This document shows positions 1 to 64,000 of a stretch of 64,000 bases of DNA, piece by piece. The notes under the pieces were generated by a model. The model did not search any database, was not told where the DNA came from, and worked only from the letters and a program-made list of their open reading frames with translations. Origin of the DNA: Candidatus Stoquefichus sp. (lineage in GTDB: Bacteria; Bacillota_I; Bacilli_A; Erysipelotrichales; Coprobacillaceae); NCBI GenBank assembly GCA_021768625.1, contig JAETUM010000008.1:1-64000 (forward strand). Direction: 5' to 3'. Position numbers and translations under genes: made by a program. The stretch's first letter is position 1, and every line of letters begins with the position of its first letter.

Positions 1-52
1 GTTTACATATTTCTATTTTTAATTCTTTTGAATATTGACTTTTTCTTCCCAA
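1..52 (-). CDS. IS3-family transposase OrfA, N-terminal fragment (partial at window edge)
   Basis: Only about 17 codons are visible: TTG start at 52 with GGGAGG eight bases upstream, reading M-GRKSQYSKELKIEICK. This basic, KSxYSxELK-type opening is typical of the helix-turn-helix OrfA of IS3/IS150 transposases, which bind the element ends and are joined to OrfB by frameshifting. The rest is beyond the window, so the call depends on a short stretch plus its position inside an apparent IS end. Confidence 0.5.
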   Translation of the reverse strand, partial: MGRKSQYSKELKIEICK

Positions 53-115
53 TATAAAAACCTCCCGTATCAGTGTTTAATTATTTACACTGTCTACTAG
101 GAAGTTATCATATCA
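1..115 (-). mobile_element. Terminal part of an IS3-type insertion sequence (runs off window)
   Basis: Read on the minus strand, a sequence beginning TGATAACTTCCTAGTAGACA (from 110) follows directly after the broken MATE gene. It looks like the left end of an IS3/IS150-group element. It is followed by GGGAGG (66-61) and a reading frame opening with TTG at 52. The exact outer end lies between 110 and 115. The right end and target duplication are outside the window, so the family call rests on the terminus style and the first transposase residues. Confidence 0.5.
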
Positions 116-394
116 TCCAAAGCTTCTTTTCATATTTTGATAATCGTTAGCTCCAAAGTATTGAACAATAAATATATTAATACCTGCTGCAATACCAAAT
201 GCAATACCTTGCATTAATGCATCAATTTGTAAGGCTGTTCCAATGGCAGAAATACAATCTATTTGGGAAGCCATCATTGTATCTATAAAACTGCTAATAC
301 TTGTAATAATGGATTGAATGGCAATAGGCAACATAATAAGACCTGTATGCTTATAAAAAGTTACATTACTAAAATATTTTTTAAAAAATAACAT
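113..394 (-). pseudogene. MATE-family efflux transporter, N-terminal fragment cut by IS
   Basis: About 93 residues are left of a transporter normally near 450 residues. The start ATG at 394 is chosen because AAAGGAG precedes it; an in-frame ATG at 421 lies in the upstream terminator. The fragment holds the first two membrane segments with the MATE-type run LIMLPIAIQSIITSISSFID and ends at MKRSFG, just where intact family members continue into the next helix. The stop TGA coincides with the start of the IS sequence, so insertion is the likely cause of truncation. MATE proteins export drugs or metabolites using Na+ or H+ gradients; this copy cannot work. Confidence 0.7.
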
Positions 395-411
395 ATAACT
401 CCTTTCTAAAA

Positions 412-438
412 GAAAAAGCACTTATACAGTGCTTTTTC
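412..438. terminator. Bidirectional terminator between SIS gene and MATE fragment
   Basis: Perfect 11-bp stem GAAAAAGCACT / AGTGCTTTTTC with a 5-base loop (423-427). On the minus strand it follows the SIS gene directly and ends in a T-rich arm. Confidence 0.75.
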
Positions 439-458
439 AATAAAATCAATAAGAGAGG

Positions 459-1541
459 TTATTTATCATAGACATAACTTTGCATTTTTTTATGAAAATC
501 AGGATCACTTGGAATATTAGCATCAATTCCTAAGTCAGCAGAACAACATCTTGCAAAAACTTGAAGAGGAACAATATATTCTAATACAGCAAAATCTTTA
601 TCATTTGTAAATGGGAAAGTAAAATCACTTTCATTATTATTTTCATTAGAAATCAAGAAACAATGTGCATGACGTTCTTCTTCAAAATACCTTTTCAATT
701 TTTTAGTTCTCTCAAAATATTGTCCAGCAACTCCTAGATAAAACATATAAGTATTTTCATCAATACAATGATAAATACCATGCATAAACTCTTCTAATTC
801 ATAACATTGAGTACTGTATCTTACAGATTCTGATATTTTTAATGTTCCTTCTAACATTGCAGAAACACAATTTTCATATCCTATAATATATAAGCGTCTA
901 CATTTCAGTAGATCCTCTTTATTATTTTGATACCATTGTTTTGCTTTGTTTGCTATTTCTGGAATGTTATCAGAGCTTTCTAACATACGTTGAATATAAT
1001 CATCATAAACATCTTGAGTAATCTTGTTTTGTTTTAAAGCAATCTTTAACCCTAAAATAACAAGAGTCACAATAGAACAAATATATCCTTTTGTTTTAGG
1101 ACCAGCATACTCAATCGGCATATCAATAAATAATTGTTGATCAGCATGTTCTAAAATAGGTGTATCTCTTTCAGCAGTTACAGCTATTGTTGCGAAACCA
1201 GCATTTCGTGCTTTGTCTAATCCAGCTATTGTTGAGGCAGACATACCAGCATGAGAAATCCCAATAACTAAAGTATTTTTATTAAAAATTAATTCATCTT
1301 TAAAGGGAATAGGATAGGATTGAAAAACTTTAATCCCTAAAACATTTTCAATAATAGGCTTAGCTGCAACAGCCGCGTGATAGGAAGTACCTGATCCGAT
1401 AATATAAATTTGTTCAATAGTTTTGTTAGAAATATATTCTATAGTAGATTGGAAGATTTTTTCTTGGTTTTCAACAATATTTCTAACAGCTTGTTTTGAT
1501 TCTAAGATATATGTATACATATCCCATTTTTTATCATTCAT
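459..1541 (-). CDS. SIS-domain sugar-phosphate deglycase/isomerase (FrlB/GfrF-like)
   Basis: 360 residues from ATG 1541, chosen because AAAGGAGAG lies just upstream; a longer in-frame ATG would sit inside the operator. Two SIS (phosphosugar-binding) domains are visible, about residues 40-170 with GSGTSYHA at 49-56, and about 205-345 with an EGTLKISES segment like GlmS isomerase and fructosamine-6-phosphate deglycases. There is no N-terminal glutaminase domain. Family members split phosphorylated Amadori products such as fructoselysine-6-phosphate, or interconvert amino-sugar phosphates, in the cytoplasm. A man-type PTS divergent to it under the same operator suggests that the PTS imports and phosphorylates the substrate this enzyme opens. 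Substrate is not determined by the sequence. Confidence 0.75.
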   Translation of the reverse strand: MNDKKWDMYTYILESKQAVRNIVENQEKIFQSTIEYISNKTIEQIYIIGSGTSYHAAVAAKPIIENVLGIKVFQSYPIPFKDELIFNKNTLVIGISHAGMSASTIAGLDKARNAGFATIAVTAERDTPILEHADQQLFIDMPIEYAGPKTKGYICSIVTLVILGLKIALKQNKITQDVYDDYIQRMLESSDNIPEIANKAKQWYQNNKEDLLKCRRLYIIGYENCVSAMLEGTLKISESVRYSTQCYELEEFMHGIYHCIDENTYMFYLGVAGQYFERTKKLKRYFEEERHAHCFLISNENNNESDFTFPFTNDKDFAVLEYIVPLQVFARCCSADLGIDANIPSDPDFHKKMQSYVYDK

Positions 1542-1557
1542 AATTTTCTCTCCTTTC

Positions 1558-1599
1558 ATTTGTATATACATTATATATAAACATATATATAAATGTCAA
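1558..1599 (-). promoter_or_regulatory. Promoter and GntR-type operator of the SIS gene
   Basis: On the minus strand: -35 TTGACA (1599-1594), 18-base spacer, -10 TATAAT (1575-1570). A 16-base element (1573-1558) reads TAATGTATATACAAAT on the minus strand and contains the palindrome TGTATATACA (1561-1570). The same 16 bases recur at 2492-2507 at the same place relative to the PTS promoter, so it is probably the binding site of the GntR repressor encoded between them. Confidence 0.75.
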
Positions 1600-1680
1600 G
1601 AAAAATATATTATTTGTTTAGTGACCGAAAAAAACTTTACAATAATTGTTATTCTATGTAAAATAGAAAATGGTGATATC

Positions 1681-2403
1681 ATGAAAGAAAAAGCAAGATA
1701 TATTTTGGTAGAAGAGTACATAAGAAATTTAATAGATAATGGAAAACTGAAAAAGGGAGATCAATTAGAAACGGAAGTACAATTAGCAAAAAGGTTTAAT
1801 GTTAGTCGTTTAACAGTTAATAAGGCAATTTCAAGATTAGCTGCTGAAGGAATTATAGAACGTATACCTGGGAAGGGATCGTTTGTTAAACGAACATTAT
1901 TTTTTGCTGATTATAAAATGGTAGGAAGCTTTACACATTATATGGAATCGCAAAACAAGGTTCCTGATTCAAAACTTTTAGAATATAAAATCTATGATTC
2001 CAAGGATATTCCTAATGTTGCGAGTTATTTAGAATTAAAAGAAGATGAAAAAATACAATATTTTGTAAAGGTAAGGACTGCTGATGGAGAACCAATTGCT
2101 ATTATGACTTCGTATGTCCCTGCAAAATTGGTTCCTTCGTTTGATATATCTGTATTATCTGGTTCTCTCTATGATTATTATGATCAGTTAGGATTACCTC
2201 GTTTAAGGACAAAATCAAGATTTACTGCTATTCCATCTGATGAATATTTATCAGAACATTTAGAGGTGGAAAAAAATACAGCGTTATTGAAACATGATCA
2301 TATTACATATACAATAGATAATGTTCCATTAGAATATTGTGTTGCTATATATATTGGTTATAAATACGCATATGAAATAGAAGATTTAAGGGTTAAACAA
2401 TAA
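1681..2403 (+). CDS. GntR/HutC-family transcriptional regulator with UTRA domain
   Basis: 240 residues from ATG 1681; GGTGAT is a weak ribosome site. The N-terminal winged helix (about residues 8-75) has the family signature SRLTVNKAISRLAAEGIIER followed by a PGKGSFV wing. The C-terminal half (about 90-235) has the UTRA ligand-binding fold. Such regulators repress sugar or amino-sugar uptake operons until a phosphorylated intermediate binds UTRA. It sits between the divergent SIS gene and the PTS operon, whose promoters share a 16-bp palindromic element, which makes it the obvious local repressor. Its own operator was not identified. A plausible effector is the phosphosugar made by the PTS. 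Confidence 0.88.
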   Translation: MKEKARYILVEEYIRNLIDNGKLKKGDQLETEVQLAKRFNVSRLTVNKAISRLAAEGIIERIPGKGSFVKRTLFFADYKMVGSFTHYMESQNKVPDSKLLEYKIYDSKDIPNVASYLELKEDEKIQYFVKVRTADGEPIAIMTSYVPAKLVPSFDISVLSGSLYDYYDQLGLPRLRTKSRFTAIPSDEYLSEHLEVEKNTALLKHDHITYTIDNVPLEYCVAIYIGYKYAYEIEDLRVKQ

Positions 2404-2432
2404 AAGGATATCTAATGATGTCTTTTTTTTAT
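2400..2432 (+). terminator. Weak terminator after the GntR gene
   Basis: Imperfect hairpin AAAGGATATC / GATGTCTTTT followed by a run of T, directly after the stop codon. Confidence 0.45.
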
Positions 2433-2462
2433 GAAAAAAATTCTATTGATAAAATAAAACTA

Positions 2463-2507
2463 TTGACATAAATATATATATGTTATTATAATAATGTATA
2501 TACAAAT
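2463..2507 (+). promoter_or_regulatory. Promoter and GntR-type operator of the PTS operon
   Basis: -35 TTGACA (2463-2468), 18-base spacer, -10 TATAAT (2487-2492), then the operator TAATGTATATACAAAT (2492-2507), overlapping the last base of the -10 box and the expected start point. It is identical to the element at the SIS promoter (1573-1558, minus strand). A repressor here would block polymerase binding or escape. Confidence 0.8.
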
Positions 2508-2525
2508 TATGGAGGAGGAAATATT

Positions 2526-3272
2526 ATGAGCACATTAATGCTTGCGATTATCTTGACTTTATTTGTCGTGATAATGACATTTGACTATTGGTCAGAATTA
2601 GGTTTGTACTGTCCATTAGTTTGCGGTGTATTTACAGGATTTGTTGTAGGAGATATTCAATTAGGATTTCAAGTGGGTTCTGTATGTACATTAATGAATT
2701 TGGGTTTTTATAATTTTGGTGGAGCAACAACGCCTGACTATCAAATTGGAGCCATTTTAGGTGTGGTTTCAGCTAGTAAAACAGGGGATTATAATGTTGG
2801 ATTATTAGTAGCTACATCATTAAGTTTATTTGTTATGCAATTAAATATTTTGGGAAGAACATTAAATACTTTCTTTTTGCATAAAGCTGAAAATGCTTTA
2901 AAGTCTAATGATATTAAAGCGTTTGAGAGATTTCATGTTATGGGGATTATTCCATGGATGATAGCAAATGCTTTACCAATTTTTGTTGGAATTATGTTAA
3001 GTGATTATTTAACAGTTATTTCTGATTTTGCTGCATCTGCCCAATGGTTTTCTAATGGATTACAAATTGTCGGAGGGGCATTGCCTGCAATTGGATTTGC
3101 ATTATTATTGTCATATATGGATTTAAAGAAGTATTGGCCATTTATGGTTATTGGATATGCATTGTTCTCATTTGCTAATGTGCCTGTGTTAGGTTTGGCT
3201 ATTTTGGGAGCTGCATTTGGATATATGTATATTACTGTAGGTAAGAAAGAAGGTGCTTCTAATGGAAACTAG
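2526..3272 (+). CDS. PTS mannose/fructose/sorbose-family IIC component
   Basis: 248 residues, all hydrophobic segments, starting at ATG 2526 behind GGAGGAGG. It matches the EII-Sor/Man IIC family: an early GVFTGFVVGD motif and a QVGSVCTLMNLG loop. IIC forms the membrane channel with IID and moves sugar or sugar conjugate during phosphorylation. First gene of a IIC-IID-IIA-IIB operon; its last 11 bases overlap the IID gene, so the two are translationally coupled. The operon lacks EI and HPr, which are general PTS proteins; HPr is encoded at 42890. The divergent SIS enzyme suggests an Amadori product or amino-sugar substrate. Confidence 0.9.
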   Translation: MSTLMLAIILTLFVVIMTFDYWSELGLYCPLVCGVFTGFVVGDIQLGFQVGSVCTLMNLGFYNFGGATTPDYQIGAILGVVSASKTGDYNVGLLVATSLSLFVMQLNILGRTLNTFFLHKAENALKSNDIKAFERFHVMGIIPWMIANALPIFVGIMLSDYLTVISDFAASAQWFSNGLQIVGGALPAIGFALLLSYMDLKKYWPFMVIGYALFSFANVPVLGLAILGAAFGYMYITVGKKEGASNGN

Positions 3273-4092
3273 AACAATTTCTAAAAAAGCGTTAAATAAA
3301 ACAAGATTGCGTCATAATTTAGCTTTACAATGGTGTATGAATTATGAAAAAATGCAAGGGAGTGGATTTGCATTTGGAATGGTTCCTGTTATTAAAGATT
3401 TATATGAAACTGAAGAAGAACAATGTCAACATTTATTAAGACATGCACAATTTTATAATTGCCATCCAGCTGGTTCAGCAGCTATATGTGGAATTGCATG
3501 TGCATTGGAAGAAAACGGACAAAGTGATACAGCTGATAGTATTAAAGTTGCTTTAATGGGGCCACTAGCAAGTGTTGGAGATACAATTCAAGGAGTTTTG
3601 GTTAAACCACTAGTTAGTTTGATTGGAGCAGGAATGGCTGCTGAAGGAAATTGGTTATCAATTTTAATGGTTACATTACCTATGTTGGCTTGTTTTTTTG
3701 CAAGATGGCCAGCATTCAATATTGGATATAAGCAATCTTTAAATTTATTGAATAATATGCAAAGTGCGTTTTCGTTTGATAAATTACAAGAACTTGCAAG
3801 TGTTTTGGGATTAACTGTTATTGGAGGATTTATTCCTAGTATTCTTGGATCAAGATTACAAATAGGATTTGAAATGGTTAAATCTATTACTGATCCAAAT
3901 ACTGGAGAAGCAGTTGAACAAGCGTTTAAGTTACAAGAGTCTTTAGATTCTTTATTACCTTATATGTTACCAATTCTATTTGTTGGCTTATGTTATTATT
4001 TATTAAAAAAGAAGAAAATGACGCCTGTTAAAGTTATTCTTATCATTGCAGTTATTACATTTATATTAGGTGCAACTGGTATTATGGTGTAA
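3262..4092 (+). CDS. PTS mannose/fructose/sorbose-family IID component
   Basis: 276 residues. ATG 3262 is used because GAAGG precedes it and because the protein then opens METRTISKKALNKT, as in other IID proteins. Typical segments are seen: NYEKMQGSGFAFGM, GPLASVGDTIQG and a hydrophobic C-terminal part. IID partners IIC in the membrane complex. Overlaps the IIC gene by 11 bases and is followed after six bases by IIA, consistent with one transcript from the promoter at 2463. Confidence 0.92.
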   Translation: METRTISKKALNKTRLRHNLALQWCMNYEKMQGSGFAFGMVPVIKDLYETEEEQCQHLLRHAQFYNCHPAGSAAICGIACALEENGQSDTADSIKVALMGPLASVGDTIQGVLVKPLVSLIGAGMAAEGNWLSILMVTLPMLACFFARWPAFNIGYKQSLNLLNNMQSAFSFDKLQELASVLGLTVIGGFIPSILGSRLQIGFEMVKSITDPNTGEAVEQAFKLQESLDSLLPYMLPILFVGLCYYLLKKKKMTPVKVILIIAVITFILGATGIMV

Positions 4093-4098
4093 TTAATT

Positions 4099-4494
4099 AT
4101 GAAAGGAATTTTATTAATTAGTCATGGAAAAATGGCAGAAGGAATGATTGATTCGATTTCATTATTTTTTGGAGATTTGCAACAACTAGATTATTTGTGC
4201 TTAAAGAAAGAAGATAATCCAGAACAGTTTAAAAGTCTTATGATGGATAAAATAAAGGAATTAGATTCTGGAGATGGTGTGATTATTCTAGCCGATATAT
4301 TAGGTGGTAGTCCTTGTAATCAAGCAGCTTATCTTGTAAAAGAGAATATAACCGTTTTAACAGGCATGAATCTAAGTATGCTTATGACGATTATGTCTTT
4401 AAGACAAGGAGAAAGTATTGATATTGATATGGTGTTAAATGATACCAAGATGGGAATAAATTGTTTAAATGACTTATTAGGGGTGAAAAGATAA
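4099..4494 (+). CDS. PTS mannose-family IIA component
   Basis: 131 residues with the EIIA-Man fold. The phosphorylated histidine is His9 in LLISHGKMAEG, which receives phosphate from HPr and passes it to IIB. ILADILGGSPCNQAA in the middle is a second family signature. Here IIA is a separate small protein, whereas in E. coli ManX it is fused to IIB. Its stop overlaps the IIB start by one base (TAATG), so the pair is coupled. Cytoplasmic. Confidence 0.92.
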   Translation: MKGILLISHGKMAEGMIDSISLFFGDLQQLDYLCLKKEDNPEQFKSLMMDKIKELDSGDGVIILADILGGSPCNQAAYLVKENITVLTGMNLSMLMTIMSLRQGESIDIDMVLNDTKMGINCLNDLLGVKR

Positions 4495-4979
4495 TGATAA
4501 AACATATTAGAATTGATAATAGATTAATTCATGGTCAGGTGGCAGCTGCTTGGAAAAATAATATTGGAGCAGATGCAATTATTGTTTGTAATGATGAGGT
4601 GGCTAAAGATCCAATACAAAAAATGATATTACCAATGGCTGCACAGGGATCAAAAGTTTTGGTTTTTAGTATTGATGAATTATGTGAATATGATCAAAAA
4701 AATCCTAATGAAACAAAATTTGTTATTTGTAAATTTGCAAGTGATTGTTTAAAATTATTAGAAAAAGGTTTAGAAGTAGAAGAAGTAAATATAGGTAATC
4801 AAGCACCTGTATTAAATACTGATTATGTTATGGTTAATGGATTTGTTGCAGCAACAAAGGAGGATGCAGTTACTTATAGAAAAATAGCTGAATATAGAAA
4901 TGGAAAGCTTCCTTGCCAAGTTATACCAACAAGACCAGTTGAAGACTTCTTAGAATTATTAGAAAAGGCAGGTTTATAA
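4494..4979 (+). CDS. PTS mannose-family IIB component
   Basis: 161 residues, EIIB-Man/Sor family. The phosphoacceptor is His13 in RIDNRLIHGQVAAAW, the hallmark of the family. It takes phosphate from IIA and transfers it to the sugar in the IIC-IID channel. Last gene of the operon: a strong terminator begins one base after its stop codon. The order IIC-IID-IIA-IIB is less usual than IIA-IIB first. Confidence 0.93.
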   Translation: MIKHIRIDNRLIHGQVAAAWKNNIGADAIIVCNDEVAKDPIQKMILPMAAQGSKVLVFSIDELCEYDQKNPNETKFVICKFASDCLKLLEKGLEVEEVNIGNQAPVLNTDYVMVNGFVAATKEDAVTYRKIAEYRNGKLPCQVIPTRPVEDFLELLEKAGL

Positions 4980-5001
4980 GCAAGCATATTGCTTGCTTTT
5001 C
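4980..5001 (+). terminator. Terminator of the PTS operon
   Basis: GCAAGCA (4980-4986), 3-base loop, TGCTTGC (4990-4996), then TTTT. Perfect 7-bp stem. Confidence 0.85.
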
Positions 5002-5007
5002 TCTTAT

Positions 5008-5616
5008 ATGTATATTTATATTCAGCAAAAAATTAATAAATTTATGATATTACTTCTTTTTTTCATGATAGTTATTCTTTTAGGATTTTATTTTTTATTT
5101 AAAAATCATTTTATAAATATGATTACATTTGTTATTTTATTCGCATTAATTGCTTTTATGTTTAATTATATTATTAGATTTTTGGAGCAAAATTTAGAAC
5201 ACCATACAATATATAAGATGTTAAAAAGAAAACAAATAGCACTTGCTACAATTCAAGGCGTCGAATTTTATAAAGAATCAAGAGACAGTTCATTTACTAA
5301 GAAATTTATATATAAACTTCATATTCTTGTGAAAACAATAGAATCAGAAGTTATAGAGATAGATATTTATGAAAATATAAGAGATAGTCAAATTGATTGT
5401 TTACCTGGAGATGTTTATGTAACTTTTGATAAAGAATTGAAACGAATTGGAATTATTCCTACATTAATGATACAAATGACACCAGAAATTGAACCAGAAA
5501 TCAGACATTTTGAAAAAATGTATGAAACACATTATATTGTTGCAATTAGGAGAAAAGGCTTGAGTTTAAAATCTATAACAAATGTTATGAAAGAAATAAA
5601 AAATAAAGAGAAATAG
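5008..5616 (+). CDS. Unknown membrane protein with a C-terminal soluble domain
   Basis: 202 residues from ATG 5008; no good ribosome site is visible, and a later ATG (5044) is also possible. Two close transmembrane helices occupy about residues 10-60, followed by a cytoplasmic domain of about 140 residues rich in beta-prone stretches (IATIQGVEFYKES-type strands, then DVYVTFDKELKRIGIIP). It is not recognised. The promoter may lie within or just after the PTS terminator. Next gene is a GNAT acetyltransferase about 50 bases away; no functional link is obvious. Confidence 0.6.
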   Translation: MYIYIQQKINKFMILLLFFMIVILLGFYFLFKNHFINMITFVILFALIAFMFNYIIRFLEQNLEHHTIYKMLKRKQIALATIQGVEFYKESRDSSFTKKFIYKLHILVKTIESEVIEIDIYENIRDSQIDCLPGDVYVTFDKELKRIGIIPTLMIQMTPEIEPEIRHFEKMYETHYIVAIRRKGLSLKSITNVMKEIKNKEK

Positions 5617-5669
5617 GTTGATTTTATTCAATAATACTTTATATACTTATTATGTTATGGAGGAAATCT

Positions 5670-6137
5670 ATGAATAATATAAAAATAGAGATAGGATATA
5701 AATATATTGACGAAGTTAAACGATTGATAGAATTATATATGAGTGAGCTTGATAGAAATTTAGATTTTCAAGATATTAATGATGAATTGGTGCATCTCCA
5801 ACAAAAATACGCAGAACCTAAAGGAAAACTATTAGTAGCATTAAATGAAAAGAAACAAGTTATTGGTTGTGTGGCTTTTCATTCATTTGATAAAAACAAA
5901 TGTGAAATGAAGAGATTATTTGTTTTACCACAGTATCGTTCAAAGAAAGTAGGAGAGAGATTAGTTCAAAGTATTATTGAGTCTGCTCAAAAAGTTGGAT
6001 ATGAAGAAATGATTCTTGATACAATTCAACCGTTAAAGAGTGCAATAGGGTTGTATAAAAAATTTGGTTTTAAAGAGATTCAACCATACTATAATAATCC
6101 TATGAAGGATGTTGTTTATATGGGATTAAAATTATAA
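5670..6137 (+). CDS. GNAT-family N-acetyltransferase
   Basis: 155 residues from ATG 5670, chosen for GGAGGAAA upstream. The GNAT acetyl-CoA site (motif A) is visible as MKRLFVLPQYRSKKVGERLV, followed by the helix SAIGLYKKFGFKEI typical of the C-terminal motif B. These enzymes move acetyl from acetyl-CoA to an amine of a small molecule or protein; the substrate cannot be told from sequence. It ends against a shared convergent terminator with the carboxypeptidase gene. Confidence 0.85.
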   Translation: MNNIKIEIGYKYIDEVKRLIELYMSELDRNLDFQDINDELVHLQQKYAEPKGKLLVALNEKKQVIGCVAFHSFDKNKCEMKRLFVLPQYRSKKVGERLVQSIIESAQKVGYEEMILDTIQPLKSAIGLYKKFGFKEIQPYYNNPMKDVVYMGLKL

Positions 6138-6184
6138 AAAGTGGTATATAGTGAGATTTTAATATTCACCATACACCACTTTTA
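6137..6184. terminator. Bidirectional terminator between GNAT and M32 genes
   Basis: AAAAGTGGTATATAGTGA pairs with TCACCATACACCACTTTT with a few mismatches; T and A runs lie on both outer sides, so it can serve both convergent genes. Confidence 0.75.
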
Positions 6185-7678
6185 TTCATTTATAAGATGA
6201 TAAATTTGAATATATTTATTTTTAAGATAATCAATATAGTATTGAGGATTGAAGGGTTCTCCTGTCACTTTTTGAAGAAGTTCATTTGTATTATAAATAG
6301 CTCCATATTGATGAAAATGATTTTTGAGATAGTCTTTGATTTTTTGGAAATCACCATCTAAAATCCATTGTTCAATAGGAACTGTTTTTTTCATATATGC
6401 ATAAATTTGAGCACCAATAGCACTTCCAATAGCATAACTAGGAAAATATCCAAAAGAACCACCAGCCCAATGAATATCTTGTAAAATACCTTCACTATTG
6501 TTAGAAGGTGTTACTCCTAAATACTCTTTATAGAGATTGTTCCATAATGTTGGTAATTGATGATAGTCAACAGAACCTTCAAACATTTTCTTTTCTATTT
6601 CATAACGAACCATAATATGTAATGAATAAGTCAGTTCATCAGCCTCAGTACGAATAAGGCTTGGTTGTACTTTATTAATTCCATCAATAAAATGCTGAAG
6701 AGTTACATCATCTAATAATGGTTCAAAAGCTTTTTGAAGTCTTGGATAAATAGGTTTCCAAAATAAATCACTACGACCAATTATATTTTCATAAAAACGA
6801 GATTGAGATTCATGAAATCCCATAGATGCTCCGACACCAATAGGTGTCATAGTTATGTTGTCAGAAATATTCATTTCATAAAGGGCATGTCCGCTTTCGT
6901 GAATTGTAGAAAAAAGAGCACTTTCTAAATTATTAAGATAATAATGTGTAGTGATTCTTACATCTTTATTATGGAAGTTGGTTGTAAAAGGATGAGCACT
7001 TTCTTTCATTAATCCTTTTTTAAAATCAAATCCAACATATTGAGCAATCCAATGATTGAAAATTCTTTGTTTATCAATATCATAATCTTTTTCGTTATAT
7101 GTTTTATCAATAGTATATGTTGCATTTTGAATTTTTTGCAGTAATGGAATAATTTCTTTTTTTAACATATCAAAAAACTGATCTAATTGTTGAGTATGAA
7201 AACCAGGTTCAAAATCATCTAATAAAACATCATAAAGATTTTCTTCATTGTTTTTTCTATATAAAGCAAATTCTTTCTCTTCTTCAACAATTTGTTTGAG
7301 GTAAGGTAAAAAGAGCTCGTAGTTATCATCTGCTTTGGCTTTTTGCCATACATGTTGAGCTTTCATTAAAAGCTCTTGGTGTAATTGATACTTATCAGAT
7401 GGAATCTTTTCAAGCTTGCGAATATCTTTTAACCATTCTCTTACAAGTGCCTTTTGTTCTAGAGGTAAATCTTGTAATTGTAAGTCTAAAAGTATATTTT
7501 TTACATTTTCATCAGTAATGAGCTCAAAAAGTTCATGTGATAAAGTACCAACATACTTTGATGTTTGTTCAACTGATTCCTCAGGTGCTTCAGTATCCTG
7601 ATCCCAAGCAAAAAGAGTTAATGCTGCATTAAGCGCTTGTCTCTTTGAAATATAGTGTTCTAAATCTTTAAATTCCAT
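6182..7678 (-). CDS. Carboxypeptidase Taq (M32) metallopeptidase
   Basis: 498 residues, the normal size for M32. The zinc site HESGH is at residues 260-264 and the third ligand is Glu290 in FHESQSRFYEN. The conserved C-terminal DIHWAGGSFGYFPSYAIGS segment is present. M32 enzymes are cytoplasmic zinc carboxypeptidases that trim C-terminal residues from peptides. Start ATG 7678 follows AAGGAG. A membrane protein gene lies 12 bases upstream on the same strand, so the two are probably cotranscribed. Confidence 0.94.
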   Translation of the reverse strand: MEFKDLEHYISKRQALNAALTLFAWDQDTEAPEESVEQTSKYVGTLSHELFELITDENVKNILLDLQLQDLPLEQKALVREWLKDIRKLEKIPSDKYQLHQELLMKAQHVWQKAKADDNYELFLPYLKQIVEEEKEFALYRKNNEENLYDVLLDDFEPGFHTQQLDQFFDMLKKEIIPLLQKIQNATYTIDKTYNEKDYDIDKQRIFNHWIAQYVGFDFKKGLMKESAHPFTTNFHNKDVRITTHYYLNNLESALFSTIHESGHALYEMNISDNITMTPIGVGASMGFHESQSRFYENIIGRSDLFWKPIYPRLQKAFEPLLDDVTLQHFIDGINKVQPSLIRTEADELTYSLHIMVRYEIEKKMFEGSVDYHQLPTLWNNLYKEYLGVTPSNNSEGILQDIHWAGGSFGYFPSYAIGSAIGAQIYAYMKKTVPIEQWILDGDFQKIKDYLKNHFHQYGAIYNTNELLQKVTGEPFNPQYYIDYLKNKYIQIYHLINE

Positions 7679-7690
7679 AATTTTCTCCTT

Positions 7691-8509
7691 CTATAATAAG
7701 ATAAATATAATCAAACTTAACGTCCCAATAGCAACCGCAGGTGGATCTATATGGGTACCACAATCAACATTAAAAAACAATCCAAAAACTGTAAAAATAA
7801 GGTGTGACATAACTCCAAATAATAAAGAAATGAAAATATCACCTGTTTGCACATAAGCATATCCAACAACCATTGAAATATGATGTGTAGCAGGAAATTG
7901 AGGATATTTAAAAACAAAGATTAAAGAAAAAGCACTAATATAAAATCCAATAGATACAATATTTGTTAAGTCAACTAATAATATTGTTATAAGAGAAACA
8001 CCAATAGAAAGAACGAATTGAAAAGTCAATAAATTAACCATAGCATTTCTAGAAGGTGTAAAAGCTTTTTTATTAATCCATTGTTCTTGATTAAAAAGTA
8101 ATCTTCCTATAATACCAACTAAAACAACAACCAAAGCTCCTATATCTAATGGTAGGTTTAATGATGTAAAGATTGTAAATAAGAGATATCCTACAACACC
8201 AAAAAAACCTCCACATAAAAAAACTTTATAATCTTTGGTAAATAATAAACTGCGATCTGTATTAACGCCTCTAATATCATGATTTTTAGCAGCATAGGCT
8301 GTTGCTACACCAGCGCCATTAAATATAATACAAGGTAAAAACAAAACATTTAAAATAATATCATTTAAAAATTGTACATCATAACCTGCTAAACTAAAAA
8401 AAGATACAATTAACCCAATAAGCCCTGTACATATAAATGTTTGAGTGCCACCTAAAAAAGTACCTAAGACACCTGCAAAAAATGAAAGTATAATCATCAT
8501 AAAATCCAT
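7691..8509 (-). CDS. Conserved polytopic membrane protein of unknown function
   Basis: 272 residues with about eight hydrophobic helices, glycine-rich early loops (AGVLGTFLGGTQTF) and a late conserved-looking stretch NVDCGTHIDPPAVAIGT. Start ATG 8509 follows GGGAGGAA. It precedes the M32 carboxypeptidase with a 12-base gap, so a joint role in peptide or amino acid handling is possible, but that is inference from position only. I do not recognise a named family. Confidence 0.7.
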   Translation of the reverse strand: MDFMMIILSFFAGVLGTFLGGTQTFICTGLIGLIVSFFSLAGYDVQFLNDIILNVLFLPCIIFNGAGVATAYAAKNHDIRGVNTDRSLLFTKDYKVFLCGGFFGVVGYLLFTIFTSLNLPLDIGALVVVLVGIIGRLLFNQEQWINKKAFTPSRNAMVNLLTFQFVLSIGVSLITILLVDLTNIVSIGFYISAFSLIFVFKYPQFPATHHISMVVGYAYVQTGDIFISLLFGVMSHLIFTVFGLFFNVDCGTHIDPPAVAIGTLSLIIFILL

Positions 8510-8737
8510 AATATTCCTCCCACCTATAAATCTATTCTAACATAAAGTCTATTCTTTTTTAAAGTTCCACTCGTAAAATAATTGTCCTATATTATCGTTA
8601 TATAATTGTTATTTTGACTATGAAATAAAGATAAGTAAAGTATGTATAAAAATATTATGTTTTTTTATGAAAAAGAGTTATAATATGACACAGATATTTC
8701 ATATTTTCCTGTTATAATAAAAATGGAGGTGTAGGCA

Positions 8738-9520
8738 ATGCAAAATAAAATCATCATTACAATTTTATCTTGCTTTATTATTATTGATGTTGTGTTGGTT
8801 TATTTAACATTAACTATTACACCTGTTAAATTGAAAAGAAACTGTTTTACATTTGAATATGGAGAAGAAATTTCTACAAAAGTAGAAGAATATGTCAATG
8901 CTAATGAATCTATATTAAAAAGTATAAAATTAAATTTAAAAGGAGTTTCTACGGAAGTAGGTTTATATCATGCTTCTATAGAATACTTTGGACAAATATA
9001 TGATTTTGATATTGAAGTTGTAGATACAATTAAACCTAAAGTTCAATTAAAAAAGATTGAATTTGATATAAGATTAGGAGAAAAGGTAATTGCTAAAGAT
9101 CTTATTAAAGAAATTAAAGATCAGTCTAAAACATATGTTTATTTTTATAATGAAGAAACAGATCAATATGTAGAATCAAAATCCTATACAACAGAAGGAT
9201 CATATATTGAAAGAATTGTTGTTAAGGATGAACATGGAAATCAATCAGCTGCATTAAGGGTTAAGATTGTTGTTAGCAGAAATAAAGTGAAACCAAAGAT
9301 AACAGGAGCAGAAAGTATTGTCATTAAGTTAAATAGTCAATTTGATCCATATAAAGGTGTCAAAGCTATTGATGATATTGAGGGAAATATTTCAAATAGA
9401 GTAAAGATAGAAGGAACAGTTAATGTTCAAGAGATTGGAGAATACTTGTTGACTTATTCAGTAAGTGATAAAGATGGAAATATAATAAAAGTAATAAGAA
9501 AGGTAACAGTGGAAGAATGA
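8738..9520 (+). CDS. Membrane-anchored protein with DUF5011/Ig-like domains
   Basis: 260 residues. One N-terminal hydrophobic helix (about 5-27) acts as anchor or signal; the rest is extracellular. The C-terminal part (about 185-258) matches the DUF5011 Ig-like repeat: an AIDDIEGNIS segment, then GEYLLTYSVSDKDGN and a final strand. An earlier similar unit ends at VVKDEHGNQSAALRVKI. Such domains are found in surface and adhesion proteins of Firmicutes. Start ATG 8738 follows GGAGGTG. It overlaps the next gene (rhomboid protease) by four bases; a membrane-anchored surface protein beside an intramembrane protease makes it a possible substrate. Confidence 0.75.
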   Translation: MQNKIIITILSCFIIIDVVLVYLTLTITPVKLKRNCFTFEYGEEISTKVEEYVNANESILKSIKLNLKGVSTEVGLYHASIEYFGQIYDFDIEVVDTIKPKVQLKKIEFDIRLGEKVIAKDLIKEIKDQSKTYVYFYNEETDQYVESKSYTTEGSYIERIVVKDEHGNQSAALRVKIVVSRNKVKPKITGAESIVIKLNSQFDPYKGVKAIDDIEGNISNRVKIEGTVNVQEIGEYLLTYSVSDKDGNIIKVIRKVTVEE

Positions 9521-10086
9521 TAACAAATTTATATATTCTTATATGTTTAGGCATTTATATTTATATTCAATTTATTAATAAGGAAGATAAACTATATTGT
9601 GCAATGAAATTAGGAGCTTTTTATCCTCCTAATGTTAGAGAGAAAAAGGAATATTATCGTTTTATAACATGTAATTTTATACATATAGATTTTCTTCATT
9701 TTTTGATGAATGCTTATGTTTTGTATGATTTGGGGCAGTTCTTTGAAGAATTACTAGGAACAATGCCTTATCTTTATCTTATACTCATTTCCATGGTTTT
9801 AAGTTCATTATTATGTTATTCTGCATCTGAAATTTCTGAACAAAGTGATCGTACTATTACTTTTGGAGCAAGTGGTGTTGCTTATGGTTTCTTTGGAGCA
9901 ATTGTTGCATTGGCTTTTACTCAAGGTGGTGCGTTTTATGAATTGTTTGAAGGCTTTTTTCCTGTAATTGCAATTAACTTTGTTTATACGATATTTAATA
10001 CTCGTGTTTCTAAAACAGGACATATTGGAGGCTTTATTGGCGGTATTTTAGGAATAGTGATATTATTAGCTTTGAGGATTATATGA
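9517..10086 (+). CDS. Rhomboid-family intramembrane serine protease
   Basis: 189 residues, six hydrophobic helices. The catalytic dyad is visible: Ser119 in GASG and His169 in GHIGGFIGG. The family HxxxxHxxxN motif appears as HIDFLHFLMN near residues 56-65. Rhomboids cut transmembrane segments of single-pass proteins. ATG 9517 overlaps the stop of the DUF5011 gene (ATGA), and its own stop overlaps the YaiI gene, so three genes are coupled. The upstream single-pass protein is a candidate substrate. Confidence 0.92.
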   Translation: MITNLYILICLGIYIYIQFINKEDKLYCAMKLGAFYPPNVREKKEYYRFITCNFIHIDFLHFLMNAYVLYDLGQFFEELLGTMPYLYLILISMVLSSLLCYSASEISEQSDRTITFGASGVAYGFFGAIVALAFTQGGAFYELFEGFFPVIAINFVYTIFNTRVSKTGHIGGFIGGILGIVILLALRII

Positions 10087-10520
10087 GAGTACTTATTGAT
10101 GGTGATGCCTGCCCACAAAAATCAGAAATTAGTGAATTGACACAAAGATATCAAGTAAAGATGATTGTTTTTTTAGATTATGCGCATATTTCTCAGTCTA
10201 CAGAATATGAAGTTCGCTATTGTGAGATAGGTAGAGATAGTGTTGACTTGATGATTGTTAATGAAGTGCAAAGTGAAGATATTGTAATTACACAAGATTA
10301 TGGTTTGGCTTCGTTGGTTATTGCTAAAGGAGCAAAAGTATTACATGTGAGTGGAAAAATAATTGATCTTCAAAATATAGATGAATTGCTAATGAGTAGA
10401 TATATGGGATATAAGGAAAGACAACGTAATAAGCATATAAAAGGTCCTAAAAAGAGAACTCAAAATGATAATAAATATTTTATATCTCAATTGGAGAAAC
10501 TTTTAAAATATCAAAGTTGA
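10083..10520 (+). CDS. YaiI/YqxD family (UPF0178, DUF188) protein
   Basis: 145 residues starting MRVLIDGDACP, the typical opening of DUF188. The conserved acidic core resembles PIN/NYN-like nuclease folds (DxDxCP, later DLMIVNEVQ and DIVITQDYGLA). No reaction has been established for the family to my knowledge. ATG overlaps the rhomboid stop by four bases. The C-terminal tail is basic (KGPKKRTQNDNK). Confidence 0.9.
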   Translation: MRVLIDGDACPQKSEISELTQRYQVKMIVFLDYAHISQSTEYEVRYCEIGRDSVDLMIVNEVQSEDIVITQDYGLASLVIAKGAKVLHVSGKIIDLQNIDELLMSRYMGYKERQRNKHIKGPKKRTQNDNKYFISQLEKLLKYQS

Positions 10521-10617
10521 AGGAATTCAACATATAGGAAGAGAAAAAGTATGAATTGGAATATAAAAGAAGCTGATGATACTACGAAACAAGAACATTA
10601 TATGAAGATTATTTAAT

Positions 10618-10656
10618 AAAAAGGATGACTATATTTCATTATAATCGTCCTTTTTA
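10618..10656. terminator. Bidirectional terminator
   Basis: AAAAAGGATGA pairs with TCGTCCTTTTT (one wobble) around a 16-base loop; it lies between the converging YaiI and unknown membrane genes. Confidence 0.7.
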
Positions 10657-11738
10657 TCTAAGATAATTAATTTTTGAAAATGTTGAGAATCTTTGTTCTT
10701 TTCGTATAAATGATTAGCATTTGTATTATCGTTTTTATTTAAATAAGCAATATATAACATATAATCATAATATATTTGAATACCTGAAGTCATTTGCTTT
10801 TTATCTAATTCATAAATATATTGAATAACATCATCCCATAGTTGGTGATTAAAAGCTTCTTCTATCTTTATGCGTGTTGGAATAAAAGATGTTGTTTTAG
10901 ATTTATAAAATCTAGGATATTTTATAAAAAGTTGATTAACTTTGTCTTTATAATCATTTACATTATCTAAATGAAGTCTTAAACTAAATATATAGTTATT
11001 ATAGTTATATATAATTTGAAAGATTTTTTTCTTTGTTAGTTTCTTTTCTTCATTCCATAATAATTTAAGATAAATATTAGCATGTCCATATTCGCCTAAT
11101 CTTGATAATCCTGTTGCTATATTCATTTTATATGCAAAAGGAAGAGGCGGAAAAGCATAGTCATATTGAAGTAGAATAAAATGAACATCAACAAAGATTC
11201 CACTTTCATCATCTAAGAATGGTAAAATTGTTTTTTGATACAATTTTGTTAAAATGATTTCATGAGCAAGCATAATGAAAGTAATAAGTATATAGAGTAA
11301 GACTAATGATATACAAAAAAGTTTATTAGAATTATAGATAAATGTTGCACAGTCTAATTGATAAAAAGTAAAAGCTCCACAGAAATATATTAAAGTACAA
11401 GAAATATATTTAAGAAGAATGTTTTTTGTTAAAAAACTTTCAAATATTTGCATAGCTTTAGTATGACTTTGATTATTGATTTGTAAGGATGGCATAGCTT
11501 CGTTCTTTAGATATTGAAAGGAAGGAAAAGAATGATTAGATTTCTTTAAATTATGAATAAATAAAAAGATTTCTACAATAATCAAAACCAAAGAACATGC
11601 AAAAGGAGTTATATAACCTTCATAAGAAATAGTGATGAGCTCATTACATTTATTAGTAAAATATATTGTAATGAGTATATTTATAAACATAGATATAACA
11701 TAACTTCCCCATTTATATAATTTTAATTTTTTATTCAT
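10629..11738 (-). CDS. Unknown membrane protein with helical C-terminal region
   Basis: 369 residues. Two N-terminal helices (about 13-30 and 44-62) are followed by a second pair near 110-165, and then about 200 soluble residues rich in helices, with sizes and spacing that suggest degenerate tetratricopeptide-like repeats (GLSRLGEYGHANIYLKLLW, then FNHQLWDDVIQYIYELDKK). Such proteins often hold a sensor or scaffold role, but no function can be assigned. Start ATG 11738; GGGGGTTA upstream is a moderate ribosome site. Stands alone between converging YaiI and diverging HAD genes. Confidence 0.65.
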   Translation of the reverse strand: MNKKLKLYKWGSYVISMFINILITIYFTNKCNELITISYEGYITPFACSLVLIIVEIFLFIHNLKKSNHSFPSFQYLKNEAMPSLQINNQSHTKAMQIFESFLTKNILLKYISCTLIYFCGAFTFYQLDCATFIYNSNKLFCISLVLLYILITFIMLAHEIILTKLYQKTILPFLDDESGIFVDVHFILLQYDYAFPPLPFAYKMNIATGLSRLGEYGHANIYLKLLWNEEKKLTKKKIFQIIYNYNNYIFSLRLHLDNVNDYKDKVNQLFIKYPRFYKSKTTSFIPTRIKIEEAFNHQLWDDVIQYIYELDKKQMTSGIQIYYDYMLYIAYLNKNDNTNANHLYEKNKDSQHFQKLIILDKKDDYNEI

Positions 11739-11852
11739 AGATAACCCCCATAACTGAATATATTATAACACACAATATCATTTTTTAGTATTGAAAGAAT
11801 ATGGACAAACAAATCAAAATCATTTAAGATATACACAATCGGAGGAAGTTTT

Positions 11853-12668
11853 ATGAAATACAAATTAATAGCACTAGATCTAGATGGAACACTAAAGAAT
11901 TCAAAAAATGCAATTACTCAAAAAACAAAAGATGCATTAATACAAGCACAAAAACTAGGAGTTAAAATTGTTTTGGCATCTGGTAGACCAACACCAGGAT
12001 TACGTCATGAAGCTCAAGAGTTAGAATTAGAAAAGTATGGAGGATTCTTATTATCTTTTAATGGAGCAAGTATTATTCATGCAAAAACTAAGGAAGTGAT
12101 TTATGAACAAACCTTGACAATAGATCAAGCCAAAAGAGCATATGATAGAGCAAAAGAATATCATTTAGCGTGTATAACATATGAAGATGATGTTCTTGTG
12201 ACAGAAGATATAGATGATGTATATGTATGTGCAGAAGCACAAATTAATGATGTAGATAAGAAAAAGGTTTCTTTCAAAGAAAACTTAAAAGATCCAATAT
12301 ATAAAGTACTATTAACAGGGGATCCAGAATATGTTGCATCTATTGAAGAAGAATTCAAAAAGCCATTTCAAGATGAATTAAGTATTTATAGAAGTGCACC
12401 TTTCTTTATTGAAGTTATGGCTCAAGGAATAGATAAGGCAGCATCAATAGATAGGCTTGCTAAATATTTAGGAATTAAACAAGAAGAAGTTATGGCTTTT
12501 GGAGATGGTTATAATGATTTAAGCATGATTGAATATGCAGGTTTAGGAGTGGCTATGGCTAATGCAGTTGATGGTGTTAAAGAAAGAGCTAATGTAGTGA
12601 CTTTGTCTAATGATGAAGATGGAATTGCTTATATGCTTTCAAAATATATAGAAGGAGTTGAGTTTTAA
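11853..12668 (+). CDS. Cof-type HAD-superfamily phosphatase
   Basis: 271 residues. Motif I is DLDGTL with nucleophile Asp9 and acid Asp11; motif IV is GDGYND near residue 213; SGR at the end of motif II is present (LASGRPTPG). The large C2 cap between is typical of Cof/YidA enzymes that dephosphorylate sugar phosphates or nucleotides in the cytoplasm. ATG 11853 follows GGAGGAAG. Its stop overlaps the start of a DUF4250 gene (TAATG), so both are made from one message. Confidence 0.92.
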   Translation: MKYKLIALDLDGTLKNSKNAITQKTKDALIQAQKLGVKIVLASGRPTPGLRHEAQELELEKYGGFLLSFNGASIIHAKTKEVIYEQTLTIDQAKRAYDRAKEYHLACITYEDDVLVTEDIDDVYVCAEAQINDVDKKKVSFKENLKDPIYKVLLTGDPEYVASIEEEFKKPFQDELSIYRSAPFFIEVMAQGIDKAASIDRLAKYLGIKQEEVMAFGDGYNDLSMIEYAGLGVAMANAVDGVKERANVVTLSNDEDGIAYMLSKYIEGVEF

Positions 12669-12841
12669 TGTTGCCAAATGATCCAGTAATGTTATTAAGT
12701 TTTATAAATATGAAGTTGCGTGATCAATATGATTCATTGGATAGTCTATGTGATGACTTCAATGTTTCAAAAGAAGAAGTTATAAAAAAACTAAAAACAA
12801 TAGACTATATTTATGATAATGAAAAAAATCAATTTAAATAA
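12668..12841 (+). CDS. DUF4250 family small protein
   Basis: 57 residues opening MLPNDPVMLLSFINMKLRD, the hallmark of DUF4250, and ending with an IDYIYDNEKNQF-type tail. The middle (DSLDSLCDDFNVSKEEVIKKL) reads as a small helix-turn-helix-like helical domain, which could bind nucleic acid, but no function is known. ATG 12668 overlaps the HAD stop codon (TAATG), indicating translational coupling. Confidence 0.85.
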   Translation: MLPNDPVMLLSFINMKLRDQYDSLDSLCDDFNVSKEEVIKKLKTIDYIYDNEKNQFK

Positions 12842-12888
12842 ATAAATAATCATGATATAATAGTGAACATGTAACGGAGGGGTAGAAT

Positions 12889-14091
12889 ATGATAAAGTTA
12901 GAACAATTTCAAGAAGCAAAAAAGAGAGTCGATGAAGTGATTATTCCAACTCCCTTAATATATAGCGATGCTTTTTCAAAAGAATGCAAAAATCAAGTTT
13001 ATATTAAACCAGAAAACTTACAAAGAACAGGTGCTTTCAAAATTCGAGGTGCCTATAATAAAATAGTAAAAATGGATGATGATGCAAAGAAAAAAGGATT
13101 GATAGCATCATCTGCAGGTAATCACGCACAAGGTGTGGCATATGCTGCTAATAAATTAGGTGTTAAGGCAACAATTGTTATGCCTAAGCATACACCTTTG
13201 ATTAAAGTAGAAGCAACACAGTCACATGGTGCAGAAGTTGTATTAGCTGGAGAAGTTTATGATGATTCATATCAAGCAGCGTGCGAATTACAAAAGAAAT
13301 ATGGATATACTTTTGTCCATCCTTTTGATGATGAAGATGTTATTGAGGGACAAGGAACAATTGCATTAGAAATTTTAGAGGAATTACCAGATGCAGATAT
13401 TATCTTAGTACCAGTTGGTGGTGGAGGATTGGTGTCTGGAATTGCTTGTGCAGCTAAACAAATCAAACCAACTATTAAAATTATTGGAGTAGAACCAGAA
13501 GGAGCAGCAAGCGCTTTAGCTGCTATCAATGAAGATCAAGTTGTTGCATTAAAAGAAGCTGTAACAATTGCTGATGGAACAGCTGTTAAACAAATAGGTG
13601 AAAAAACTTTTGATTATATTAAAGAATATGTGGATGGTATTATTACTGTATCAGATTATGAATTGATGGATGCTTTCTTATTGTTAGTAGAAAAACATAA
13701 GTTGGTTGCTGAAAATTCAGGTATACTTTCATTAGCTGGTTTAAAGAAATTAAATGAAAAGAATAAAAAAGTTGTTTCTTTAATTAGTGGGGGAAATATT
13801 GATGTGATGTCTATTTCTTCTATGATTAATAAGGGATTGATTTCAAGAGGAAGAACTTTCACATTTACTGTTCAATTATTAGATAAACCAGGAGAATTAG
13901 AGTTTGTAGCTCATGTTTTATCTGAATGTAATTCTAACGTTATTGCTGTAGAACATAATCAGTTTAAAAACTTTGCTCGTTTTTCAGAAGTGGAATTACG
14001 TGTAACATGTGAAACAAATGGAGAAGTGCATATTCAAAAGATTATTGATAGATTTAAAGAAGAAGGATATGAAATTGTAAGAATTAATTAA
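12889..14091 (+). CDS. ilvA: Threonine ammonia-lyase (threonine dehydratase)
   Basis: 400 residues. PLP lysine is Lys51 in RTGAFKIRGAYNK; the SSAGNHAQG loop (74-82) and the GGGG phosphate-binding loop (177-180) are present. A C-terminal ACT-like domain (about 328-400) is the size seen in catabolic/TdcB-like or short biosynthetic IlvA forms with one ACT unit. It converts threonine to 2-oxobutanoate and ammonia, feeding isoleucine synthesis or energy metabolism. No ilv genes are adjacent, so the catabolic role is as likely. ATG 12889 follows GGAGGGG; a strong terminator follows. Confidence 0.92.
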   Translation: MIKLEQFQEAKKRVDEVIIPTPLIYSDAFSKECKNQVYIKPENLQRTGAFKIRGAYNKIVKMDDDAKKKGLIASSAGNHAQGVAYAANKLGVKATIVMPKHTPLIKVEATQSHGAEVVLAGEVYDDSYQAACELQKKYGYTFVHPFDDEDVIEGQGTIALEILEELPDADIILVPVGGGGLVSGIACAAKQIKPTIKIIGVEPEGAASALAAINEDQVVALKEAVTIADGTAVKQIGEKTFDYIKEYVDGIITVSDYELMDAFLLLVEKHKLVAENSGILSLAGLKKLNEKNKKVVSLISGGNIDVMSISSMINKGLISRGRTFTFTVQLLDKPGELEFVAHVLSECNSNVIAVEHNQFKNFARFSEVELRVTCETNGEVHIQKIIDRFKEEGYEIVRIN

Positions 14092-14118
14092 GAATGTAGA
14101 ATGCCTACATTCTTTTTT
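14092..14118 (+). terminator. Terminator of threonine ammonia-lyase
   Basis: GAATGTAG (14092-14099), loop, CTACATTC (14105-14112), then TTTTTT. Perfect 8-bp stem starting at the base after the stop codon. Confidence 0.88.
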
Positions 14119-14143
14119 GTTCTACGAAAAAATAATTATTATC

Positions 14144-14172
14144 TTGAATATAGACTTCTTTTGTTATATACT
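14144..14172 (+). promoter_or_regulatory. Promoter of the carB leader
   Basis: TTGAAT (14144-14149), 17-base spacer, TATACT (14167-14172). A start point near 14180 would give a leader of about 160 nt before carB. Confidence 0.6.
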
Positions 14173-14200
14173 ATTGAGGATAAAGGAAGGAATGAGGAAA

Positions 14201-14284
14201 ATGACAGAATTTGTGGTATATAAGAACCTTTATACTCTACATACAAATATATCATTATCTCATTTTTTATATTTTTATTATTAA
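14201..14284 (+). CDS. Possible 27-residue leader peptide upstream of carB
   Basis: ATG 14201 has a good ribosome site (AGGAATGAGG) and the frame MTEFVVYKNLYTLH...FLYFYY ends at 14284, inside the 5' arm of a terminator hairpin. This is the arrangement of a leader peptide controlling attenuation (compare E. coli pyrBI, where coupling of translation and transcription senses UTP). The peptide is rich in Tyr, Phe and Leu codons. It does not resemble the start of CarA. Whether it is translated is not shown by the sequence alone. Confidence 0.35.
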   Translation: MTEFVVYKNLYTLHTNISLSHFLYFYY

Positions 14285-14313
14285 CATATCATTTCTATTT
14301 GATATGTTTTTTT
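14283..14313 (+). terminator. Intrinsic terminator/attenuator just before carB
   Basis: AACATATCA (14283-14291), 8-base loop, TGATATGTT (14300-14308), then T-run. It stands between the promoter at 14144 and the carB ribosome site (14328-14333), so carB expression needs readthrough or antitermination. Confidence 0.7.
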
Positions 14314-14339
14314 ACGAGAAAATAAAAGGAGGATAAATT

Positions 14340-17300
14340 ATGCCAAAAAGAGAAGGCTTTAAGAGGATTAGGTTACAAGATTGTATTGGTTAATTCAAAT
14401 CCAGCTACAATTATGACTGATCCAGAAACGGCTGATGTTACTTATATTGAACCTTTAAATTTAAAAAGACTAACACAAATTATTGAAAAAGAAAGACCAG
14501 ATGCATTACTTCCAAACTTAGGAGGACAATCAGCATTAAATTTATGTGCTGAATTAGCCAATGCTGGAATTTTAGAAAAATATAATGTACAAGTATTAGG
14601 TGTACAAGTAGATGCCATTGAAAGAGGAGAAGATCGTCTTGAATTCAAAAAAGCAATGAATGCTTTAGGAATAGAAATGGCAAGAAGTGAAATTGCAAAT
14701 TCAGTAGATGAAGCTTTACAAATTGCAGAACAACTTGGATACCCAGTTGTTGTTAGACCAGCATACACAATGGGTGGAGCAGGTGGCGGACTTGTTTATA
14801 ATATTGAGGAATTAAAAACAGTTGTCACTCGTGGTTTACAAGCAAGTTTAGTGCATCAATGTTTGATTGAAGAATCTATTCTTGGATGGGAAGAATTAGA
14901 AGTCGAAGTTGTAAGAGATGCAAAAAATAATATGATTACAGTATGCTTTATTGAAAATATAGACCCATTAGGTGTTCATACAGGTGATTCATTCTGTAGT
15001 GCTCCAATGTTGACGATTTCTCAAGAAGTGCAAGACCGTTTAAAAGATCAAGCATTTAGAATTGTTGAATCTATAGGTGTTATTGGTGGAACAAATGTAC
15101 AATTTGCTCATGATCCTCGTACTGATAGAATTGTTGTTATCGAAATTAATCCAAGAACATCTCGTTCTTCTGCATTAGCTTCTAAAGCAACAGGTTTCCC
15201 AATTGCTTTGTTTTCTGCGATGTTAGCAGCAGGATTAACTCTAGATGAAATTGAATGTGGAAAATATGGAACTTTAGATAAATATGTTCCAGATGGAGAA
15301 TATGTTGTTATTAAGTTTGCAAGATGGGCTTTTGAAAAATTCAAAGGTGCACAAGATAAATTAGGAACACAAATGAAAGCTGTTGGAGAAGTTATGAGTA
15401 TTGGTAAAACTTATAAAGAAGCTTTCCAAAAAGCTATCCGTTCACTTGAAATTGGTAGATATGGATTAGGATATGCTAAAAACTTTAATGAATTAACAAA
15501 AGAAGAACTTTTGCAAAAGTTATCTGATCCAACAAGTGAAAGACAATTTATTATGTATGAAGCACTTAGAAAAGGTGCAACAATTGATGAATTATATGAG
15601 TTAACACAAATCAAACATTATTTCATTGAACAAATGAAAGAATTAGTAGATGAAGAAGAAAGATTAATGACATATAAAGGAAAACAACTTCCAGTTGAAT
15701 TATTAGAACAAGCTAAAAAAGATGGTTTTTCTGATAAATATTTAAGTCAAATCTTAGATATTGATGAATCTGAAATTAGAAAACAAAGATTAGAAAATCA
15801 TATTGATCAAGCTTGGGAACCAGTTCACGTTAGTGGAACAAAAGATAATGCATATTATTATTCTACATATAATGCTCCAGATAATAATCATATTCATACT
15901 GATAAGAAAAAGATTATGATCTTAGGTGGAGGTCCTAATAGAATTGGGCAAGGAATTGAATTTGATTATTGTTGTGTACATGCTTCTTTGGCATTAAAGA
16001 AATTAGGTTTTGAAACAATTATTGTTAACTGCAATCCAGAAACAGTATCAACAGATTATGATACATCTGATAAGTTATATTTTGAGCCATTAACTTTAGA
16101 AGATGTATTAAGTATTCATGAAAAAGAACAACCAGTTGGAGTTATTGCTCAATTTGGTGGACAAACACCATTGAATTTAGCTTCACAATTAAAAGAAAAT
16201 GGAGTTAATATTTTAGGAACAACTCCTGAAACAATTGATATGGCAGAAGATAGAGATTTATTTAATGCTATGATGGAAAAATTGAATATCCCTATGCCAG
16301 AATCTGGAATGGCTGTTACAATAGATGATGCTTTAAGAATAGCTGAAAGAATAGGATATCCATTAATGGTAAGACCTTCTTATGTATTAGGTGGAAGAGG
16401 TATGGAAGTTGTTTATGATGATGAAACATTAAAACAATATATGGCTGCTGCTGTTGGTGTAACACCTGATAGACCTATTTTAATTGATAGATTCTTAAGT
16501 AATGCAATGGAATGTGAAGCTGACGCTATTAGCGATGGAGAAAATGTCTTTGTTCCTGCAGTTATGGAACATATTGAATTAGCTGGAATCCATTCAGGAG
16601 ATTCTGCTTGTATATTACCATCTAAACATATTCCAATGCGTCATTTAGAAACAATTAAAGAATATACAAAAAAGATTGCTAAAGAAATGAATGTACGTGG
16701 TTTGATGAACATGCAATATGCTATTGCTGATGATAAAGTTTATGTTTTAGAGGCTAATCCAAGAGCTTCAAGAACTGTACCTTTAGTTTCAAAGGTATCA
16801 AATGTTAATATGGTTAAAATTGCAACAGATATTATTACTTTAGACTTAACTGGTAGAGAAACACCAGTTACAGCACTAGAAGAAAAGAAAATTCCACATG
16901 TTGGAGTTAAACAAGCTGTTTTCCCATTTAATATGTTCCCTGAAGTTGATCCAATCTTAGGACCAGAAATGAGATCAACAGGAGAAGTTTTAGGATTGGG
17001 AGCTTCATATGGTGCAGCATATTATAAAGCAGAAGAAGGAACACAATCTGTTTTACCAACTGAAGGAAAAGTTTTGATTAGTGTTAGTGATTTAGATAAA
17101 CCACAAGTTGTTGAGTTGGCAAGAGGATATTATGATGCAGGATTTACAATTGTAGCAACTGGAAAAACTTATGAAATGATTAAACATAATAATATTCCAG
17201 TAGAGAAAATTAAAAAGATTCATGAAGGTAGACCTAATATCGTAGATGCTCTTACAAATGGAGAACTAGCAATGGTTATCAATACACCTCAAGGTAAACA

Positions 17301-17469
17301 AGGTGCATCTGATGATAGTTATATTAGAAAGTCTGCTATTAAGATGAGAATTCCATATATGACAAATATTGCAGCTGCTAAAGCTTCATTAGAAGGAATT
17401 ATGGAAATGAAAATTCATGGAAGTCATGAAGTGAAATCTTTACAAGAGTATCATAAAGAGATTAAATAG
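14340..17469 (+). pseudogene. carB: Carbamoyl-phosphate synthase large subunit, N-terminal frameshifting deletion
   Basis: ATG 14340 behind AAAGGAGG encodes MPKRE, the usual CarB start, but then reads GFKRIRLQDCIG and stops. One frame away, from 14353, the CarB sequence resumes as KALRGLGYKIVLVNSNPATI and stays open to 17469. Against E. coli CarB about 29 codons are missing, including the GxGPIxIGQxxEFDY loop of the first pre-ATP-grasp domain, and the frame changes. The remainder (both ATP-grasp halves, oligomerisation and MGS-like regulatory domain) looks intact, so the loss is recent or strain-specific. TTG 14386 could begin a shortened 1027-residue protein but has no ribosome site. No carA is nearby. 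CarB makes carbamoyl phosphate for pyrimidines and arginine. Confidence 0.8.
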
Positions 17470-17484
17470 GATAAGTTATTTAAA

Positions 17485-17528
17485 AAGAAGATATGAAATG
17501 AGGATTCTCATGCATATCTTCTTTTTTT
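17485..17528 (+). terminator. Terminator after carB
   Basis: AAGAAGATATG (17485-17495) pairs with CATATCTTCTT (17513-17523), 17-base loop with a smaller inner hairpin, then a run of T. Confidence 0.8.
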
Positions 17529-17625
17529 ATAAGATGACTATAGAAATATTTGAAAATTCCTATTAAAATATGCAGTAATTTTATAAAATATAGTTTATAA
17601 TGGATACATATAGGAGGATACGATT

Positions 17626-18180
17626 ATGCGTATAGAATTAATAATTATTATAGTAGTGGTTGTATTGTTAGTATTATATGTTATTTCAACATATAACTCA
17701 TTAACAAGAGCAAAGAATAAGGCAAGAACAAATTGGGCACAAATAGATGTTGTTTTAAAGAGACGTGCTGATTTAATTCCTAATTTAGTAGAAATAGTGA
17801 AGGGTTATGCAAAACATGAAAAAGAAGCTCTTGAGAGTGTTATTAAGGCAAGAAACACATATGTGAGTGCTTCTCTTCCAGAAGAACAAATGAAAGCTGC
17901 TGGAGAATTTACAAAAGCATTGAATAAAATTATGGCTCTTAGTGAAGCTTACCCTGATTTAAAGGCTAATGATAATTTTATGGAATTACAAGCAGAACTT
18001 ATGGAAACTGAGGATAAGATTACTTATGCAAGACAATTTTATAATGATTCAGTTTATAGTTATCAAAACAAATTAGAAATGTTCCCATCAAATATTATTG
18101 CTAGAATATTTGGATTTGAAGAATATGGATTCTTTGAAGTTGATGAAAATGATAAAGCAGCACCAAAGGTAAAGTTTTAA
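17626..18180 (+). CDS. LemA family protein
   Basis: 184 residues. One N-terminal membrane helix (about 3-19) is followed by the LemA helical domain with signature RAKNKARTNWAQIDVVLKRR and DLIPNLVEIVKGYAKHE, and later ITYARQFYNDSVYSYQNKLE. LemA proteins are membrane-anchored, mostly helical proteins of unsettled function, commonly paired with DUF2207 or TPM proteins. Here the DUF2207 gene begins one base after the stop, a common pairing that suggests a joint envelope function. ATG 17626 follows AGGAGG. Confidence 0.93.
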   Translation: MRIELIIIIVVVVLLVLYVISTYNSLTRAKNKARTNWAQIDVVLKRRADLIPNLVEIVKGYAKHEKEALESVIKARNTYVSASLPEEQMKAAGEFTKALNKIMALSEAYPDLKANDNFMELQAELMETEDKITYARQFYNDSVYSYQNKLEMFPSNIIARIFGFEEYGFFEVDENDKAAPKVKF

Positions 18181-18181
18181 T

Positions 18182-19933
18182 ATGAAAAAGAAAATATATA
18201 TTATATTTTCTCTTTTTCTTATATGTATACTTCCATTAAGTATTATTAATGTTTATGCATCTGATGTTGAATTAGAAGATATTGAGATAAAGGCAACATT
18301 AGATAAAAATGGAAATGCACATATTCAAGAAATTTGGAAAATTGATGTTTATGATGGAACAGAAATTTATAAAGTTTTTGATAACATGGGAGATTCAAAA
18401 ATATCTCATTTTAAAGTTGTAGATGACACAGGAAAAAACTATCAAAATATTGGTGAATGGGATAGCGATGTGGATAAAGATGAGAAAGATGGCAAGTGTG
18501 GTATCATTACAAAAGATGATGGATATGAGTTATGTTTTGGTATAGGTGAATATGGAGAAAGAAAATATAAGTTTGAATATGATATCTCAAACTTTGTTCA
18601 GCAATATCAAGATACACAAGGATTTAATTATGCTTTCTTCTCAGAAATGGAATTAGAGCCTGAGCATGTTAAAATTACAGTATCTTCGCCATACCAATTT
18701 AATGAAGATAATGCAAAGATATGGGGCTTTGGTTTTTATGGCTCTGTATTATTTGAAAATGGAAATGTTGTTATGGAAACAACAGAATCAGTTCCAGAAG
18801 GGGCTAAAATGCAACTTCTGATGCAGATTGAAAATGATACATTTAAAAATGCACATAAAAATAGTGATTATTTTAAAGACATATTAGATGATGCTATTGA
18901 TGATAGTGATTATGAAGATGATTTATATGATCAAGGAGATCATTATAGTGCTTTTCCATATAAAGATAATACATTATTGATTGTTGGTATTATATTTGTA
19001 CCAATTTCATTAATTGCAATTGTTGCGATTATCATTGGAATTGCATATACGAAAGGAAAGTTGAAATATCAATTTAATGATCATATTTCATTAAATAAAG
19101 ATGATATTAATATGTTTAGAGATATACCATGTGATAAGGATATCTTTAAATTCTATTATTTATCTAAAAAAATTGGCTTGGTCAATGATGACGATCGTTC
19201 AGGATTAGTAGCTGCAATTTTATTAAGATGGATACAAAGAGGTTATATTGAATTTGAAAAAGAAGAAGTTAGACAGTTCTTATTCTTTAAAAAAGATGGT
19301 TATTCAGTAGACTTAGATAAAGGAATACCTGTAGAAAATAGGTTAGAAGAGGATTTGTTAAGTTTCTTTAAAGAAGCAGCAGGATCAAATAAAATCTTAG
19401 AAACAGATGAATTTGAAGATTGGTGTCAAGAAAACTATGAAGAAATTGATGATTGGTTTGAAGAGATAGATAAGTATATTGAAAATGATTTAAGAAATAG
19501 AGGGCTTTTAACATTAGAAACAACTTATACTCATTTTATAGGAATTAAGTTTTCTCATGATACAGATACTTATGATGCTTCTATTAGAGAAGAGATGGAG
19601 CATATTTTAGGATTAAAGAAGTTTTTAGAAGAAATGAGCCTTATTGATGAAAAAGAGGTTATTGAAGTTAAGCTATGGGAAGAATATTTGATTTTTGCTT
19701 CAATTTTAGGTATAGCTGATAAAGTTCAAAAACAATTGGGAAGATTATGCCCAACATTTAATGAGGAATCATCACTTGATACAGTTTATACAATGCATAT
19801 GGTTCATATGTTTTCACACAATAGTATGTATGCTTCACAACAAGCTAGCCGTTCTAGTGGAATGGGAGGTAGTTCTTCGTTTGGCGGAGGCGGCGGAGGC
19901 TTCTCTGGTGGAGGTGGCGGCGGAGTTCGTTAA
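18182..19933 (+). CDS. DUF2207 domain membrane protein with Gly-rich tail
   Basis: 583 residues. Signal peptide about 1-26 (ends NVYASD), extracellular DUF2207 beta-rich domain about 28-235, a membrane helix about 263-285 (LLIVGIIFVPISLIAIVAII), then a cytoplasmic region and a tail of SSFGGGGGGFSGGGGGGV type. In this family a second pair of helices is often present in the C-terminal half; here I see only one clear helix. Partner of the LemA gene one base upstream. Gly/Ser tails with GGGGFSGGGGG are typical of DUF2207 (YciQ-like) and TPM proteins. Confidence 0.88.
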   Translation: MKKKIYIIFSLFLICILPLSIINVYASDVELEDIEIKATLDKNGNAHIQEIWKIDVYDGTEIYKVFDNMGDSKISHFKVVDDTGKNYQNIGEWDSDVDKDEKDGKCGIITKDDGYELCFGIGEYGERKYKFEYDISNFVQQYQDTQGFNYAFFSEMELEPEHVKITVSSPYQFNEDNAKIWGFGFYGSVLFENGNVVMETTESVPEGAKMQLLMQIENDTFKNAHKNSDYFKDILDDAIDDSDYEDDLYDQGDHYSAFPYKDNTLLIVGIIFVPISLIAIVAIIIGIAYTKGKLKYQFNDHISLNKDDINMFRDIPCDKDIFKFYYLSKKIGLVNDDDRSGLVAAILLRWIQRGYIEFEKEEVRQFLFFKKDGYSVDLDKGIPVENRLEEDLLSFFKEAAGSNKILETDEFEDWCQENYEEIDDWFEEIDKYIENDLRNRGLLTLETTYTHFIGIKFSHDTDTYDASIREEMEHILGLKKFLEEMSLIDEKEVIEVKLWEEYLIFASILGIADKVQKQLGRLCPTFNEESSLDTVYTMHMVHMFSHNSMYASQQASRSSGMGGSSSFGGGGGGFSGGGGGGVR

Positions 19934-19968
19934 CTTCAATTTATTAAAATTATACAATGGAGGAAACT

Positions 19969-20475
19969 ATGGAAACAGCTAAATTTTATAAAGTGTCTTA
20001 TGAACAATTTGAAAGTGCAATGTTAGATGATTTTTCATTAAGACAAGATGAAATAAAAACAATATATGATCAATTAAAATTACCTAAAAGAGCGACAAAA
20101 GGATCAGCGGGATATGATTTTTATACACCTGTTTCATTTCAGTTAAAACCTGGGGAAACAATAAAGATTCCTACAGGAATAAGATGTGAGATGAATCCAA
20201 GATGGGTATTGATGATTTATCCAAGAAGTGGTCTAGGATTCAAGTTTAGATTACAATTAAATAATACTGTAGGGGTTATTGATAGTGATTATTTTTACTC
20301 AGATAATGAAGGTCATATCTTTATTAAAATAACTAATGATTCTAATGAAGGAAAAACAGTAGAAGTTCAAGGAGGACAAGGATTTGCACAAGGTATTTTT
20401 ATGCAATATGGAATCGTAGAAGATGATGATACTGTTGAAGAACGTAATGGTGGTTTTGGAAGTACTACAAAATAA
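19969..20475 (+). CDS. dut: dUTP diphosphatase (trimeric type)
   Basis: 168 residues from ATG 19969 behind GGAGG. All five dUTPase motifs are visible: AGYDFY (about 47-52), PRSGLG (85-90), GVIDSDYF (102-109) with the catalytic Asp, GFAQGIF (138-144) and RNGGFGST (159-166). It hydrolyses dUTP to dUMP and pyrophosphate, protecting DNA from uracil and supplying dTMP synthesis. The N-terminal 35 residues before motif 1 are longer than in the usual 145-residue enzyme. Motif 3 is followed by a YSDNEGH insertion-like segment. Own terminator follows. Confidence 0.93.
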   Translation: METAKFYKVSYEQFESAMLDDFSLRQDEIKTIYDQLKLPKRATKGSAGYDFYTPVSFQLKPGETIKIPTGIRCEMNPRWVLMIYPRSGLGFKFRLQLNNTVGVIDSDYFYSDNEGHIFIKITNDSNEGKTVEVQGGQGFAQGIFMQYGIVEDDDTVEERNGGFGSTTK

Positions 20476-20483
20476 ATGAAAAT

Positions 20484-20518
20484 GAAGTTATACCAAGTTT
20501 TGGTATAGCTTTATTTTT
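20484..20518 (+). terminator. Terminator after dut
   Basis: AAGTTATACCAA pairs with TTTGGTATAGCTT (one wobble), followed by a T-rich run. Confidence 0.8.
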
Positions 20519-20590
20519 TTGGAATTATCTATAAATGTAAGTAGAAATATGTTATAATACTTGAAAACAGATAAAAAATGGGAGAAAGTT

Positions 20591-21208
20591 ATGATAGGCT
20601 ATTATAATTACACAGTTATATTAACATATATGAGTCTTTTAAGTGCTTTGTTTGGAACACATTTGGCATTTCAAGGAAACACAGTTGGGGCTTTGACTTG
20701 CTTGTTATTATGTGGAGCATTTGATTCTTTTGATGGAATGGTTGCACGTACAAAAAAAGGACGAACAGAGGAAGAGAAAAAGTTTGGAATACAAATTGAT
20801 TCGCTAGCGGACATGTTTAGTTTTGGGATATTTCCAGCTATCATTGGATATACAATGGGATTGAATACCTGGTTATGGTTTGCTATTTTTGCTTTATATG
20901 CCATCTTTGCAGCAAGTAGATTAGGTTACTTTAATGTTGTTGAGGAAATGAGACAAAAGCAAACAACAGAGAAAAGAAAGTATTATCAAGGGTTACCTGT
21001 AACGAGTGCTTCTCTTATTTTCCCAGCTGTTTATTTATTGAAATATTTTTTGAGTGATATGATGACTTATAGTATCTATGGATGGGTCATGGGATTAGTA
21101 GCAATTGCTTTTGTTATTAACTTTAAAATTATAAAACCAGGATTAAAAGGTATTTTATGCATGGTTGCAGTAGGGATACTTGTTTTTATAGGATTGATAT
21201 TATTATGA
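20591..21208 (+). CDS. pssA: CDP-diacylglycerol-serine O-phosphatidyltransferase
   Basis: 205 residues from ATG 20591 behind GGAGAAAG. The CDP-alcohol phosphotransferase signature is complete: D45-F-x-D48-G49-xx-A52-R53, then G66-xxx-D70-xxx-D74 (Asp residues bind metal and CDP). Six or so membrane helices. It makes phosphatidylserine from CDP-diacylglycerol and serine; the next gene, overlapping by four bases (ATGA), is phosphatidylserine decarboxylase, which fixes the specificity. Together they produce phosphatidylethanolamine. Confidence 0.92.
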   Translation: MIGYYNYTVILTYMSLLSALFGTHLAFQGNTVGALTCLLLCGAFDSFDGMVARTKKGRTEEEKKFGIQIDSLADMFSFGIFPAIIGYTMGLNTWLWFAIFALYAIFAASRLGYFNVVEEMRQKQTTEKRKYYQGLPVTSASLIFPAVYLLKYFLSDMMTYSIYGWVMGLVAIAFVINFKIIKPGLKGILCMVAVGILVFIGLILL

Positions 21209-22071
21209 TGAAAATATATAGTCGTGATGGAAAGGAAATTGACTTTGATCAAAGTCAAAATCGTTTGTTAAAAAAATTATATGGAAATGTATTAGGAAGA
21301 TGTATACTGAAAGTATTAACCCTTCCTTTTATTACACATATTGGTGGATGGTATATGAATAGTTCTTTTTCTAGAAGACGTATTTTGCCTTTTATAGAAA
21401 AGAATCATATTAATATGGATAATTATGTAGAAAAGGAATATAAGAATTATAATGATTTTTTTACAAGGCAAATAAAAGAAGGAAAAAGATTTATAGATTT
21501 AGATACGAATCATCTGATTTCTCCAGCTGATTCTAAGGTGTCTTATTATTCTATTGATCAAAATACACAATTATTGATTAAAGATACGTTATATTCGTTA
21601 AAAAATCTTTTAAATAATGAAGAATTAGCTTTACAATATCAAGGTGGGGATTGCCTTGTTTTTAGATTGACTGTTGATGATTATCATCGATATTGTTTTA
21701 TTGATAGTGGAACAAAGGAGAAAGATTGTTATATTCCAGGTATTTTTCATACAGTAAATCCTATAGCTAATGATTATTATCCTATATATAAACAAAACTC
21801 TCGTTCATATTCGTTATTACATACAGATCACTTTGGAGATGTTATTTATATGGAGGTTGGAGCTATGATGGTTGGAAAAATATGTAATCATTCTATATCT
21901 TCATATCAAAAAGGGCAAGAAAAGGGTTATTTTGAATTTGGTGGTTCTACAATAGTTGTATTATTCAAAGAAGGACAAGTTATAGTTGATCAAGATCTTA
22001 TTGATCGTTCTAAAGAACATTATGAAACAAAAGTTCTTATGGGTGAAAAAATAGGTGTTAAAAAAGTATAG
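21205..22071 (+). CDS. psd: Phosphatidylserine decarboxylase
   Basis: 288 residues. The family GST self-cleavage motif is FGGST with Ser248 as the future pyruvoyl residue, splitting the chain into a large beta and a small alpha subunit. The sequence PADSKVSYYS and LVFRLTVDDYHRYCF are further family segments. It decarboxylates phosphatidylserine to phosphatidylethanolamine at the membrane. ATG 21205 overlaps the pssA stop (ATGA); ATG 21208 is also possible. No terminator is seen between psd and parA, 42 bases downstream, so an operon pssA-psd-parA-parB is likely. Confidence 0.92.
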   Translation: MMKIYSRDGKEIDFDQSQNRLLKKLYGNVLGRCILKVLTLPFITHIGGWYMNSSFSRRRILPFIEKNHINMDNYVEKEYKNYNDFFTRQIKEGKRFIDLDTNHLISPADSKVSYYSIDQNTQLLIKDTLYSLKNLLNNEELALQYQGGDCLVFRLTVDDYHRYCFIDSGTKEKDCYIPGIFHTVNPIANDYYPIYKQNSRSYSLLHTDHFGDVIYMEVGAMMVGKICNHSISSYQKGQEKGYFEFGGSTIVVLFKEGQVIVDQDLIDRSKEHYETKVLMGEKIGVKKV

Positions 22072-22113
22072 TTTATGATAAAATAATCAAGCGCAGATAA
22101 AGGAGGAAATAAT

Positions 22114-22887
22114 ATGGTCAAAATTATTGCTATAACAAATCAAAAAGGAGGAGTTGGTAAAACAACAACAAGTGTTAATTTAAGTGCTGCTTTAGCTTAT
22201 TTAGGGAAAAAAGTATTACTTATTGACATTGATCCTCAAGCAAATGCGACTCAAGGTATTGGAATTAACCGTAGTCAGCTAGATTTGACTGTATATGATG
22301 CAATTACTCAAGGAACTCCTATTAAAGATATTCTTTTACATAGTGATGTTAAAAATTTAGATGTTATTCCAGCAAATATTGACTTGGCAGGAGTAGAAAT
22401 AGAATTATCACAAGTTAAAAGTGGTAGAGAACAGAGATTAAAAAATGCTATTAAAGAAATACAAAACCAATATGATTATATTATTATTGATTGTCCTCCT
22501 GCATTAGGACTATTAAATACAAATGCACTTACAGCTGCACATTCTGTATTAATACCAGTTCAATGTGAATATTATGCTTTGGAAGGTTTAACACAATTAC
22601 TCAATACAATTCTCTTAACACAAAGTGTGTTTAACGAAGATCTAACAATTGAAGGTGTTTTACTAACAATGTTAGATTTACGTACAAATTTAGGTATAGA
22701 AGTTTCACAAGAAGTGAGAAAATACTTTAAAGAAAAAGTTTACAATACTGTTATTCCTAGAAATGTTAAATTATCAGAAGCACCATCAGAAGGATTGAAC
22801 ATTTTTGATTATGATAGTCATTCAGAAGGTGCAAAAGCATATGCAAAACTTGCTAAGGAAGTGGTGAAACGTAATGGCAACAAGTAA
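22114..22887 (+). CDS. parA: ParA-type chromosome partition ATPase (Soj)
   Basis: 257 residues. Deviant Walker A is KGGVGKTTTSVNL (11-23), Walker A' DIDPQANAT and Walker B YIIIDCPPALGLL are present. It is the chromosomal Soj/ParA type: ATP-dependent, DNA-binding, works with ParB and parS in origin segregation and DnaA control. ATG 22114 follows AGGAGG. It overlaps parB by 14 bases. Location next to phospholipid synthesis, not gidA/gidB, is unusual compared with Bacillus. I found no parS consensus in the window. Confidence 0.94.
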   Translation: MVKIIAITNQKGGVGKTTTSVNLSAALAYLGKKVLLIDIDPQANATQGIGINRSQLDLTVYDAITQGTPIKDILLHSDVKNLDVIPANIDLAGVEIELSQVKSGREQRLKNAIKEIQNQYDYIIIDCPPALGLLNTNALTAAHSVLIPVQCEYYALEGLTQLLNTILLTQSVFNEDLTIEGVLLTMLDLRTNLGIEVSQEVRKYFKEKVYNTVIPRNVKLSEAPSEGLNIFDYDSHSEGAKAYAKLAKEVVKRNGNK

Positions 22888-23767
22888 AAAAACAAAGAAA
22901 TTAGGAAAAGGTTTAGATGCTATTTTTAATGAAGCATCACAAGGTGCTGATATTCAATCAATGATTAATGCGATTGAAAAGAAAGCTCCACAACTTTCTC
23001 AAGTGATGGTAGCATTAAAAGATATTAGACCAAATCCATATCAACCAAGAAAACATTTTGATGAAGGTAAATTAAATGAATTAGCACAATCTATTCAGGA
23101 ACACGGAATTTTTCAACCTATTTTGTTAAAAGAGTCTATAAAAGGGTATGAAATAGTTGCAGGAGAGAGACGTTTTAGAGCGGCTCAAATTGTAGGTTTA
23201 AAAGAAGTCCCAGCAATCATTGTAGAGTTTACAGACCAACAAATGATGGAAATAGCACTATTAGAAAATATACAAAGAGAAGATTTAAATGCTATTGAAG
23301 AAGCACAAGCCTATCAGTCAATGATGAAGAAGTTGAAATTAACACAAGAAGAGCTTGCTAAAAGAATAGGAAAATCAAGAGCACATATAGCTAATACCGT
23401 AAGGTTATTAAAAATGCCCAAACAATTACAAGACTATGTGTTAGATGGAACACTTACAATGGGACATATTAAGCCATTAATTACAATTGACGAAAAGAAA
23501 GCATTAGAAGTTGCTCAAAAAGCTATACAAGAAAATTTATCTGTAAGAGCAGTAGAAGACATAGTCAAAGGAATTAAACTTCAAGATGCGAGAAAAGCCA
23601 AACCAAAAACTGAGAAACCTAAAGAATATGTTTATGTAGAAGGATTGTTACGCAAAAAATATCGTACAAAGATTAAAGTTGATGAAAAGACAATTACTAT
23701 TAAATATACTAATACAGATGATTTAAATAGAATTCTTGAATTAATGGGAGTTATAGAAGAAAGTTAA
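22874..23767 (+). CDS. parB: ParB/Spo0J chromosome partition protein
   Basis: 297 residues. ParB-N domain with IRPNPYQPRKHFDEGKL, the CTP-binding GERRFRAAQ motif and the QMMEIALLENIQRE stretch, followed by a helix-turn-helix (LTQEELAKRIGKSRAHIANTVRLLKMP) and a C-terminal dimerisation region. It binds parS and spreads as a CTP-gated clamp; ParA moves it. ATG 22874 is internal to parA, so the two are coupled. Closed by a palindromic terminator shared with the converging ABC operon. Confidence 0.95.
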   Translation: MATSKKTKKLGKGLDAIFNEASQGADIQSMINAIEKKAPQLSQVMVALKDIRPNPYQPRKHFDEGKLNELAQSIQEHGIFQPILLKESIKGYEIVAGERRFRAAQIVGLKEVPAIIVEFTDQQMMEIALLENIQREDLNAIEEAQAYQSMMKKLKLTQEELAKRIGKSRAHIANTVRLLKMPKQLQDYVLDGTLTMGHIKPLITIDEKKALEVAQKAIQENLSVRAVEDIVKGIKLQDARKAKPKTEKPKEYVYVEGLLRKKYRTKIKVDEKTITIKYTNTDDLNRILELMGVIEES

Positions 23768-23792
23768 AATCCAGGATATCCTGGATTTTATT
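23767..23792. terminator. Bidirectional terminator after parB
   Basis: A 22-base perfect inverted repeat from 23767 to 23788 (stem AAATCCAGG / CCTGGATTT, loop ATAT), followed by TTATTTT on the plus strand; serves both convergent transcripts. Confidence 0.85.
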
Positions 23793-25103
23793 TTACATTT
23801 TTTTATTTGTGATAGGATTAAGATTATCACACACTCCATATTTCATTAAGTCTTTATGAGTTCTTATATAATATTTTGTTCTTTCATAATCTTTGGGGAA
23901 TTGTTGATAAGTCTCTATGATTTTTTTAGAATCGATAATTGGTATATGAAGATCTTGAAAATAATGAATGATTTGAATCATATCATCCTTGTTTTTAGCC
24001 CTAAATTTATATATATCATCATGACAAATAATATCAATTAATACATCAAAAGTAAATTGACTATAAATACCAAAATTAGCAAATTGAGCTTTTAAATTTA
24101 AATGAATTTCTTTAATAGAAGATAAGTCAATAATGATTTCGTCATTATATTTATTACGATAAATAATTTCTCTATCATTTAACATAACAGGTGTATATTT
24201 TTGATAAAGATCCTTATCATATTTATAACCATGAATATACATATAAACAATTTGATAGGATGGAGACTTTTTATGTTTGGTTTTCATAGTATCAATTTTC
24301 TCTTTATCTTCAAATGATGTTGAATGCGTAAATTGTTTTAAAATACTATCTTCTAATACAATTTCATTAATTCTTTGATAATAATTTAATTGACTTCCAT
24401 TATGGCGATGAACAACGGTTTTAATGGAACCATCGTATAAATACATCATTGTTTGTGAATAGCTTGCTATCATAGCATCGTGTGTAACTAAAAGAATTGT
24501 TGTTCCTTGTTGATGAAGTTTTGTTAAAATACTCAATAATTTATGAGAATTCTTAGAATCAAGATTACCTGTAGGCTCATCACAAAAAATAATTTCAGGA
24601 TCATTAATCAGTGCACGTGCAATAGCTACCCTTTGACATTCACCACCAGAACATTCATGAGGGAATTTATCTAATATTTTTTCTATTTCTAAATCTCTAG
24701 CTATATGAATAACCTTTTCTTTTAATTCCTTTGCATTGATATGACCTAATATAGCAGGTGTAGCTATATTATCAAAGATATTTAGATAAGGAATAAGATT
24801 ATGATTTTGAAAAACAAAGCCTAAAGTTTTATATCTAAATTCACATAATTCGTTTTTATTTAACGTTGTCATATCTGTTCCTTTTAAAAGAATATGACCT
24901 GTAGACAGGCTATCTAAAGTAGATAAACAATTAAGTAAAGTACTTTTTCCAGAACCAGAGGGACCCATAATGCATATAAAATCACCTTTTTCTAACACAA
25001 AATTAACATTGTCTAAAGCGTAAAAATTTTTTCCTCTTTTTAATAAAATATCAGGATCATAAATTTTAGAAATATTATTAGCTTCTATTAAGATATTTGA
25101 CAT
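23793..25103 (-). CDS. ABC transporter ATPase (MacB/BceA type) with C-terminal extension
   Basis: 436 residues. Residues 1-235 form an ABC ATPase: Walker A GPSGSGKST (47-55), signature CSGGECQRVAIARAL near 154, Walker B EIIFCDEP, H-loop VTHD. The remaining 200 residues are not part of ordinary BceA/LolD ATPases (about 230-255 residues): a Lys-rich linker, then a beta-rich domain (YTPVMLNDREIIYRNKYN and so on) that looks like a PH-like or GRAM-like fold. ATG 25103 is preceded by AAGGAGG and overlaps the permease end by 26 bases. Energises the following FtsX-type permease; substrate probably an antimicrobial peptide or lipid, by family only. Confidence 0.85.
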   Translation of the reverse strand: MSNILIEANNISKIYDPDILLKRGKNFYALDNVNFVLEKGDFICIMGPSGSGKSTLLNCLSTLDSLSTGHILLKGTDMTTLNKNELCEFRYKTLGFVFQNHNLIPYLNIFDNIATPAILGHINAKELKEKVIHIARDLEIEKILDKFPHECSGGECQRVAIARALINDPEIIFCDEPTGNLDSKNSHKLLSILTKLHQQGTTILLVTHDAMIASYSQTMMYLYDGSIKTVVHRHNGSQLNYYQRINEIVLEDSILKQFTHSTSFEDKEKIDTMKTKHKKSPSYQIVYMYIHGYKYDKDLYQKYTPVMLNDREIIYRNKYNDEIIIDLSSIKEIHLNLKAQFANFGIYSQFTFDVLIDIICHDDIYKFRAKNKDDMIQIIHYFQDLHIPIIDSKKIIETYQQFPKDYERTKYYIRTHKDLMKYGVCDNLNPITNKKM

Positions 25104-26406
25104 AATTTGTAACCTCCTTTATTGATTGATTTTCTTTTACAAAAATATAAATTAATATCATAAAATATAAAATAATATAACTCAATGACAGACATATAAT
25201 AACTTCTATAGATAAATAATGATGAATCAATGCAATATACGATAGTTGAGTAAATAATAATAAAGGAATAAGAATTGCAAATAAAGCAAATAACATATTC
25301 TTTAAAACAAATATTATTTGGATTTGATGAGGTGTATATCCTATAGCATAAATAGTTGTCACGCTTTTTCGAATAGCATTGTTATAAATGGAATAACGCA
25401 ATACAAAGCAAAGAACAATCATGATGAGAATCATTATAAAACAAGGCATAATAATTATTTGTAATATAGTATCTTTTCTTGATGAAATAACAATAAATAA
25501 TACTGTTGGAACAAGAGAAGCGTTTAGTACAATAAGTGTCATCATAGTTGATGAGAAATCTTGAAAACAAGCTAACGCATTTAAAAGAATAGGATGTTTA
25601 ATTAAATAGTTATGCAATAAATGATATAATAATGGAACTGTCTTTTTGACAATAAGAATAATACCAATTAAAGCTAAAAAATAATAAAGAATTAAAAATG
25701 GAGAAGCTAAATGATTATCTAGTAACTTGATAGAACTATATATTGTTATAAAACAAACAAAGAAACTTAAAATGATATTGTATATAGGATTTTTCTTTTT
25801 TTGATCCTCCAAAAAAACACTAAAATACATTTTATACCCATCATTATGAGATGATTCTTTATGATTAAGATAATAGACTAAATTTTTATCAAGATTAACA
25901 AATTGATGAGAACAAATAGTAAGAATAAAAATGTTTGTAAATATAAAGAAATATAGGTATATAAAAATTGTATCCATCAATGAATAATGAAATAAAAAAG
26001 TAAAATGAAAATTCTTAATAATAGAATTAATACCAATTATAAAAACTGATCCAATACCTATACCAATAATAAATGCAAATAGAGAAAGAAATCCAAATTG
26101 GTAAAGGACATACATAAATAAATCTTTTGGTTTCCTTCCAGATAGTAAGAGTATAGAAAACTCTTGTTTTTTATTTTCGATAAAATATTTTAAAACAAAT
26201 GTACTTAAAATTAATCCTACAAAAGTAGAAAGTGTTGGTAAAGAAGTAAATTCCAACTTTGTGATAATATGACCACTAATTCTGTTCAATGATGAATAAA
26301 TCGCCAGGCTACAAAATTCAAAAGAAGCGATTAAAGTCAAAATTATTAATAAAATATAATAATCTTTTTTTCTGTTTTTATAAACTTTTTTAACAAATGT
26401 AAACAT
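25078..26406 (-). CDS. FtsX/BceB-like ABC permease
   Basis: 442 residues with ten hydrophobic segments, the BceB layout, but shorter than BceB because it lacks the roughly 200-residue extracellular domain between helices 7 and 8. An FtsX-like pattern is visible near TKLEFTSLPTLSTFVGLILSTF and SGRKPKDLFMYVLYQFG. Start ATG 26406 follows AAGGTGGG. Upstream gene of the pair; its end overlaps the ATPase start. No two-component system is directly adjacent, so coupling to a Bce-type kinase is unproven. Confidence 0.8.
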   Translation of the reverse strand: MFTFVKKVYKNRKKDYYILLIILTLIASFEFCSLAIYSSLNRISGHIITKLEFTSLPTLSTFVGLILSTFVLKYFIENKKQEFSILLLSGRKPKDLFMYVLYQFGFLSLFAFIIGIGIGSVFIIGINSIIKNFHFTFLFHYSLMDTIFIYLYFFIFTNIFILTICSHQFVNLDKNLVYYLNHKESSHNDGYKMYFSVFLEDQKKKNPIYNIILSFFVCFITIYSSIKLLDNHLASPFLILYYFLALIGIILIVKKTVPLLYHLLHNYLIKHPILLNALACFQDFSSTMMTLIVLNASLVPTVLFIVISSRKDTILQIIIMPCFIMILIMIVLCFVLRYSIYNNAIRKSVTTIYAIGYTPHQIQIIFVLKNMLFALFAILIPLLLFTQLSYIALIHHYLSIEVIICLSLSYIILYFMILIYIFVKENQSIKEVTNYVKYLNRS

Positions 26407-26631
26407 ATTATCCCACCTTCTATATAAGTTTATTTCAAATGCAACCTCTTTCTATATATTAATAATATCAAATAATAAAAATAATTCAAGTAATTAATAA
26501 TAATTTTTATAAAAACAAAAATAGGTTTTTTCTCTGCACAATGTAGTATTAAAAACCATTTATTATTGACAAGTGTATACGTATTTGTTAATGTTAAAAT
26601 AAAGATAAATAAAAATTGAGGAGAAATTTGT

Positions 26632-27465
26632 ATGAAAATTATTACTGATTCAGGATCTCTTTATTCACCAGAAGAAGGAAAAAAGATAGGAATCGAAGTT
26701 TTACCATTATATGTCATTGCTGACAAAAAAAGTTATAAGGAATTTGTAGATATACAAAGTCATGAATTTTTAGAGATTGTCAAGGCTGGACATATTCCTA
26801 GTTCATCACAACCCCCTATTGGTGAAACAATAGAAATGTTTGAAAAGTATTCAGATGAAGAATTGCTTGTTATTAATATGGCAGATGGATTATCTGGTAC
26901 ATATCAAAGTACGATAGCTGCAAAGCAAAGTATGGAACATAATGAAAATATTCATGTGATTAATTCAATGACATTATGTGGTCCTCAAAAGTATTTGGTT
27001 GAAAAAGCCGTTAAGTTAAGAGAAAAAGGAATGGCTATAGAGAATATTATGAAGGAAATACATAAAAGTATTGCTTCTGAACAATCATTTCTTATTCCAC
27101 AAGATTTTGACTTTTTAAAAAGAGGAGGTCGCTTAACACCTTTGGCGGCTACTGTAGGAGGTATGTTAAAGATTATACCTGTTATGATTAAAACAAAAGA
27201 TGGAAAAAGATTAGAAAAATTTACTATGAAAAAAACTTTAAAGGGTGCTATTAAAGAAATCATTAAAAATTTTCAAACAATGGAAGTCAATGAAAATTAT
27301 AAAATATATGTAAGTCATGCTGGAGTTGTCGAACAAGCAGAAGCTGTTATAGAACAAATTCAGAAATGCTTTGAAAAAGTAAAAATAGAATTGTTAGAAT
27401 TATCACCAGCTTTTATTGCTCAAGGAGGACCTGGTTGTATAGCAATTCAAGCGATAAGAATGTAA
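26632..27465 (+). CDS. DegV family fatty-acid binding protein
   Basis: 277 residues. DegV fold: KIITDSGSLYSPEEG start, LPLYV, SSSQPPIGETIEMFE and the FLKRGGRLTP segment are all family features. DegV (FakB-like) proteins bind a fatty acid for phosphorylation by the FakA kinase so that it can enter phospholipid synthesis; the Ser and Arg of the SxxSxP and GRL motifs contact the carboxylate. ATG 26632 follows GAGGAG. It has its own terminator; FakA is not in the window. Confidence 0.9.
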   Translation: MKIITDSGSLYSPEEGKKIGIEVLPLYVIADKKSYKEFVDIQSHEFLEIVKAGHIPSSSQPPIGETIEMFEKYSDEELLVINMADGLSGTYQSTIAAKQSMEHNENIHVINSMTLCGPQKYLVEKAVKLREKGMAIENIMKEIHKSIASEQSFLIPQDFDFLKRGGRLTPLAATVGGMLKIIPVMIKTKDGKRLEKFTMKKTLKGAIKEIIKNFQTMEVNENYKIYVSHAGVVEQAEAVIEQIQKCFEKVKIELLELSPAFIAQGGPGCIAIQAIRM

Positions 27466-27491
27466 ATGGTTATCAAAAAATAACCATTTTT
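27464..27491 (+). terminator. Terminator after DegV gene
   Basis: AAATGGTTA pairs with TAACCATTT (27464-27472 / 27481-27489), then TT; A-rich loop. Confidence 0.8.
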
Positions 27492-27501
27492 CATTTTTTG
27501 A

Positions 27502-29000
<1,499 letters not shown>

Positions 29001-29001
<1 letters not shown>

Positions 29002-29030
29002 ATACAGAAGTTAAACTTCTGTATTTTTTT
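29001..29030 (+). terminator. Terminator after the first GH1 gene
   Basis: AATACAGAAGT / ACTTCTGTATT, loop TAA, followed by TTTTT. Confidence 0.88.
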
Positions 29031-29078
29031 GTTAGTGATAAAAACATGTTATAATAGAAAAAAGACGGTGATGAAATT

Positions 29079-29942
29079 ATGAGAAATAATATATTAAAGA
29101 TACTTTCTATTATATGTTTAATAAGTTGTACAAGTTGCCAAACAAAAGATAAAAATGTTGTTCAAGAAGATGAAAAGAAGATGATTGTTGAGAAAAATGG
29201 GAAAACATTACAGACAAGAATTTTAGTACCTCAAGGATACACAAGAACCAAGGTTAAAAAGAAAAGCTTAGGAACATTTTTAAGACAATATTCATTGAAA
29301 GAAGATGGAAGTCCTATCTTATTATATAATGGAGAAAAAAGAAGTAGACAAAATAATCATATAGCAATATTTCAATTACCATTAGAAAATGCTGATCTTC
29401 AACAATGTGCAGATTCAATTATGCGTGTTTATGCTGAATATTTTTATCAAACAAAACAATATCATAAAATATCTTTTCATTTTGTAAATGGTTTTGAAGC
29501 AAAGTATTCTAAATGGAGGAAGGGATATGGTATATCTGTTAATGGTGATTATGTAAAATGGGTAAAAACATCACAAGAACATACATCATATGAAAGTTTT
29601 CAAAAATATTTAAGAATTGTTTTTTCTTATGCAAGTACTCTTTCTATGGATAAGGAATCAAAGCCAATTCAAACATCACAGATTCAAATAGGAGATGTCT
29701 TTTTAAAGGATGGAAGTCCAGGACATGTTGTAATGATTGTTGATGTATGTGAAAATAAAAGTGGTAAAAAAGCATTTTTATTAGCGCAGGGATATATGCC
29801 TGCTCAAGAATTTCATATATTAAAAAATATGAAACATGAAGATGATCCTTGGTATTATGAGGACGAGGTGACATATCCATTTATAACACCTGAATATATT
29901 TTTGAAAAAGGAAGTTTAAAACATTTGGTTTATGAGAGATAA
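29079..29942 (+). CDS. DUF4846 lipoprotein
   Basis: 287 residues. An N-terminal signal with a lipobox-like end (LISCTSC, likely Cys22 or so) suggests lipid anchoring. The remainder is DUF4846: PILLYNGEKRSRQNNHIAIF, then DLQQCADSIMRVYAEYFY, HFVNGF, a YSKWRKGYG stretch and the late GDVFLKDGSPGHVVMIVDV plus AQGYMPAQEFHI. The family's C-terminal part resembles amidase folds with a conserved HVV; no reaction is assigned. ATG 29079 follows GGTGATG, a moderate ribosome site. Confidence 0.88.
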   Translation: MRNNILKILSIICLISCTSCQTKDKNVVQEDEKKMIVEKNGKTLQTRILVPQGYTRTKVKKKSLGTFLRQYSLKEDGSPILLYNGEKRSRQNNHIAIFQLPLENADLQQCADSIMRVYAEYFYQTKQYHKISFHFVNGFEAKYSKWRKGYGISVNGDYVKWVKTSQEHTSYESFQKYLRIVFSYASTLSMDKESKPIQTSQIQIGDVFLKDGSPGHVVMIVDVCENKSGKKAFLLAQGYMPAQEFHILKNMKHEDDPWYYEDEVTYPFITPEYIFEKGSLKHLVYER

Positions 29943-29996
29943 TTAAATCTTTAAATATCTCTTTTCTTTTTGTATACTTATAAAAGGGTGAGGGGT

Positions 29997-30680
29997 ATGA
30001 AAAGAAATATAACAGAAGCATTAAAAGCATCTATTCCTGTCATGATGGGATATATTGTCTTGGGAATAGCGTTTGGTGTGCTTTTGGAGAGTAAAGGATA
30101 TAATTGGATTTATGCATTATTAATGAGTTGTTTCGTTTATGCAGGAAGTATGCAGTTTGTAACTATTAATTTATTAGTTACAGGATCAACTCTTGTCAAT
30201 GCTGCTATTATGACATTGCTGATTAATGCAAGACATTTGGTTTATGGGTTATCTATGATTAAAAGGTTTGAGAATTTAGGCAAGTTAAAGCCATATATGA
30301 TTTTTTCATTAACAGATGAAACATACTCACTATTAGTGGGAGTCAAAACACCTAAAGATTGTGATGAAAAGTTATTTTTATTTTTTATATCTTTCTTTGA
30401 TCAATGCTATTGGGTTATTGGAAGTTTGTTAGGCTCACTTATTGGGTCTTTGTTGACAATCAATACAACAGGATTAGATTTTGCAATGACAGCATTATTT
30501 GTTGTTATTGTTTTAGACCAATTCTTAACGTCTCAAAAACATTGTTATACTTATTTAGGCTTTGTTATAAGTATCTTATGTTTGATTGTCTTTGGAAGTG
30601 ATGCTTTTATTATTCCTTCAATGATAGGAATAATTATAGGCTTATCATTAATGTATAAAGGAGGAAAAACACATGCATGA
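29997..30680 (+). CDS. azlC: AzlC-family branched-chain amino acid exporter, large subunit
   Basis: 227 residues from ATG 29997 (AGGGGTATG context, GGGTGAGG upstream). It matches AzlC: ALKASIPVMMGYIVLGIAFG opening, SMQFVTINLL and NARHLVYGLSM. Multiple membrane helices. AzlCD export branched-chain amino acids and some analogues. Overlaps azlD by eight bases. The next gene (SGNH hydrolase) is close, but unrelated by function. Confidence 0.92.
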   Translation: MKRNITEALKASIPVMMGYIVLGIAFGVLLESKGYNWIYALLMSCFVYAGSMQFVTINLLVTGSTLVNAAIMTLLINARHLVYGLSMIKRFENLGKLKPYMIFSLTDETYSLLVGVKTPKDCDEKLFLFFISFFDQCYWVIGSLLGSLIGSLLTINTTGLDFAMTALFVVIVLDQFLTSQKHCYTYLGFVISILCLIVFGSDAFIIPSMIGIIIGLSLMYKGGKTHA

Positions 30681-30987
30681 ATTGATGATAATAGGTGTTG
30701 TTGCAGTCATTACTCTTCTTATACGTGCTTTACCTTTTCTTATTCTTAAAGATAAAAGTAATCCTTATATTGAATATTTAGGGGATGTTCTTCCTTATGC
30801 AATTATGGCAATGCTTGTTGTTTATTGTTTGAAAGGTGTTCATTTATTAACAGGAAATCATGGGATTTGTGAAATAATAGGAGTATTAAGTGTTTCATTG
30901 ATATATCTTTATAAAAGAAATACGTTGTTATCTATCTTTGTAGGAACAATGATTTATATGATATGTGTACAAATTATATTTGTTTAG
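30673..30987 (+). CDS. azlD: AzlD-family branched-chain amino acid exporter, small subunit
   Basis: 104 residues, four membrane helices: ELMIIGVVAVITLLIRALPFLI, then YIEYLGDVLPYAIMAMLVVYCL, the family centre. Works with AzlC. ATG 30673 has AAGGAGG upstream within azlC and overlaps it by eight bases. Confidence 0.9.
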   Translation: MHELMIIGVVAVITLLIRALPFLILKDKSNPYIEYLGDVLPYAIMAMLVVYCLKGVHLLTGNHGICEIIGVLSVSLIYLYKRNTLLSIFVGTMIYMICVQIIFV

Positions 30988-30998
30988 GAGGACTTGTG

Positions 30999-31676
30999 AT
31001 GAAAGAAAATATGAAATATGATACAAATCGTTATCAGTTAAGAGAATATGTATTAGAGAGAATGTTAGAAATTATTCAACAACAAAAACATGTTGTTAAA
31101 GGTGGAACTGTTTTTTATGGAGACTCGTTAACACAGTATTTTGATTTAGAAAAATATATGGATAATATTGCTAATAAATATAATTGTGGAATTGCAGGAA
31201 TAACATCTGATATCTTATTACATTTTATAGATGAAGGTGTTTTAAAGTATGAACCAAGTCAAGTATTCTTAATGATAGGAACAAATGATTTAGGAGATAC
31301 TATTATGGCAAGTCCTAGAGATATTGCTTTAAATGTTAAAGAAATGGTTGAACTTATTCATTATAATTTACCTGAGTGTAAAATTTATTTAGTGAGTTGT
31401 ATTCCATGTTTAGAAAAATATCATGGTTATAAAGCATTAAAAAAAGGAATAAGAAGTAATGATATGTTGAAAATCATTTTTAAGGAGTATAAACGCACGA
31501 TTCCTTATGAATATGTTAACTTCATAAATGTTTATCAAGCTTTATGTAATAAAAAAGGAGAACCAATTGAGAACTATTATCAAGATGGTTTACATATTAA
31601 TGATGAAGGTTATCTTCATTACTCACAAGAAATAAAGAAGTATCTTAAGGAGGAAGATCATGCAACAATATTGTGA
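30999..31676 (+). CDS. SGNH/GDSL-family hydrolase
   Basis: 225 residues from ATG 30999 behind AGGAGG. Block I is GDSLTQYF with nucleophile Ser43, block III is GTNDLG near 97, and block V is DGLHINDEGY with the catalytic Asp and His. No signal peptide is visible, so it acts in the cytoplasm. These enzymes hydrolyse esters or remove acetyl groups from sugars or lipids. Overlaps the following alpha/beta hydrolase gene by 17 bases, so both are coupled. Confidence 0.9.
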   Translation: MKENMKYDTNRYQLREYVLERMLEIIQQQKHVVKGGTVFYGDSLTQYFDLEKYMDNIANKYNCGIAGITSDILLHFIDEGVLKYEPSQVFLMIGTNDLGDTIMASPRDIALNVKEMVELIHYNLPECKIYLVSCIPCLEKYHGYKALKKGIRSNDMLKIIFKEYKRTIPYEYVNFINVYQALCNKKGEPIENYYQDGLHINDEGYLHYSQEIKKYLKEEDHATIL

Positions 31677-32391
31677 AATAGCAACACCAAAAGGTATTAT
31701 GAGAGGCTTTTTTCATAAGCCATCTTTAGATAACTTTCCTGTATGCATTATTTTTCATGGATTTACAGGTTGTAATACAGGTACAAAGTTTTCATATACA
31801 CGTATTTCTCGTTTATTAGAAGACAATGGAATAGGAAGTATTCGCATGGATTTTTTAGGAAGCGGAGAATCAGATTTAAGTTTTAAAGATATGACCTTTG
31901 GTGATGAACTTTCATGTGCTCGTATTATTTTAGAAGAAGTTCTGCGATTGTCTACAACAAAAGAGGTTTATATTCTTGGACATTCTATGGGTGGTGTTAT
32001 TGCAAGTGAACTTGCAAAATTATATTCTCATGATATTCAAAAAATGTGTTTATGGGCACCAGCTTTTAATCTTCCACAAGCTATTGAATATTTAAAAGGA
32101 GATGTCAAAGAAGCAAAAACATATGATCATAATGGTTTTGAGATATCACATCAATTTGTAGAAGATATATTATCAAGAGATTTCTATAAAGATTTAAATA
32201 TTTATAAAAATAAATTAATGATTATACATGGGACTAATGATAAAACTGTACCCTATGATATTAGTAAAAAATATTTAGAGAAGTTTAATTCTCCAGTATT
32301 TTATTCTATAAAGGATGCTACACATAATTATGATACAGTAGCCCATATTCAAGAAGTTATTCAACTAACATGTGATTTTTTTATAAAATGA
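31660..32391 (+). CDS. Alpha/beta-hydrolase
   Basis: 243 residues from ATG 31660 behind GGAGGAAG. Nucleophile Ser109 in GHSMGG, catalytic Asp in GTNDKTVP and His in DATHNYDTV; oxyanion loop FHGFTG. Resembles serine aminopeptidase/monoacylglycerol lipase-type esterases. Coupled to the SGNH hydrolase; two hydrolases together suggest stepwise breakdown of an ester. Its stop codon is part of a cre-like sequence preceding the hyd promoter. Confidence 0.9.
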   Translation: MQQYCEIATPKGIMRGFFHKPSLDNFPVCIIFHGFTGCNTGTKFSYTRISRLLEDNGIGSIRMDFLGSGESDLSFKDMTFGDELSCARIILEEVLRLSTTKEVYILGHSMGGVIASELAKLYSHDIQKMCLWAPAFNLPQAIEYLKGDVKEAKTYDHNGFEISHQFVEDILSRDFYKDLNIYKNKLMIIHGTNDKTVPYDISKKYLEKFNSPVFYSIKDATHNYDTVAHIQEVIQLTCDFFIK

Positions 32392-32402
32392 AAGCGTTTT
32401 AT
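32388..32402 (+). promoter_or_regulatory. cre-like site before the hyd operon
   Basis: ATGAAAGCGTTTTAT matches the catabolite-responsive element consensus (WTGNAARCGNWWWCA) at 13 of 15 positions; the last two differ. It overlaps the first base of the -35 region (TTGAAC 32402-32407). Confidence 0.35.
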
Positions 32403-32430
32403 TGAACAAAAAAAGAAAAAGGTGTATATT
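32402..32430 (+). promoter_or_regulatory. Promoter of the hyd operon
   Basis: TTGAAC (32402-32407), 17-base spacer, TATATT (32425-32430). Start near 32437 leaves a leader of about 114 nt. Confidence 0.6.
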
Positions 32431-32436
32431 TAAAGA

Positions 32437-32550
32437 AGAACCCGACATAAAGATGTTTTTATCTGACTGAAAGGTACGCATACACAGAATCATGTTGCTT
32501 TTGCCGTACCTTTTACAGGTATGGTTTTTTATATTTAAAGGAGGCGTTTT
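32437..32550 (+). ncRNA. Riboswitch-like leader of the hyd operon, class unknown
   Basis: Two mutually exclusive hairpins are visible. AAAGGTACG (32470-32478) pairs perfectly with CGTACCTTT (32505-32513). CCGTACCT (32504-32511) pairs instead with AGGTATGG (32517-32524; one G-U), and this second stem is followed by TTTTTT (32525-32530), a terminator. Upstream lies a small A/T hairpin (about 32445-32463). The ribosome site AAAGGAGGCG follows at once. This is the architecture of a transcription-controlling riboswitch or protein/tRNA-sensing leader. I tested by eye the well-known consensus blocks (TPP, S-box, FMN, cobalamin, preQ1, T-box, c-di-GMP) and none is present. Confidence 0.55.
32504..32530 (+). 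terminator. Conditional terminator in hyd leader
   Basis: Eight-base-pair stem CCGTACCT / AGGTATGG, 5-base loop, TTTTTT. It stands before the hyd genes, after their promoter, and competes with an upstream 9-bp antiterminator stem. Confidence 0.75.
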
Positions 32551-32808
32551 ATGGAAACAAGAGTAGCTATTATGGGTATTATTGTAGAGGATACAGAGTC
32601 GGTAAATCAATTAAACATACTATTACATGAATATGGGCGATATATTGTAGGAAGAATGGGAATTCCATATAGAGACAAAGGGATTCATATTATAAGTATT
32701 GCGATTGATGCACCTCAAGATACAATATCCTCACTCACAGGGAAAATAGGAAAACTACCTGGAATTGGTGTGAAAACAGCCTATTCAAATAAAATATATC
32801 ATGAATAA
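32551..32808 (+). CDS. TM1266-like iron-only hydrogenase system regulator
   Basis: 85 residues. Opens METRVAIMGIIVEDTESVNQLN and contains LHEYGRYIVGRMGIPYRDKGIHIISIAIDAP, characteristic of the TM1266-like ACT/NikR-C fold proteins found in [FeFe]-hydrogenase loci. The protein family is annotated as a putative regulator but has no DNA-binding domain, and its ligand is unknown. ATG 32551 follows AAAGGAGG and overlaps hydE by eight bases, giving a four-gene operon. Confidence 0.85.
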   Translation: METRVAIMGIIVEDTESVNQLNILLHEYGRYIVGRMGIPYRDKGIHIISIAIDAPQDTISSLTGKIGKLPGIGVKTAYSNKIYHE

Positions 32809-33850
32809 TAAATTATTGGAGTTGATAGATCGTTTGGCAAATAATCATGCATTATCTTTAGAAGAATATGAGTATTTAATTAAAAATCGTAATCCTGAGG
32901 TTGTTCAATATGCAAAGCAAAAAGCTGTAACAATAAGAAAACAAATCTTTGGTAATAAAGTTTATATAAGAGGGTTAATAGAGATAAGCAATATTTGTAA
33001 GAATGATTGTTTGTATTGTGGTATTCGTTGCAGTAATAAAACATGTGAAAGATATAGATTATCTGAAGAAGACATACTTGAATGTTGTGAAGAAGGTTAT
33101 CAACTAGGATTTCATACTTTTGTTTTACAAGGTGGAGAAGATGCTTATTTTAGTGATGATGTTCTGTGTCATTTATTAGAAACAATGAAGTCAAAATATC
33201 CTGATTGTGCAATTACATTATCATTGGGAGAAAGAAGTAAAGAAAGTTATGTTCGTCTTTTCCAAGCAGGAGCAAATCGTTATCTATTACGACATGAAAC
33301 AGCAGACCAACACCATTATCAAAAATTACATCCTTCTTATATGTCTTATGAGAATAGAATGAAATGTTTATATACTCTTAAGGAAATAGGGTATCAAACA
33401 GGTTGTGGATTTATGGTTGGGTCACCATACCAAGATGAAAAAATGCTTGCGAAAGATTTAAAGTTTATCGAGGAATTTCATCCACAAATGTGCGGAATAG
33501 GACCATTTATTCCACACAATGCAACACCCTTTAAAGATATGAGAGCGGGAAGTGTAGATTTAACTTGTTATTTGTTGTCATTAATACGACTTATTTATCC
33601 ATCTATTTTGTTGCCATCAACGACAGCATTAGGAACAATAGATACACAAGGAACTGAAAAGGGGATACAAGCAGGAGCTAATGTTATTATGCCAAATCTA
33701 TCACCATTATCAGTTAGAAAAAAATATGAATTATATAATCATAAAAAACACACAGGTGAAGAATCTGCCCAAAACAAAAATAGATTAGCATTAAAAATGA
33801 AAGAAATTGGTTATGAGATTGTCACAGAACGTGGTGATTTCAGAGAGTAA
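32801..33850 (+). CDS. hydE: [FeFe]-hydrogenase H-cluster maturation radical SAM enzyme HydE
   Basis: 349 residues. The radical-SAM cluster site Cx3Cx2C is Cys66, Cys70 and Cys73 (CKNDCLYC), within an IEISNIC context typical of HydE/BioB-like enzymes. Later GGEDAYFSDD and MVGSPYQDEKMLAKDLKFI agree with HydE. HydE acts with HydG and HydF on the precursor of the 2Fe subcluster, supplying the azadithiolate bridge. Overlaps the TM1266-like gene; hydG starts 17 bases after its stop. Confidence 0.94.
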   Translation: MNNKLLELIDRLANNHALSLEEYEYLIKNRNPEVVQYAKQKAVTIRKQIFGNKVYIRGLIEISNICKNDCLYCGIRCSNKTCERYRLSEEDILECCEEGYQLGFHTFVLQGGEDAYFSDDVLCHLLETMKSKYPDCAITLSLGERSKESYVRLFQAGANRYLLRHETADQHHYQKLHPSYMSYENRMKCLYTLKEIGYQTGCGFMVGSPYQDEKMLAKDLKFIEEFHPQMCGIGPFIPHNATPFKDMRAGSVDLTCYLLSLIRLIYPSILLPSTTALGTIDTQGTEKGIQAGANVIMPNLSPLSVRKKYELYNHKKHTGEESAQNKNRLALKMKEIGYEIVTERGDFRE

Positions 33851-33867
33851 GAGAGGAAGAAAGAAGA

Positions 33868-35316
33868 ATGGCTATTTATAATCCAAAATCATTAAAAGCA
33901 GAAGAATTTATTAATGATCAAGAAATACTTGATACATTAGAATATGCAGAGAAAAATAAAAATAATGTTGAATTAATTGATCAAATATTAGAGAAGGCAC
34001 GTCCTATTCAAACAAAAACGGGTGCAAAATGTCAAGGATTAACACATCGAGAAGCATCTGTTTTACTAGCATGTGAAATACCTGAAAAAATAGAGGAAAT
34101 GTATAAGATTGCTGAAGAAATTAAGTTAGCATTTTATGGGAATCGTATTGTATTGTTTGCTCCGTTATATTTATCTAATTATTGTGTCAATGGATGTTTA
34201 TATTGTCCATATCATTTAAAGAACAAACATATTGGTCGTAAAAAACTAACACAAGAAGAAGTTCGACAAGAGGTTATTGCTTTACAAGATATGGGACATA
34301 AACGTCTTGCAATAGAGGCTGGAGAAGATCCCGTTCATAATCCTATTGAATATATCCTTGAATGTATTCAAACAATTTATGGGGTAAATCATAAAAATGG
34401 AGCTATTCGTAGAGTCAATGTTAACATTGCAGCAACAACAGTAGAAAACTATCGAAAATTAAAAGAAGCAGGAATAGGAACATATATTTTATTCCAAGAA
34501 ACTTATCATAAAAAGAGTTATTTAGAATTACATCCAACAGGACCAAAGCATGATTATGATTATCATACAGAAGCTATGGATCGTGCTATGGAAGGTGGTA
34601 TAGATGATGTCGGATTAGGTGTTTTATTTGGACTAGAAATGTATAAGTATGAATTTGCTGGACTTATTATGCATGCTGAACATTTAGAGGCAGTTCATGG
34701 GGTTGGGCCACATACAATTAGTGTCCCACGTGTTAAACATGCTGATGATATTGATCCTACAGCTTTTGATAATTCTATTTCTGATGAAATTTTCACAAAA
34801 ATTGCAGCATGTATTCGTCTAGCTGTTCCATATACAGGAATGATTGTTTCAACAAGAGAATCAGAAGAAGTAAGACAAAAATTATTACAAGTTGGTGTTT
34901 CACAAGTTAGTGGAGCTTCTCGCACATCTGTAGGAGGATATACAGAAGAAGAACGTCCACATGATACAGAACAGTTTGATGTTTCTGATCAACGTACATT
35001 AGATGAGGTAGTTCGTTGGTTAATGGAAAGTGGACATATACCATCATTCTGTACAGCTTGTTATAGAGAAGGAAGAACGGGAGATAGATTTATGTCATTA
35101 TGTAAAAGTGGTCAAATTCTAAACTGTTGTCATCCTAATGCTCTTATGACACTTACAGAATATCTTGAAGATTATGCAAGTGAACAAACAAGAGAAATTG
35201 GTTATCAAATGATTGAAAAAGAACTTGAAAGAATTCCAAATGATAAAGTTCGTTCTATTGCAAAACAAAATATAGAAGATATTAAAAATTCTAATCGAAG
35301 AGATTTTCGTTTTTAA
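33868..35316 (+). CDS. hydG: [FeFe]-hydrogenase maturation tyrosine lyase HydG
   Basis: 482 residues. Radical-SAM Cx3Cx2C is Cys106, Cys110 and Cys113. The C-terminal auxiliary cluster motif Cx2Cx22C is complete, beginning CTAC and ending in CCHPNALMT. HydG splits tyrosine to p-cresol and dehydroglycine and makes the CO and CN ligands of the H-cluster. ThiH-like sequence, but with the auxiliary cluster region that distinguishes HydG. ATG 33868 follows GAGAGGAAG. Part of the hydE-hydG-hydF operon. Confidence 0.96.
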   Translation: MAIYNPKSLKAEEFINDQEILDTLEYAEKNKNNVELIDQILEKARPIQTKTGAKCQGLTHREASVLLACEIPEKIEEMYKIAEEIKLAFYGNRIVLFAPLYLSNYCVNGCLYCPYHLKNKHIGRKKLTQEEVRQEVIALQDMGHKRLAIEAGEDPVHNPIEYILECIQTIYGVNHKNGAIRRVNVNIAATTVENYRKLKEAGIGTYILFQETYHKKSYLELHPTGPKHDYDYHTEAMDRAMEGGIDDVGLGVLFGLEMYKYEFAGLIMHAEHLEAVHGVGPHTISVPRVKHADDIDPTAFDNSISDEIFTKIAACIRLAVPYTGMIVSTRESEEVRQKLLQVGVSQVSGASRTSVGGYTEEERPHDTEQFDVSDQRTLDEVVRWLMESGHIPSFCTACYREGRTGDRFMSLCKSGQILNCCHPNALMTLTEYLEDYASEQTREIGYQMIEKELERIPNDKVRSIAKQNIEDIKNSNRRDFRF

Positions 35317-35335
35317 ATAGGGGGAGGATAAATAT

Positions 35336-36535
35336 ATGGGGTTAAATGATGTTGCATCAGCAGAACGTATTCATATAGGCTTTTTTGGATTAAGAAATGC
35401 TGGGAAATCAAGTGTTGTTAATAGCATTACAAACCAGAGTCTTTCAGTAGTATCACCTGTTAAAGGGACAACAACTGATCCAGTCAAAAAAGCTATGGAA
35501 CTTTTACCTTTAGGTCCAGTTGTTATTATTGATACACCTGGTATTGATGATGAAGGAGAACTAGGAGAATTACGTGTCAGAAAAGCCAAAGACACGCTTA
35601 GTCATAGTGATATAGCTGTTCTTGTTGTTGATGCGACATGTGGGCTAACAACTATAGACCAACAACTAATTTCTCTTTTTAAAGAACGCCAAATACCATA
35701 TATCATTGCTTATAATAAGTCTGATTTAATGACAAATTATCCTATTTCTAAAGAAAATGAAATATACATAAGTGCTAAGGAAAAGTATAATATTAATGAA
35801 CTAAAAGAAATGATTGCTAGATTGGCTAAGCAAAATAAGAATCATAAGGAATTAATTGCAGATCTATTATCTCCAGGAGATATTGTTGTTTTAGTTATAC
35901 CGATTGATTCATCAGCACCAAAAGGAAGACTAATACTCCCTCAACAACAAACAATAAGGGCTATTTTAGATGCAGGATGTATTGTTGTATCATGTCAAGA
36001 TAATGAATTAAAACAAACACTTGCTGCTTTATCAAAACAACCAAAGCTTGTTATAACAGATTCACAAGTTTTTCAAAAAGTTGCAAAGGATGTACCTGAA
36101 AATATTTTATTAACATCCTTTTCTATATTGTTTGCAAGATATAAAGGAGATATTGTAGAGGTCGTTAAAGGAGCGACTCAGTTAGATCATCTTCAAGATG
36201 GAGATACAGTTTTAATTAGTGAAGGATGTACACATCATCGTCAATGTGAGGATATTGGAACAGTGAAATTACCTCGATGGATAAAGCAATATACAGGTAA
36301 GGATATTCAATTTGTTTTTACTTCAGGAACAGAGTTTCCTGCTGATTTACCTTATTCACTTATCATTCATTGTGGAGGATGTATGTTAAATCAAAAAGAG
36401 ATGAACTATCGTATTCAATATGCGAGTCTTCAACAAGTTCCTATAACAAATTATGGACTTGCGATTGCACATATGAATGGTATACTTTATCGAAGTTTAA
36501 AACCTTTCCCAAATCTATTAGAATTATTTGATTAA
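35336..36535 (+). CDS. hydF: [FeFe]-hydrogenase maturation GTPase HydF
   Basis: 399 residues. N-terminal GTPase with P-loop GLRNAGKSS (18-26), DTPG and NKSD motifs, a middle dimerisation domain, and the C-terminal cluster site: a CTHH near residue 300 followed about 47 residues on by HCGGC, matching the HydF CxHx(46-53)HCxxC pattern. HydF is the scaffold that carries the 2Fe precursor to apo-hydrogenase. ATG 35336 follows GGGAGG. The hydrogenase itself (HydA) is not in the window, so this operon works in trans. Confidence 0.95.
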   Translation: MGLNDVASAERIHIGFFGLRNAGKSSVVNSITNQSLSVVSPVKGTTTDPVKKAMELLPLGPVVIIDTPGIDDEGELGELRVRKAKDTLSHSDIAVLVVDATCGLTTIDQQLISLFKERQIPYIIAYNKSDLMTNYPISKENEIYISAKEKYNINELKEMIARLAKQNKNHKELIADLLSPGDIVVLVIPIDSSAPKGRLILPQQQTIRAILDAGCIVVSCQDNELKQTLAALSKQPKLVITDSQVFQKVAKDVPENILLTSFSILFARYKGDIVEVVKGATQLDHLQDGDTVLISEGCTHHRQCEDIGTVKLPRWIKQYTGKDIQFVFTSGTEFPADLPYSLIIHCGGCMLNQKEMNYRIQYASLQQVPITNYGLAIAHMNGILYRSLKPFPNLLELFD

Positions 36536-36589
36536 ATGATATATGCTGATATAGTAAAAATAGAGAAGTAAGTCATAAATATGTCAATG

Positions 36590-36622
36590 AAGGATTAACT
36601 ATAAAGTTGATCCTTATTTTTA
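36590..36622 (+). terminator. Terminator of the hyd operon
   Basis: AAGGATTAAC (36590-36599) pairs with GTTGATCCTT (36606-36615; one G-U), then TTTTT after one A. Confidence 0.7.
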
Positions 36623-36682
36623 TGATTATTTTATAAAAATAAAAAATAGAATTCTTTTGATTATATCAACAATAATTTATTA

Positions 36683-36710
36683 TTGTGTTTTGACATAATT
36701 GTGTTATAAT
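36683..36710 (+). promoter_or_regulatory. Promoter of typA
   Basis: TTGTGT (36683-36688), 16-base spacer and TATAAT (36705-36710), with TG just before an extended -10 position. Confidence 0.5.
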
Positions 36711-36736
36711 CTAAAAGTTGAAAAGGAGTGCGAAAT

Positions 36737-38548
36737 ATGAATATTAGAAATATAGCAATTATTGCACATGTTGACCATGGAAAAACAACATTGGTTGATC
36801 AATTATTAAAATTATCTGGAACATTAAAAGATAATGAACAAATTGCAGAAAGAGCAATGGATTCTAATGCTTTGGAAAGAGAAAGAGGAATTACAATCCT
36901 ATCAAAAAATACAGCAATTAATTATAAAGATTATAGAATTAATATAATGGATACACCAGGTCATGCTGACTTTGGTGGAGAAGTAGAACGTATTATGAAT
37001 ATGGTAGATGGCGTTTTACTTGTTGTTGATGCATACGAAGGAACAATGCCTCAAACAAGATTTGTTTTAAAGAAGGCTTTAGAGGCTAAGGTTAAACCTA
37101 TTGTTGTTATTAATAAAGTGGATAGACCTGTTGTAAGAATAGATGAAGTTATGGATGAAGTGCTTGAGTTATTTATGGAACTTGGAGCAGATGATAATCA
37201 ATTAGATTTTCCAACTGTATTCGTTTCAGCTTTACAAGGAACATCAAGTTTAGATTCTGATATAGCTACTCAAGTGCCAAATATGGATTGTTTATTTGAC
37301 ATGATTATTAATGAAATACCAGAACCATTAGTAGATGAAGAAGGGGGACTTCAATTCCAACCAGCTTTATTGGACTATAATGATTATGTAGGACGTATTG
37401 GAATTGGACGTATTCAAAGAGGGAAAGTACATGTGAATGAATCTGTGATTTGTTTACGTGCAGATGGAACAAAAACACAATTTAGAATTCAAAAATTATT
37501 TGGTTTCATCGGATTACATAGAGTAGAAATAGAAGAAGCAAGTGCTGGAGATATTGTAGCAATTGCAGGATTATCTGATATTGGTGTGGGTGAGACTGTA
37601 TGTGAACCTGGGCACGAAGAACCATTACCATTATTGCATGTAGATGAACCAACAATTCAAATGGTTTTTGGAACAAATACATCACCATTTGCTGGTAAAG
37701 AAGGTAAATTTGTAACTGCAAGTAAAGTAGAAGAAAGATTATTTAGAGAAACAAATAGAGATGTATCTTTAAAAATTGAAAGAATTCCTAATAGTGAAGA
37801 ATGGATTGTTTCAGGACGTGGAGAATTACATTTATCTATATTAATAGAAAATATGCGTAGAGAAGGTTTTGAACTTCAAGTGTCAAAACCAAAAGTTATT
37901 GTAAAAGATATTGATGGTGTTAAATGTGAACCATATGAAGAAGTCTTTATCGAAGCACCAGATGAATGTATTGGAAGTGTTATTGAATCTTTGGGATTTA
38001 GACATGGTACATTAGAAAATATGGATTCAAATGATGGAATGACAAAAGTACACTATACTATTCCTTCACGTGGTTTGATAGGTTTTATGACAAACTTCTT
38101 AACAATGACAAAAGGATATGGAATCATTAATCATTCATTCTTAGAATACAGACCAATGGAAGGAGATACTGTTGGAGAAAGACAATTAGGTGTTCTTGTA
38201 TCTATTGATAATGGACAAACAACAGCTTATGCTTTAGGTGGTGTAGAAGATAGAGGTGTTATGTTTGTTGGACCTGGGGTAGAGGTTTATGAAGGAATGA
38301 TTGTGGGAGAACACAGTCGTGATAATGATTTGGTTGTTAATGTCACAAAGGGAAAACAATTAACAAATACACGTTCTTCTACAAAAGATTCTACTGTTGT
38401 TTTGAAGAAACCAAGAGTCTTTAATTTAGAAGCCTGTCTTGATTATATTAATGATGATGAATTAGTAGAAGTAACACCTGAATCTATTCGATTAAGAAAA
38501 CGTTTATTAACAGAGATGGAAAGAAGAAAAGCATTTACAAAGAAGTAA
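36737..38548 (+). CDS. typA: Translational GTPase TypA/BipA
   Basis: 603 residues, the usual length. G1 AHVDHGKTT (10-18), the ERERGITILSKNTA switch I region, DTPGHADFGGEVER and NKVDRP motifs are present; the EF-G-like domains III-V and the BipA C-terminal domain follow. It binds the ribosome in the manner of EF-G and supports assembly and stress or low-temperature growth. ATG 36737 follows AAAAGGAG. It is followed by an unknown membrane gene with 14 bases between, probably cotranscribed. Confidence 0.95.
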   Translation: MNIRNIAIIAHVDHGKTTLVDQLLKLSGTLKDNEQIAERAMDSNALERERGITILSKNTAINYKDYRINIMDTPGHADFGGEVERIMNMVDGVLLVVDAYEGTMPQTRFVLKKALEAKVKPIVVINKVDRPVVRIDEVMDEVLELFMELGADDNQLDFPTVFVSALQGTSSLDSDIATQVPNMDCLFDMIINEIPEPLVDEEGGLQFQPALLDYNDYVGRIGIGRIQRGKVHVNESVICLRADGTKTQFRIQKLFGFIGLHRVEIEEASAGDIVAIAGLSDIGVGETVCEPGHEEPLPLLHVDEPTIQMVFGTNTSPFAGKEGKFVTASKVEERLFRETNRDVSLKIERIPNSEEWIVSGRGELHLSILIENMRREGFELQVSKPKVIVKDIDGVKCEPYEEVFIEAPDECIGSVIESLGFRHGTLENMDSNDGMTKVHYTIPSRGLIGFMTNFLTMTKGYGIINHSFLEYRPMEGDTVGERQLGVLVSIDNGQTTAYALGGVEDRGVMFVGPGVEVYEGMIVGEHSRDNDLVVNVTKGKQLTNTRSSTKDSTVVLKKPRVFNLEACLDYINDDELVEVTPESIRLRKRLLTEMERRKAFTKK

Positions 38549-38562
38549 AAAAGAGGGGAATT

Positions 38563-39465
38563 ATGAAGAAGTTAGAGGGTTTTGAACAAATTGGATTTAA
38601 AGTTAATAAGGAACATCATGTTGCATATGGAATGATTGATGGATTTAAGTATTTAGTTAATTTCTTAGCTAATCAAAAACAATATTCAATTATGCTTACA
38701 GTTCTTGGGGATAATGAAGATATATTAACAACATATATGAATTCATTAGAACAAAATCCAATTGTCAATTGGTCATTCTATCGTGATCAAACAATTGTTA
38801 TTAATATTAAAAATACTAATGAATTAACAGTAACAGATTTAGAATCATTAATGAAAAATTTATCAGCATTTTGTCATACAAATGGATATGTACAAAGTTG
38901 TCCACATTGTAAGGAAGAAAAAGGTGTTGAAGTATGCAGTGTTAATGGAGAAAATGTTTTAATGTGTTCTGAATGTTTTGAAAACACAACTGCAAGTCAA
39001 CCAGTAGAAAAACCAGTCAATTTACCAATGGGAATATTAGGCGCTTTAGTTGGATCACTTATTGGTGTAGCTGTTTGGGTAATTATTTATAAGCTAGGTT
39101 ATGTTGCAGGTATTACAGGTTTTATTATGTCCGTATGTTGTTTTAAAGGATATGAGTTATTAGGTGGACGTATAGATAAAAAGGGTGTATATATTGCTCT
39201 TGTGATTGCAGTTGTTATGCTTGCGTTTGCCGAAATGGTTGCTCTAGGGTTAGAAATTCATTCTGTTATGAATGAGTATTACTCTATAGGTCTATTTGAT
39301 GCATTTGCACTTATTCCAACGTTCTTGGGAGATAGCGAAATTGTGTTTGGCGTTGTTAAAGACTTGTTGTCAGGATATTTATTAATGGGAATTGCAAGTT
39401 TTTCTTATACTAGAAATATTCATCATATGACAAAGACAAGTGGTGTGAATGAAAGATTAGGGTAA
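38563..39465 (+). CDS. Unknown protein with zinc-ribbon-like centre and four membrane helices
   Basis: 300 residues. Residues 1-105 form a soluble domain; about 107-141 has two CxxC-type pairs (SCPHCKE ... MCSECFE), a likely zinc ribbon; 156-300 holds about four membrane helices (GILGALVGSLIGVAVWVIIY and following). The layout suggests a membrane sensor or stress protein. Not recognised as a named family. ATG 38563 has GAGGGGAA upstream and lies 14 bases after typA, so it probably shares its transcript. Confidence 0.7.
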   Translation: MKKLEGFEQIGFKVNKEHHVAYGMIDGFKYLVNFLANQKQYSIMLTVLGDNEDILTTYMNSLEQNPIVNWSFYRDQTIVINIKNTNELTVTDLESLMKNLSAFCHTNGYVQSCPHCKEEKGVEVCSVNGENVLMCSECFENTTASQPVEKPVNLPMGILGALVGSLIGVAVWVIIYKLGYVAGITGFIMSVCCFKGYELLGGRIDKKGVYIALVIAVVMLAFAEMVALGLEIHSVMNEYYSIGLFDAFALIPTFLGDSEIVFGVVKDLLSGYLLMGIASFSYTRNIHHMTKTSGVNERLG

Positions 39466-39622
39466 TGACATTTATTGATAAAAAGTCTTTGTTATATAAA
39501 AATATTTACAATAAATATAAATAAATAGAGATAAAAATAAGAATATTTTATAAAACACGTTAATAAATTTGTGTTTATAATAAAAAAATGATATATTATT
39601 TGACATAAATGCAAGAGATATC

Positions 39623-39651
39623 TTGATAAAGATAGCGCTTTCATTTATAAT
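39623..39651 (+). promoter_or_regulatory. Promoter with cre-like site in the spacer (DUF6465 gene)
   Basis: TTGATA (39623-39628), 17-base spacer, TATAAT (39646-39651). The spacer holds AGATAGCGCTTTCAT (39630-39644), which on the minus strand is ATGAAAGCGCTATCT, matching the cre consensus at 14 of 15 positions. CcpA bound there would block the promoter. Confidence 0.6.
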
Positions 39652-39672
39652 ATGATTAAGGGAGGACATATA

Positions 39673-39891
39673 GTGAAATTAAAATTACAAGTACAATTTA
39701 ATAATAAAAATGTTGAAGCAACTGATATTGAAAAGACAGTTAAAGAGGATGTTAAATCAAAAGGTGTAAAAATAAACACTATTGATACATTAGAGGTTTA
39801 CTTTAAACCAGAAGATTCTTCAGTATATTATGTTGCAACAACAAAAGCTGGTGAAGTAATTGGTAATGATGAACCATTATTTATTGCTTAA
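39673..39891 (+). CDS. DUF6465 family small protein
   Basis: 72 residues from GTG 39673, chosen because GGGAGGACA is seven to ten bases upstream and no ATG is close. It reads KLKLQVQFNNKNVEATDIE, then GVKINTIDTLEVYFKPEDSSVYYV: the DUF6465 pattern of a short beta-alpha-beta protein with a VYF-KPED-xxYYV core. Cytoplasmic; function unknown. The preceding promoter has a cre-like site, so it may respond to sugar supply. A strong terminator follows. Confidence 0.8.
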   Translation: MKLKLQVQFNNKNVEATDIEKTVKEDVKSKGVKINTIDTLEVYFKPEDSSVYYVATTKAGEVIGNDEPLFIA

Positions 39892-39927
39892 CATGTAGTA
39901 TTACTATAAGATATACCCAAGGAATTG

Positions 39928-39962
39928 ATATGAACACTTAATAAAAGTGTTCATATTTTTTT
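39928..39962 (+). terminator. Terminator after DUF6465 gene
   Basis: ATATGAACACTT pairs with AGTGTTCATAT around AATAAA; a run of T follows. Confidence 0.88.
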
Positions 39963-40119
39963 CAATATTGAAAGAATATAGAAGAAAAATAGTTTATTCT
40001 TAAGAAGATTTATTAATTAAAAGGAGAAAGTGGAAAAGCTTTCTTTGTTTGTGCAGAGAAAAACAATGATTATCAAAAAGTTTTATGATATACTAGAATC
40101 AATAAGTAGGAGGTTTCTT

Positions 40120-41670
40120 ATGAAAAAGTTATGTATTTTAATTTTGACTATTTTGTTGTTAACAGGATGTTCTTCAAAAAAAGAAGCAAATACATTAATG
40201 GTTACACGTGATAATGTATTATATGCTTTATATAATGAAAGAGGTAAGAAGTTAACAACTTATCAATATAAAACATTTGAAGAAATAGATGGTATAGGAT
40301 ATATTGTTACAAACAAAGAAGATGAAAAAGGTTTTATTTCTTTAAATGGGGACGAAATTATTCCTTTTGGAGAATATGAAACTTTAGAAGCAACAGATCA
40401 TATGTTATATGCTACAAAGAAAGTAGAAGAAACTAAAGAGAAAAAAGAAGAAAAGAAAGACAAAGAAACTAAGTCAAAGAAAAAGGAAGATAGTAAGAAA
40501 GAGGAATCAAAAAAATCTGCATATGTTCATGATAATTTATATGTGTTGAATAAAGAGGGGAAAGTCTTGTATTCAGCAAGTCAGGATGTAGGAATTTATA
40601 AAGGCGAATTACCTGTCATTCAAACAAAAGATGAGTATATTGTTTTATATAAAGATGGAGAAGTGTTAGAGAAAACGAAAGATGAAGTGACTTATGCACA
40701 ACATTATAATCAATCTCCATGTTTTGTGATTAGTTATAAAGATCATTCAGTTTTATATGACTTTTTAGAAAGTGAGGAAGAAGCTAAAACTACTCAGATT
40801 GAAAAAGGTGGAAAATTCCAAATTGTTGCATTAGAAGAAAGCATGAATAAAGGAATTGTTCTTTATGATGAAGAAGATAATTGTATGATTTATCTTGATA
40901 GAGAAAATCAATCTATGGATGAACAAACTATTGATATAGATAAAATATATTATGATGAAAAAAATAATATTATTATAGATCAAAAGCATACACGATATAT
41001 CTATATGCCAGGTAAAAAATTAATAGAAGTCAATTCTTATTATTTATCAGGTAGCAATTATTTAAATCGATCTTACGTTATTTATGGGCCACATGATATT
41101 TATAAAGATGAGAAAAAAGTCGGAGAATTAACAAATTGCCAACTTTATCCATCACCAGAACTTATTCAATCAGAGATATTCCCAGTATATGTAAAGAGTA
41201 GTGGTTTTCAATATTATAATTTTGATGGTAAGAAAGTTTTAGAAAAAGTATATTTAGATGCACAACCTTTTGATATAAATTCACGAGCTGTTGTTAAAGA
41301 GAAAGAAGCAGGATATTCATTAATTAATGATAAAGGAAACACTATGACTCAACAATATTATACAAATATAAAGTACATAGGTAGTTCATATTATGCTGTT
41401 TATAATGAAGAAGGAAAGTTTGGTGTTATCAATACTGAGGGACAAGAGATTTTCCCTATAGAATACACATCTATGTCAGATGATCCAATAGTTGTTTATG
41501 AAGATAGAAACTATTTGATTTTAGATAAGAATGGTAGAGGTTATATCTATGATATGGATGATGATATGAAAGAAATATTCTCTACTGAGGGAAAGATTAC
41601 TTTTGATACAAAGGGATTCTTTATTGTTGGAAATGAATATTTTACATTTGATGGAGAAAGATTGGAGTAA
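40120..41670 (+). CDS. WG-repeat-like lipoprotein
   Basis: 516 residues from ATG 40120 behind AGGAGG. Signal peptide with lipobox LLTGC (Cys17). The mature part has repeated short beta units of the type GFISLNGDEIIPFGEYE, KFGVINTEGQEIFPIEYT, which resemble KWG/WG repeats (beta-propeller-like surface proteins). A highly charged segment rich in Lys and Glu (about residues 110-140) interrupts the series. Surface-exposed lipoprotein; possible binding role. The next gene, starting four bases later, encodes a membrane methyltransferase-like protein, probably cotranscribed. Confidence 0.75.
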   Translation: MKKLCILILTILLLTGCSSKKEANTLMVTRDNVLYALYNERGKKLTTYQYKTFEEIDGIGYIVTNKEDEKGFISLNGDEIIPFGEYETLEATDHMLYATKKVEETKEKKEEKKDKETKSKKKEDSKKEESKKSAYVHDNLYVLNKEGKVLYSASQDVGIYKGELPVIQTKDEYIVLYKDGEVLEKTKDEVTYAQHYNQSPCFVISYKDHSVLYDFLESEEEAKTTQIEKGGKFQIVALEESMNKGIVLYDEEDNCMIYLDRENQSMDEQTIDIDKIYYDEKNNIIIDQKHTRYIYMPGKKLIEVNSYYLSGSNYLNRSYVIYGPHDIYKDEKKVGELTNCQLYPSPELIQSEIFPVYVKSSGFQYYNFDGKKVLEKVYLDAQPFDINSRAVVKEKEAGYSLINDKGNTMTQQYYTNIKYIGSSYYAVYNEEGKFGVINTEGQEIFPIEYTSMSDDPIVVYEDRNYLILDKNGRGYIYDMDDDMKEIFSTEGKITFDTKGFFIVGNEYFTFDGERLE

Positions 41671-41674
41671 AGAT

Positions 41675-42724
41675 ATGATAGAATATGTTATTGTTTTATT
41701 TGTTGGATTTGTTGTAATGATGTTTTTAACACAACTTGTATTTTTTGAAATGGCAAGAAAGAAAATGGTTGAAGCAAATAACTTAAACTGGTTCTTAGCT
41801 TTAGATAAACCGTTTCATTACAATAGAACTGGCTATATGATTTTTGTATGTTTGATTTGTTATTTGATATCTAGTCCTGAAGAATTATTTACTATAAATT
41901 GGTTTATTTACTTTATTGTCTTTTTAGCATTAGGTGTTATAGCTGATATGATAGTACAATATTTAATACTTTTCTATAGTAAAAAGAGATGTCAAAAAAG
42001 TATTTCAGATGCTCGTTTATTAAAAAAAGAACTTATTGAAATATCACAAACTATGACAGAAGATATAACATATCAAGAAAGTATAGCACAATATAATGAA
42101 AAAGATGTTCTCAATAAATATGTGGATCCATCTTCTCATTTGGCTTTTTTGACAGTTGATGGTGGAGAGTATGTCAAAGATTATAATCGATTTACAGAGG
42201 CTACATTTGTTGTAGAGCCTTATGGAGATATAGAAAAAACAAAATTAAAATTAGCTGATTTACCAGTTAAAGTGACAAAGTTAACACCTGCTGGACAAAT
42301 GCCATTTAAAGATCAAAAGATAGATGTTATGGTCTGCATGAATTCAAATTATGATAAGCATGAGATTGCTCGTGTATTGAAACATGGTGGTTACTTCTTA
42401 GTTAATCAAAATGGAACAGCTAATTATAAGGAGTTTCTTCAAATGTATATGCCATTTGGTATGAAGGGATCTTGGGATGCTTATTCATGTGCCCAAACAC
42501 TTGAGGAGATAGGAATGCGAATTATTGATAAGTTTGAAGATTATGGAACAATTCGTTTTGGAAGCATACAAGCAATACATAGTTATTTTAAGAAGGTATC
42601 TCCAGATTTGGCAGATATGAATAAATATCAAACATTTTACTTGAATGCATTAAAAGCAATTAAAGAAAATAGCTTTTATGAAATAACAACACATAAGTTT
42701 TTGGTTGTTGCACAGAAAGGATAA
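41675..42724 (+). CDS. Membrane protein with methyltransferase-like cytoplasmic domain
   Basis: 349 residues from ATG 41675 behind GGAGTAA. Three hydrophobic helices in residues 1-105, then a soluble region of about 225 residues that looks like a class I SAM-dependent methyltransferase: acidic residue strand LAFLTVDGGEYVKDY, then LTPAGQMPFKDQKIDVMVCMN and the EIARVLKHGGYFLVNQNGT strand-helix of methyltransferase type 11. The glycine-rich SAM loop is not clear, so it may be degenerate or a non-enzymatic relative. Four bases after the WG-like lipoprotein gene. Confidence 0.65.
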   Translation: MIEYVIVLFVGFVVMMFLTQLVFFEMARKKMVEANNLNWFLALDKPFHYNRTGYMIFVCLICYLISSPEELFTINWFIYFIVFLALGVIADMIVQYLILFYSKKRCQKSISDARLLKKELIEISQTMTEDITYQESIAQYNEKDVLNKYVDPSSHLAFLTVDGGEYVKDYNRFTEATFVVEPYGDIEKTKLKLADLPVKVTKLTPAGQMPFKDQKIDVMVCMNSNYDKHEIARVLKHGGYFLVNQNGTANYKEFLQMYMPFGMKGSWDAYSCAQTLEEIGMRIIDKFEDYGTIRFGSIQAIHSYFKKVSPDLADMNKYQTFYLNALKAIKENSFYEITTHKFLVVAQKG

Positions 42725-42889
42725 TATCCTTTTTTCTTTACCGTTTGACATTTTAACTGTAATAAAAACAATAATAAAATAGGGCAATAAAAATAAAACT
42801 ATAAGCAAAAAAAATTATTGCAAAAAATATGGAAATGTATTTTTTATGTGGTATAATAATTATATAAATAATTTAAGGAGGAGTCTATA

Positions 42890-43159
42890 ATGGCAGAAAA
42901 ATTATCTTTTGTAGTTTCAGATCCAGTTGGATTACATGCTAGACCTGCAACTATCTTAGTAAACCAAGCTAGTAAGTTTACTAGTAATATTAAATTAATT
43001 TACAATGGTAAAGAAGTAAACCTTAAATCAATTATGGGAGTTATGTCTTTAGGTGTTCCAACTAAAGCAACTGTAGAAATCGTTGCTGAAGGTGAAGATG
43101 AAAAAGATGTAATTGCTTCAATCGCTAAAGTAATTAAAGAACAAAAAGTTGCTGAATAA
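42890..43159 (+). CDS. ptsH: Phosphocarrier protein HPr
   Basis: 89 residues. His16 in GLHARPAT is the EI-phosphorylated residue; Ser47 in LKSIMGVMSLG is the HPr-kinase site. It passes phosphate to PTS IIA proteins, including the man-type IIA at 4099, and as Ser-phosphate activates CcpA on cre sites. ATG 42890 follows AAGGAGG. Monocistronic: EI is not adjacent, terminator follows at 43175. Confidence 0.96.
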   Translation: MAEKLSFVVSDPVGLHARPATILVNQASKFTSNIKLIYNGKEVNLKSIMGVMSLGVPTKATVEIVAEGEDEKDVIASIAKVIKEQKVAE

Positions 43160-43174
43160 TAATGGTGGCAAATC

Positions 43175-43200
43175 AAAAGAGACGTTAAGTCTCTTTTTTC
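43175..43200 (+). terminator. Terminator of ptsH
   Basis: AAAAGAGAC (43175-43183) / GTCTCTTTT (43189-43197), 5-base loop, T-run. Confidence 0.9.
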
Positions 43201-43225
43201 TTTACTTATAAAAAAATTATGTTAT

Positions 43226-43263
43226 CATATATTTAGATATTTAGACAAATATCTAAATATATG
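43226..43263 (+). promoter_or_regulatory. Operator of the SdpR-type repressor gene
   Basis: CATATATTTAGATATTT (43226-43242) is repeated exactly inverted at 43247-43263 with 4 bases between: a perfect 17-bp inverted repeat. Each arm contains ATATTTAGATAT, itself nearly palindromic. It lies 17 bases before the repressor start, on its promoter region, as expected for ArsR/SdpR autoregulation. Confidence 0.75.
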
Positions 43264-43280
43264 AAGTGAGGAGAAATAAA

Positions 43281-43556
43281 ATGGGAGATGTATTTAAAGC
43301 ATTAAGTGATCCAACAAGGCGGAAAATATTAGAATTATTACAAGAGCGACCATTAAATGCAGGTGAAATAGCAGACTATTTTCAAATAACGAAACCATCT
43401 ATATCTCATCATTTGGTTATATTGAAGAATAGTGGACTTATTATTGACGAAAGAAGAGGTCAAAATATTATATATAGTATTGATATGACGGTTTTTCAAG
43501 AAATGATGAAATGGTTTATGAACTTCTTAGAAGGAGGAGATAATGATGAAGAGTAG
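43281..43556 (+). CDS. sdpR: ArsR/SdpR-family autorepressor
   Basis: 91 residues from ATG 43281 behind GAGGAG. Winged helix with KALSDPTRRKILELLQERPLN, then GEIADYFQITKPSISHHLVIL and the wing RRGQNIIYSI. No thiol metal site of ArsR type, which fits SdpR. SdpR represses its own operon and is captured by membrane SdpI when toxin binds. ORF overlaps sdpI by 14 bases. The 17-bp inverted repeat upstream is its probable operator. Confidence 0.88.
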   Translation: MGDVFKALSDPTRRKILELLQERPLNAGEIADYFQITKPSISHHLVILKNSGLIIDERRGQNIIYSIDMTVFQEMMKWFMNFLEGGDNDEE

Positions 43557-44175
43557 GATGTTTGATATATTTATATGGGGTATAACAGTTGTATTTTTTA
43601 TAGGTGTATTCTTTTTACCTGAGCAAGTTCCGTTGCATTGGAATGTGAATTGGGAAATTGATCGTTATGGGAGTAGATATGAGCTATTAATTGTGATATT
43701 TATACCATTAATAACTTACTATGGGTTGTTGCTTACAAAGAAAATAGATCCTAAATTAAAAATCATAAAAAAAAGGGAAAGAACATATGAATTGATAAGA
43801 AAACTTATATCAATTTTCTTTGTGTTAGTAGTCGGTTTCTTCTATATTCTTACTATTAGCCCAATAGAAAATGCAACATTTATTGTATGCTTTTTAATAG
43901 GTGGGCTGTATACTCTTGTAGGGAATTACATGCCTAAATTTCCACAAAATTACTTTCTTGGAATAAGAAATCCATGGACATTATCTAATGAAAGGGTATG
44001 GATACAAACACATAAAAAGGGCGGTTATTTATATGTAATAGGTGGTTTATTAATTATTTTGGGAGGTCTTTTATCACCAAAGAAAAGTATTATCATTATA
44101 ATATCGGTGGTTATTATTGATGTTTTATTAACAATGTCTTATTCATATATTGAATATAAAAGATTGACTAAATAA
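43543..44175 (+). CDS. sdpI: SdpI-family immunity/membrane protein
   Basis: 210 residues, six or so membrane helices. The DUF1648-like start (FFLPEQVPLHWNVNWEIDRYG) is followed by the SdpI signature NYMPKFPQNYFLGIRNPWTLSNERVW near 150-170. In Bacillus SdpI protects against the SdpC toxin and sequesters SdpR; no sdpC toxin gene is here. ATG 43543 with GGAGGAG upstream. An ABC transporter pair follows without an evident terminator, 61 bases downstream. Confidence 0.9.
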   Translation: MMKSRMFDIFIWGITVVFFIGVFFLPEQVPLHWNVNWEIDRYGSRYELLIVIFIPLITYYGLLLTKKIDPKLKIIKKRERTYELIRKLISIFFVLVVGFFYILTISPIENATFIVCFLIGGLYTLVGNYMPKFPQNYFLGIRNPWTLSNERVWIQTHKKGGYLYVIGGLLIILGGLLSPKKSIIIIISVVIIDVLLTMSYSYIEYKRLTK

Positions 44176-44236
44176 TATTTTATAGTATAATAATAATATA
44201 AATAATTTTAATAATTAAAATGAAAGAAGGATAGTT

Positions 44237-44950
44237 ATGTTAAGAATTGAACATTTAACAAAGAAGTTTGATCAATATAAGGCTGTGGATGATTTATCAT
44301 TGCATATAGAAAGAGGAGAAATTTATGGCTTTATTGGTCATAATGGGGCTGGGAAAACGACAACACTAAAATCAATTGTTGGAATTTTACCATTTGATGA
44401 AGGAAATATTTATATCGATGGAAAATCAATTCAAGGAGAACCTTTAGAATGTAAGAAGATAATGGCTTATATTCCAGATAATCCAGATTTGTATGAATAT
44501 TTAACAGGTATTCAATATCTTAATTTTGTTGCTGATGTTTATCAGGTATCTAAAAATGATCGAGAAGTTAAAATTCATAAATATGCTGAGATGTTAGAAT
44601 TAATGGACGACTTAGCTCAACCTATTAGTGCTTATTCTCATGGTATGAAGCAAAAGCTAGCAGTTATTGCTGCATTTATTCACCAACCACGTCTTATCAT
44701 TATGGATGAACCATTTGTAGGACTTGATCCAAAGGCTTCTCATTTATTGAAACAAATGATGAGAGAACATTGTGATCAAGGTGGAGCTATATTCTTTTCG
44801 ACACATGTTTTAGAAGTGGCAGAAAAATTATGTGATCATATAGCAATTATTAAACAAGGAAAACTTGTGATTAGTGGACGTACCCAAGATGTTACTCAAA
44901 ATGAATCTTTAGAAGATATATTCTTAGAATTGGAGAATGACAATGCTTAA
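44237..44950 (+). CDS. ABC transporter ATP-binding protein
   Basis: 237 residues. Walker A GHNGAGKTTT, signature SAYSHGMKQKLAVIAAF, Walker B LIIMDEPFVGLDP and H-loop STHVLE are all present. It is an ABC-2/CcmA-type exporter ATPase. Overlaps the permease gene by 14 bases. With SdpR/SdpI just upstream it may be part of a defence or export unit, but this is position-based. ATG 44237 follows GAAGG. Confidence 0.92.
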   Translation: MLRIEHLTKKFDQYKAVDDLSLHIERGEIYGFIGHNGAGKTTTLKSIVGILPFDEGNIYIDGKSIQGEPLECKKIMAYIPDNPDLYEYLTGIQYLNFVADVYQVSKNDREVKIHKYAEMLELMDDLAQPISAYSHGMKQKLAVIAAFIHQPRLIIMDEPFVGLDPKASHLLKQMMREHCDQGGAIFFSTHVLEVAEKLCDHIAIIKQGKLVISGRTQDVTQNESLEDIFLELENDNA

Positions 44951-46535
44951 GACTTTGATTAAATTAAGAATAAAGGGAATCTTTTTAAGGCAGACGAGAG
45001 GTAGTAAAAAGAAGAAAACGTCTATTGGGAAGATTGCTTTGATGGCTATTTTATTTGGGTATGTTGCCATTGTTTTTTTGGGAATGTTTGGAATGTTATT
45101 CTTTTCAATTGTTTATTCGTTACATTCAATGCATATAGATGAATTATATTTTTCGTTAATGAGTATATTGATTATTATGTTTTGTTTTATTGGAAGTGTG
45201 TTTATAACACATCATGAGATATATGAAGCGAAAGATAATGAATTACTATTATCGATGCCAATAAGTAATAAAGATATATTATTAAGTCGTATTTTTACAA
45301 TACTTATTTTAAATTATATTTATGAGTTAATCATTGCGATACCAGCATTATTTGTATATATAGTATCTGTTGGAATGGAAGTTATGCAAATTATTCTATT
45401 TGTTGGAGTGATATTAACATTACCACTTTTTGTACTTGCATTATCATGTTTATTTGGCTGGATACTTGCACATATTCTCGTCAGAGCTAAAATGAAAAAT
45501 GTTATAACAATTATTTTATATGTTGCTTTTATGGGATGCTATTTCTATGTTATTAATTCTATTGAAGGTTATATAGGTTGGTTACTTCAAAATGGAGAAA
45601 CTATAGCAAATGCTATTGAAAAGGGAGCATTTCCTATTTATCATCTGAGCATAGCTATAAGTGAAGGAAATATTTTAAGTTTTCTTATTTATTTTGTTTG
45701 TGCTATTGTTCCATTTATTGTTGTCATATATCTTTTATCAACAAACTTTATTAAGTTAGCAACAACAAAACCAAAACTTAAGAAAAATGTTTATAAAGTT
45801 AAAGAGATGAAGACAAATTCTTTGAAAAAAGCTTTATTAATAAGAGAAATCAAGCATTTTACATCAAATGCTATGGTTATGTTAAATGGTGCTGTAGGTA
45901 TTATCTTTTGTATTATAGGTACGATTGCAGTATTTATATATGGAAATCAAATTAAGTTTGTTATAGCTATGATACCAGAACTTTCTGGTATGATCGTGCC
46001 AATTTTATGCTTGGTAGGAATAGGTGTTAATTCAATGAATATGATTAGTGCATCTTCTATCTCTTTAGAAGGAAATAGATTATGGATTATTAAAACATTA
46101 CCAATTCAAGCAAAAGATATTCTTATGATTAAATTAATGTTACACTTATTATTTTGTATACCAGCGGGTCTTATCTTTTCTATAGCAACAGTTATTGTTT
46201 TTGAAGTAGATATTTTAAATGCTATACTCGTTGTTATGGCACCTGTTTTATTTACAACTTTTATAGATTTATTAGGGTTATTACTTAATTTATGGAAACC
46301 AAAGTTTGATTGGGTCAATGAAACAGTATGTGTTAAACAAAGTGTGCCTAGTATATTGACAATGTTTATTGCTATGGGGTTGGCTTTTGTGATAGGTATA
46401 TGTTATATGCTTATTGGAAACTTTGTAACATTAGATATTTATATGTATATGATGTTTATTGTCTTCATTATTTTAGATATTGCTCTTTACTATATGTTAA
46501 ATACATGGGGAGTTAGAAGATTTGAACAATTATAA
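44937..46535 (+). CDS. ABC-2-type transporter permease
   Basis: 532 residues with about twelve hydrophobic segments. The N-terminal basic stretch (RQTRGSKKKKTSIGK) precedes helix 1, and the ITHHEIYEAKDNELLLSMPISNKDILLSRI loop is typical of ABC-2 permeases with a long cytoplasmic loop, reminiscent of YhaP/Tmem-like exporters. Partner of the ATPase overlapping by 14 bases. Substrate unknown. Terminated by a hairpin at 46548. Confidence 0.8.
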   Translation: MTMLKTLIKLRIKGIFLRQTRGSKKKKTSIGKIALMAILFGYVAIVFLGMFGMLFFSIVYSLHSMHIDELYFSLMSILIIMFCFIGSVFITHHEIYEAKDNELLLSMPISNKDILLSRIFTILILNYIYELIIAIPALFVYIVSVGMEVMQIILFVGVILTLPLFVLALSCLFGWILAHILVRAKMKNVITIILYVAFMGCYFYVINSIEGYIGWLLQNGETIANAIEKGAFPIYHLSIAISEGNILSFLIYFVCAIVPFIVVIYLLSTNFIKLATTKPKLKKNVYKVKEMKTNSLKKALLIREIKHFTSNAMVMLNGAVGIIFCIIGTIAVFIYGNQIKFVIAMIPELSGMIVPILCLVGIGVNSMNMISASSISLEGNRLWIIKTLPIQAKDILMIKLMLHLLFCIPAGLIFSIATVIVFEVDILNAILVVMAPVLFTTFIDLLGLLLNLWKPKFDWVNETVCVKQSVPSILTMFIAMGLAFVIGICYMLIGNFVTLDIYMYMMFIVFIILDIALYYMLNTWGVRRFEQL

Positions 46536-46547
46536 ATTGATATTATT

Positions 46548-46580
46548 AGGGATTATATCGTTGATATAGTCCTTTTTATA
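46548..46580 (+). terminator. Terminator of the ABC operon
   Basis: AGGGATTATATC / GATATAGTCCTT with two G-U pairs, loop GTT, then TTTTATA. Confidence 0.7.
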
Positions 46581-46594
46581 TTATAAGAAATAAA

Positions 46595-46834
46595 ATGAGT
46601 AGGAAAAAGATCAATGAGAATTACCATCTTGAATTAAGGAGTTAGATTATCTTAAAGAATTATCAGGAGAGTATTTTAGGATAAAAAATAATATTGATCA
46701 TATGATGAAGGGAATCAACAAGGAGTTGTATGAGAAAATATTTAGATGATATAAGTTTTAAAATAGAAAGATATTTGACTTTAAATCTGCTTATGATATA
46801 GAATATGAATATATTTTAAACGGTTCACTTTAAA
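46595..46834 (+). pseudogene. Decayed coding remnant, unrecognised
   Basis: The stretch between the two terminators (46581-46841) has no open gene but reads as broken coding sequence: for example frame fragments YLKELSGEYFRIKNNIDHMM, then FDFKSAYDIEYEYILNGS, separated by in-frame stops and a frame change. Codon style looks like the surrounding genes. I cannot name the parent protein. Confidence 0.3.
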
Positions 46835-46841
46835 TTTAATA

Positions 46842-46876
46842 AAAATAGTGGAATTTTAGTTCCACTATTTTTTAAA
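46842..46876. terminator. Bidirectional terminator at end of histidine kinase gene
   Basis: AAAATAGTGGAA / TTCCACTATTTT, 6-base loop, with T-run on the plus strand and an A/T-rich arm on the other. Confidence 0.8.
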
Positions 46877-48961
46877 TTGAATAATTGTTTTAAATAAATC
46901 ACCATCAAGTTGAATATAGAGGTGTCCACCTTGTAATTCTGTAAAGCTTTTTACAATAGCTAGTCCTAAACCTGAACCACTTGTATTTCTGGATTTATCA
47001 CCTTGTACAAATCTCTCAACAATTTCATTTTCATTAAAAGTCATTTCATCTTTAGAAATGTTTCTAAAAATAATTTTAACATATTCATCATCATCTTCAA
47101 TATGAATATAAACACGCGTATTTTCTAAAGCATATTTATTAATATTTACAAATAAATTTTCAAAAATACGATAAGTTTTAGAACTATCTAGAGGACATAT
47201 TATTTTATCTTGTTCATATTGATAACGCACAGTTAAGCCATTAGCTATAAATTGATCTTGATATTCTAATTCAACTTGTTTAATCATAGAAATAATATCT
47301 ACATCAACAATATCTAATCTAACATCACCACTATTAGCTTTACTTACTTCAAATAAATCATCAATTAAATTTTTAAGTCTTAAAGAATTTCTTTCTAATA
47401 TTTGTATATATTCTATTCTTTGTTGTTCTTCTAAATGATTATTTTTCAAAAGATCAACATAAGTAATAATAGAAGTTAAAGGTGTTTTTAAATCATGAGA
47501 AACATTAGAAATAAGTTCTGTCTTTGTTCGTTGAGATTTAACTTCTTCATTGACTGCTTTTTGAAATCCATCTTTAATATGAGAAAATTCATTTTTAAGT
47601 GGGTTAAACATACCTATATCTTCATTAATTTCATAATCAAAACGACCATTAGATAGTTGTTGTGTTGCATTTAAAAGAACTTGATAATTATTCTGTACTT
47701 CATTGAATTTCTTTTTTAAAAGAACAAATAAAATAATAGAATAAATCAAAATAAGAAGTCCACTTATACTAAAGAATTTAAGGATAAACATAATAATGAT
47801 AAAGTTGAATATAACTATTTTTAATATAATCTTATTTATATTATCTTGAAAATCAAAGTTTAAAATATTAAATATATATTTTTTACATCTTACATAAATC
47901 CAATAGAAACAAGTGTTTTCCATATAATAATTTTTTAAACCTTTATTGAATAAATACTTTAACATATAGAATAAAATAGCAAACCAAGTAAAGAAGATAA
48001 ACCACATTCCAATATTAAAAAGTGGTGTTAAATATGGTTCCATATATTCTATTGCAAATGCCTCATAAAAACTGGTGATTTCGTGACTTGCTGTTATACG
48101 AATTATTTGAATTAAAGCTTCCATAATTGCATATAAGGAACATATCCAAGCAATTGATAATATCTCAAACTTAATTTCTGAAATGAATGAAAAGAACTTA
48201 TTATCTTTTTCAGATGAAAATGGAATGATAAGAATAGTTAAAGCTGTAACTAATATTCCTAATAATGCAAATGGAATCATGTATATATAAATTTGATTAC
48301 TATAGCTATAAAAATTATCTAAATCATTACTCATACTCGCATCCATAACAAGGTTGTATGGAATGGCATAAGTAATAGTTAAATCTTTAGGAGTATATAC
48401 AAGGAGTTCTATATCTTGATCAAAATAAGAATCTGGCTGTACAAAGTCATGATAAGACTCAAGATGATTATTCATATTAGGACTACTAAATTGAATAGAA
48501 GCTTGATGATCACTATCAAATGTAACTTGGTAGTAATATTGATATTTTTTTTGTAAATTTTTATTTTCTTCAATATCTTTAAGATTATCATTTGTATTTG
48601 AAAGAACTTTCTTTGTTTTGGTATCAACAGCATAATAGTAAATATTTTTTTCTTTTTTTAATTGCTCTTCACTCTTTTGAAAACTAGCAATATCATCACC
48701 TTGACATTGCTTAAGATAAGAATTTAACTTACCAGAAGAATGAAAATATTGAAGATATCCATCTTTTGGATTGTCTATACTTTTATCAATAACATAATTA
48801 TAGTAACGAGTATTATACATAATATAAGAAATAATAGAGTTATCATAATTTTTTTCTTTAGCGTGTGATTGAATACTAGGATACATAGACCATAGGCCAA
48901 TGCTAGAAAGTAATAACACAGCAATAATAATTACTGTTGAAATATATTTATTCTTTTTCAT
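46865..48961 (-). CDS. Sensor histidine kinase of a two-component system
   Basis: 698 residues. Two or more membrane helices bound an N-terminal extracellular domain (helix about 8-27; a further group around 220-420). H-box NVSHDLKTPLTS with His489, N-box FENLFVNINKYAL (degenerate) and G-box GSGLGLAIVKS are visible near 664. It autophosphorylates His489 and passes phosphate to the regulator encoded three bases upstream. The large central membrane region is longer than in ordinary kinases. Signal unknown. Start ATG 48961. Confidence 0.9.
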   Translation of the reverse strand: MKKNKYISTVIIIAVLLLSSIGLWSMYPSIQSHAKEKNYDNSIISYIMYNTRYYNYVIDKSIDNPKDGYLQYFHSSGKLNSYLKQCQGDDIASFQKSEEQLKKEKNIYYYAVDTKTKKVLSNTNDNLKDIEENKNLQKKYQYYYQVTFDSDHQASIQFSSPNMNNHLESYHDFVQPDSYFDQDIELLVYTPKDLTITYAIPYNLVMDASMSNDLDNFYSYSNQIYIYMIPFALLGILVTALTILIIPFSSEKDNKFFSFISEIKFEILSIAWICSLYAIMEALIQIIRITASHEITSFYEAFAIEYMEPYLTPLFNIGMWFIFFTWFAILFYMLKYLFNKGLKNYYMENTCFYWIYVRCKKYIFNILNFDFQDNINKIILKIVIFNFIIIMFILKFFSISGLLILIYSIILFVLLKKKFNEVQNNYQVLLNATQQLSNGRFDYEINEDIGMFNPLKNEFSHIKDGFQKAVNEEVKSQRTKTELISNVSHDLKTPLTSIITYVDLLKNNHLEEQQRIEYIQILERNSLRLKNLIDDLFEVSKANSGDVRLDIVDVDIISMIKQVELEYQDQFIANGLTVRYQYEQDKIICPLDSSKTYRIFENLFVNINKYALENTRVYIHIEDDDEYVKIIFRNISKDEMTFNENEIVERFVQGDKSRNTSGSGLGLAIVKSFTELQGGHLYIQLDGDLFKTIIQFKK

Positions 48962-48964
48962 ATT

Positions 48965-49666
48965 TTACCTACCTTGCTTTTCAATTTTATATCCAACACC
49001 CCAAACAACTTTTAAATATTTTGGATTCTTTGGATCAATTTCAATTTTTTCCCTTAAATTACGAACATGAACCATAACAGTATCTGTATTGATAGCATCT
49101 TCTTTCCAAACACTTTCATAAATATTATCAGCAGAAAAAACTTTACCTGGATACTCCATCAATAATTGTAAGATTTTAAATTCAATAGGAGTTACCTTTA
49201 TAGTTTCTCCATCTACACTAACTTGCTTTGTATCAAGATTAAGCTCTAATCCACCAACAATATAACAATTTTCCTGTTGATGATTCACTAAATTTAAGTA
49301 ACGAGAATAACGACGTAATTGTGACGAAACACGTGCTAAAAGTTCCATTGGAACGAAAGGCTTAGTAACATAATCATCTGCCCCAATATTTAAACCTGTT
49401 ATCTTATCAATGTCTTCTGATTTGGCAGACAACATAATAATTGGAAAGTCATACTTTTCTCTTATTTTCATAGTCATTTGAATTCCATCCATAATAGGCA
49501 TCATAATATCTACAATAGCTAAATGTATTGTATTTTGAGATAAAATCTGCAAACCTTCTTCACCATTATGAGCCTTTAATACATGATAACCCTGATTCTT
49601 TAAATAAATTTCTATTGCATTACATATTTCAATTTCATCTTCTACAACTAAAATATTATATTCCAT
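48965..49666 (-). CDS. OmpR/PhoB-family response regulator
   Basis: 233 residues. Receiver with acidic pair Glu9/Asp10, phosphoacceptor Asp53 (IVDIMMP) and Lys (KPFVPMELLARV), followed by the winged-helix domain ending KYLKVVWGVGYKIEKQ. Partner of the histidine kinase immediately downstream (3-base gap). Target genes cannot be told from sequence; a TVP38-family gene lies upstream on the same strand. Confidence 0.94.
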   Translation of the reverse strand: MEYNILVVEDEIEICNAIEIYLKNQGYHVLKAHNGEEGLQILSQNTIHLAIVDIMMPIMDGIQMTMKIREKYDFPIIMLSAKSEDIDKITGLNIGADDYVTKPFVPMELLARVSSQLRRYSRYLNLVNHQQENCYIVGGLELNLDTKQVSVDGETIKVTPIEFKILQLLMEYPGKVFSADNIYESVWKEDAINTDTVMVHVRNLREKIEIDPKNPKYLKVVWGVGYKIEKQGR

Positions 49667-49741
49667 TAAAAATCCCCCACTTTACTCTTTTATTATACTG
49701 AAAACAAAATAAGAAAAGTAGAGGGAAAAACGAAAGATTTT

Positions 49742-50437
49742 CTAAAGATTATAAGGAATTTCATGCTTATGGATAATCTTTTTATAAAAGATAATTCCAA
49801 TAAGAGAAATAATCCCAGTTAAGGCAAATACAATTATTGAGAAAACATAGTTTTTAACACCAATAGCATCGCCTCCAATAGTACTTGTTATGATGGAAGG
49901 AATTCTTGCAATAGTTGTAATAAAGAGAAAAGTTTTGAGTTTCATATCAGTAAGTGGAATAAAATATGTGAGTATATCTTTGGGTGTTCCAGGTATAAAA
50001 AATATAATAAACAATAAGATATTTAAATTTTCTTTGTTTTGTAAAAATTGCATTTCATTTATTTTCTTTAGACCAATAAAATGATCAATAAAAGTTATTC
50101 CCCATTTTTTCACAAAGATATAAATGAAAGTAGAACCAATCGCACTTCCCAGCATGCATATTAATAAACCATGAATAGGTCCATATAAATATCCTGACAT
50201 AACTTCAATAATTTCTCCTGGTAAAAAAACAAAAATAACTTGTAATGCCATAATACCAGCAAAAATCAACTGACCAAATATTCCAAATGCCTGTAGTTCT
50301 TGTCTTAATCTTTGAGGATTCTCAAATAAGCTCATTAAAGGTTGATAACAAATAATACAAATAATACTCATTATAAGAAAACAAATAAGTATAAATTCTA
50401 TTTCTTTATATTTTTCTTTGAAAAAGTTCAATTTCAT
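49742..50437 (-). CDS. TVP38/TMEM64 family membrane protein
   Basis: About 231 residues. ATG 50437 is used, but AGGAG lies only two bases before it; TTG 50431 or ATG 50452 are alternatives. Contains the VTT/DedA-like SNARE-associated core: FLPGEIIEVMSGYLYGPIHGLLICMLGSAIGS, then FFIPGTPKDILTYFIPLT. These are polytopic membrane proteins linked to lipid or membrane homeostasis in bacteria. Upstream of the response regulator on the same strand, separated by about 75 bases. Confidence 0.85.
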   Translation of the reverse strand: MKLNFFKEKYKEIEFILICFLIMSIICIICYQPLMSLFENPQRLRQELQAFGIFGQLIFAGIMALQVIFVFLPGEIIEVMSGYLYGPIHGLLICMLGSAIGSTFIYIFVKKWGITFIDHFIGLKKINEMQFLQNKENLNILLFIIFFIPGTPKDILTYFIPLTDMKLKTFLFITTIARIPSIITSTIGGDAIGVKNYVFSIIVFALTGIISLIGIIFYKKIIHKHEIPYNL

Positions 50438-50512
50438 CACTCCTATCGTCATATATAAGTATGGACAATAAAAGTAAAAACTCTCCTATAAAAAAAGAAA
50501 AGAAAAACGAAA

Positions 50513-50545
50513 GAAAAAAGAAGGAAATTATTTTTTTCCTTCAAT
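50513..50545 (-). terminator. Terminator of the HD-domain gene
   Basis: On the minus strand GAAGGAAA / TTTCCTTC with a 7-base loop, then a T-run; overlaps the last codons of the gene. Confidence 0.75.
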
Positions 50546-51109
50546 AAAATAGGTTGCTTCCATATCAGCGGTACTTAATGCAAAAGCAAGGGGAAACATT
50601 TCGAATGCAGCACCCACATTTCTTGCATCCTCACTACCAGAGAATCCCATATGATAACGAATAGCAAATGCTTCTTCTCTTGTTAATCGCATATAGCCAC
50701 TAATCATATAAACACTTTTTTCACCATGTCCATAAGGCAAGGTATCATTATATTCAAATGTGGGAACTTGAATCCATTGTCCATTTTCTTTAACATTTCG
50801 TGTTCCCTTTTTATAACAATTGATTTTACATAGATCATGTAATAAAGCAACAATCGCAATAGATTCCTCTGTATATGATAAATGATATGTTTCTTTGACT
50901 CTATCTCTAGATAGATAATCTTTTAAACAATCATAGACATTTAAACTATGATCTAAAAGTCCACCCTCGTAGCTTCCATGAAAACGAGCACTTGCAGGAG
51001 CATCGAAGAAGTCAGAATTTTTAGATAATAAAAATTCTAATAATTTTTCACTACCCTCTCTATGAATATATCTTTTATAAATATCAATGAATCTTTCTTT
51101 ATTATTCAT
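50528..51109 (-). CDS. HD-domain phosphohydrolase
   Basis: 193 residues. HD signature with His54 (LLDHSLNVYDCL) and the central HD pair at 91-92 (LLHDLCKINCYKK), followed by SVYMISGYMRLTREEAFAIRYHMGF. Such metal-dependent enzymes hydrolyse nucleotides or cyclic nucleotides; no second domain is present. Resembles HD proteins in Firmicutes near TraI-like or YqeK groups, without a firm match. Start ATG 51109. Confidence 0.85.
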   Translation of the reverse strand: MNNKERFIDIYKRYIHREGSEKLLEFLLSKNSDFFDAPASARFHGSYEGGLLDHSLNVYDCLKDYLSRDRVKETYHLSYTEESIAIVALLHDLCKINCYKKGTRNVKENGQWIQVPTFEYNDTLPYGHGEKSVYMISGYMRLTREEAFAIRYHMGFSGSEDARNVGAAFEMFPLAFALSTADMEATYFIEGKK

Positions 51110-51209
51110 ATTATCACATCCTTTTCATCATTATAACATAATTTTAAAAGCAACAAAATTATTCATTATATTTTCATATTATTTATGTAAAATAATAGTG
51201 GTGATTCAT

Positions 51210-51476
51210 ATGATAGAATTTTTCTTTGAAATTATTTTTGAAATAATAGGTGAATGTTTTAGTGGTTTTATTAAAAATAGAAGAATTCATATATGGATAA
51301 GATTATTTGTCTTATCATTATTTTGGATTCCGTTAATAGGTCTCATGTTTTTTGTAACATATAGAATGTATCAAGATACTTCACAAGTTCATCTTTTGAT
51401 TATTTTAGGTATTCTAGATATAATATTGATTGTATCGTGGTTAAAAACAATGATAGGGATTATGAGGAGATCGTGA
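51210..51476 (+). CDS. Small membrane protein, unknown
   Basis: 88 residues from ATG 51210 (GTGGTGA upstream is a weak ribosome site). Two hydrophobic helices (about 30-55 and 62-80) after an N-terminal amphipathic stretch MIEFFFEIIFEIIGECFSGF. Four bases before the YbaK gene, so likely cotranscribed. Function unknown. Confidence 0.6.
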   Translation: MIEFFFEIIFEIIGECFSGFIKNRRIHIWIRLFVLSLFWIPLIGLMFFVTYRMYQDTSQVHLLIILGILDIILIVSWLKTMIGIMRRS

Positions 51477-51480
51477 GAAT

Positions 51481-51954
51481 ATGAAAAAGGTTAAAACAAA
51501 TGCATTAAGGATGCTTGATCAAGCAAAGATAAATTATGAAACAAAAGAATATGAATATGATGATAATCATTTAAGTGGTGATCATGTTTTAAAACAAGTG
51601 GATTTAGATAAAGATGCTGTTTATAAAACTTTGGTTTTAAAAGGAACAAAGGATTATTTGGTTTGTTGTATTCCTGTTTTGGAAGAAATAGATTTAAAGA
51701 AGCTTGCTAAGGTAACTGGGCATAAAAGTGTAGAAATGGTTCGTCAAAAAGATTTGCTGAATTTAACAGGATATATAAGAGGAGGATGTTCTCCAGTAGG
51801 AATGAAAAAGACTTTTCCAACTTATATTCAAGAAGATGTTATTTTACAGGATAAAATTGCGGTAAGTGCAGGGAAAAGAGGTCTACAAATGATTTTAAGT
51901 CCGCAAGACTTAATAACTATAACAAATGCAAAATGTGTGGATGTTATAAAATAG
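51481..51954 (+). CDS. ybaK: YbaK/EbsC-type aminoacyl-tRNA deacylase
   Basis: 157 residues. YbaK fold: VYKTLVLKGTKDYLVCCIPVLEEIDLKKLAKVTGHKSVEMV, then TGYIRGGCSPVGMKKTFPTYI, which is the family catalytic surface. It clears misacylated Cys-tRNA(Pro) made by ProRS; cytoplasmic. Strong match across its whole length. Located downstream of a small membrane gene. Confidence 0.92.
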   Translation: MKKVKTNALRMLDQAKINYETKEYEYDDNHLSGDHVLKQVDLDKDAVYKTLVLKGTKDYLVCCIPVLEEIDLKKLAKVTGHKSVEMVRQKDLLNLTGYIRGGCSPVGMKKTFPTYIQEDVILQDKIAVSAGKRGLQMILSPQDLITITNAKCVDVIK

Positions 51955-51989
51955 GTTATATTTGATAATATAGAAGATAAATTTTATTT

Positions 51990-52009
51990 TTTTGGAAACG
52001 TTTCCAAAA
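51990..52009 (+). promoter_or_regulatory. Perfect 20-base palindrome, CcpA/LacI-type operator upstream of pgm
   Basis: TTTTGGAAACGTTTCCAAAA is an exact palindrome containing a cre-like core TGGAAACGTTTCCA. The -10 of pgm is likely TATAAT at 52046-52051, so the site centre is near -58: a position used by CcpA for activation (as upstream of ackA in Bacillus). Confidence 0.6.
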
Positions 52010-52072
52010 TTTCATTTTTTTATGGTTTTCACGTCTTAGCTTTGTTATAATAATTTTAAGAGGTGACTAAAA

Positions 52073-53767
52073 ATGAATTATGAAGAAAAATATCAAAAGT
52101 GGATCAGTAAAGAAGATTTAGATCCTACATTAAAAGCAGAATTATTAAGTATGGATGAAACTGCAAAAGAAGATGCATTTTACACTGATGTAGAATTTGG
52201 AACAGCAGGTATGCGTGGTATTTTAGGAGCAGGAACTAACAGATTAAATATTTATGTTATTCAAAAGGCTAATGTTGGTTTTGCTAAATATATTGCATCA
52301 TTACCAGATGGAAAAGAAAAAGGAGTAGCAATAGGATATGATAATAGAAATATGTCTTATCAATTTGCTATTGAAAGTGCAAAGGTTTTAGCAACTTATG
52401 GTATTAAGTCATTTATTTTTGAAGCACTAAGACCAACACCTGAGTTATCATTTGCAGTACGTTTCTTAAAATGTGCTGGAGGTATTATGATTACTGCATC
52501 ACATAATCCTAAAGAATATAATGGGTACAAGGTTTATGATGATACAGGATGTCAATTATTACCTGAAGCTGCTGATCAGGTTGTAAAATATGTTAATGAA
52601 GTTGAAGATGAATTAAATATTAAAGTATTAAGTGATGAAGAAGCTTATCCATATATGACATGGATTGGAGAAGAAGTTGACGCAGCATACTACGAAGCTG
52701 TTAAAGGAATTGAAGTGAATCCAGGTATGGATAAAAATGACTTCAAAATTGTCTTCTCTCCACAACATGGAACTGCTAATATTCCAGTAAGAACTGTATT
52801 AAAGGATTTAGGATATGATGTTGTGCCAGTACTTGCACAATGTGCACCAGATCCAAACTATACAAATACAAAATCACCAAACCCAGAAGTTGATGTTGCT
52901 TATGAATTAGCAATTAAAAAAGCTAAAGAAGTTGATGCAGATGTTGTTGTTATTACTGATCCTGATGGGGATAGATTAGGTGTTGTTGCTAAACATAATG
53001 GAGAATATGTATTGATGAGTGGTAACCAATCTGCTGCTGTATATCTTGAATATATTTTAAGTCAAATGAAAGAAAAAGGAACATTACCTTCTAATGCAGT
53101 TATGTATAATACAATTGTTACATCTGATTTAGGGGAATTAGTAGCAAGAAGCTATGGTGTAGATGTAGAAAAAACATTAACTGGTTTTAAATTTATTGGT
53201 GATAAGATTCGTAAATATGAAGCTACAAAAGAAAAGGTATTTGTATTTGGATATGAAGAATCTTATGGATGTGTTATTAAAGACTTCGTAAGAGATAAAG
53301 ATGCTGTTCAAGCTGTATTGACTGCTGCTGAAGCAGGTAATTATTATAAGAAACAAGGTAAAGATTTAATTGATGTTTTAAATGAATTATATGCTAAACA
53401 TGGTACATTTAAAGAAAGTCAAATTGCTATTTCTAAAGCTGGTGCAGCTGGAAGTACAAGAATCAAAGAAATTATGTCTAATTTAAGAGAAGATGCTCCT
53501 GCACAAATCGGTAATGTAAAAGTTGTAGCTAGTGAAGATTATCAAGCAAGTGTACGTTATGAAGATGGTAAAGAATCTGTTATTGAATTACCAAAATCTA
53601 ATGTATTAAAATATTACTTAGAAGATGGTTCATGGATTGCAGCAAGACCATCTGGAACTGAACCTAAGATTAAGTTTTATTTCTCAATTAAAGGTGCTAC
53701 AGTTGATGAGGCTGCAACTAAGACAGAGGTATTCCAAAAAGATATGATGAAGATTGTTGGTGAATAA
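52073..53767 (+). CDS. pgcA: Phosphoglucomutase/phosphomannomutase
   Basis: 564 residues. Phosphoserine Ser143 in TASHNPKEYNGYK, metal loop DPDGDRLG near 298, sugar-binding GYEES near 396 and phosphate loop RPSGTEPKIKFY near 544 identify the alpha-D-phosphohexomutase family in the large Firmicute form (PgcA). It interconverts glucose-1- and glucose-6-phosphate for cell-wall glycolipid and glycogen metabolism. ATG 52073 follows AGAGGTG. A perfect cre-like palindrome precedes the promoter. Terminator follows. Confidence 0.94.
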   Translation: MNYEEKYQKWISKEDLDPTLKAELLSMDETAKEDAFYTDVEFGTAGMRGILGAGTNRLNIYVIQKANVGFAKYIASLPDGKEKGVAIGYDNRNMSYQFAIESAKVLATYGIKSFIFEALRPTPELSFAVRFLKCAGGIMITASHNPKEYNGYKVYDDTGCQLLPEAADQVVKYVNEVEDELNIKVLSDEEAYPYMTWIGEEVDAAYYEAVKGIEVNPGMDKNDFKIVFSPQHGTANIPVRTVLKDLGYDVVPVLAQCAPDPNYTNTKSPNPEVDVAYELAIKKAKEVDADVVVITDPDGDRLGVVAKHNGEYVLMSGNQSAAVYLEYILSQMKEKGTLPSNAVMYNTIVTSDLGELVARSYGVDVEKTLTGFKFIGDKIRKYEATKEKVFVFGYEESYGCVIKDFVRDKDAVQAVLTAAEAGNYYKKQGKDLIDVLNELYAKHGTFKESQIAISKAGAAGSTRIKEIMSNLREDAPAQIGNVKVVASEDYQASVRYEDGKESVIELPKSNVLKYYLEDGSWIAARPSGTEPKIKFYFSIKGATVDEAATKTEVFQKDMMKIVGE

Positions 53768-53787
53768 GATAGATTATTAATCAAAGA

Positions 53788-53828
53788 AAAGTATTATACA
53801 ATTTCAATAATTGTTAATACTTTTTTAT
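53788..53828 (+). terminator. Terminator after phosphoglucomutase
   Basis: AAAGTATTATACAATT pairs with AATTGTTAATACTTT, followed by T-run. Confidence 0.75.
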
Positions 53829-53926
53829 TTAAAATATAATAAGGTATAGAAGTTAATAAAATACAAACAAAATAGTTGATTTTATAGTGTATATATTTTT
53901 CTCTATGGTATTGTTTTCGAAATAAA

Positions 53927-53968
53927 AAGAACTGATAGTAAAAACATTATCAGTTCTCTTTTTTATGG
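53927..53968. terminator. Second hairpin, terminator of the flavoenzyme gene
   Basis: AAGAACTGATA pairs with TATCAGTTCT, 10-base loop, T-run on the plus strand, A-run outside. Suitable for the minus-strand gene ending at 53999 as well. Confidence 0.8.
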
Positions 53969-53998
53969 GAAGAAAATATGAATTTAATATAATTTATA

Positions 53999-55927
53999 TT
54001 AAATTTGTCTAGCTGCTATAAAACCTTCACGAATTGCATCATAGATTTGACGGACTTTTTTACTATCCCCTATATTATAGATTTCCATTTCTGTGTTTTC
54101 TTCTAGTTGGTCTGCCAAATCATATTGAGGAATAAATCCAGCTGCAATAACAATATTATCAGTTTCAATTGTTATTTCACTTCCCCATCTATCAATTAAA
54201 ATTGCTTTGTTATCTTCAATAGCAGATAAACGTTTACCTGTCATAATTTTAATATTTGATTGGTTAATAGCGTTATTATAAGCTTGGCAAGAAGAACTAG
54301 GGTTAGCTAAGAATACATCTGCCATTTCTACAATAGTCACATTTTTGCCTTCTCTATCTAATTCTAATGCAGTTTCAGCACCTGTAATACCACCACCAAT
54401 TACAACAACATTTTGTCCTTCTACTTTTTTTGATCCATTTAAGTAATCATTTGCATAAGTAACTGTTTCTTTATCGCTACCAGGTACATTTAAAATCCTT
54501 GTTTTTCCTCCTACAGCAATGATGACAGCATCATAATTTCCATGAACAAGCATATCATAATTAGCCTCTTCTTTGACAATTGAAATGTTAGGGTCATGAG
54601 AAATATGATCTTCGTAATAGTTAATCAAGCGTCTTATATTTGCTTTGTTATCTGGTTTACTAGCTTCTATCATGGCTCCACCAAAACTTCTTTTTTCATA
54701 AATAGTTACTTTATGCCCACGTAAAGAAGCAGTTAATGCGGCTTCACAGCCGGCAGGTCCAGCACCTACAATTGCAATATTTTTCTTGATTTCTGCTTCA
54801 ACAATTGGTTTGCATTCAAATCTATATAAAGTTGGATTTACTGTACAATGAATTGGTGTATGACCTAACATACCTTTATCAATACAACCAATCATACAGT
54901 TGATGCAAGGCTTAATATCTCTTGCTTTTCCTTCTTTAGCTTTTTTTGCCCATGCAGGATCAGCTAATTGAGAACGACCTAAGGCTACAAAGTCACCATT
55001 TCCTTCAGCTAACATTTTTTCTCCTTCCTCAGGTGAGAAAATATTATGTCCGATAAATACAGGAATATTAACTGCATCTTTAATCAATTTTGTATGCTTA
55101 GCATTAAAGGCATTTGGTAACAAGAACTGTGTAGAAGCAGTTGCATGTGTACCACCCATTATATTTAAATGAGAAACACCTTCTTTTTCTAATGCTTTAG
55201 CAACTTCAATTGTTTCTTCTATACGAATACCTTCTGGTTCCCAATCTTCAGTGCTCAATTTAACACCTATAGGGAAATCTGGTCCACACTTTTGTTTCAT
55301 ATTTCTAACAATCTCTAATAATAGTCTCATACGATTATGCAGAGTACCACCATACATATCAGTACGTTTATTGTCATGTGGTGATAAGAAATTTGTAGGG
55401 ATACATCCTGCAGCACCATGAATTTCAAGAACTTCAAATCCTGCTTTTTTAGCTCTTAAAGCAGCATCACCAAATTTTTCTACTAGTTCATGAATTTCTT
55501 CAATAGTCAATGCTCTAGGAAGTTTAAATCCCATTTCATACCATGGCTCAAAAGTAATAGGGGATGCTCCAATAACATCAGCACTTCCTACAAAACCTGC
55601 ATCTCTACCAGGATGAGCTAATTGTAAACCAGGAGTAGCTCCATGTTCTTTCACAGTTTCAGCTAACAAAGTTAATCCAGCAATAAATTCATCTTTATCA
55701 GCTCTTAAACCACAAGATGTCATTGGTACAGGAACAGCATTATCCATAAAAATAAGACCTGCACCACCGTCAGCCGCTTGTGCATAAGCTTTAATCTGTC
55801 TGTCAGTTACTGTTCCATCAGGATTTCCTAAATAAGTTCCCATGGAATTACGTACAATTCTGTTCTTAATAACAACATTTCCAATTTTCCCTTTTTCAAA
55901 TAAATGAGGGTAATATTTGTTTTTCAT
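53999..55927 (-). CDS. Old-yellow-enzyme/2,4-dienoyl-CoA reductase-type flavoprotein
   Basis: 642 residues. N-terminal OYE barrel (about 5-360) with HGAAGCIPTNFLSPHDNKRTD, GGT and KLSTEDWEPEG; a 4Fe-4S site from Cys341, Cys344, Cys348 and Cys361; then an FAD/NAD-binding part with VGAGPAGCEAA (about 387) and VVIGGGITGAETALELDREG (about 508). This is the architecture of 2,4-dienoyl-CoA reductase and related enoate reductases (BaiCD, FldZ-like), which reduce activated double bonds with NAD(P)H. Substrate unknown. Divergent TetR gene, with a 20-base palindrome between, suggests substrate-inducible control. Confidence 0.88.
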   Translation of the reverse strand: MKNKYYPHLFEKGKIGNVVIKNRIVRNSMGTYLGNPDGTVTDRQIKAYAQAADGGAGLIFMDNAVPVPMTSCGLRADKDEFIAGLTLLAETVKEHGATPGLQLAHPGRDAGFVGSADVIGASPITFEPWYEMGFKLPRALTIEEIHELVEKFGDAALRAKKAGFEVLEIHGAAGCIPTNFLSPHDNKRTDMYGGTLHNRMRLLLEIVRNMKQKCGPDFPIGVKLSTEDWEPEGIRIEETIEVAKALEKEGVSHLNIMGGTHATASTQFLLPNAFNAKHTKLIKDAVNIPVFIGHNIFSPEEGEKMLAEGNGDFVALGRSQLADPAWAKKAKEGKARDIKPCINCMIGCIDKGMLGHTPIHCTVNPTLYRFECKPIVEAEIKKNIAIVGAGPAGCEAALTASLRGHKVTIYEKRSFGGAMIEASKPDNKANIRRLINYYEDHISHDPNISIVKEEANYDMLVHGNYDAVIIAVGGKTRILNVPGSDKETVTYANDYLNGSKKVEGQNVVVIGGGITGAETALELDREGKNVTIVEMADVFLANPSSSCQAYNNAINQSNIKIMTGKRLSAIEDNKAILIDRWGSEITIETDNIVIAAGFIPQYDLADQLEENTEMEIYNIGDSKKVRQIYDAIREGFIAARQI

Positions 55928-56013
55928 ACTTTATCTCCTTATATATTCTTTATTATTTCTATAAAAAATGATATAATTATGATAAATAATTAACAAGCAT
56001 TAAGATATATCAA

Positions 56014-56033
56014 AAAGTTGCATATGCAACTTT
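56014..56033. promoter_or_regulatory. Perfect 20-base palindrome between flavoenzyme and TetR gene
   Basis: AAAGTTGCATATGCAACTTT is an exact inverted repeat centred between the divergent genes, 86 bases from the enzyme start and 31 from the TetR start. It is a natural TetR-type operator for both promoters. A second TTGCA-containing half site lies at 56045-56050. Confidence 0.7.
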
Positions 56034-56064
56034 CTAATAGCCAATGTTGCACAGAAAGGGAAAA

Positions 56065-56661
56065 ATGAAAGAAGATTTAAGAATCACAAAAACTAAACAG
56101 AATATTCAGTCACATTTTATTCAATTATTAAAAACTCATAGTTTTCAGGATATAACTATCAAATTATTGATTAATGAATGTCAAATTAATCGTTCTACTT
56201 TTTATAGAAATTATGAAGATAAGTATGATTTGATTTATAAAATAACAAAAGAACTTATTATGCAATTTGAAAAGGTTATTAATCCTCAATTTATTATTCT
56301 TGATATAAAAGATGAAAATGATGTAAAACCTTATTTTGTTCCATTATTAGATTATTTTAATAAACATAGGGATGTATTTATATTGTTATATAATAATAAG
56401 TTACCAGTAAATATCTTTGATGAAATGTTTTCAATTTATAGTTATTATTTATTAAATACACTTATTGACTATTATCATATTCATGATTCTCAAATTAAAA
56501 TTGCTACTTATTTTTCAAATATTATTAGTTCTAATATTCTTACTGCTATAAAATGGTGGCATTTAGAAAGTCCTCAGACTTCAAAAGAAGAAATACTAAA
56601 AATAATTACTGTGACAATTGTAAATGGTGTGTTTTCAAGTTTACAATTGCAATTTGAATAA
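56065..56661 (+). CDS. TetR/AcrR-family transcriptional regulator
   Basis: 198 residues from ATG 56065 (AAAGGG upstream); an ATG at 56044 would be nearer the palindrome but has a poor ribosome site. N-terminal HTH of TetR type (about 8-55): KTKQNIQSHFIQLLKTHSFQDITIKLL...NRSTFYRNYEDKYDL. The ligand domain is divergent. It probably controls the divergent flavoenzyme and itself through the palindrome at 56014. Inducer unknown. Confidence 0.9.
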   Translation: MKEDLRITKTKQNIQSHFIQLLKTHSFQDITIKLLINECQINRSTFYRNYEDKYDLIYKITKELIMQFEKVINPQFIILDIKDENDVKPYFVPLLDYFNKHRDVFILLYNNKLPVNIFDEMFSIYSYYLLNTLIDYYHIHDSQIKIATYFSNIISSNILTAIKWWHLESPQTSKEEILKIITVTIVNGVFSSLQLQFE

Positions 56662-56741
56662 TATATTAGTTTGTAATATACGAATAGCAATTATTTACAT
56701 TAAAAATTATATTTCGTGAGATGAATTTATATATTTCCTTT

Positions 56742-56776
56742 ACTCTTTGACAAAATGTTGAAGAGTTTTTTATTTA
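56742..56776 (+). terminator. Terminator after the TetR gene
   Basis: CTCTTTGACA / TGTTGAAGAG (two wobble pairs), AAA loop, then TTTTTTA. Confidence 0.75.
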
Positions 56777-56866
56777 ATAATTAATTAAAATCAAAGAAAT
56801 TAAGAATAAAGTTTTATAATAAACACAGTATTTAATAAAGAGATATAATACTTTATTGAATAAAAA

Positions 56867-56897
56867 AGGATAAACTTATTTAAAAGTTTATCCTATA
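56867..56897. terminator. Terminator of the Cys-rich small gene
   Basis: AGGATAAACTT (56867-56877) / AAGTTTATCCT (56884-56894), perfect 11-bp stem. Confidence 0.8.
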
Positions 56898-56911
56898 AAT
56901 CTTATTCATAC

Positions 56912-57193
56912 TTATTTATGACAGCATTGCTTATGTCGCAATTCTTGTAATGATTCCATAGCATAGATAGCTTTTTCTTTTATGCAGCATTCTAATTGAG
57001 CTATAGCATTGATTGTTTGTTGAACAGATTCATCAATTTCAAGTAATTCTTCTATACAGTTTGTCATACAAACTACTTTTTTTAATTTTTCTGCTTCACC
57101 ATTTAAGATTTGAGCAAGAGCAGCTTCTTGCATTGAAACAGATTGTAAAATTGCAGTTAAAGCACATTTTTCATCAACACAACATTCTTCCAT
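56912..57193 (-). CDS. Cys-rich small helical protein (coat/exosporium-like)
   Basis: 93 residues with nine Cys, mostly in pairs (ECCVDEKC, CMTNC, ECCIKE, QCCH). The centre SVSMQEAALAQILNGEAEKLKKV resembles the E-x2-L-x-x-I-L-N-x-E-x-E-K-L repeat of small Firmicute proteins that occur with spore surface proteins. Start ATG 57193 has GGGAGGTG upstream. No signal peptide. It may be a spore-coat or intracellular Cys-rich scaffold; this is a weak family-level inference. Confidence 0.55.
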   Translation of the reverse strand: MEECCVDEKCALTAILQSVSMQEAALAQILNGEAEKLKKVVCMTNCIEELLEIDESVQQTINAIAQLECCIKEKAIYAMESLQELRHKQCCHK

Positions 57194-57491
57194 GATTTCA
57201 CCTCCCTTTACTTTTACATTATGTAGGAATTGAAAAAACGAAAACGATAAATATCATGTAAATATAGTTATAATTAGAATTATATATAAAAACAAAAAGT
57301 AGTTTTAAAAACAGTATAGGAATTAAAGAGCCATGCTTCAGTGAGAGAATTGTCATAATAAGATATTTTTATATAATGTTTATATTTTGTTTCCCTAAAT
57401 ACTAAGTTATATGTATTTTCAAGCTGTTAGTAAAGTAAATACTATGTGCTAAGTGTGAGATAAGATTTTAGCTTTAATAATACAATGATAT
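57194..57491. other. AT-rich intergenic stretch, nothing supported
   Basis: Between the Cys-rich gene and the candidate RNA promoter I see only the upstream promoter region of the Cys-rich gene (57194-57260) and AT-rich DNA with no open frame, hairpin with T-run or repeat of note. Confidence 0.5.
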
Positions 57492-57520
57492 TTGATAGAT
57501 ATGTAAACTTAAAGTATAGA
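57492..57520 (+). promoter_or_regulatory. Promoter of candidate structured RNA
   Basis: TTGATA (57492-57497), 17-base spacer, TATAGA (57515-57520). A start near 57527 would precede the structured stretch. No open reading frame of useful length follows. Confidence 0.5.
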
Positions 57521-57526
57521 CCTATT

Positions 57527-57730
57527 TTCGAGTAAAAGAAAAAGCCCTTTAAAGACTTGCCAGTAGAAGCATTGTAGTTATCAGGCTTCAAAATATGAAA
57601 ATATTGTAACGTAGTGCCTTTCTAGGGCTGGTATACGCCACCTCTTTTAGGCATGATTATGATAAATAGACAATAATCTTTGTACAAAGATTATATGAGT
57701 TAAATTTCTTATCATGCTTTTCTATTATAC
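57527..57730 (+). ncRNA. Candidate structured non-coding RNA, class unknown
   Basis: About 200 nt with islands of G+C (GGGCTGGTATACGCCACC) in very AT-rich surroundings and no reading frame. Complementary segments: AGCCCT (57543-57548) with AGGGCT (57624-57629); GAAGC (57566-57570) with GCTTC (57585-57589); AATAT-GAAA-ATATT (57592-57605), a GNRA tetraloop hairpin; TGCCT (57615-57619) with AGGCA (57649-57653). The first and last pairings cross, forming a possible pseudoknot. It ends in a hairpin AATCTTT-GTAC-AAAGATT inside a longer GCATGAT / ATCATGC stem and a TTTTCT tract. The minus strand could also form a terminator-like end, so strand is not certain. Not recognised as SRP, tmRNA, RNase P or 6S RNA by eye. 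Confidence 0.5.
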
Positions 57731-57743
57731 AATAGTCATACAA

Positions 57744-57953
57744 TTACTTTTTCTCTTTATTTTTTAGGCATTCGTATGCAAGAAGTATTGTAAATATTAT
57801 ATATAAAGCTAATGAAATGTTTTTAATTGTTGTTCTTATAACTTCTAAGGAACCCTCAAAATTTATTGTTCCTATAAGTTCGGCATGATAAATAACTATC
57901 CACACAACTAGACTCTCAAATGATAAAATAGAATAAAATATTATTTTTTTCAT
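57744..57953 (-). CDS. Small two-helix membrane protein, unknown
   Basis: 69 residues with two hydrophobic helices (about 4-22 and 46-63) and a basic tail (LKNKEKK). Start ATG 57953 follows AGAAAGGAGA. No homologue recognised; it lies downstream of nothing on its strand and faces the candidate RNA tail to tail. Confidence 0.6.
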   Translation of the reverse strand: MKKIIFYSILSFESLVVWIVIYHAELIGTINFEGSLEVIRTTIKNISLALYIIFTILLAYECLKNKEKK

Positions 57954-58353
57954 ATAATCAATCTCCTTTCTATTTTTCTTTCTAGTATAATTCTAACATA
58001 GTATCTTATTAAAAAATATATAAATAGTAAATAGCACAAAAAGTTAACCTTTAAATTCAGATTATATTAAACAATATTTTCATTGAATAAAAGTCACTTT
58101 CTTCATTTGAAATAGAGAGGATTATAGATCTCATAGATAACATCACAATCAATAAACTCATCAAGATGACTCTTAAGAACCAAATCATCTAGAATTTTTA
58201 AAATGAGGATGCTGTTTTAAGTATGAAATATTAATCATTTCATTATAATAAGGTTTATAAGTAATACTTATAGAAGTTATTAGTATTTAAAATTGTTTAT
58301 CTTCCTAAAAATAAATAAAATAGAACTATAAAAGGAAAAGAGGAGAAATAGAT
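57954..58353. other. 400-base intergenic region holding an IS remnant
   Basis: Apart from the minus-strand IS1182-like remnant (58103-58214) and an SD (GAGGAG) for the SDR gene, I see no gene, RNA or clear hairpin in this region. The stretch 58240-58345 is the SDR promoter region. Confidence 0.5.
58103..58214 (-). pseudogene. IS1182-like transposase remnant
   Basis: Minus-strand frame fragment with LDDLVLKSHLDEFIDCDVIY ending NPLYFK before a stop. The run LDDLVxxxHL followed by FIDxxxIYxxxxPLY resembles the N-terminal part of IS1182-family transposases. Only about 35 residues remain with no start codon and no visible element ends. Confidence 0.4.
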
Positions 58354-59184
58354 ATGAAAGATGTGATGATTGTTACAGGAGCTGGTCAAATCAGTATGGC
58401 TATTGCTAGAAGGATAGGATATGGTAAAAAAATCATTATGGGAGACAAAAATTTTGATAATGCAAAGAAAATCTCTCAAATTATGAACGAAGCAGGATTT
58501 GATGTTGTTCCTTTTGAAATGGATTTATCATCAAGAGAATCTATTTTAGCAATGATTGAAGAAGCTCAAAAATATGGCGAAATTTCAATGTTGGTGAATG
58601 GAGCTGGTGTATCACCATCACAAGCACCAATAGAATCTATTTTAAAGGTTGATTTGTATGGAACAGCTGTATTATTAGAAGAGGTTGGTAAAGTTATTAA
58701 AAAAGGTGGAGTAGGAGTGACAATTTCAAGTCAATCTGGTTGGAGAATGCCACAATTAACTGCTCAGGAAGATGAACTTTTAGCAACAACTCCAACTGAT
58801 GAATTATTGGATTTAGAAATTTTACAACCCCAAAATATCAAAGATACATTACATGCATATCAAATGGCAAAACGTTGTAATGAAAAACGTGTGATGGCAG
58901 AATCAGTCAAGTGGGGAGAACGTGGTGCAAGAATTAATGATATAGCACCAGGAATTATCGTAACTCCGTTAGCATTAGATGAATTTAATGGACCAAGAGG
59001 AGATTTCTACAAAAATATGTTTGCATCATGTCCAGCAGGAAGACCAGGAACGGCAGATGAAGTAGCTAATGTAGCAGAATTATTAATGAGCGACAAAGGT
59101 GCATTTATAACAGGATCAACTATTTTAATAGATGGTGGAGCAACATCTTCATATTATTATGGACCTTTAAAACCAAAGCAGTAG
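58354..59184 (+). CDS. SDR-family NAD(P)-dependent oxidoreductase
   Basis: 276 residues. Cofactor loop VTGAGQISMAIARRIG (9-21), NGAG near 82, catalytic Ser126 (TISSQSGW) and Tyr169-x3-Lys173 (YQMAK). The C-terminal GSTILIDGGATSSY end is typical. The loop is not the usual TGxxxGIG, and a segment with PTDELLDLEILQPQ inserts before Tyr169, as in a subgroup annotated as SDR oxidoreductase near dehydratase or cupin genes. ATG 58354 follows GAGGAGAAA. The cupin gene starts 38 bases later, so they are likely coupled in a metabolite-reduction step. Confidence 0.9.
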   Translation: MKDVMIVTGAGQISMAIARRIGYGKKIIMGDKNFDNAKKISQIMNEAGFDVVPFEMDLSSRESILAMIEEAQKYGEISMLVNGAGVSPSQAPIESILKVDLYGTAVLLEEVGKVIKKGGVGVTISSQSGWRMPQLTAQEDELLATTPTDELLDLEILQPQNIKDTLHAYQMAKRCNEKRVMAESVKWGERGARINDIAPGIIVTPLALDEFNGPRGDFYKNMFASCPAGRPGTADEVANVAELLMSDKGAFITGSTILIDGGATSSYYYGPLKPKQ

Positions 59185-59222
59185 ATTTGAACTGAGTGAA
59201 TTTATGAAAAGGAGGAAAAACA

Positions 59223-59621
59223 ATGGAAAAATTAAGTAGTATGTTTGGAAATGGAGAAAAGAATGAAGCTTTTGCAAAGTATTTTATAGGGCAAAGTTAT
59301 TTAAATATGCTTGCTAAAAATCAAGGAGTAGGAGTTGCAAATGTAACCTTTGAACCTGGGTGTAGAAATAATTGGCATATTCACCATAAAGGGGCACAGA
59401 TTTTATTAGTGACAGATGGTGAGGGATGGTATCAAGAATGGGGGAAACCAGCCCAAAAGTTAAAAGCTGGAGATGTTGTTAATATTCCTAGTGAAGTGAA
59501 ACATTGGCATGGTGCAGCTAAAGATAGTTGGTTTGCTCATATAGCTATTGAAGTTCCAGCAGAAGGTGCATCAAATGAATGGTGTGAACCAGTTGAAGAT
59601 GAAGAGTATTTAAAATTATAA
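59223..59621 (+). CDS. Cupin-domain protein (TM1459-like)
   Basis: 132 residues, single small cupin barrel. Motif 1 WHIHHKGAQILLVTDGEGWYQ and motif 2 KAGDVVNIPSEVKHWHG supply the metal-ligand pattern HxHx(3,4)Q/E...H. Such proteins resemble carboxymuconolactone decarboxylase-linked cupins and oxidoreductase partners; the function is often unsettled. It follows the SDR gene by 38 bases and ends at a strong terminator, giving a two-gene operon. Confidence 0.88.
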   Translation: MEKLSSMFGNGEKNEAFAKYFIGQSYLNMLAKNQGVGVANVTFEPGCRNNWHIHHKGAQILLVTDGEGWYQEWGKPAQKLKAGDVVNIPSEVKHWHGAAKDSWFAHIAIEVPAEGASNEWCEPVEDEEYLKL

Positions 59622-59630
59622 AATAATTAA

Positions 59631-59675
59631 AAAACATCTCATAAATACATTAAAGATTTATTGGGTGTTTTTTAT
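59631..59675 (+). terminator. Terminator after the cupin gene
   Basis: AAAACATCTCATAAAT pairs with ATTTATTGGGTGTTTT (one mismatch, wobbles), then TTT. Confidence 0.75.
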
Positions 59676-59709
59676 TATGAAATAGTGGATTTTCTTTTTA
59701 TGGAAAATA

Positions 59710-59760
59710 TTACAATTTTTCATGTAAATCATGTATAATAGAAACATGAAAACGATTTCA
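59710..59760 (+). promoter_or_regulatory. Promoter and cre site of the second GH1 gene
   Basis: TTACAA (59710-59715), 18-base spacer, TATAAT (59734-59739), then ATGAAAACGATTTCA (59746-59760), which matches the cre consensus WTGNAARCGNWWWCA at all 15 positions and sits over the start point. CcpA with HPr-Ser-P would repress here. Confidence 0.75.
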
Positions 59761-59777
59761 AATATAGGAGGTAATGA

Positions 59778-61247
<1,470 letters not shown>

Positions 61248-61263
61248 AATATGAGGAGGATTT

Positions 61264-62103
61264 ATGAGAAAAATTGTTTTTTTAGATGTTGATGGAACAT
61301 TAATAGATTATGATGCAAAATTACCTGAATCAGCAGCAAGGGCTGTTAATGAAGCAAGAGCAAATGGACATAAAGTTTATATATGTACAGGTTGTTCTAA
61401 AGCAGAAATTGAACAAAGAAATCTATGTGACTTAGATGGAATGATTGGCGGAAATGGTGCTTATGTTGAAGATAATGGACATGTAGTTATGCATCAAGGA
61501 CTTACAAGAGATGAAGTTAAACATATTGTTGATTGGTGTAATGAAAGACATTTAGGATTTTATTTAGAAGCGAATAGTGGTATGTATTGTAATGATTATA
61601 TGTTAGAACAAGGACCAGAAACAATGATCAAGTATGGTCAAGGTAAAGGTGCTGATTTAACTCAAGCAACACAATCTGCAAATAGTTTTGTAAATAGTTT
61701 TATACATTTGACAGGAGAAGACTTATACCGAGATGATGTGAATAAAATTAGCTTTATCTTAAGTAGTTACCAAGATCATTTAGATTCTAAAAAAGAATTC
61801 CCAACTTTAGAAGCAAATACTTGGGGAGGTAAAGGAGAACTGGCATTATTTGGAGACTTAGGACCAACAGGTATTACTAAGAAACATGCGATTGAAGTTT
61901 TGTTAAATTATTTAGATGCAGATGTAAAAGATACAATTTCATTTGGTGATGCAAAAATAGATTTGTCAATGTTTGAACTTTGTGCTTACAATGTAGCTAT
62001 GGGAAATGGTGGCGTAGAAATTAAGGAAGCTGCTGACTACATTACAACAGATGTTAATGATGATGGACTGTATAATGCATTCAAATATTTAAAATTAATA
62101 TAA
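61264..62103 (+). CDS. Cof-type HAD phosphatase
   Basis: 279 residues. Nucleophile Asp8 and acid Asp10 (DVDGTLID), motif II at CTGCSKAEI and motif IV GDAKIDLSM near 227. Large cap typical of Cof enzymes acting on sugar phosphates. Directly after the phospho-beta-glucosidase with 16 bases between, so it may remove phosphate from products of that enzyme and prevent sugar-phosphate stress. Different subgroup from the HAD at 11853 (motif II lacks SGR). ATG 61264 follows GAGGAGG. Confidence 0.88.
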   Translation: MRKIVFLDVDGTLIDYDAKLPESAARAVNEARANGHKVYICTGCSKAEIEQRNLCDLDGMIGGNGAYVEDNGHVVMHQGLTRDEVKHIVDWCNERHLGFYLEANSGMYCNDYMLEQGPETMIKYGQGKGADLTQATQSANSFVNSFIHLTGEDLYRDDVNKISFILSSYQDHLDSKKEFPTLEANTWGGKGELALFGDLGPTGITKKHAIEVLLNYLDADVKDTISFGDAKIDLSMFELCAYNVAMGNGGVEIKEAADYITTDVNDDGLYNAFKYLKLI

Positions 62104-62104
62104 G

Positions 62105-62132
62105 ACTTGAGGATTTCCTCAAGTTTTTTAAT
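62105..62132 (+). terminator. Terminator after the HAD gene
   Basis: ACTTGAGG (62105-62112) / CCTCAAGT (62117-62124), ATTT loop, T-run. Confidence 0.9.
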
Positions 62133-62190
62133 GAATTTTACACTATTATTACACAAGTTCCTTTTACAATAAAATGAGGAGAGGATATGT

Positions 62191-62871
62191 ATGTATAAAA
62201 TATTGTTAGTAGAAGACGATAAAAGTATCAGAGAAATTATTGTCAAATATTTTTCAAAAAGAGAGTTTGAGGTTATAGAGGCTATAGATGGGTATGATGC
62301 ATTATCTAAAATAGATTCTGCAATAAATCTTGTTCTTTTAGATATCATGATGCCAGATATTAATGGCTTGGAAGTTTGTTATCAAATAAGGTTAAGACAT
62401 CAATGCCCTATTGTTTTTATTAGTGCATTAAGTGATGAAGATACTCAATTAAGAGCATTTGAATTAGGTGGTGATGATTACATAGCTAAACCTTTCTTAC
62501 CATCAGTATTGTATGCAAAGTGTATAGCCATATGTAAAAGGCAATATCAAAATCAAAGTCATATGAAACGTTTTCATGATTTATCAATTAATTATGCGAC
62601 ACATCAAGTTTGGGTTCAAAATAAAGAAATTCGATTAGCTTATAAAGAGTATCTGTTGTTAGAATACCTTACAAAGAATGCAAATATTTTATTAGAAAGA
62701 GAGCAGATTTTAAATACTATTTGGGGATATGACTATTATGGAGATTGTAGAGCAGTTGATACGTATATCAAGAAAGTGAGAAAAAAGATAGAACCATGCC
62801 AGTATATTCATACTGTATTCAAGGTAGGTTATGTGTTTAAGGATGGAGAAAATGATGAAAAAGATATTTAA
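62191..62871 (+). CDS. OmpR/PhoB-family response regulator
   Basis: 226 residues. Receiver with Glu8-Asp9-Asp10, phosphoacceptor Asp51 (LLDIMMPDINGLEV) and Lys in AKPFLPSVL; winged-helix domain with REQILNTIWGYDYYGDCRAVDTYIKKVRKKIE. ATG 62191 follows GAGAGGA. It overlaps the histidine kinase gene that follows (kinase start about 20 bases inside its end). Confidence 0.94.
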   Translation: MYKILLVEDDKSIREIIVKYFSKREFEVIEAIDGYDALSKIDSAINLVLLDIMMPDINGLEVCYQIRLRHQCPIVFISALSDEDTQLRAFELGGDDYIAKPFLPSVLYAKCIAICKRQYQNQSHMKRFHDLSINYATHQVWVQNKEIRLAYKEYLLLEYLTKNANILLEREQILNTIWGYDYYGDCRAVDTYIKKVRKKIEPCQYIHTVFKVGYVFKDGENDEKDI

Positions 62872-64000
62872 AATAACATTATTTAAAAAGATATTTTTAA
62901 TTATATTTTTAGGGTTATTGTGTGTTGAGGGATTTCATATTTATTTAGACTTCCAAGAAACAGCAAGAAGTATAGCAGAAAGTAATATAACTGATTTAAC
63001 AATTGATAGATTACTAGAATTAAATTATCAACTGACTAATAAATATAAAGATGTTGAGGATCAATTTTTTACTTTAGTAAAAGATACATTTCAAGATACA
63101 CCAGGATATAGTGCAGTGGTTAATGAAAATAGCCAAATTGTTTATGATAATTTTATATCTTATGACACAGAACAACAAATGGTATTGACCCATAAAACCA
63201 AGCCAGAAGAGATTGAAGTTATACAGCTTGATCAATTATCTCAACAACATATTCAACAACTTAATCAGTATATTAGAAAAGTATACGAAGAAGACAATTG
63301 TAAAGAATTTTCTATATACATATCAAAATCAAAAAATAAAATAACTTACTTTAAAATAAATCAACAAGAGATTATTAATGAAAATTATACTTCAATAAAA
63401 GAGTATTCTTTAACAGAATATATTTCAAAAGAATTAAAATACACACATACTATATCTAATGGAGATGCTTATTTACTTGATTATGAAGATATGAAAGAAA
63501 AATCAAGAAAAATTGTAGAAAAGAAAATGAAATCGCATAATGATGGATATAGTGGTAAGGTTAATATAGATTATTATTTAGATGGAAATAATTTATATAT
63601 TATTTCAGAAATATATGATAGTTATCCAAATCAAAATAATCAAGCAGTAAGCTTAGTAAAGATTGACTATGTATATCATAGTGATGGAATTGTCATGGAT
63701 ATTTTTGAAATGACAATTCAAGCCAAACAAAAAGTTTATATACTTGCTTCTTTAATGTCATTATTTATGAGTATTGTTATCTCTTATATGTTGACTAGAC
63801 GGATTAAAAAAATAGACCAAAGTACACAACAGATTGCAAACAATAACTTTAATGTTAAATTAAATGAAAAGTCTCATGATGAATTGGGAACATTATCTAA
63901 AAATATAAATATGATGAGTCAACAATTAAAACAAACAATAGAACAATTAAATCAAGAAATTGCCAAAGTTAAAGAATTAGAATCATTAAGAAAAGACTTT
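62855..64000 (+). CDS. Sensor histidine kinase, partial (runs off window)
   Basis: 382 codons from ATG 62855 (or 62852; GGATGGAGA upstream), open to the last base. N-terminal helix about 10-26, an extracellular sensor region of about 270 residues, second helix about 297-317 (VYILASLMSLFMSIVISYML), then a HAMP-like linker (TRRIKKIDQSTQQIANNNFNVKL...HDELGTLSKN) and the beginning of the dimerisation helix (KVKELESLRKDF), where an H-box would follow. It pairs with the response regulator overlapping it. Confidence 0.88.
   Translation, partial: MKKIFKITLFKKIFLIIFLGLLCVEGFHIYLDFQETARSIAESNITDLTIDRLLELNYQLTNKYKDVEDQFFTLVKDTFQDTPGYSAVVNENSQIVYDNFISYDTEQQMVLTHKTKPEEIEVIQLDQLSQQHIQQLNQYIRKVYEEDNCKEFSIYISKSKNKITYFKINQQEIINENYTSIKEYSLTEYISKELKYTHTISNGDAYLLDYEDMKEKSRKIVEKKMKSHNDGYSGKVNIDYYLDGNNLYIISEIYDSYPNQNNQAVSLVKIDYVYHSDGIVMDIFEMTIQAKQKVYILASLMSLFMSIVISYMLTRRIKKIDQSTQQIANNNFNVKLNEKSHDELGTLSKNINMMSQQLKQTIEQLNQEIAKVKELESLRKDF

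Follow-up and report, generated by a model that had tools for sequence, protein, structure and literature searches.

A predicted structured RNA in Candidatus Stoquefichus sp. is very probably the fossil of an IS200-group insertion sequence

Elements of the IS200/IS605 family move as single-stranded DNA, and their Y1 transposases bind a P5-type hairpin at the right end together with a like-stemmed hairpin at the left end (PMC7290912). In the IS200 of Salmonella, a stem-loop in the leader hides the ribosome-binding site and the structured 5′ RNA yields a regulatory RNA (PMC12594629). The locus described here compares most directly with this IS200 group (Y1 HUH transposase, PF01797). Its ancestor would have resembled the group in having a single Y1 tnpA and like-stemmed end hairpins, and the ancestral CCTCC/GGAGG repeat of the tnpA leader is comparable to the known stem-loop that hides the ribosome-binding site (PMC12594629). 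In contrast, the present copy is without a usable tnpA and its end hairpins are broken, while the subgroup to which it belongs has a conserved, structured right end of about 165 nt that starts inside tnpA. PATE and other IS200-derived miniature elements are similar in that the ends are kept and the interior is gone. However, the ends of the present copy are decayed, it occurs once and it contains two tnpA scraps from separate places, which is what deletions would leave and not what a mobile miniature element would show. The omega-RNA (reRNA) of TnpB in IS605 and IS607 is comparable in being structured, in overlapping a transposon gene at its 3′ end and in extending as far as the right end, but here the overlapped gene is tnpA and there was no Rfam match. 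Most of the copies examined sit behind a Y1 tnpA, the rest being decayed or cut by contig ends. None of the copies examined had a visible tnpB next to it, which speaks against an omega-RNA identity; near the present copy there was likewise no tnpB-like ORF.

The window analysed here is a stretch of 64,000 nucleotides of the Candidatus Stoquefichus sp. genome, in which an independent structured RNA of about 200 nt had been predicted at 57492-57730. Sequence comparisons assigned that segment to the right end of an IS200 element, and the interval 57429-57663 is very probably a dead IS200-group insertion sequence with internal deletions, a fossil copy of about 235 bp (Table 1). We refer to it as a relic because tnpA survives only in scraps. 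It consists, in this order, of a decayed left end, 34 bp of tnpA, a piece from the 3′ end of tnpA and a complete right end, collinear with intact elements of the same bacterial family, and the two tnpA scraps overlap (57515-57518) because the deletion junction is ambiguous. The left boundary lies directly after TGTTA and the right one directly after TTATGAT.

Table 1. Parts of the IS200 relic and the basis on which each was assigned (window coordinates).
Feature	Position	Strand	Basis or state
Left end of the relic (boundary after TGTTA; TATT(A/G) in intact copies)	57429-57476	+	Alignment to left ends of L045/L046/L048
Decayed left-end hairpin, ACTATGTG CTAAG TGTGAGAT	57441-57461	+	Alignment to full-length copies
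tnpA scrap, 34 bp	57485-57518	+	Alignment to L046/L048; also own-genome tnpA at C37
tnpA 3′ end scrap, TATAGACC (codons ..I-D-P..)	57515-57530	+	Alignment to L048 and A2
Right end of the relic, closing with TTATGAT	57534-57663	+	BLASTN, 75% to G003; local alignment; covariance model
Hairpin P1 remnant (AGCCCTTTAAAGACT)	57543-57557	+	3/5 model pairs left
Hairpin P3, AATAT GAAA ATATT	57592-57605	+	4/4 model pairs left
Hairpin P4 remnant, around TGCCT TTCTA GGGC	57614-57630	+	5/6 model pairs left
Decayed terminal right-end hairpin P5	57637-57657	+	6/9 model pairs left; transposase-binding in intact elements

When the window was compared with related genomes by BLASTN, 57534-57666 matched two of them (G003 and G023) with 72-75% identity (E values of 1e-17 and 2e-12). 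The search in relatives that had been suggested for the RNA did find the segment there, but immediately 3′ of Y1 transposases (PF01797). In G003 the copy sits between recA and rny, immediately downstream of a decayed frame that encodes a Y1_Tnp domain (PF01797), and this version of the right end had BLASTN matches in 18 of 43 genomes of the family, some of which hold several copies. Local alignment of 57534-57663 scored 127 against at most 30 in shuffles, and a covariance model of the right end recovered 57543-57663 with 46 bits (E 5e-9). For the left end, 57427-57476 scored 46-52 against L045, L046 and L048, with shuffle means of 20-24; the best score (52) was not reached by shuffles, whose maximum was 28-41 for the two best relatives, although this match is short (42-50 bp) and did not reach significance against every relative. 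The longer tnpA scrap (ATGATATTTGATAGATATGTAAACTTAAAGTATA) aligned to tnpA, including that of the own genome at C37, and corresponds to codons M-I-F-D-R-H-A-N-L-K-Y of intact copies. A multi-copy RNA, to which apparent repeats in G003 had pointed, was rejected as an identity for the segment: four candidate loci (L032-L034 and L042) were unrelated hairpin sequences and six others (L035-L040) belonged to another repeat that shares about 23 bp. A group II intron was also rejected. Its D1-D4 match, accompanied by a reverse-transcriptase fragment, lies near the G023 copy and represents a chance neighbour, because the shared segment has other contexts elsewhere, such as recA-rny in G003.

Eight full-length copies of about 720-760 bp, with unrelated flanks, aligned end to end and shared their boundaries (after TATT(A/G) on the left and after TTATGAT on the right). 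In the intact copies, the transposase is about 160-170 aa long and contains a complete Y1_Tnp domain (PF01797, E about 1e-35), and matching hairpins (ACCACG...CGTGGT) lie at both ends of the element, the left one reading ACCACGTG CTATG CGCGTGGT. The tnpA leader of full-length copies such as L046 and L048 also contains an inverted repeat, CCTCC...GGAGG, like that of Salmonella IS200. A transposase-alignment scan of genome contigs revealed 80 loci, mostly from Bacillota, and a Deltaproteobacterium plasmid holds a further one; database comparison gave no match among phages and one IS200 transposase gene among plasmids. In the own genome there were five Y1_Tnp matches, one of them with an internal stop. 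An intact right end (C84:1484-1612, minus strand; 89.5 bits with the covariance model) adjoins a tnpA there (C84:1704-2060, minus strand), and two more right-end matches lie near contig ends (C33 and C123), as collapsed repeats do. The relic itself is ordinary in its own genome, and the by-products of the analysis are of more interest.

Further analyses of the relic revealed how far it has decayed. It has lost most of tnpA, and neither terminal hairpin is intact. In the left-end hairpin (arms ACTATGTG/TGTGAGAT), 2 of 8 pairs have been lost and most of the others are now G-T. At the right end, 18 of 25 ancestral pairs were kept, compared with 17.7 ± 1.7 when the same 29 substitutions were placed at random on an approximate ancestor built by majority rule from five relatives; a relative, L050, also retains just 19 of 25. 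Substitutions had accumulated as fast within stems (13 of 50 positions) as outside them (16 of 71), and 16 of the 29 were G>A or C>T. Over all copies the median of retained pairs was 23 of 24, while in the window P5 kept 6 of 9 and P1 3 of 5. Covariance-model scores reached 133 bits in other copies. The loss of pairs at a neutral rate, together with the broken P5, P1 and left arms, indicates that the fold is not maintained in the window. Judging from its sequence, TnpA should not recognise this copy; the remnant most likely does nothing, and a transcript crossing it would reflect incidental read-through. The known behaviour of the IS200 family suggests that the ancestor jumped as single-stranded DNA, with TnpA binding the hairpins of both ends and directing insertion to the 3′ side of a short T-rich target. 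This copy may then have lost tnpA through deletions and drifted towards A+T; its deleted form was seen in no other copy.

The original prediction, an independent and functional RNA gene that has a promoter and a terminator of its own and a pseudoknot, either raiA-like or new, is now extremely improbable. What speaks for it is that the motifs do exist, that the region contains no ORF of at least 60 aa, as had been noted, and that the homologous segment is structured and covarying in relatives. The strings of the proposed promoter TTGATA-17-TATAGA are present (57492-57497 and 57515-57520), but they stayed under the cut-off when scanned for the sigma-70 consensus, and the -35 hexamer falls within the longer tnpA scrap and the -10 within the tnpA 3′ end scrap. 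Similarly, the strings of the supposed pseudoknot (AGCCCT, 57543-57548, with AGGGCT, 57624-57629; TGCCT, 57615-57619, with AGGCA, 57649-57653) could be located, but the crossing stems were not conserved: in a 75-row structural alignment they were paired in 44% and 41% of cells, exactly what column composition predicts, and a crossing 6-bp by 5-bp pair of the same G+C content arose in 3% of dinucleotide shuffles. The appearance of a pseudoknot arises because the arms of the different local hairpins P1, P4 and P5 resemble one another in CCC/GGG sequence and mutations have altered their true partners. The GAAGC/GCTTC stem (57566-57570 and 57585-57589) is likewise there as a string, but was paired in 44% of cells against 41% expected from composition. 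Only the GAAA hairpin corresponded to a real helix, the conserved P3, which was paired in 86% of cells against 62% expected. As for the hairpin-T end, no terminator was found, and the proposed hairpin lies half outside the element, with its 3′ arm (about 57712-57719) beyond the end. The fold of the whole region was unremarkable (z = -1.5; 19 of 200 shuffles folded equally well), and its stem pairs were lost at the neutral rate. G+C islands as a sign of structured RNA hold for the relatives, in which the segment is strongly structured and covaries, but not for the window, whose fold shows no maintenance; the covariation expected of the RNA was found in the four local hairpins of intact relatives and not in the crossing stems. 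raiA, the structured RNA known from Bacillota that had been suggested, was abandoned as an identity: its model (RF03072) had no match in the own genome even at E ≤ 10. No window match reached the gathering score of any Rfam 15 family; at relaxed thresholds the best match near the region had an E value of 0.26, far below its cut-off.

Two other explanations accept an IS200 origin and assign the remnant a present role. It could be a living, non-autonomous PATE-like element that consists of ends only and is mobilised in trans by the intact IS200 transposase of the genome. Its left and right ends with almost no tnpA between them give the layout of a PATE-like sequence of Halanaerobium (PMC7290912), and a right end of this kind belongs to an intact IS200 in the own genome. 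However, the damage to both terminal hairpins described above and the lack of a second copy with this junction in the own genome make mobilisation very improbable. Retention of the right end of a dead element by the host, for instance because it provides an RNA structure or a transcription barrier between the flanking minus-strand ORFs, is also very unlikely. The survival of all four pairs of P3 and of five of the six of P4 would be consistent with such a role, as would a good plus-strand promoter match just upstream (57350-57377, 11 of 12 positions), but overall as many pairs were retained as neutrality predicts, substitutions are no slower in stems than elsewhere and there is no terminator-like hairpin on either strand. 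An inert, internally deleted IS200 copy remains the preferred reading. A false ncRNA candidate has been removed, and the case illustrates a general trap: in AT-rich genomes, the G+C-rich inverted repeats of fossil transposon ends look like RNA genes.

In intact elements, the right ends form four local hairpins, P1, P3, P4 and P5, that run from inside tnpA to the terminus (L045-L160; for example, L085:1330-1497 and L119:1330-1497). These hairpins were paired in 95.3% of cells (74.8% when shuffled), for 18 of the 24 pairs at least one sequence had both partners changed, and the covariation score was 0.546 compared with 0.181 for shuffled and at most 0.105 for slid versions. P5 alone was 99.6% paired. 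The conserved stretch of about 165 nt begins within the coding sequence of tnpA, where the third bases of codons D-P-F-T-G-E (GACCCGTTTACGGGTGAG) are among the most conserved of the gene (ranks 8, 5, 37, 10, 23 and 3 of 129). G-T mismatches outnumbered A-C mismatches on the tnpA sense strand (49 versus 22), an excess that fits a sense-strand structure and does not separate RNA from the transposing DNA strand. A long-range helix, GTTGCG/CGCAAC, was supported in the copies of the family itself and seems to be differently paired in other clades. In a subclass of these elements (L089, L090, L093, L095, L098, L099, L132, L135, L150, L152-L154 and L160) the right end is extended by about 80 nt and has additional hairpins between the first one and the core.

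As established for Y1 transposases of this family, P5 is the right-end hairpin that TnpA binds, and its likely function is transposition. For P1, P3 and P4, our preferred guess is that they probably form a structured part of the tnpA mRNA at its 3′ side. Whether the living family carries an undescribed RNA in the full sense is a more tentative matter: we regard it as possible, at somewhat less than even chances, that a structured 3′ domain of about 165 nt in IS200 tnpA transcripts, extending from inside tnpA to the right end and widespread in Bacillota, acts as RNA beyond its role as transposase-binding DNA, either by regulating tnpA or by serving a trans-acting protein. None of 20 relative loci matched Rfam at the gathering score, and in the papers searched we found no description of such a right end or of a 3′ counterpart of the 5′ RNA, which is not proof of absence. 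A covarying structure of living IS200 elements that is missing from Rfam bears on how IS200 controls its transposase.

Analysis of the flanks showed that a strict Rho-independent terminator lay close to the insertion point in 37 of 65 left flanks of IS200 elements (upstream of tnpA; L081-L160); the corresponding counts were 4 of 244 for control stretches taken further upstream and 1 of 108 for stretches on the downstream side. In the literature searched, no report of an IS200 preference for sites behind Rho-independent terminators was found. Insertion next to terminators bears on the choice of harmless sites by IS200, and both this tendency and the right-end structure are directly testable. 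The upstream flank of the relic failed the same terminator test. The promoter match upstream of it is of sigma-70 type (TTGTCA-16-TATAAT) with no ORF behind it, and an RNA-seq signal at the relic could be read-through from there. A perfect 22-bp palindrome, ATAATCTTTGTACAAAGATTAT, lies just outside the right end (57673-57694). The relic is flanked by small ORFs on the minus strand, 56912-57193 (93 aa) and 57744-57953 (69 aa), the former of which encodes paired cysteines at both ends (MEECCVDEKC...QCCHK).
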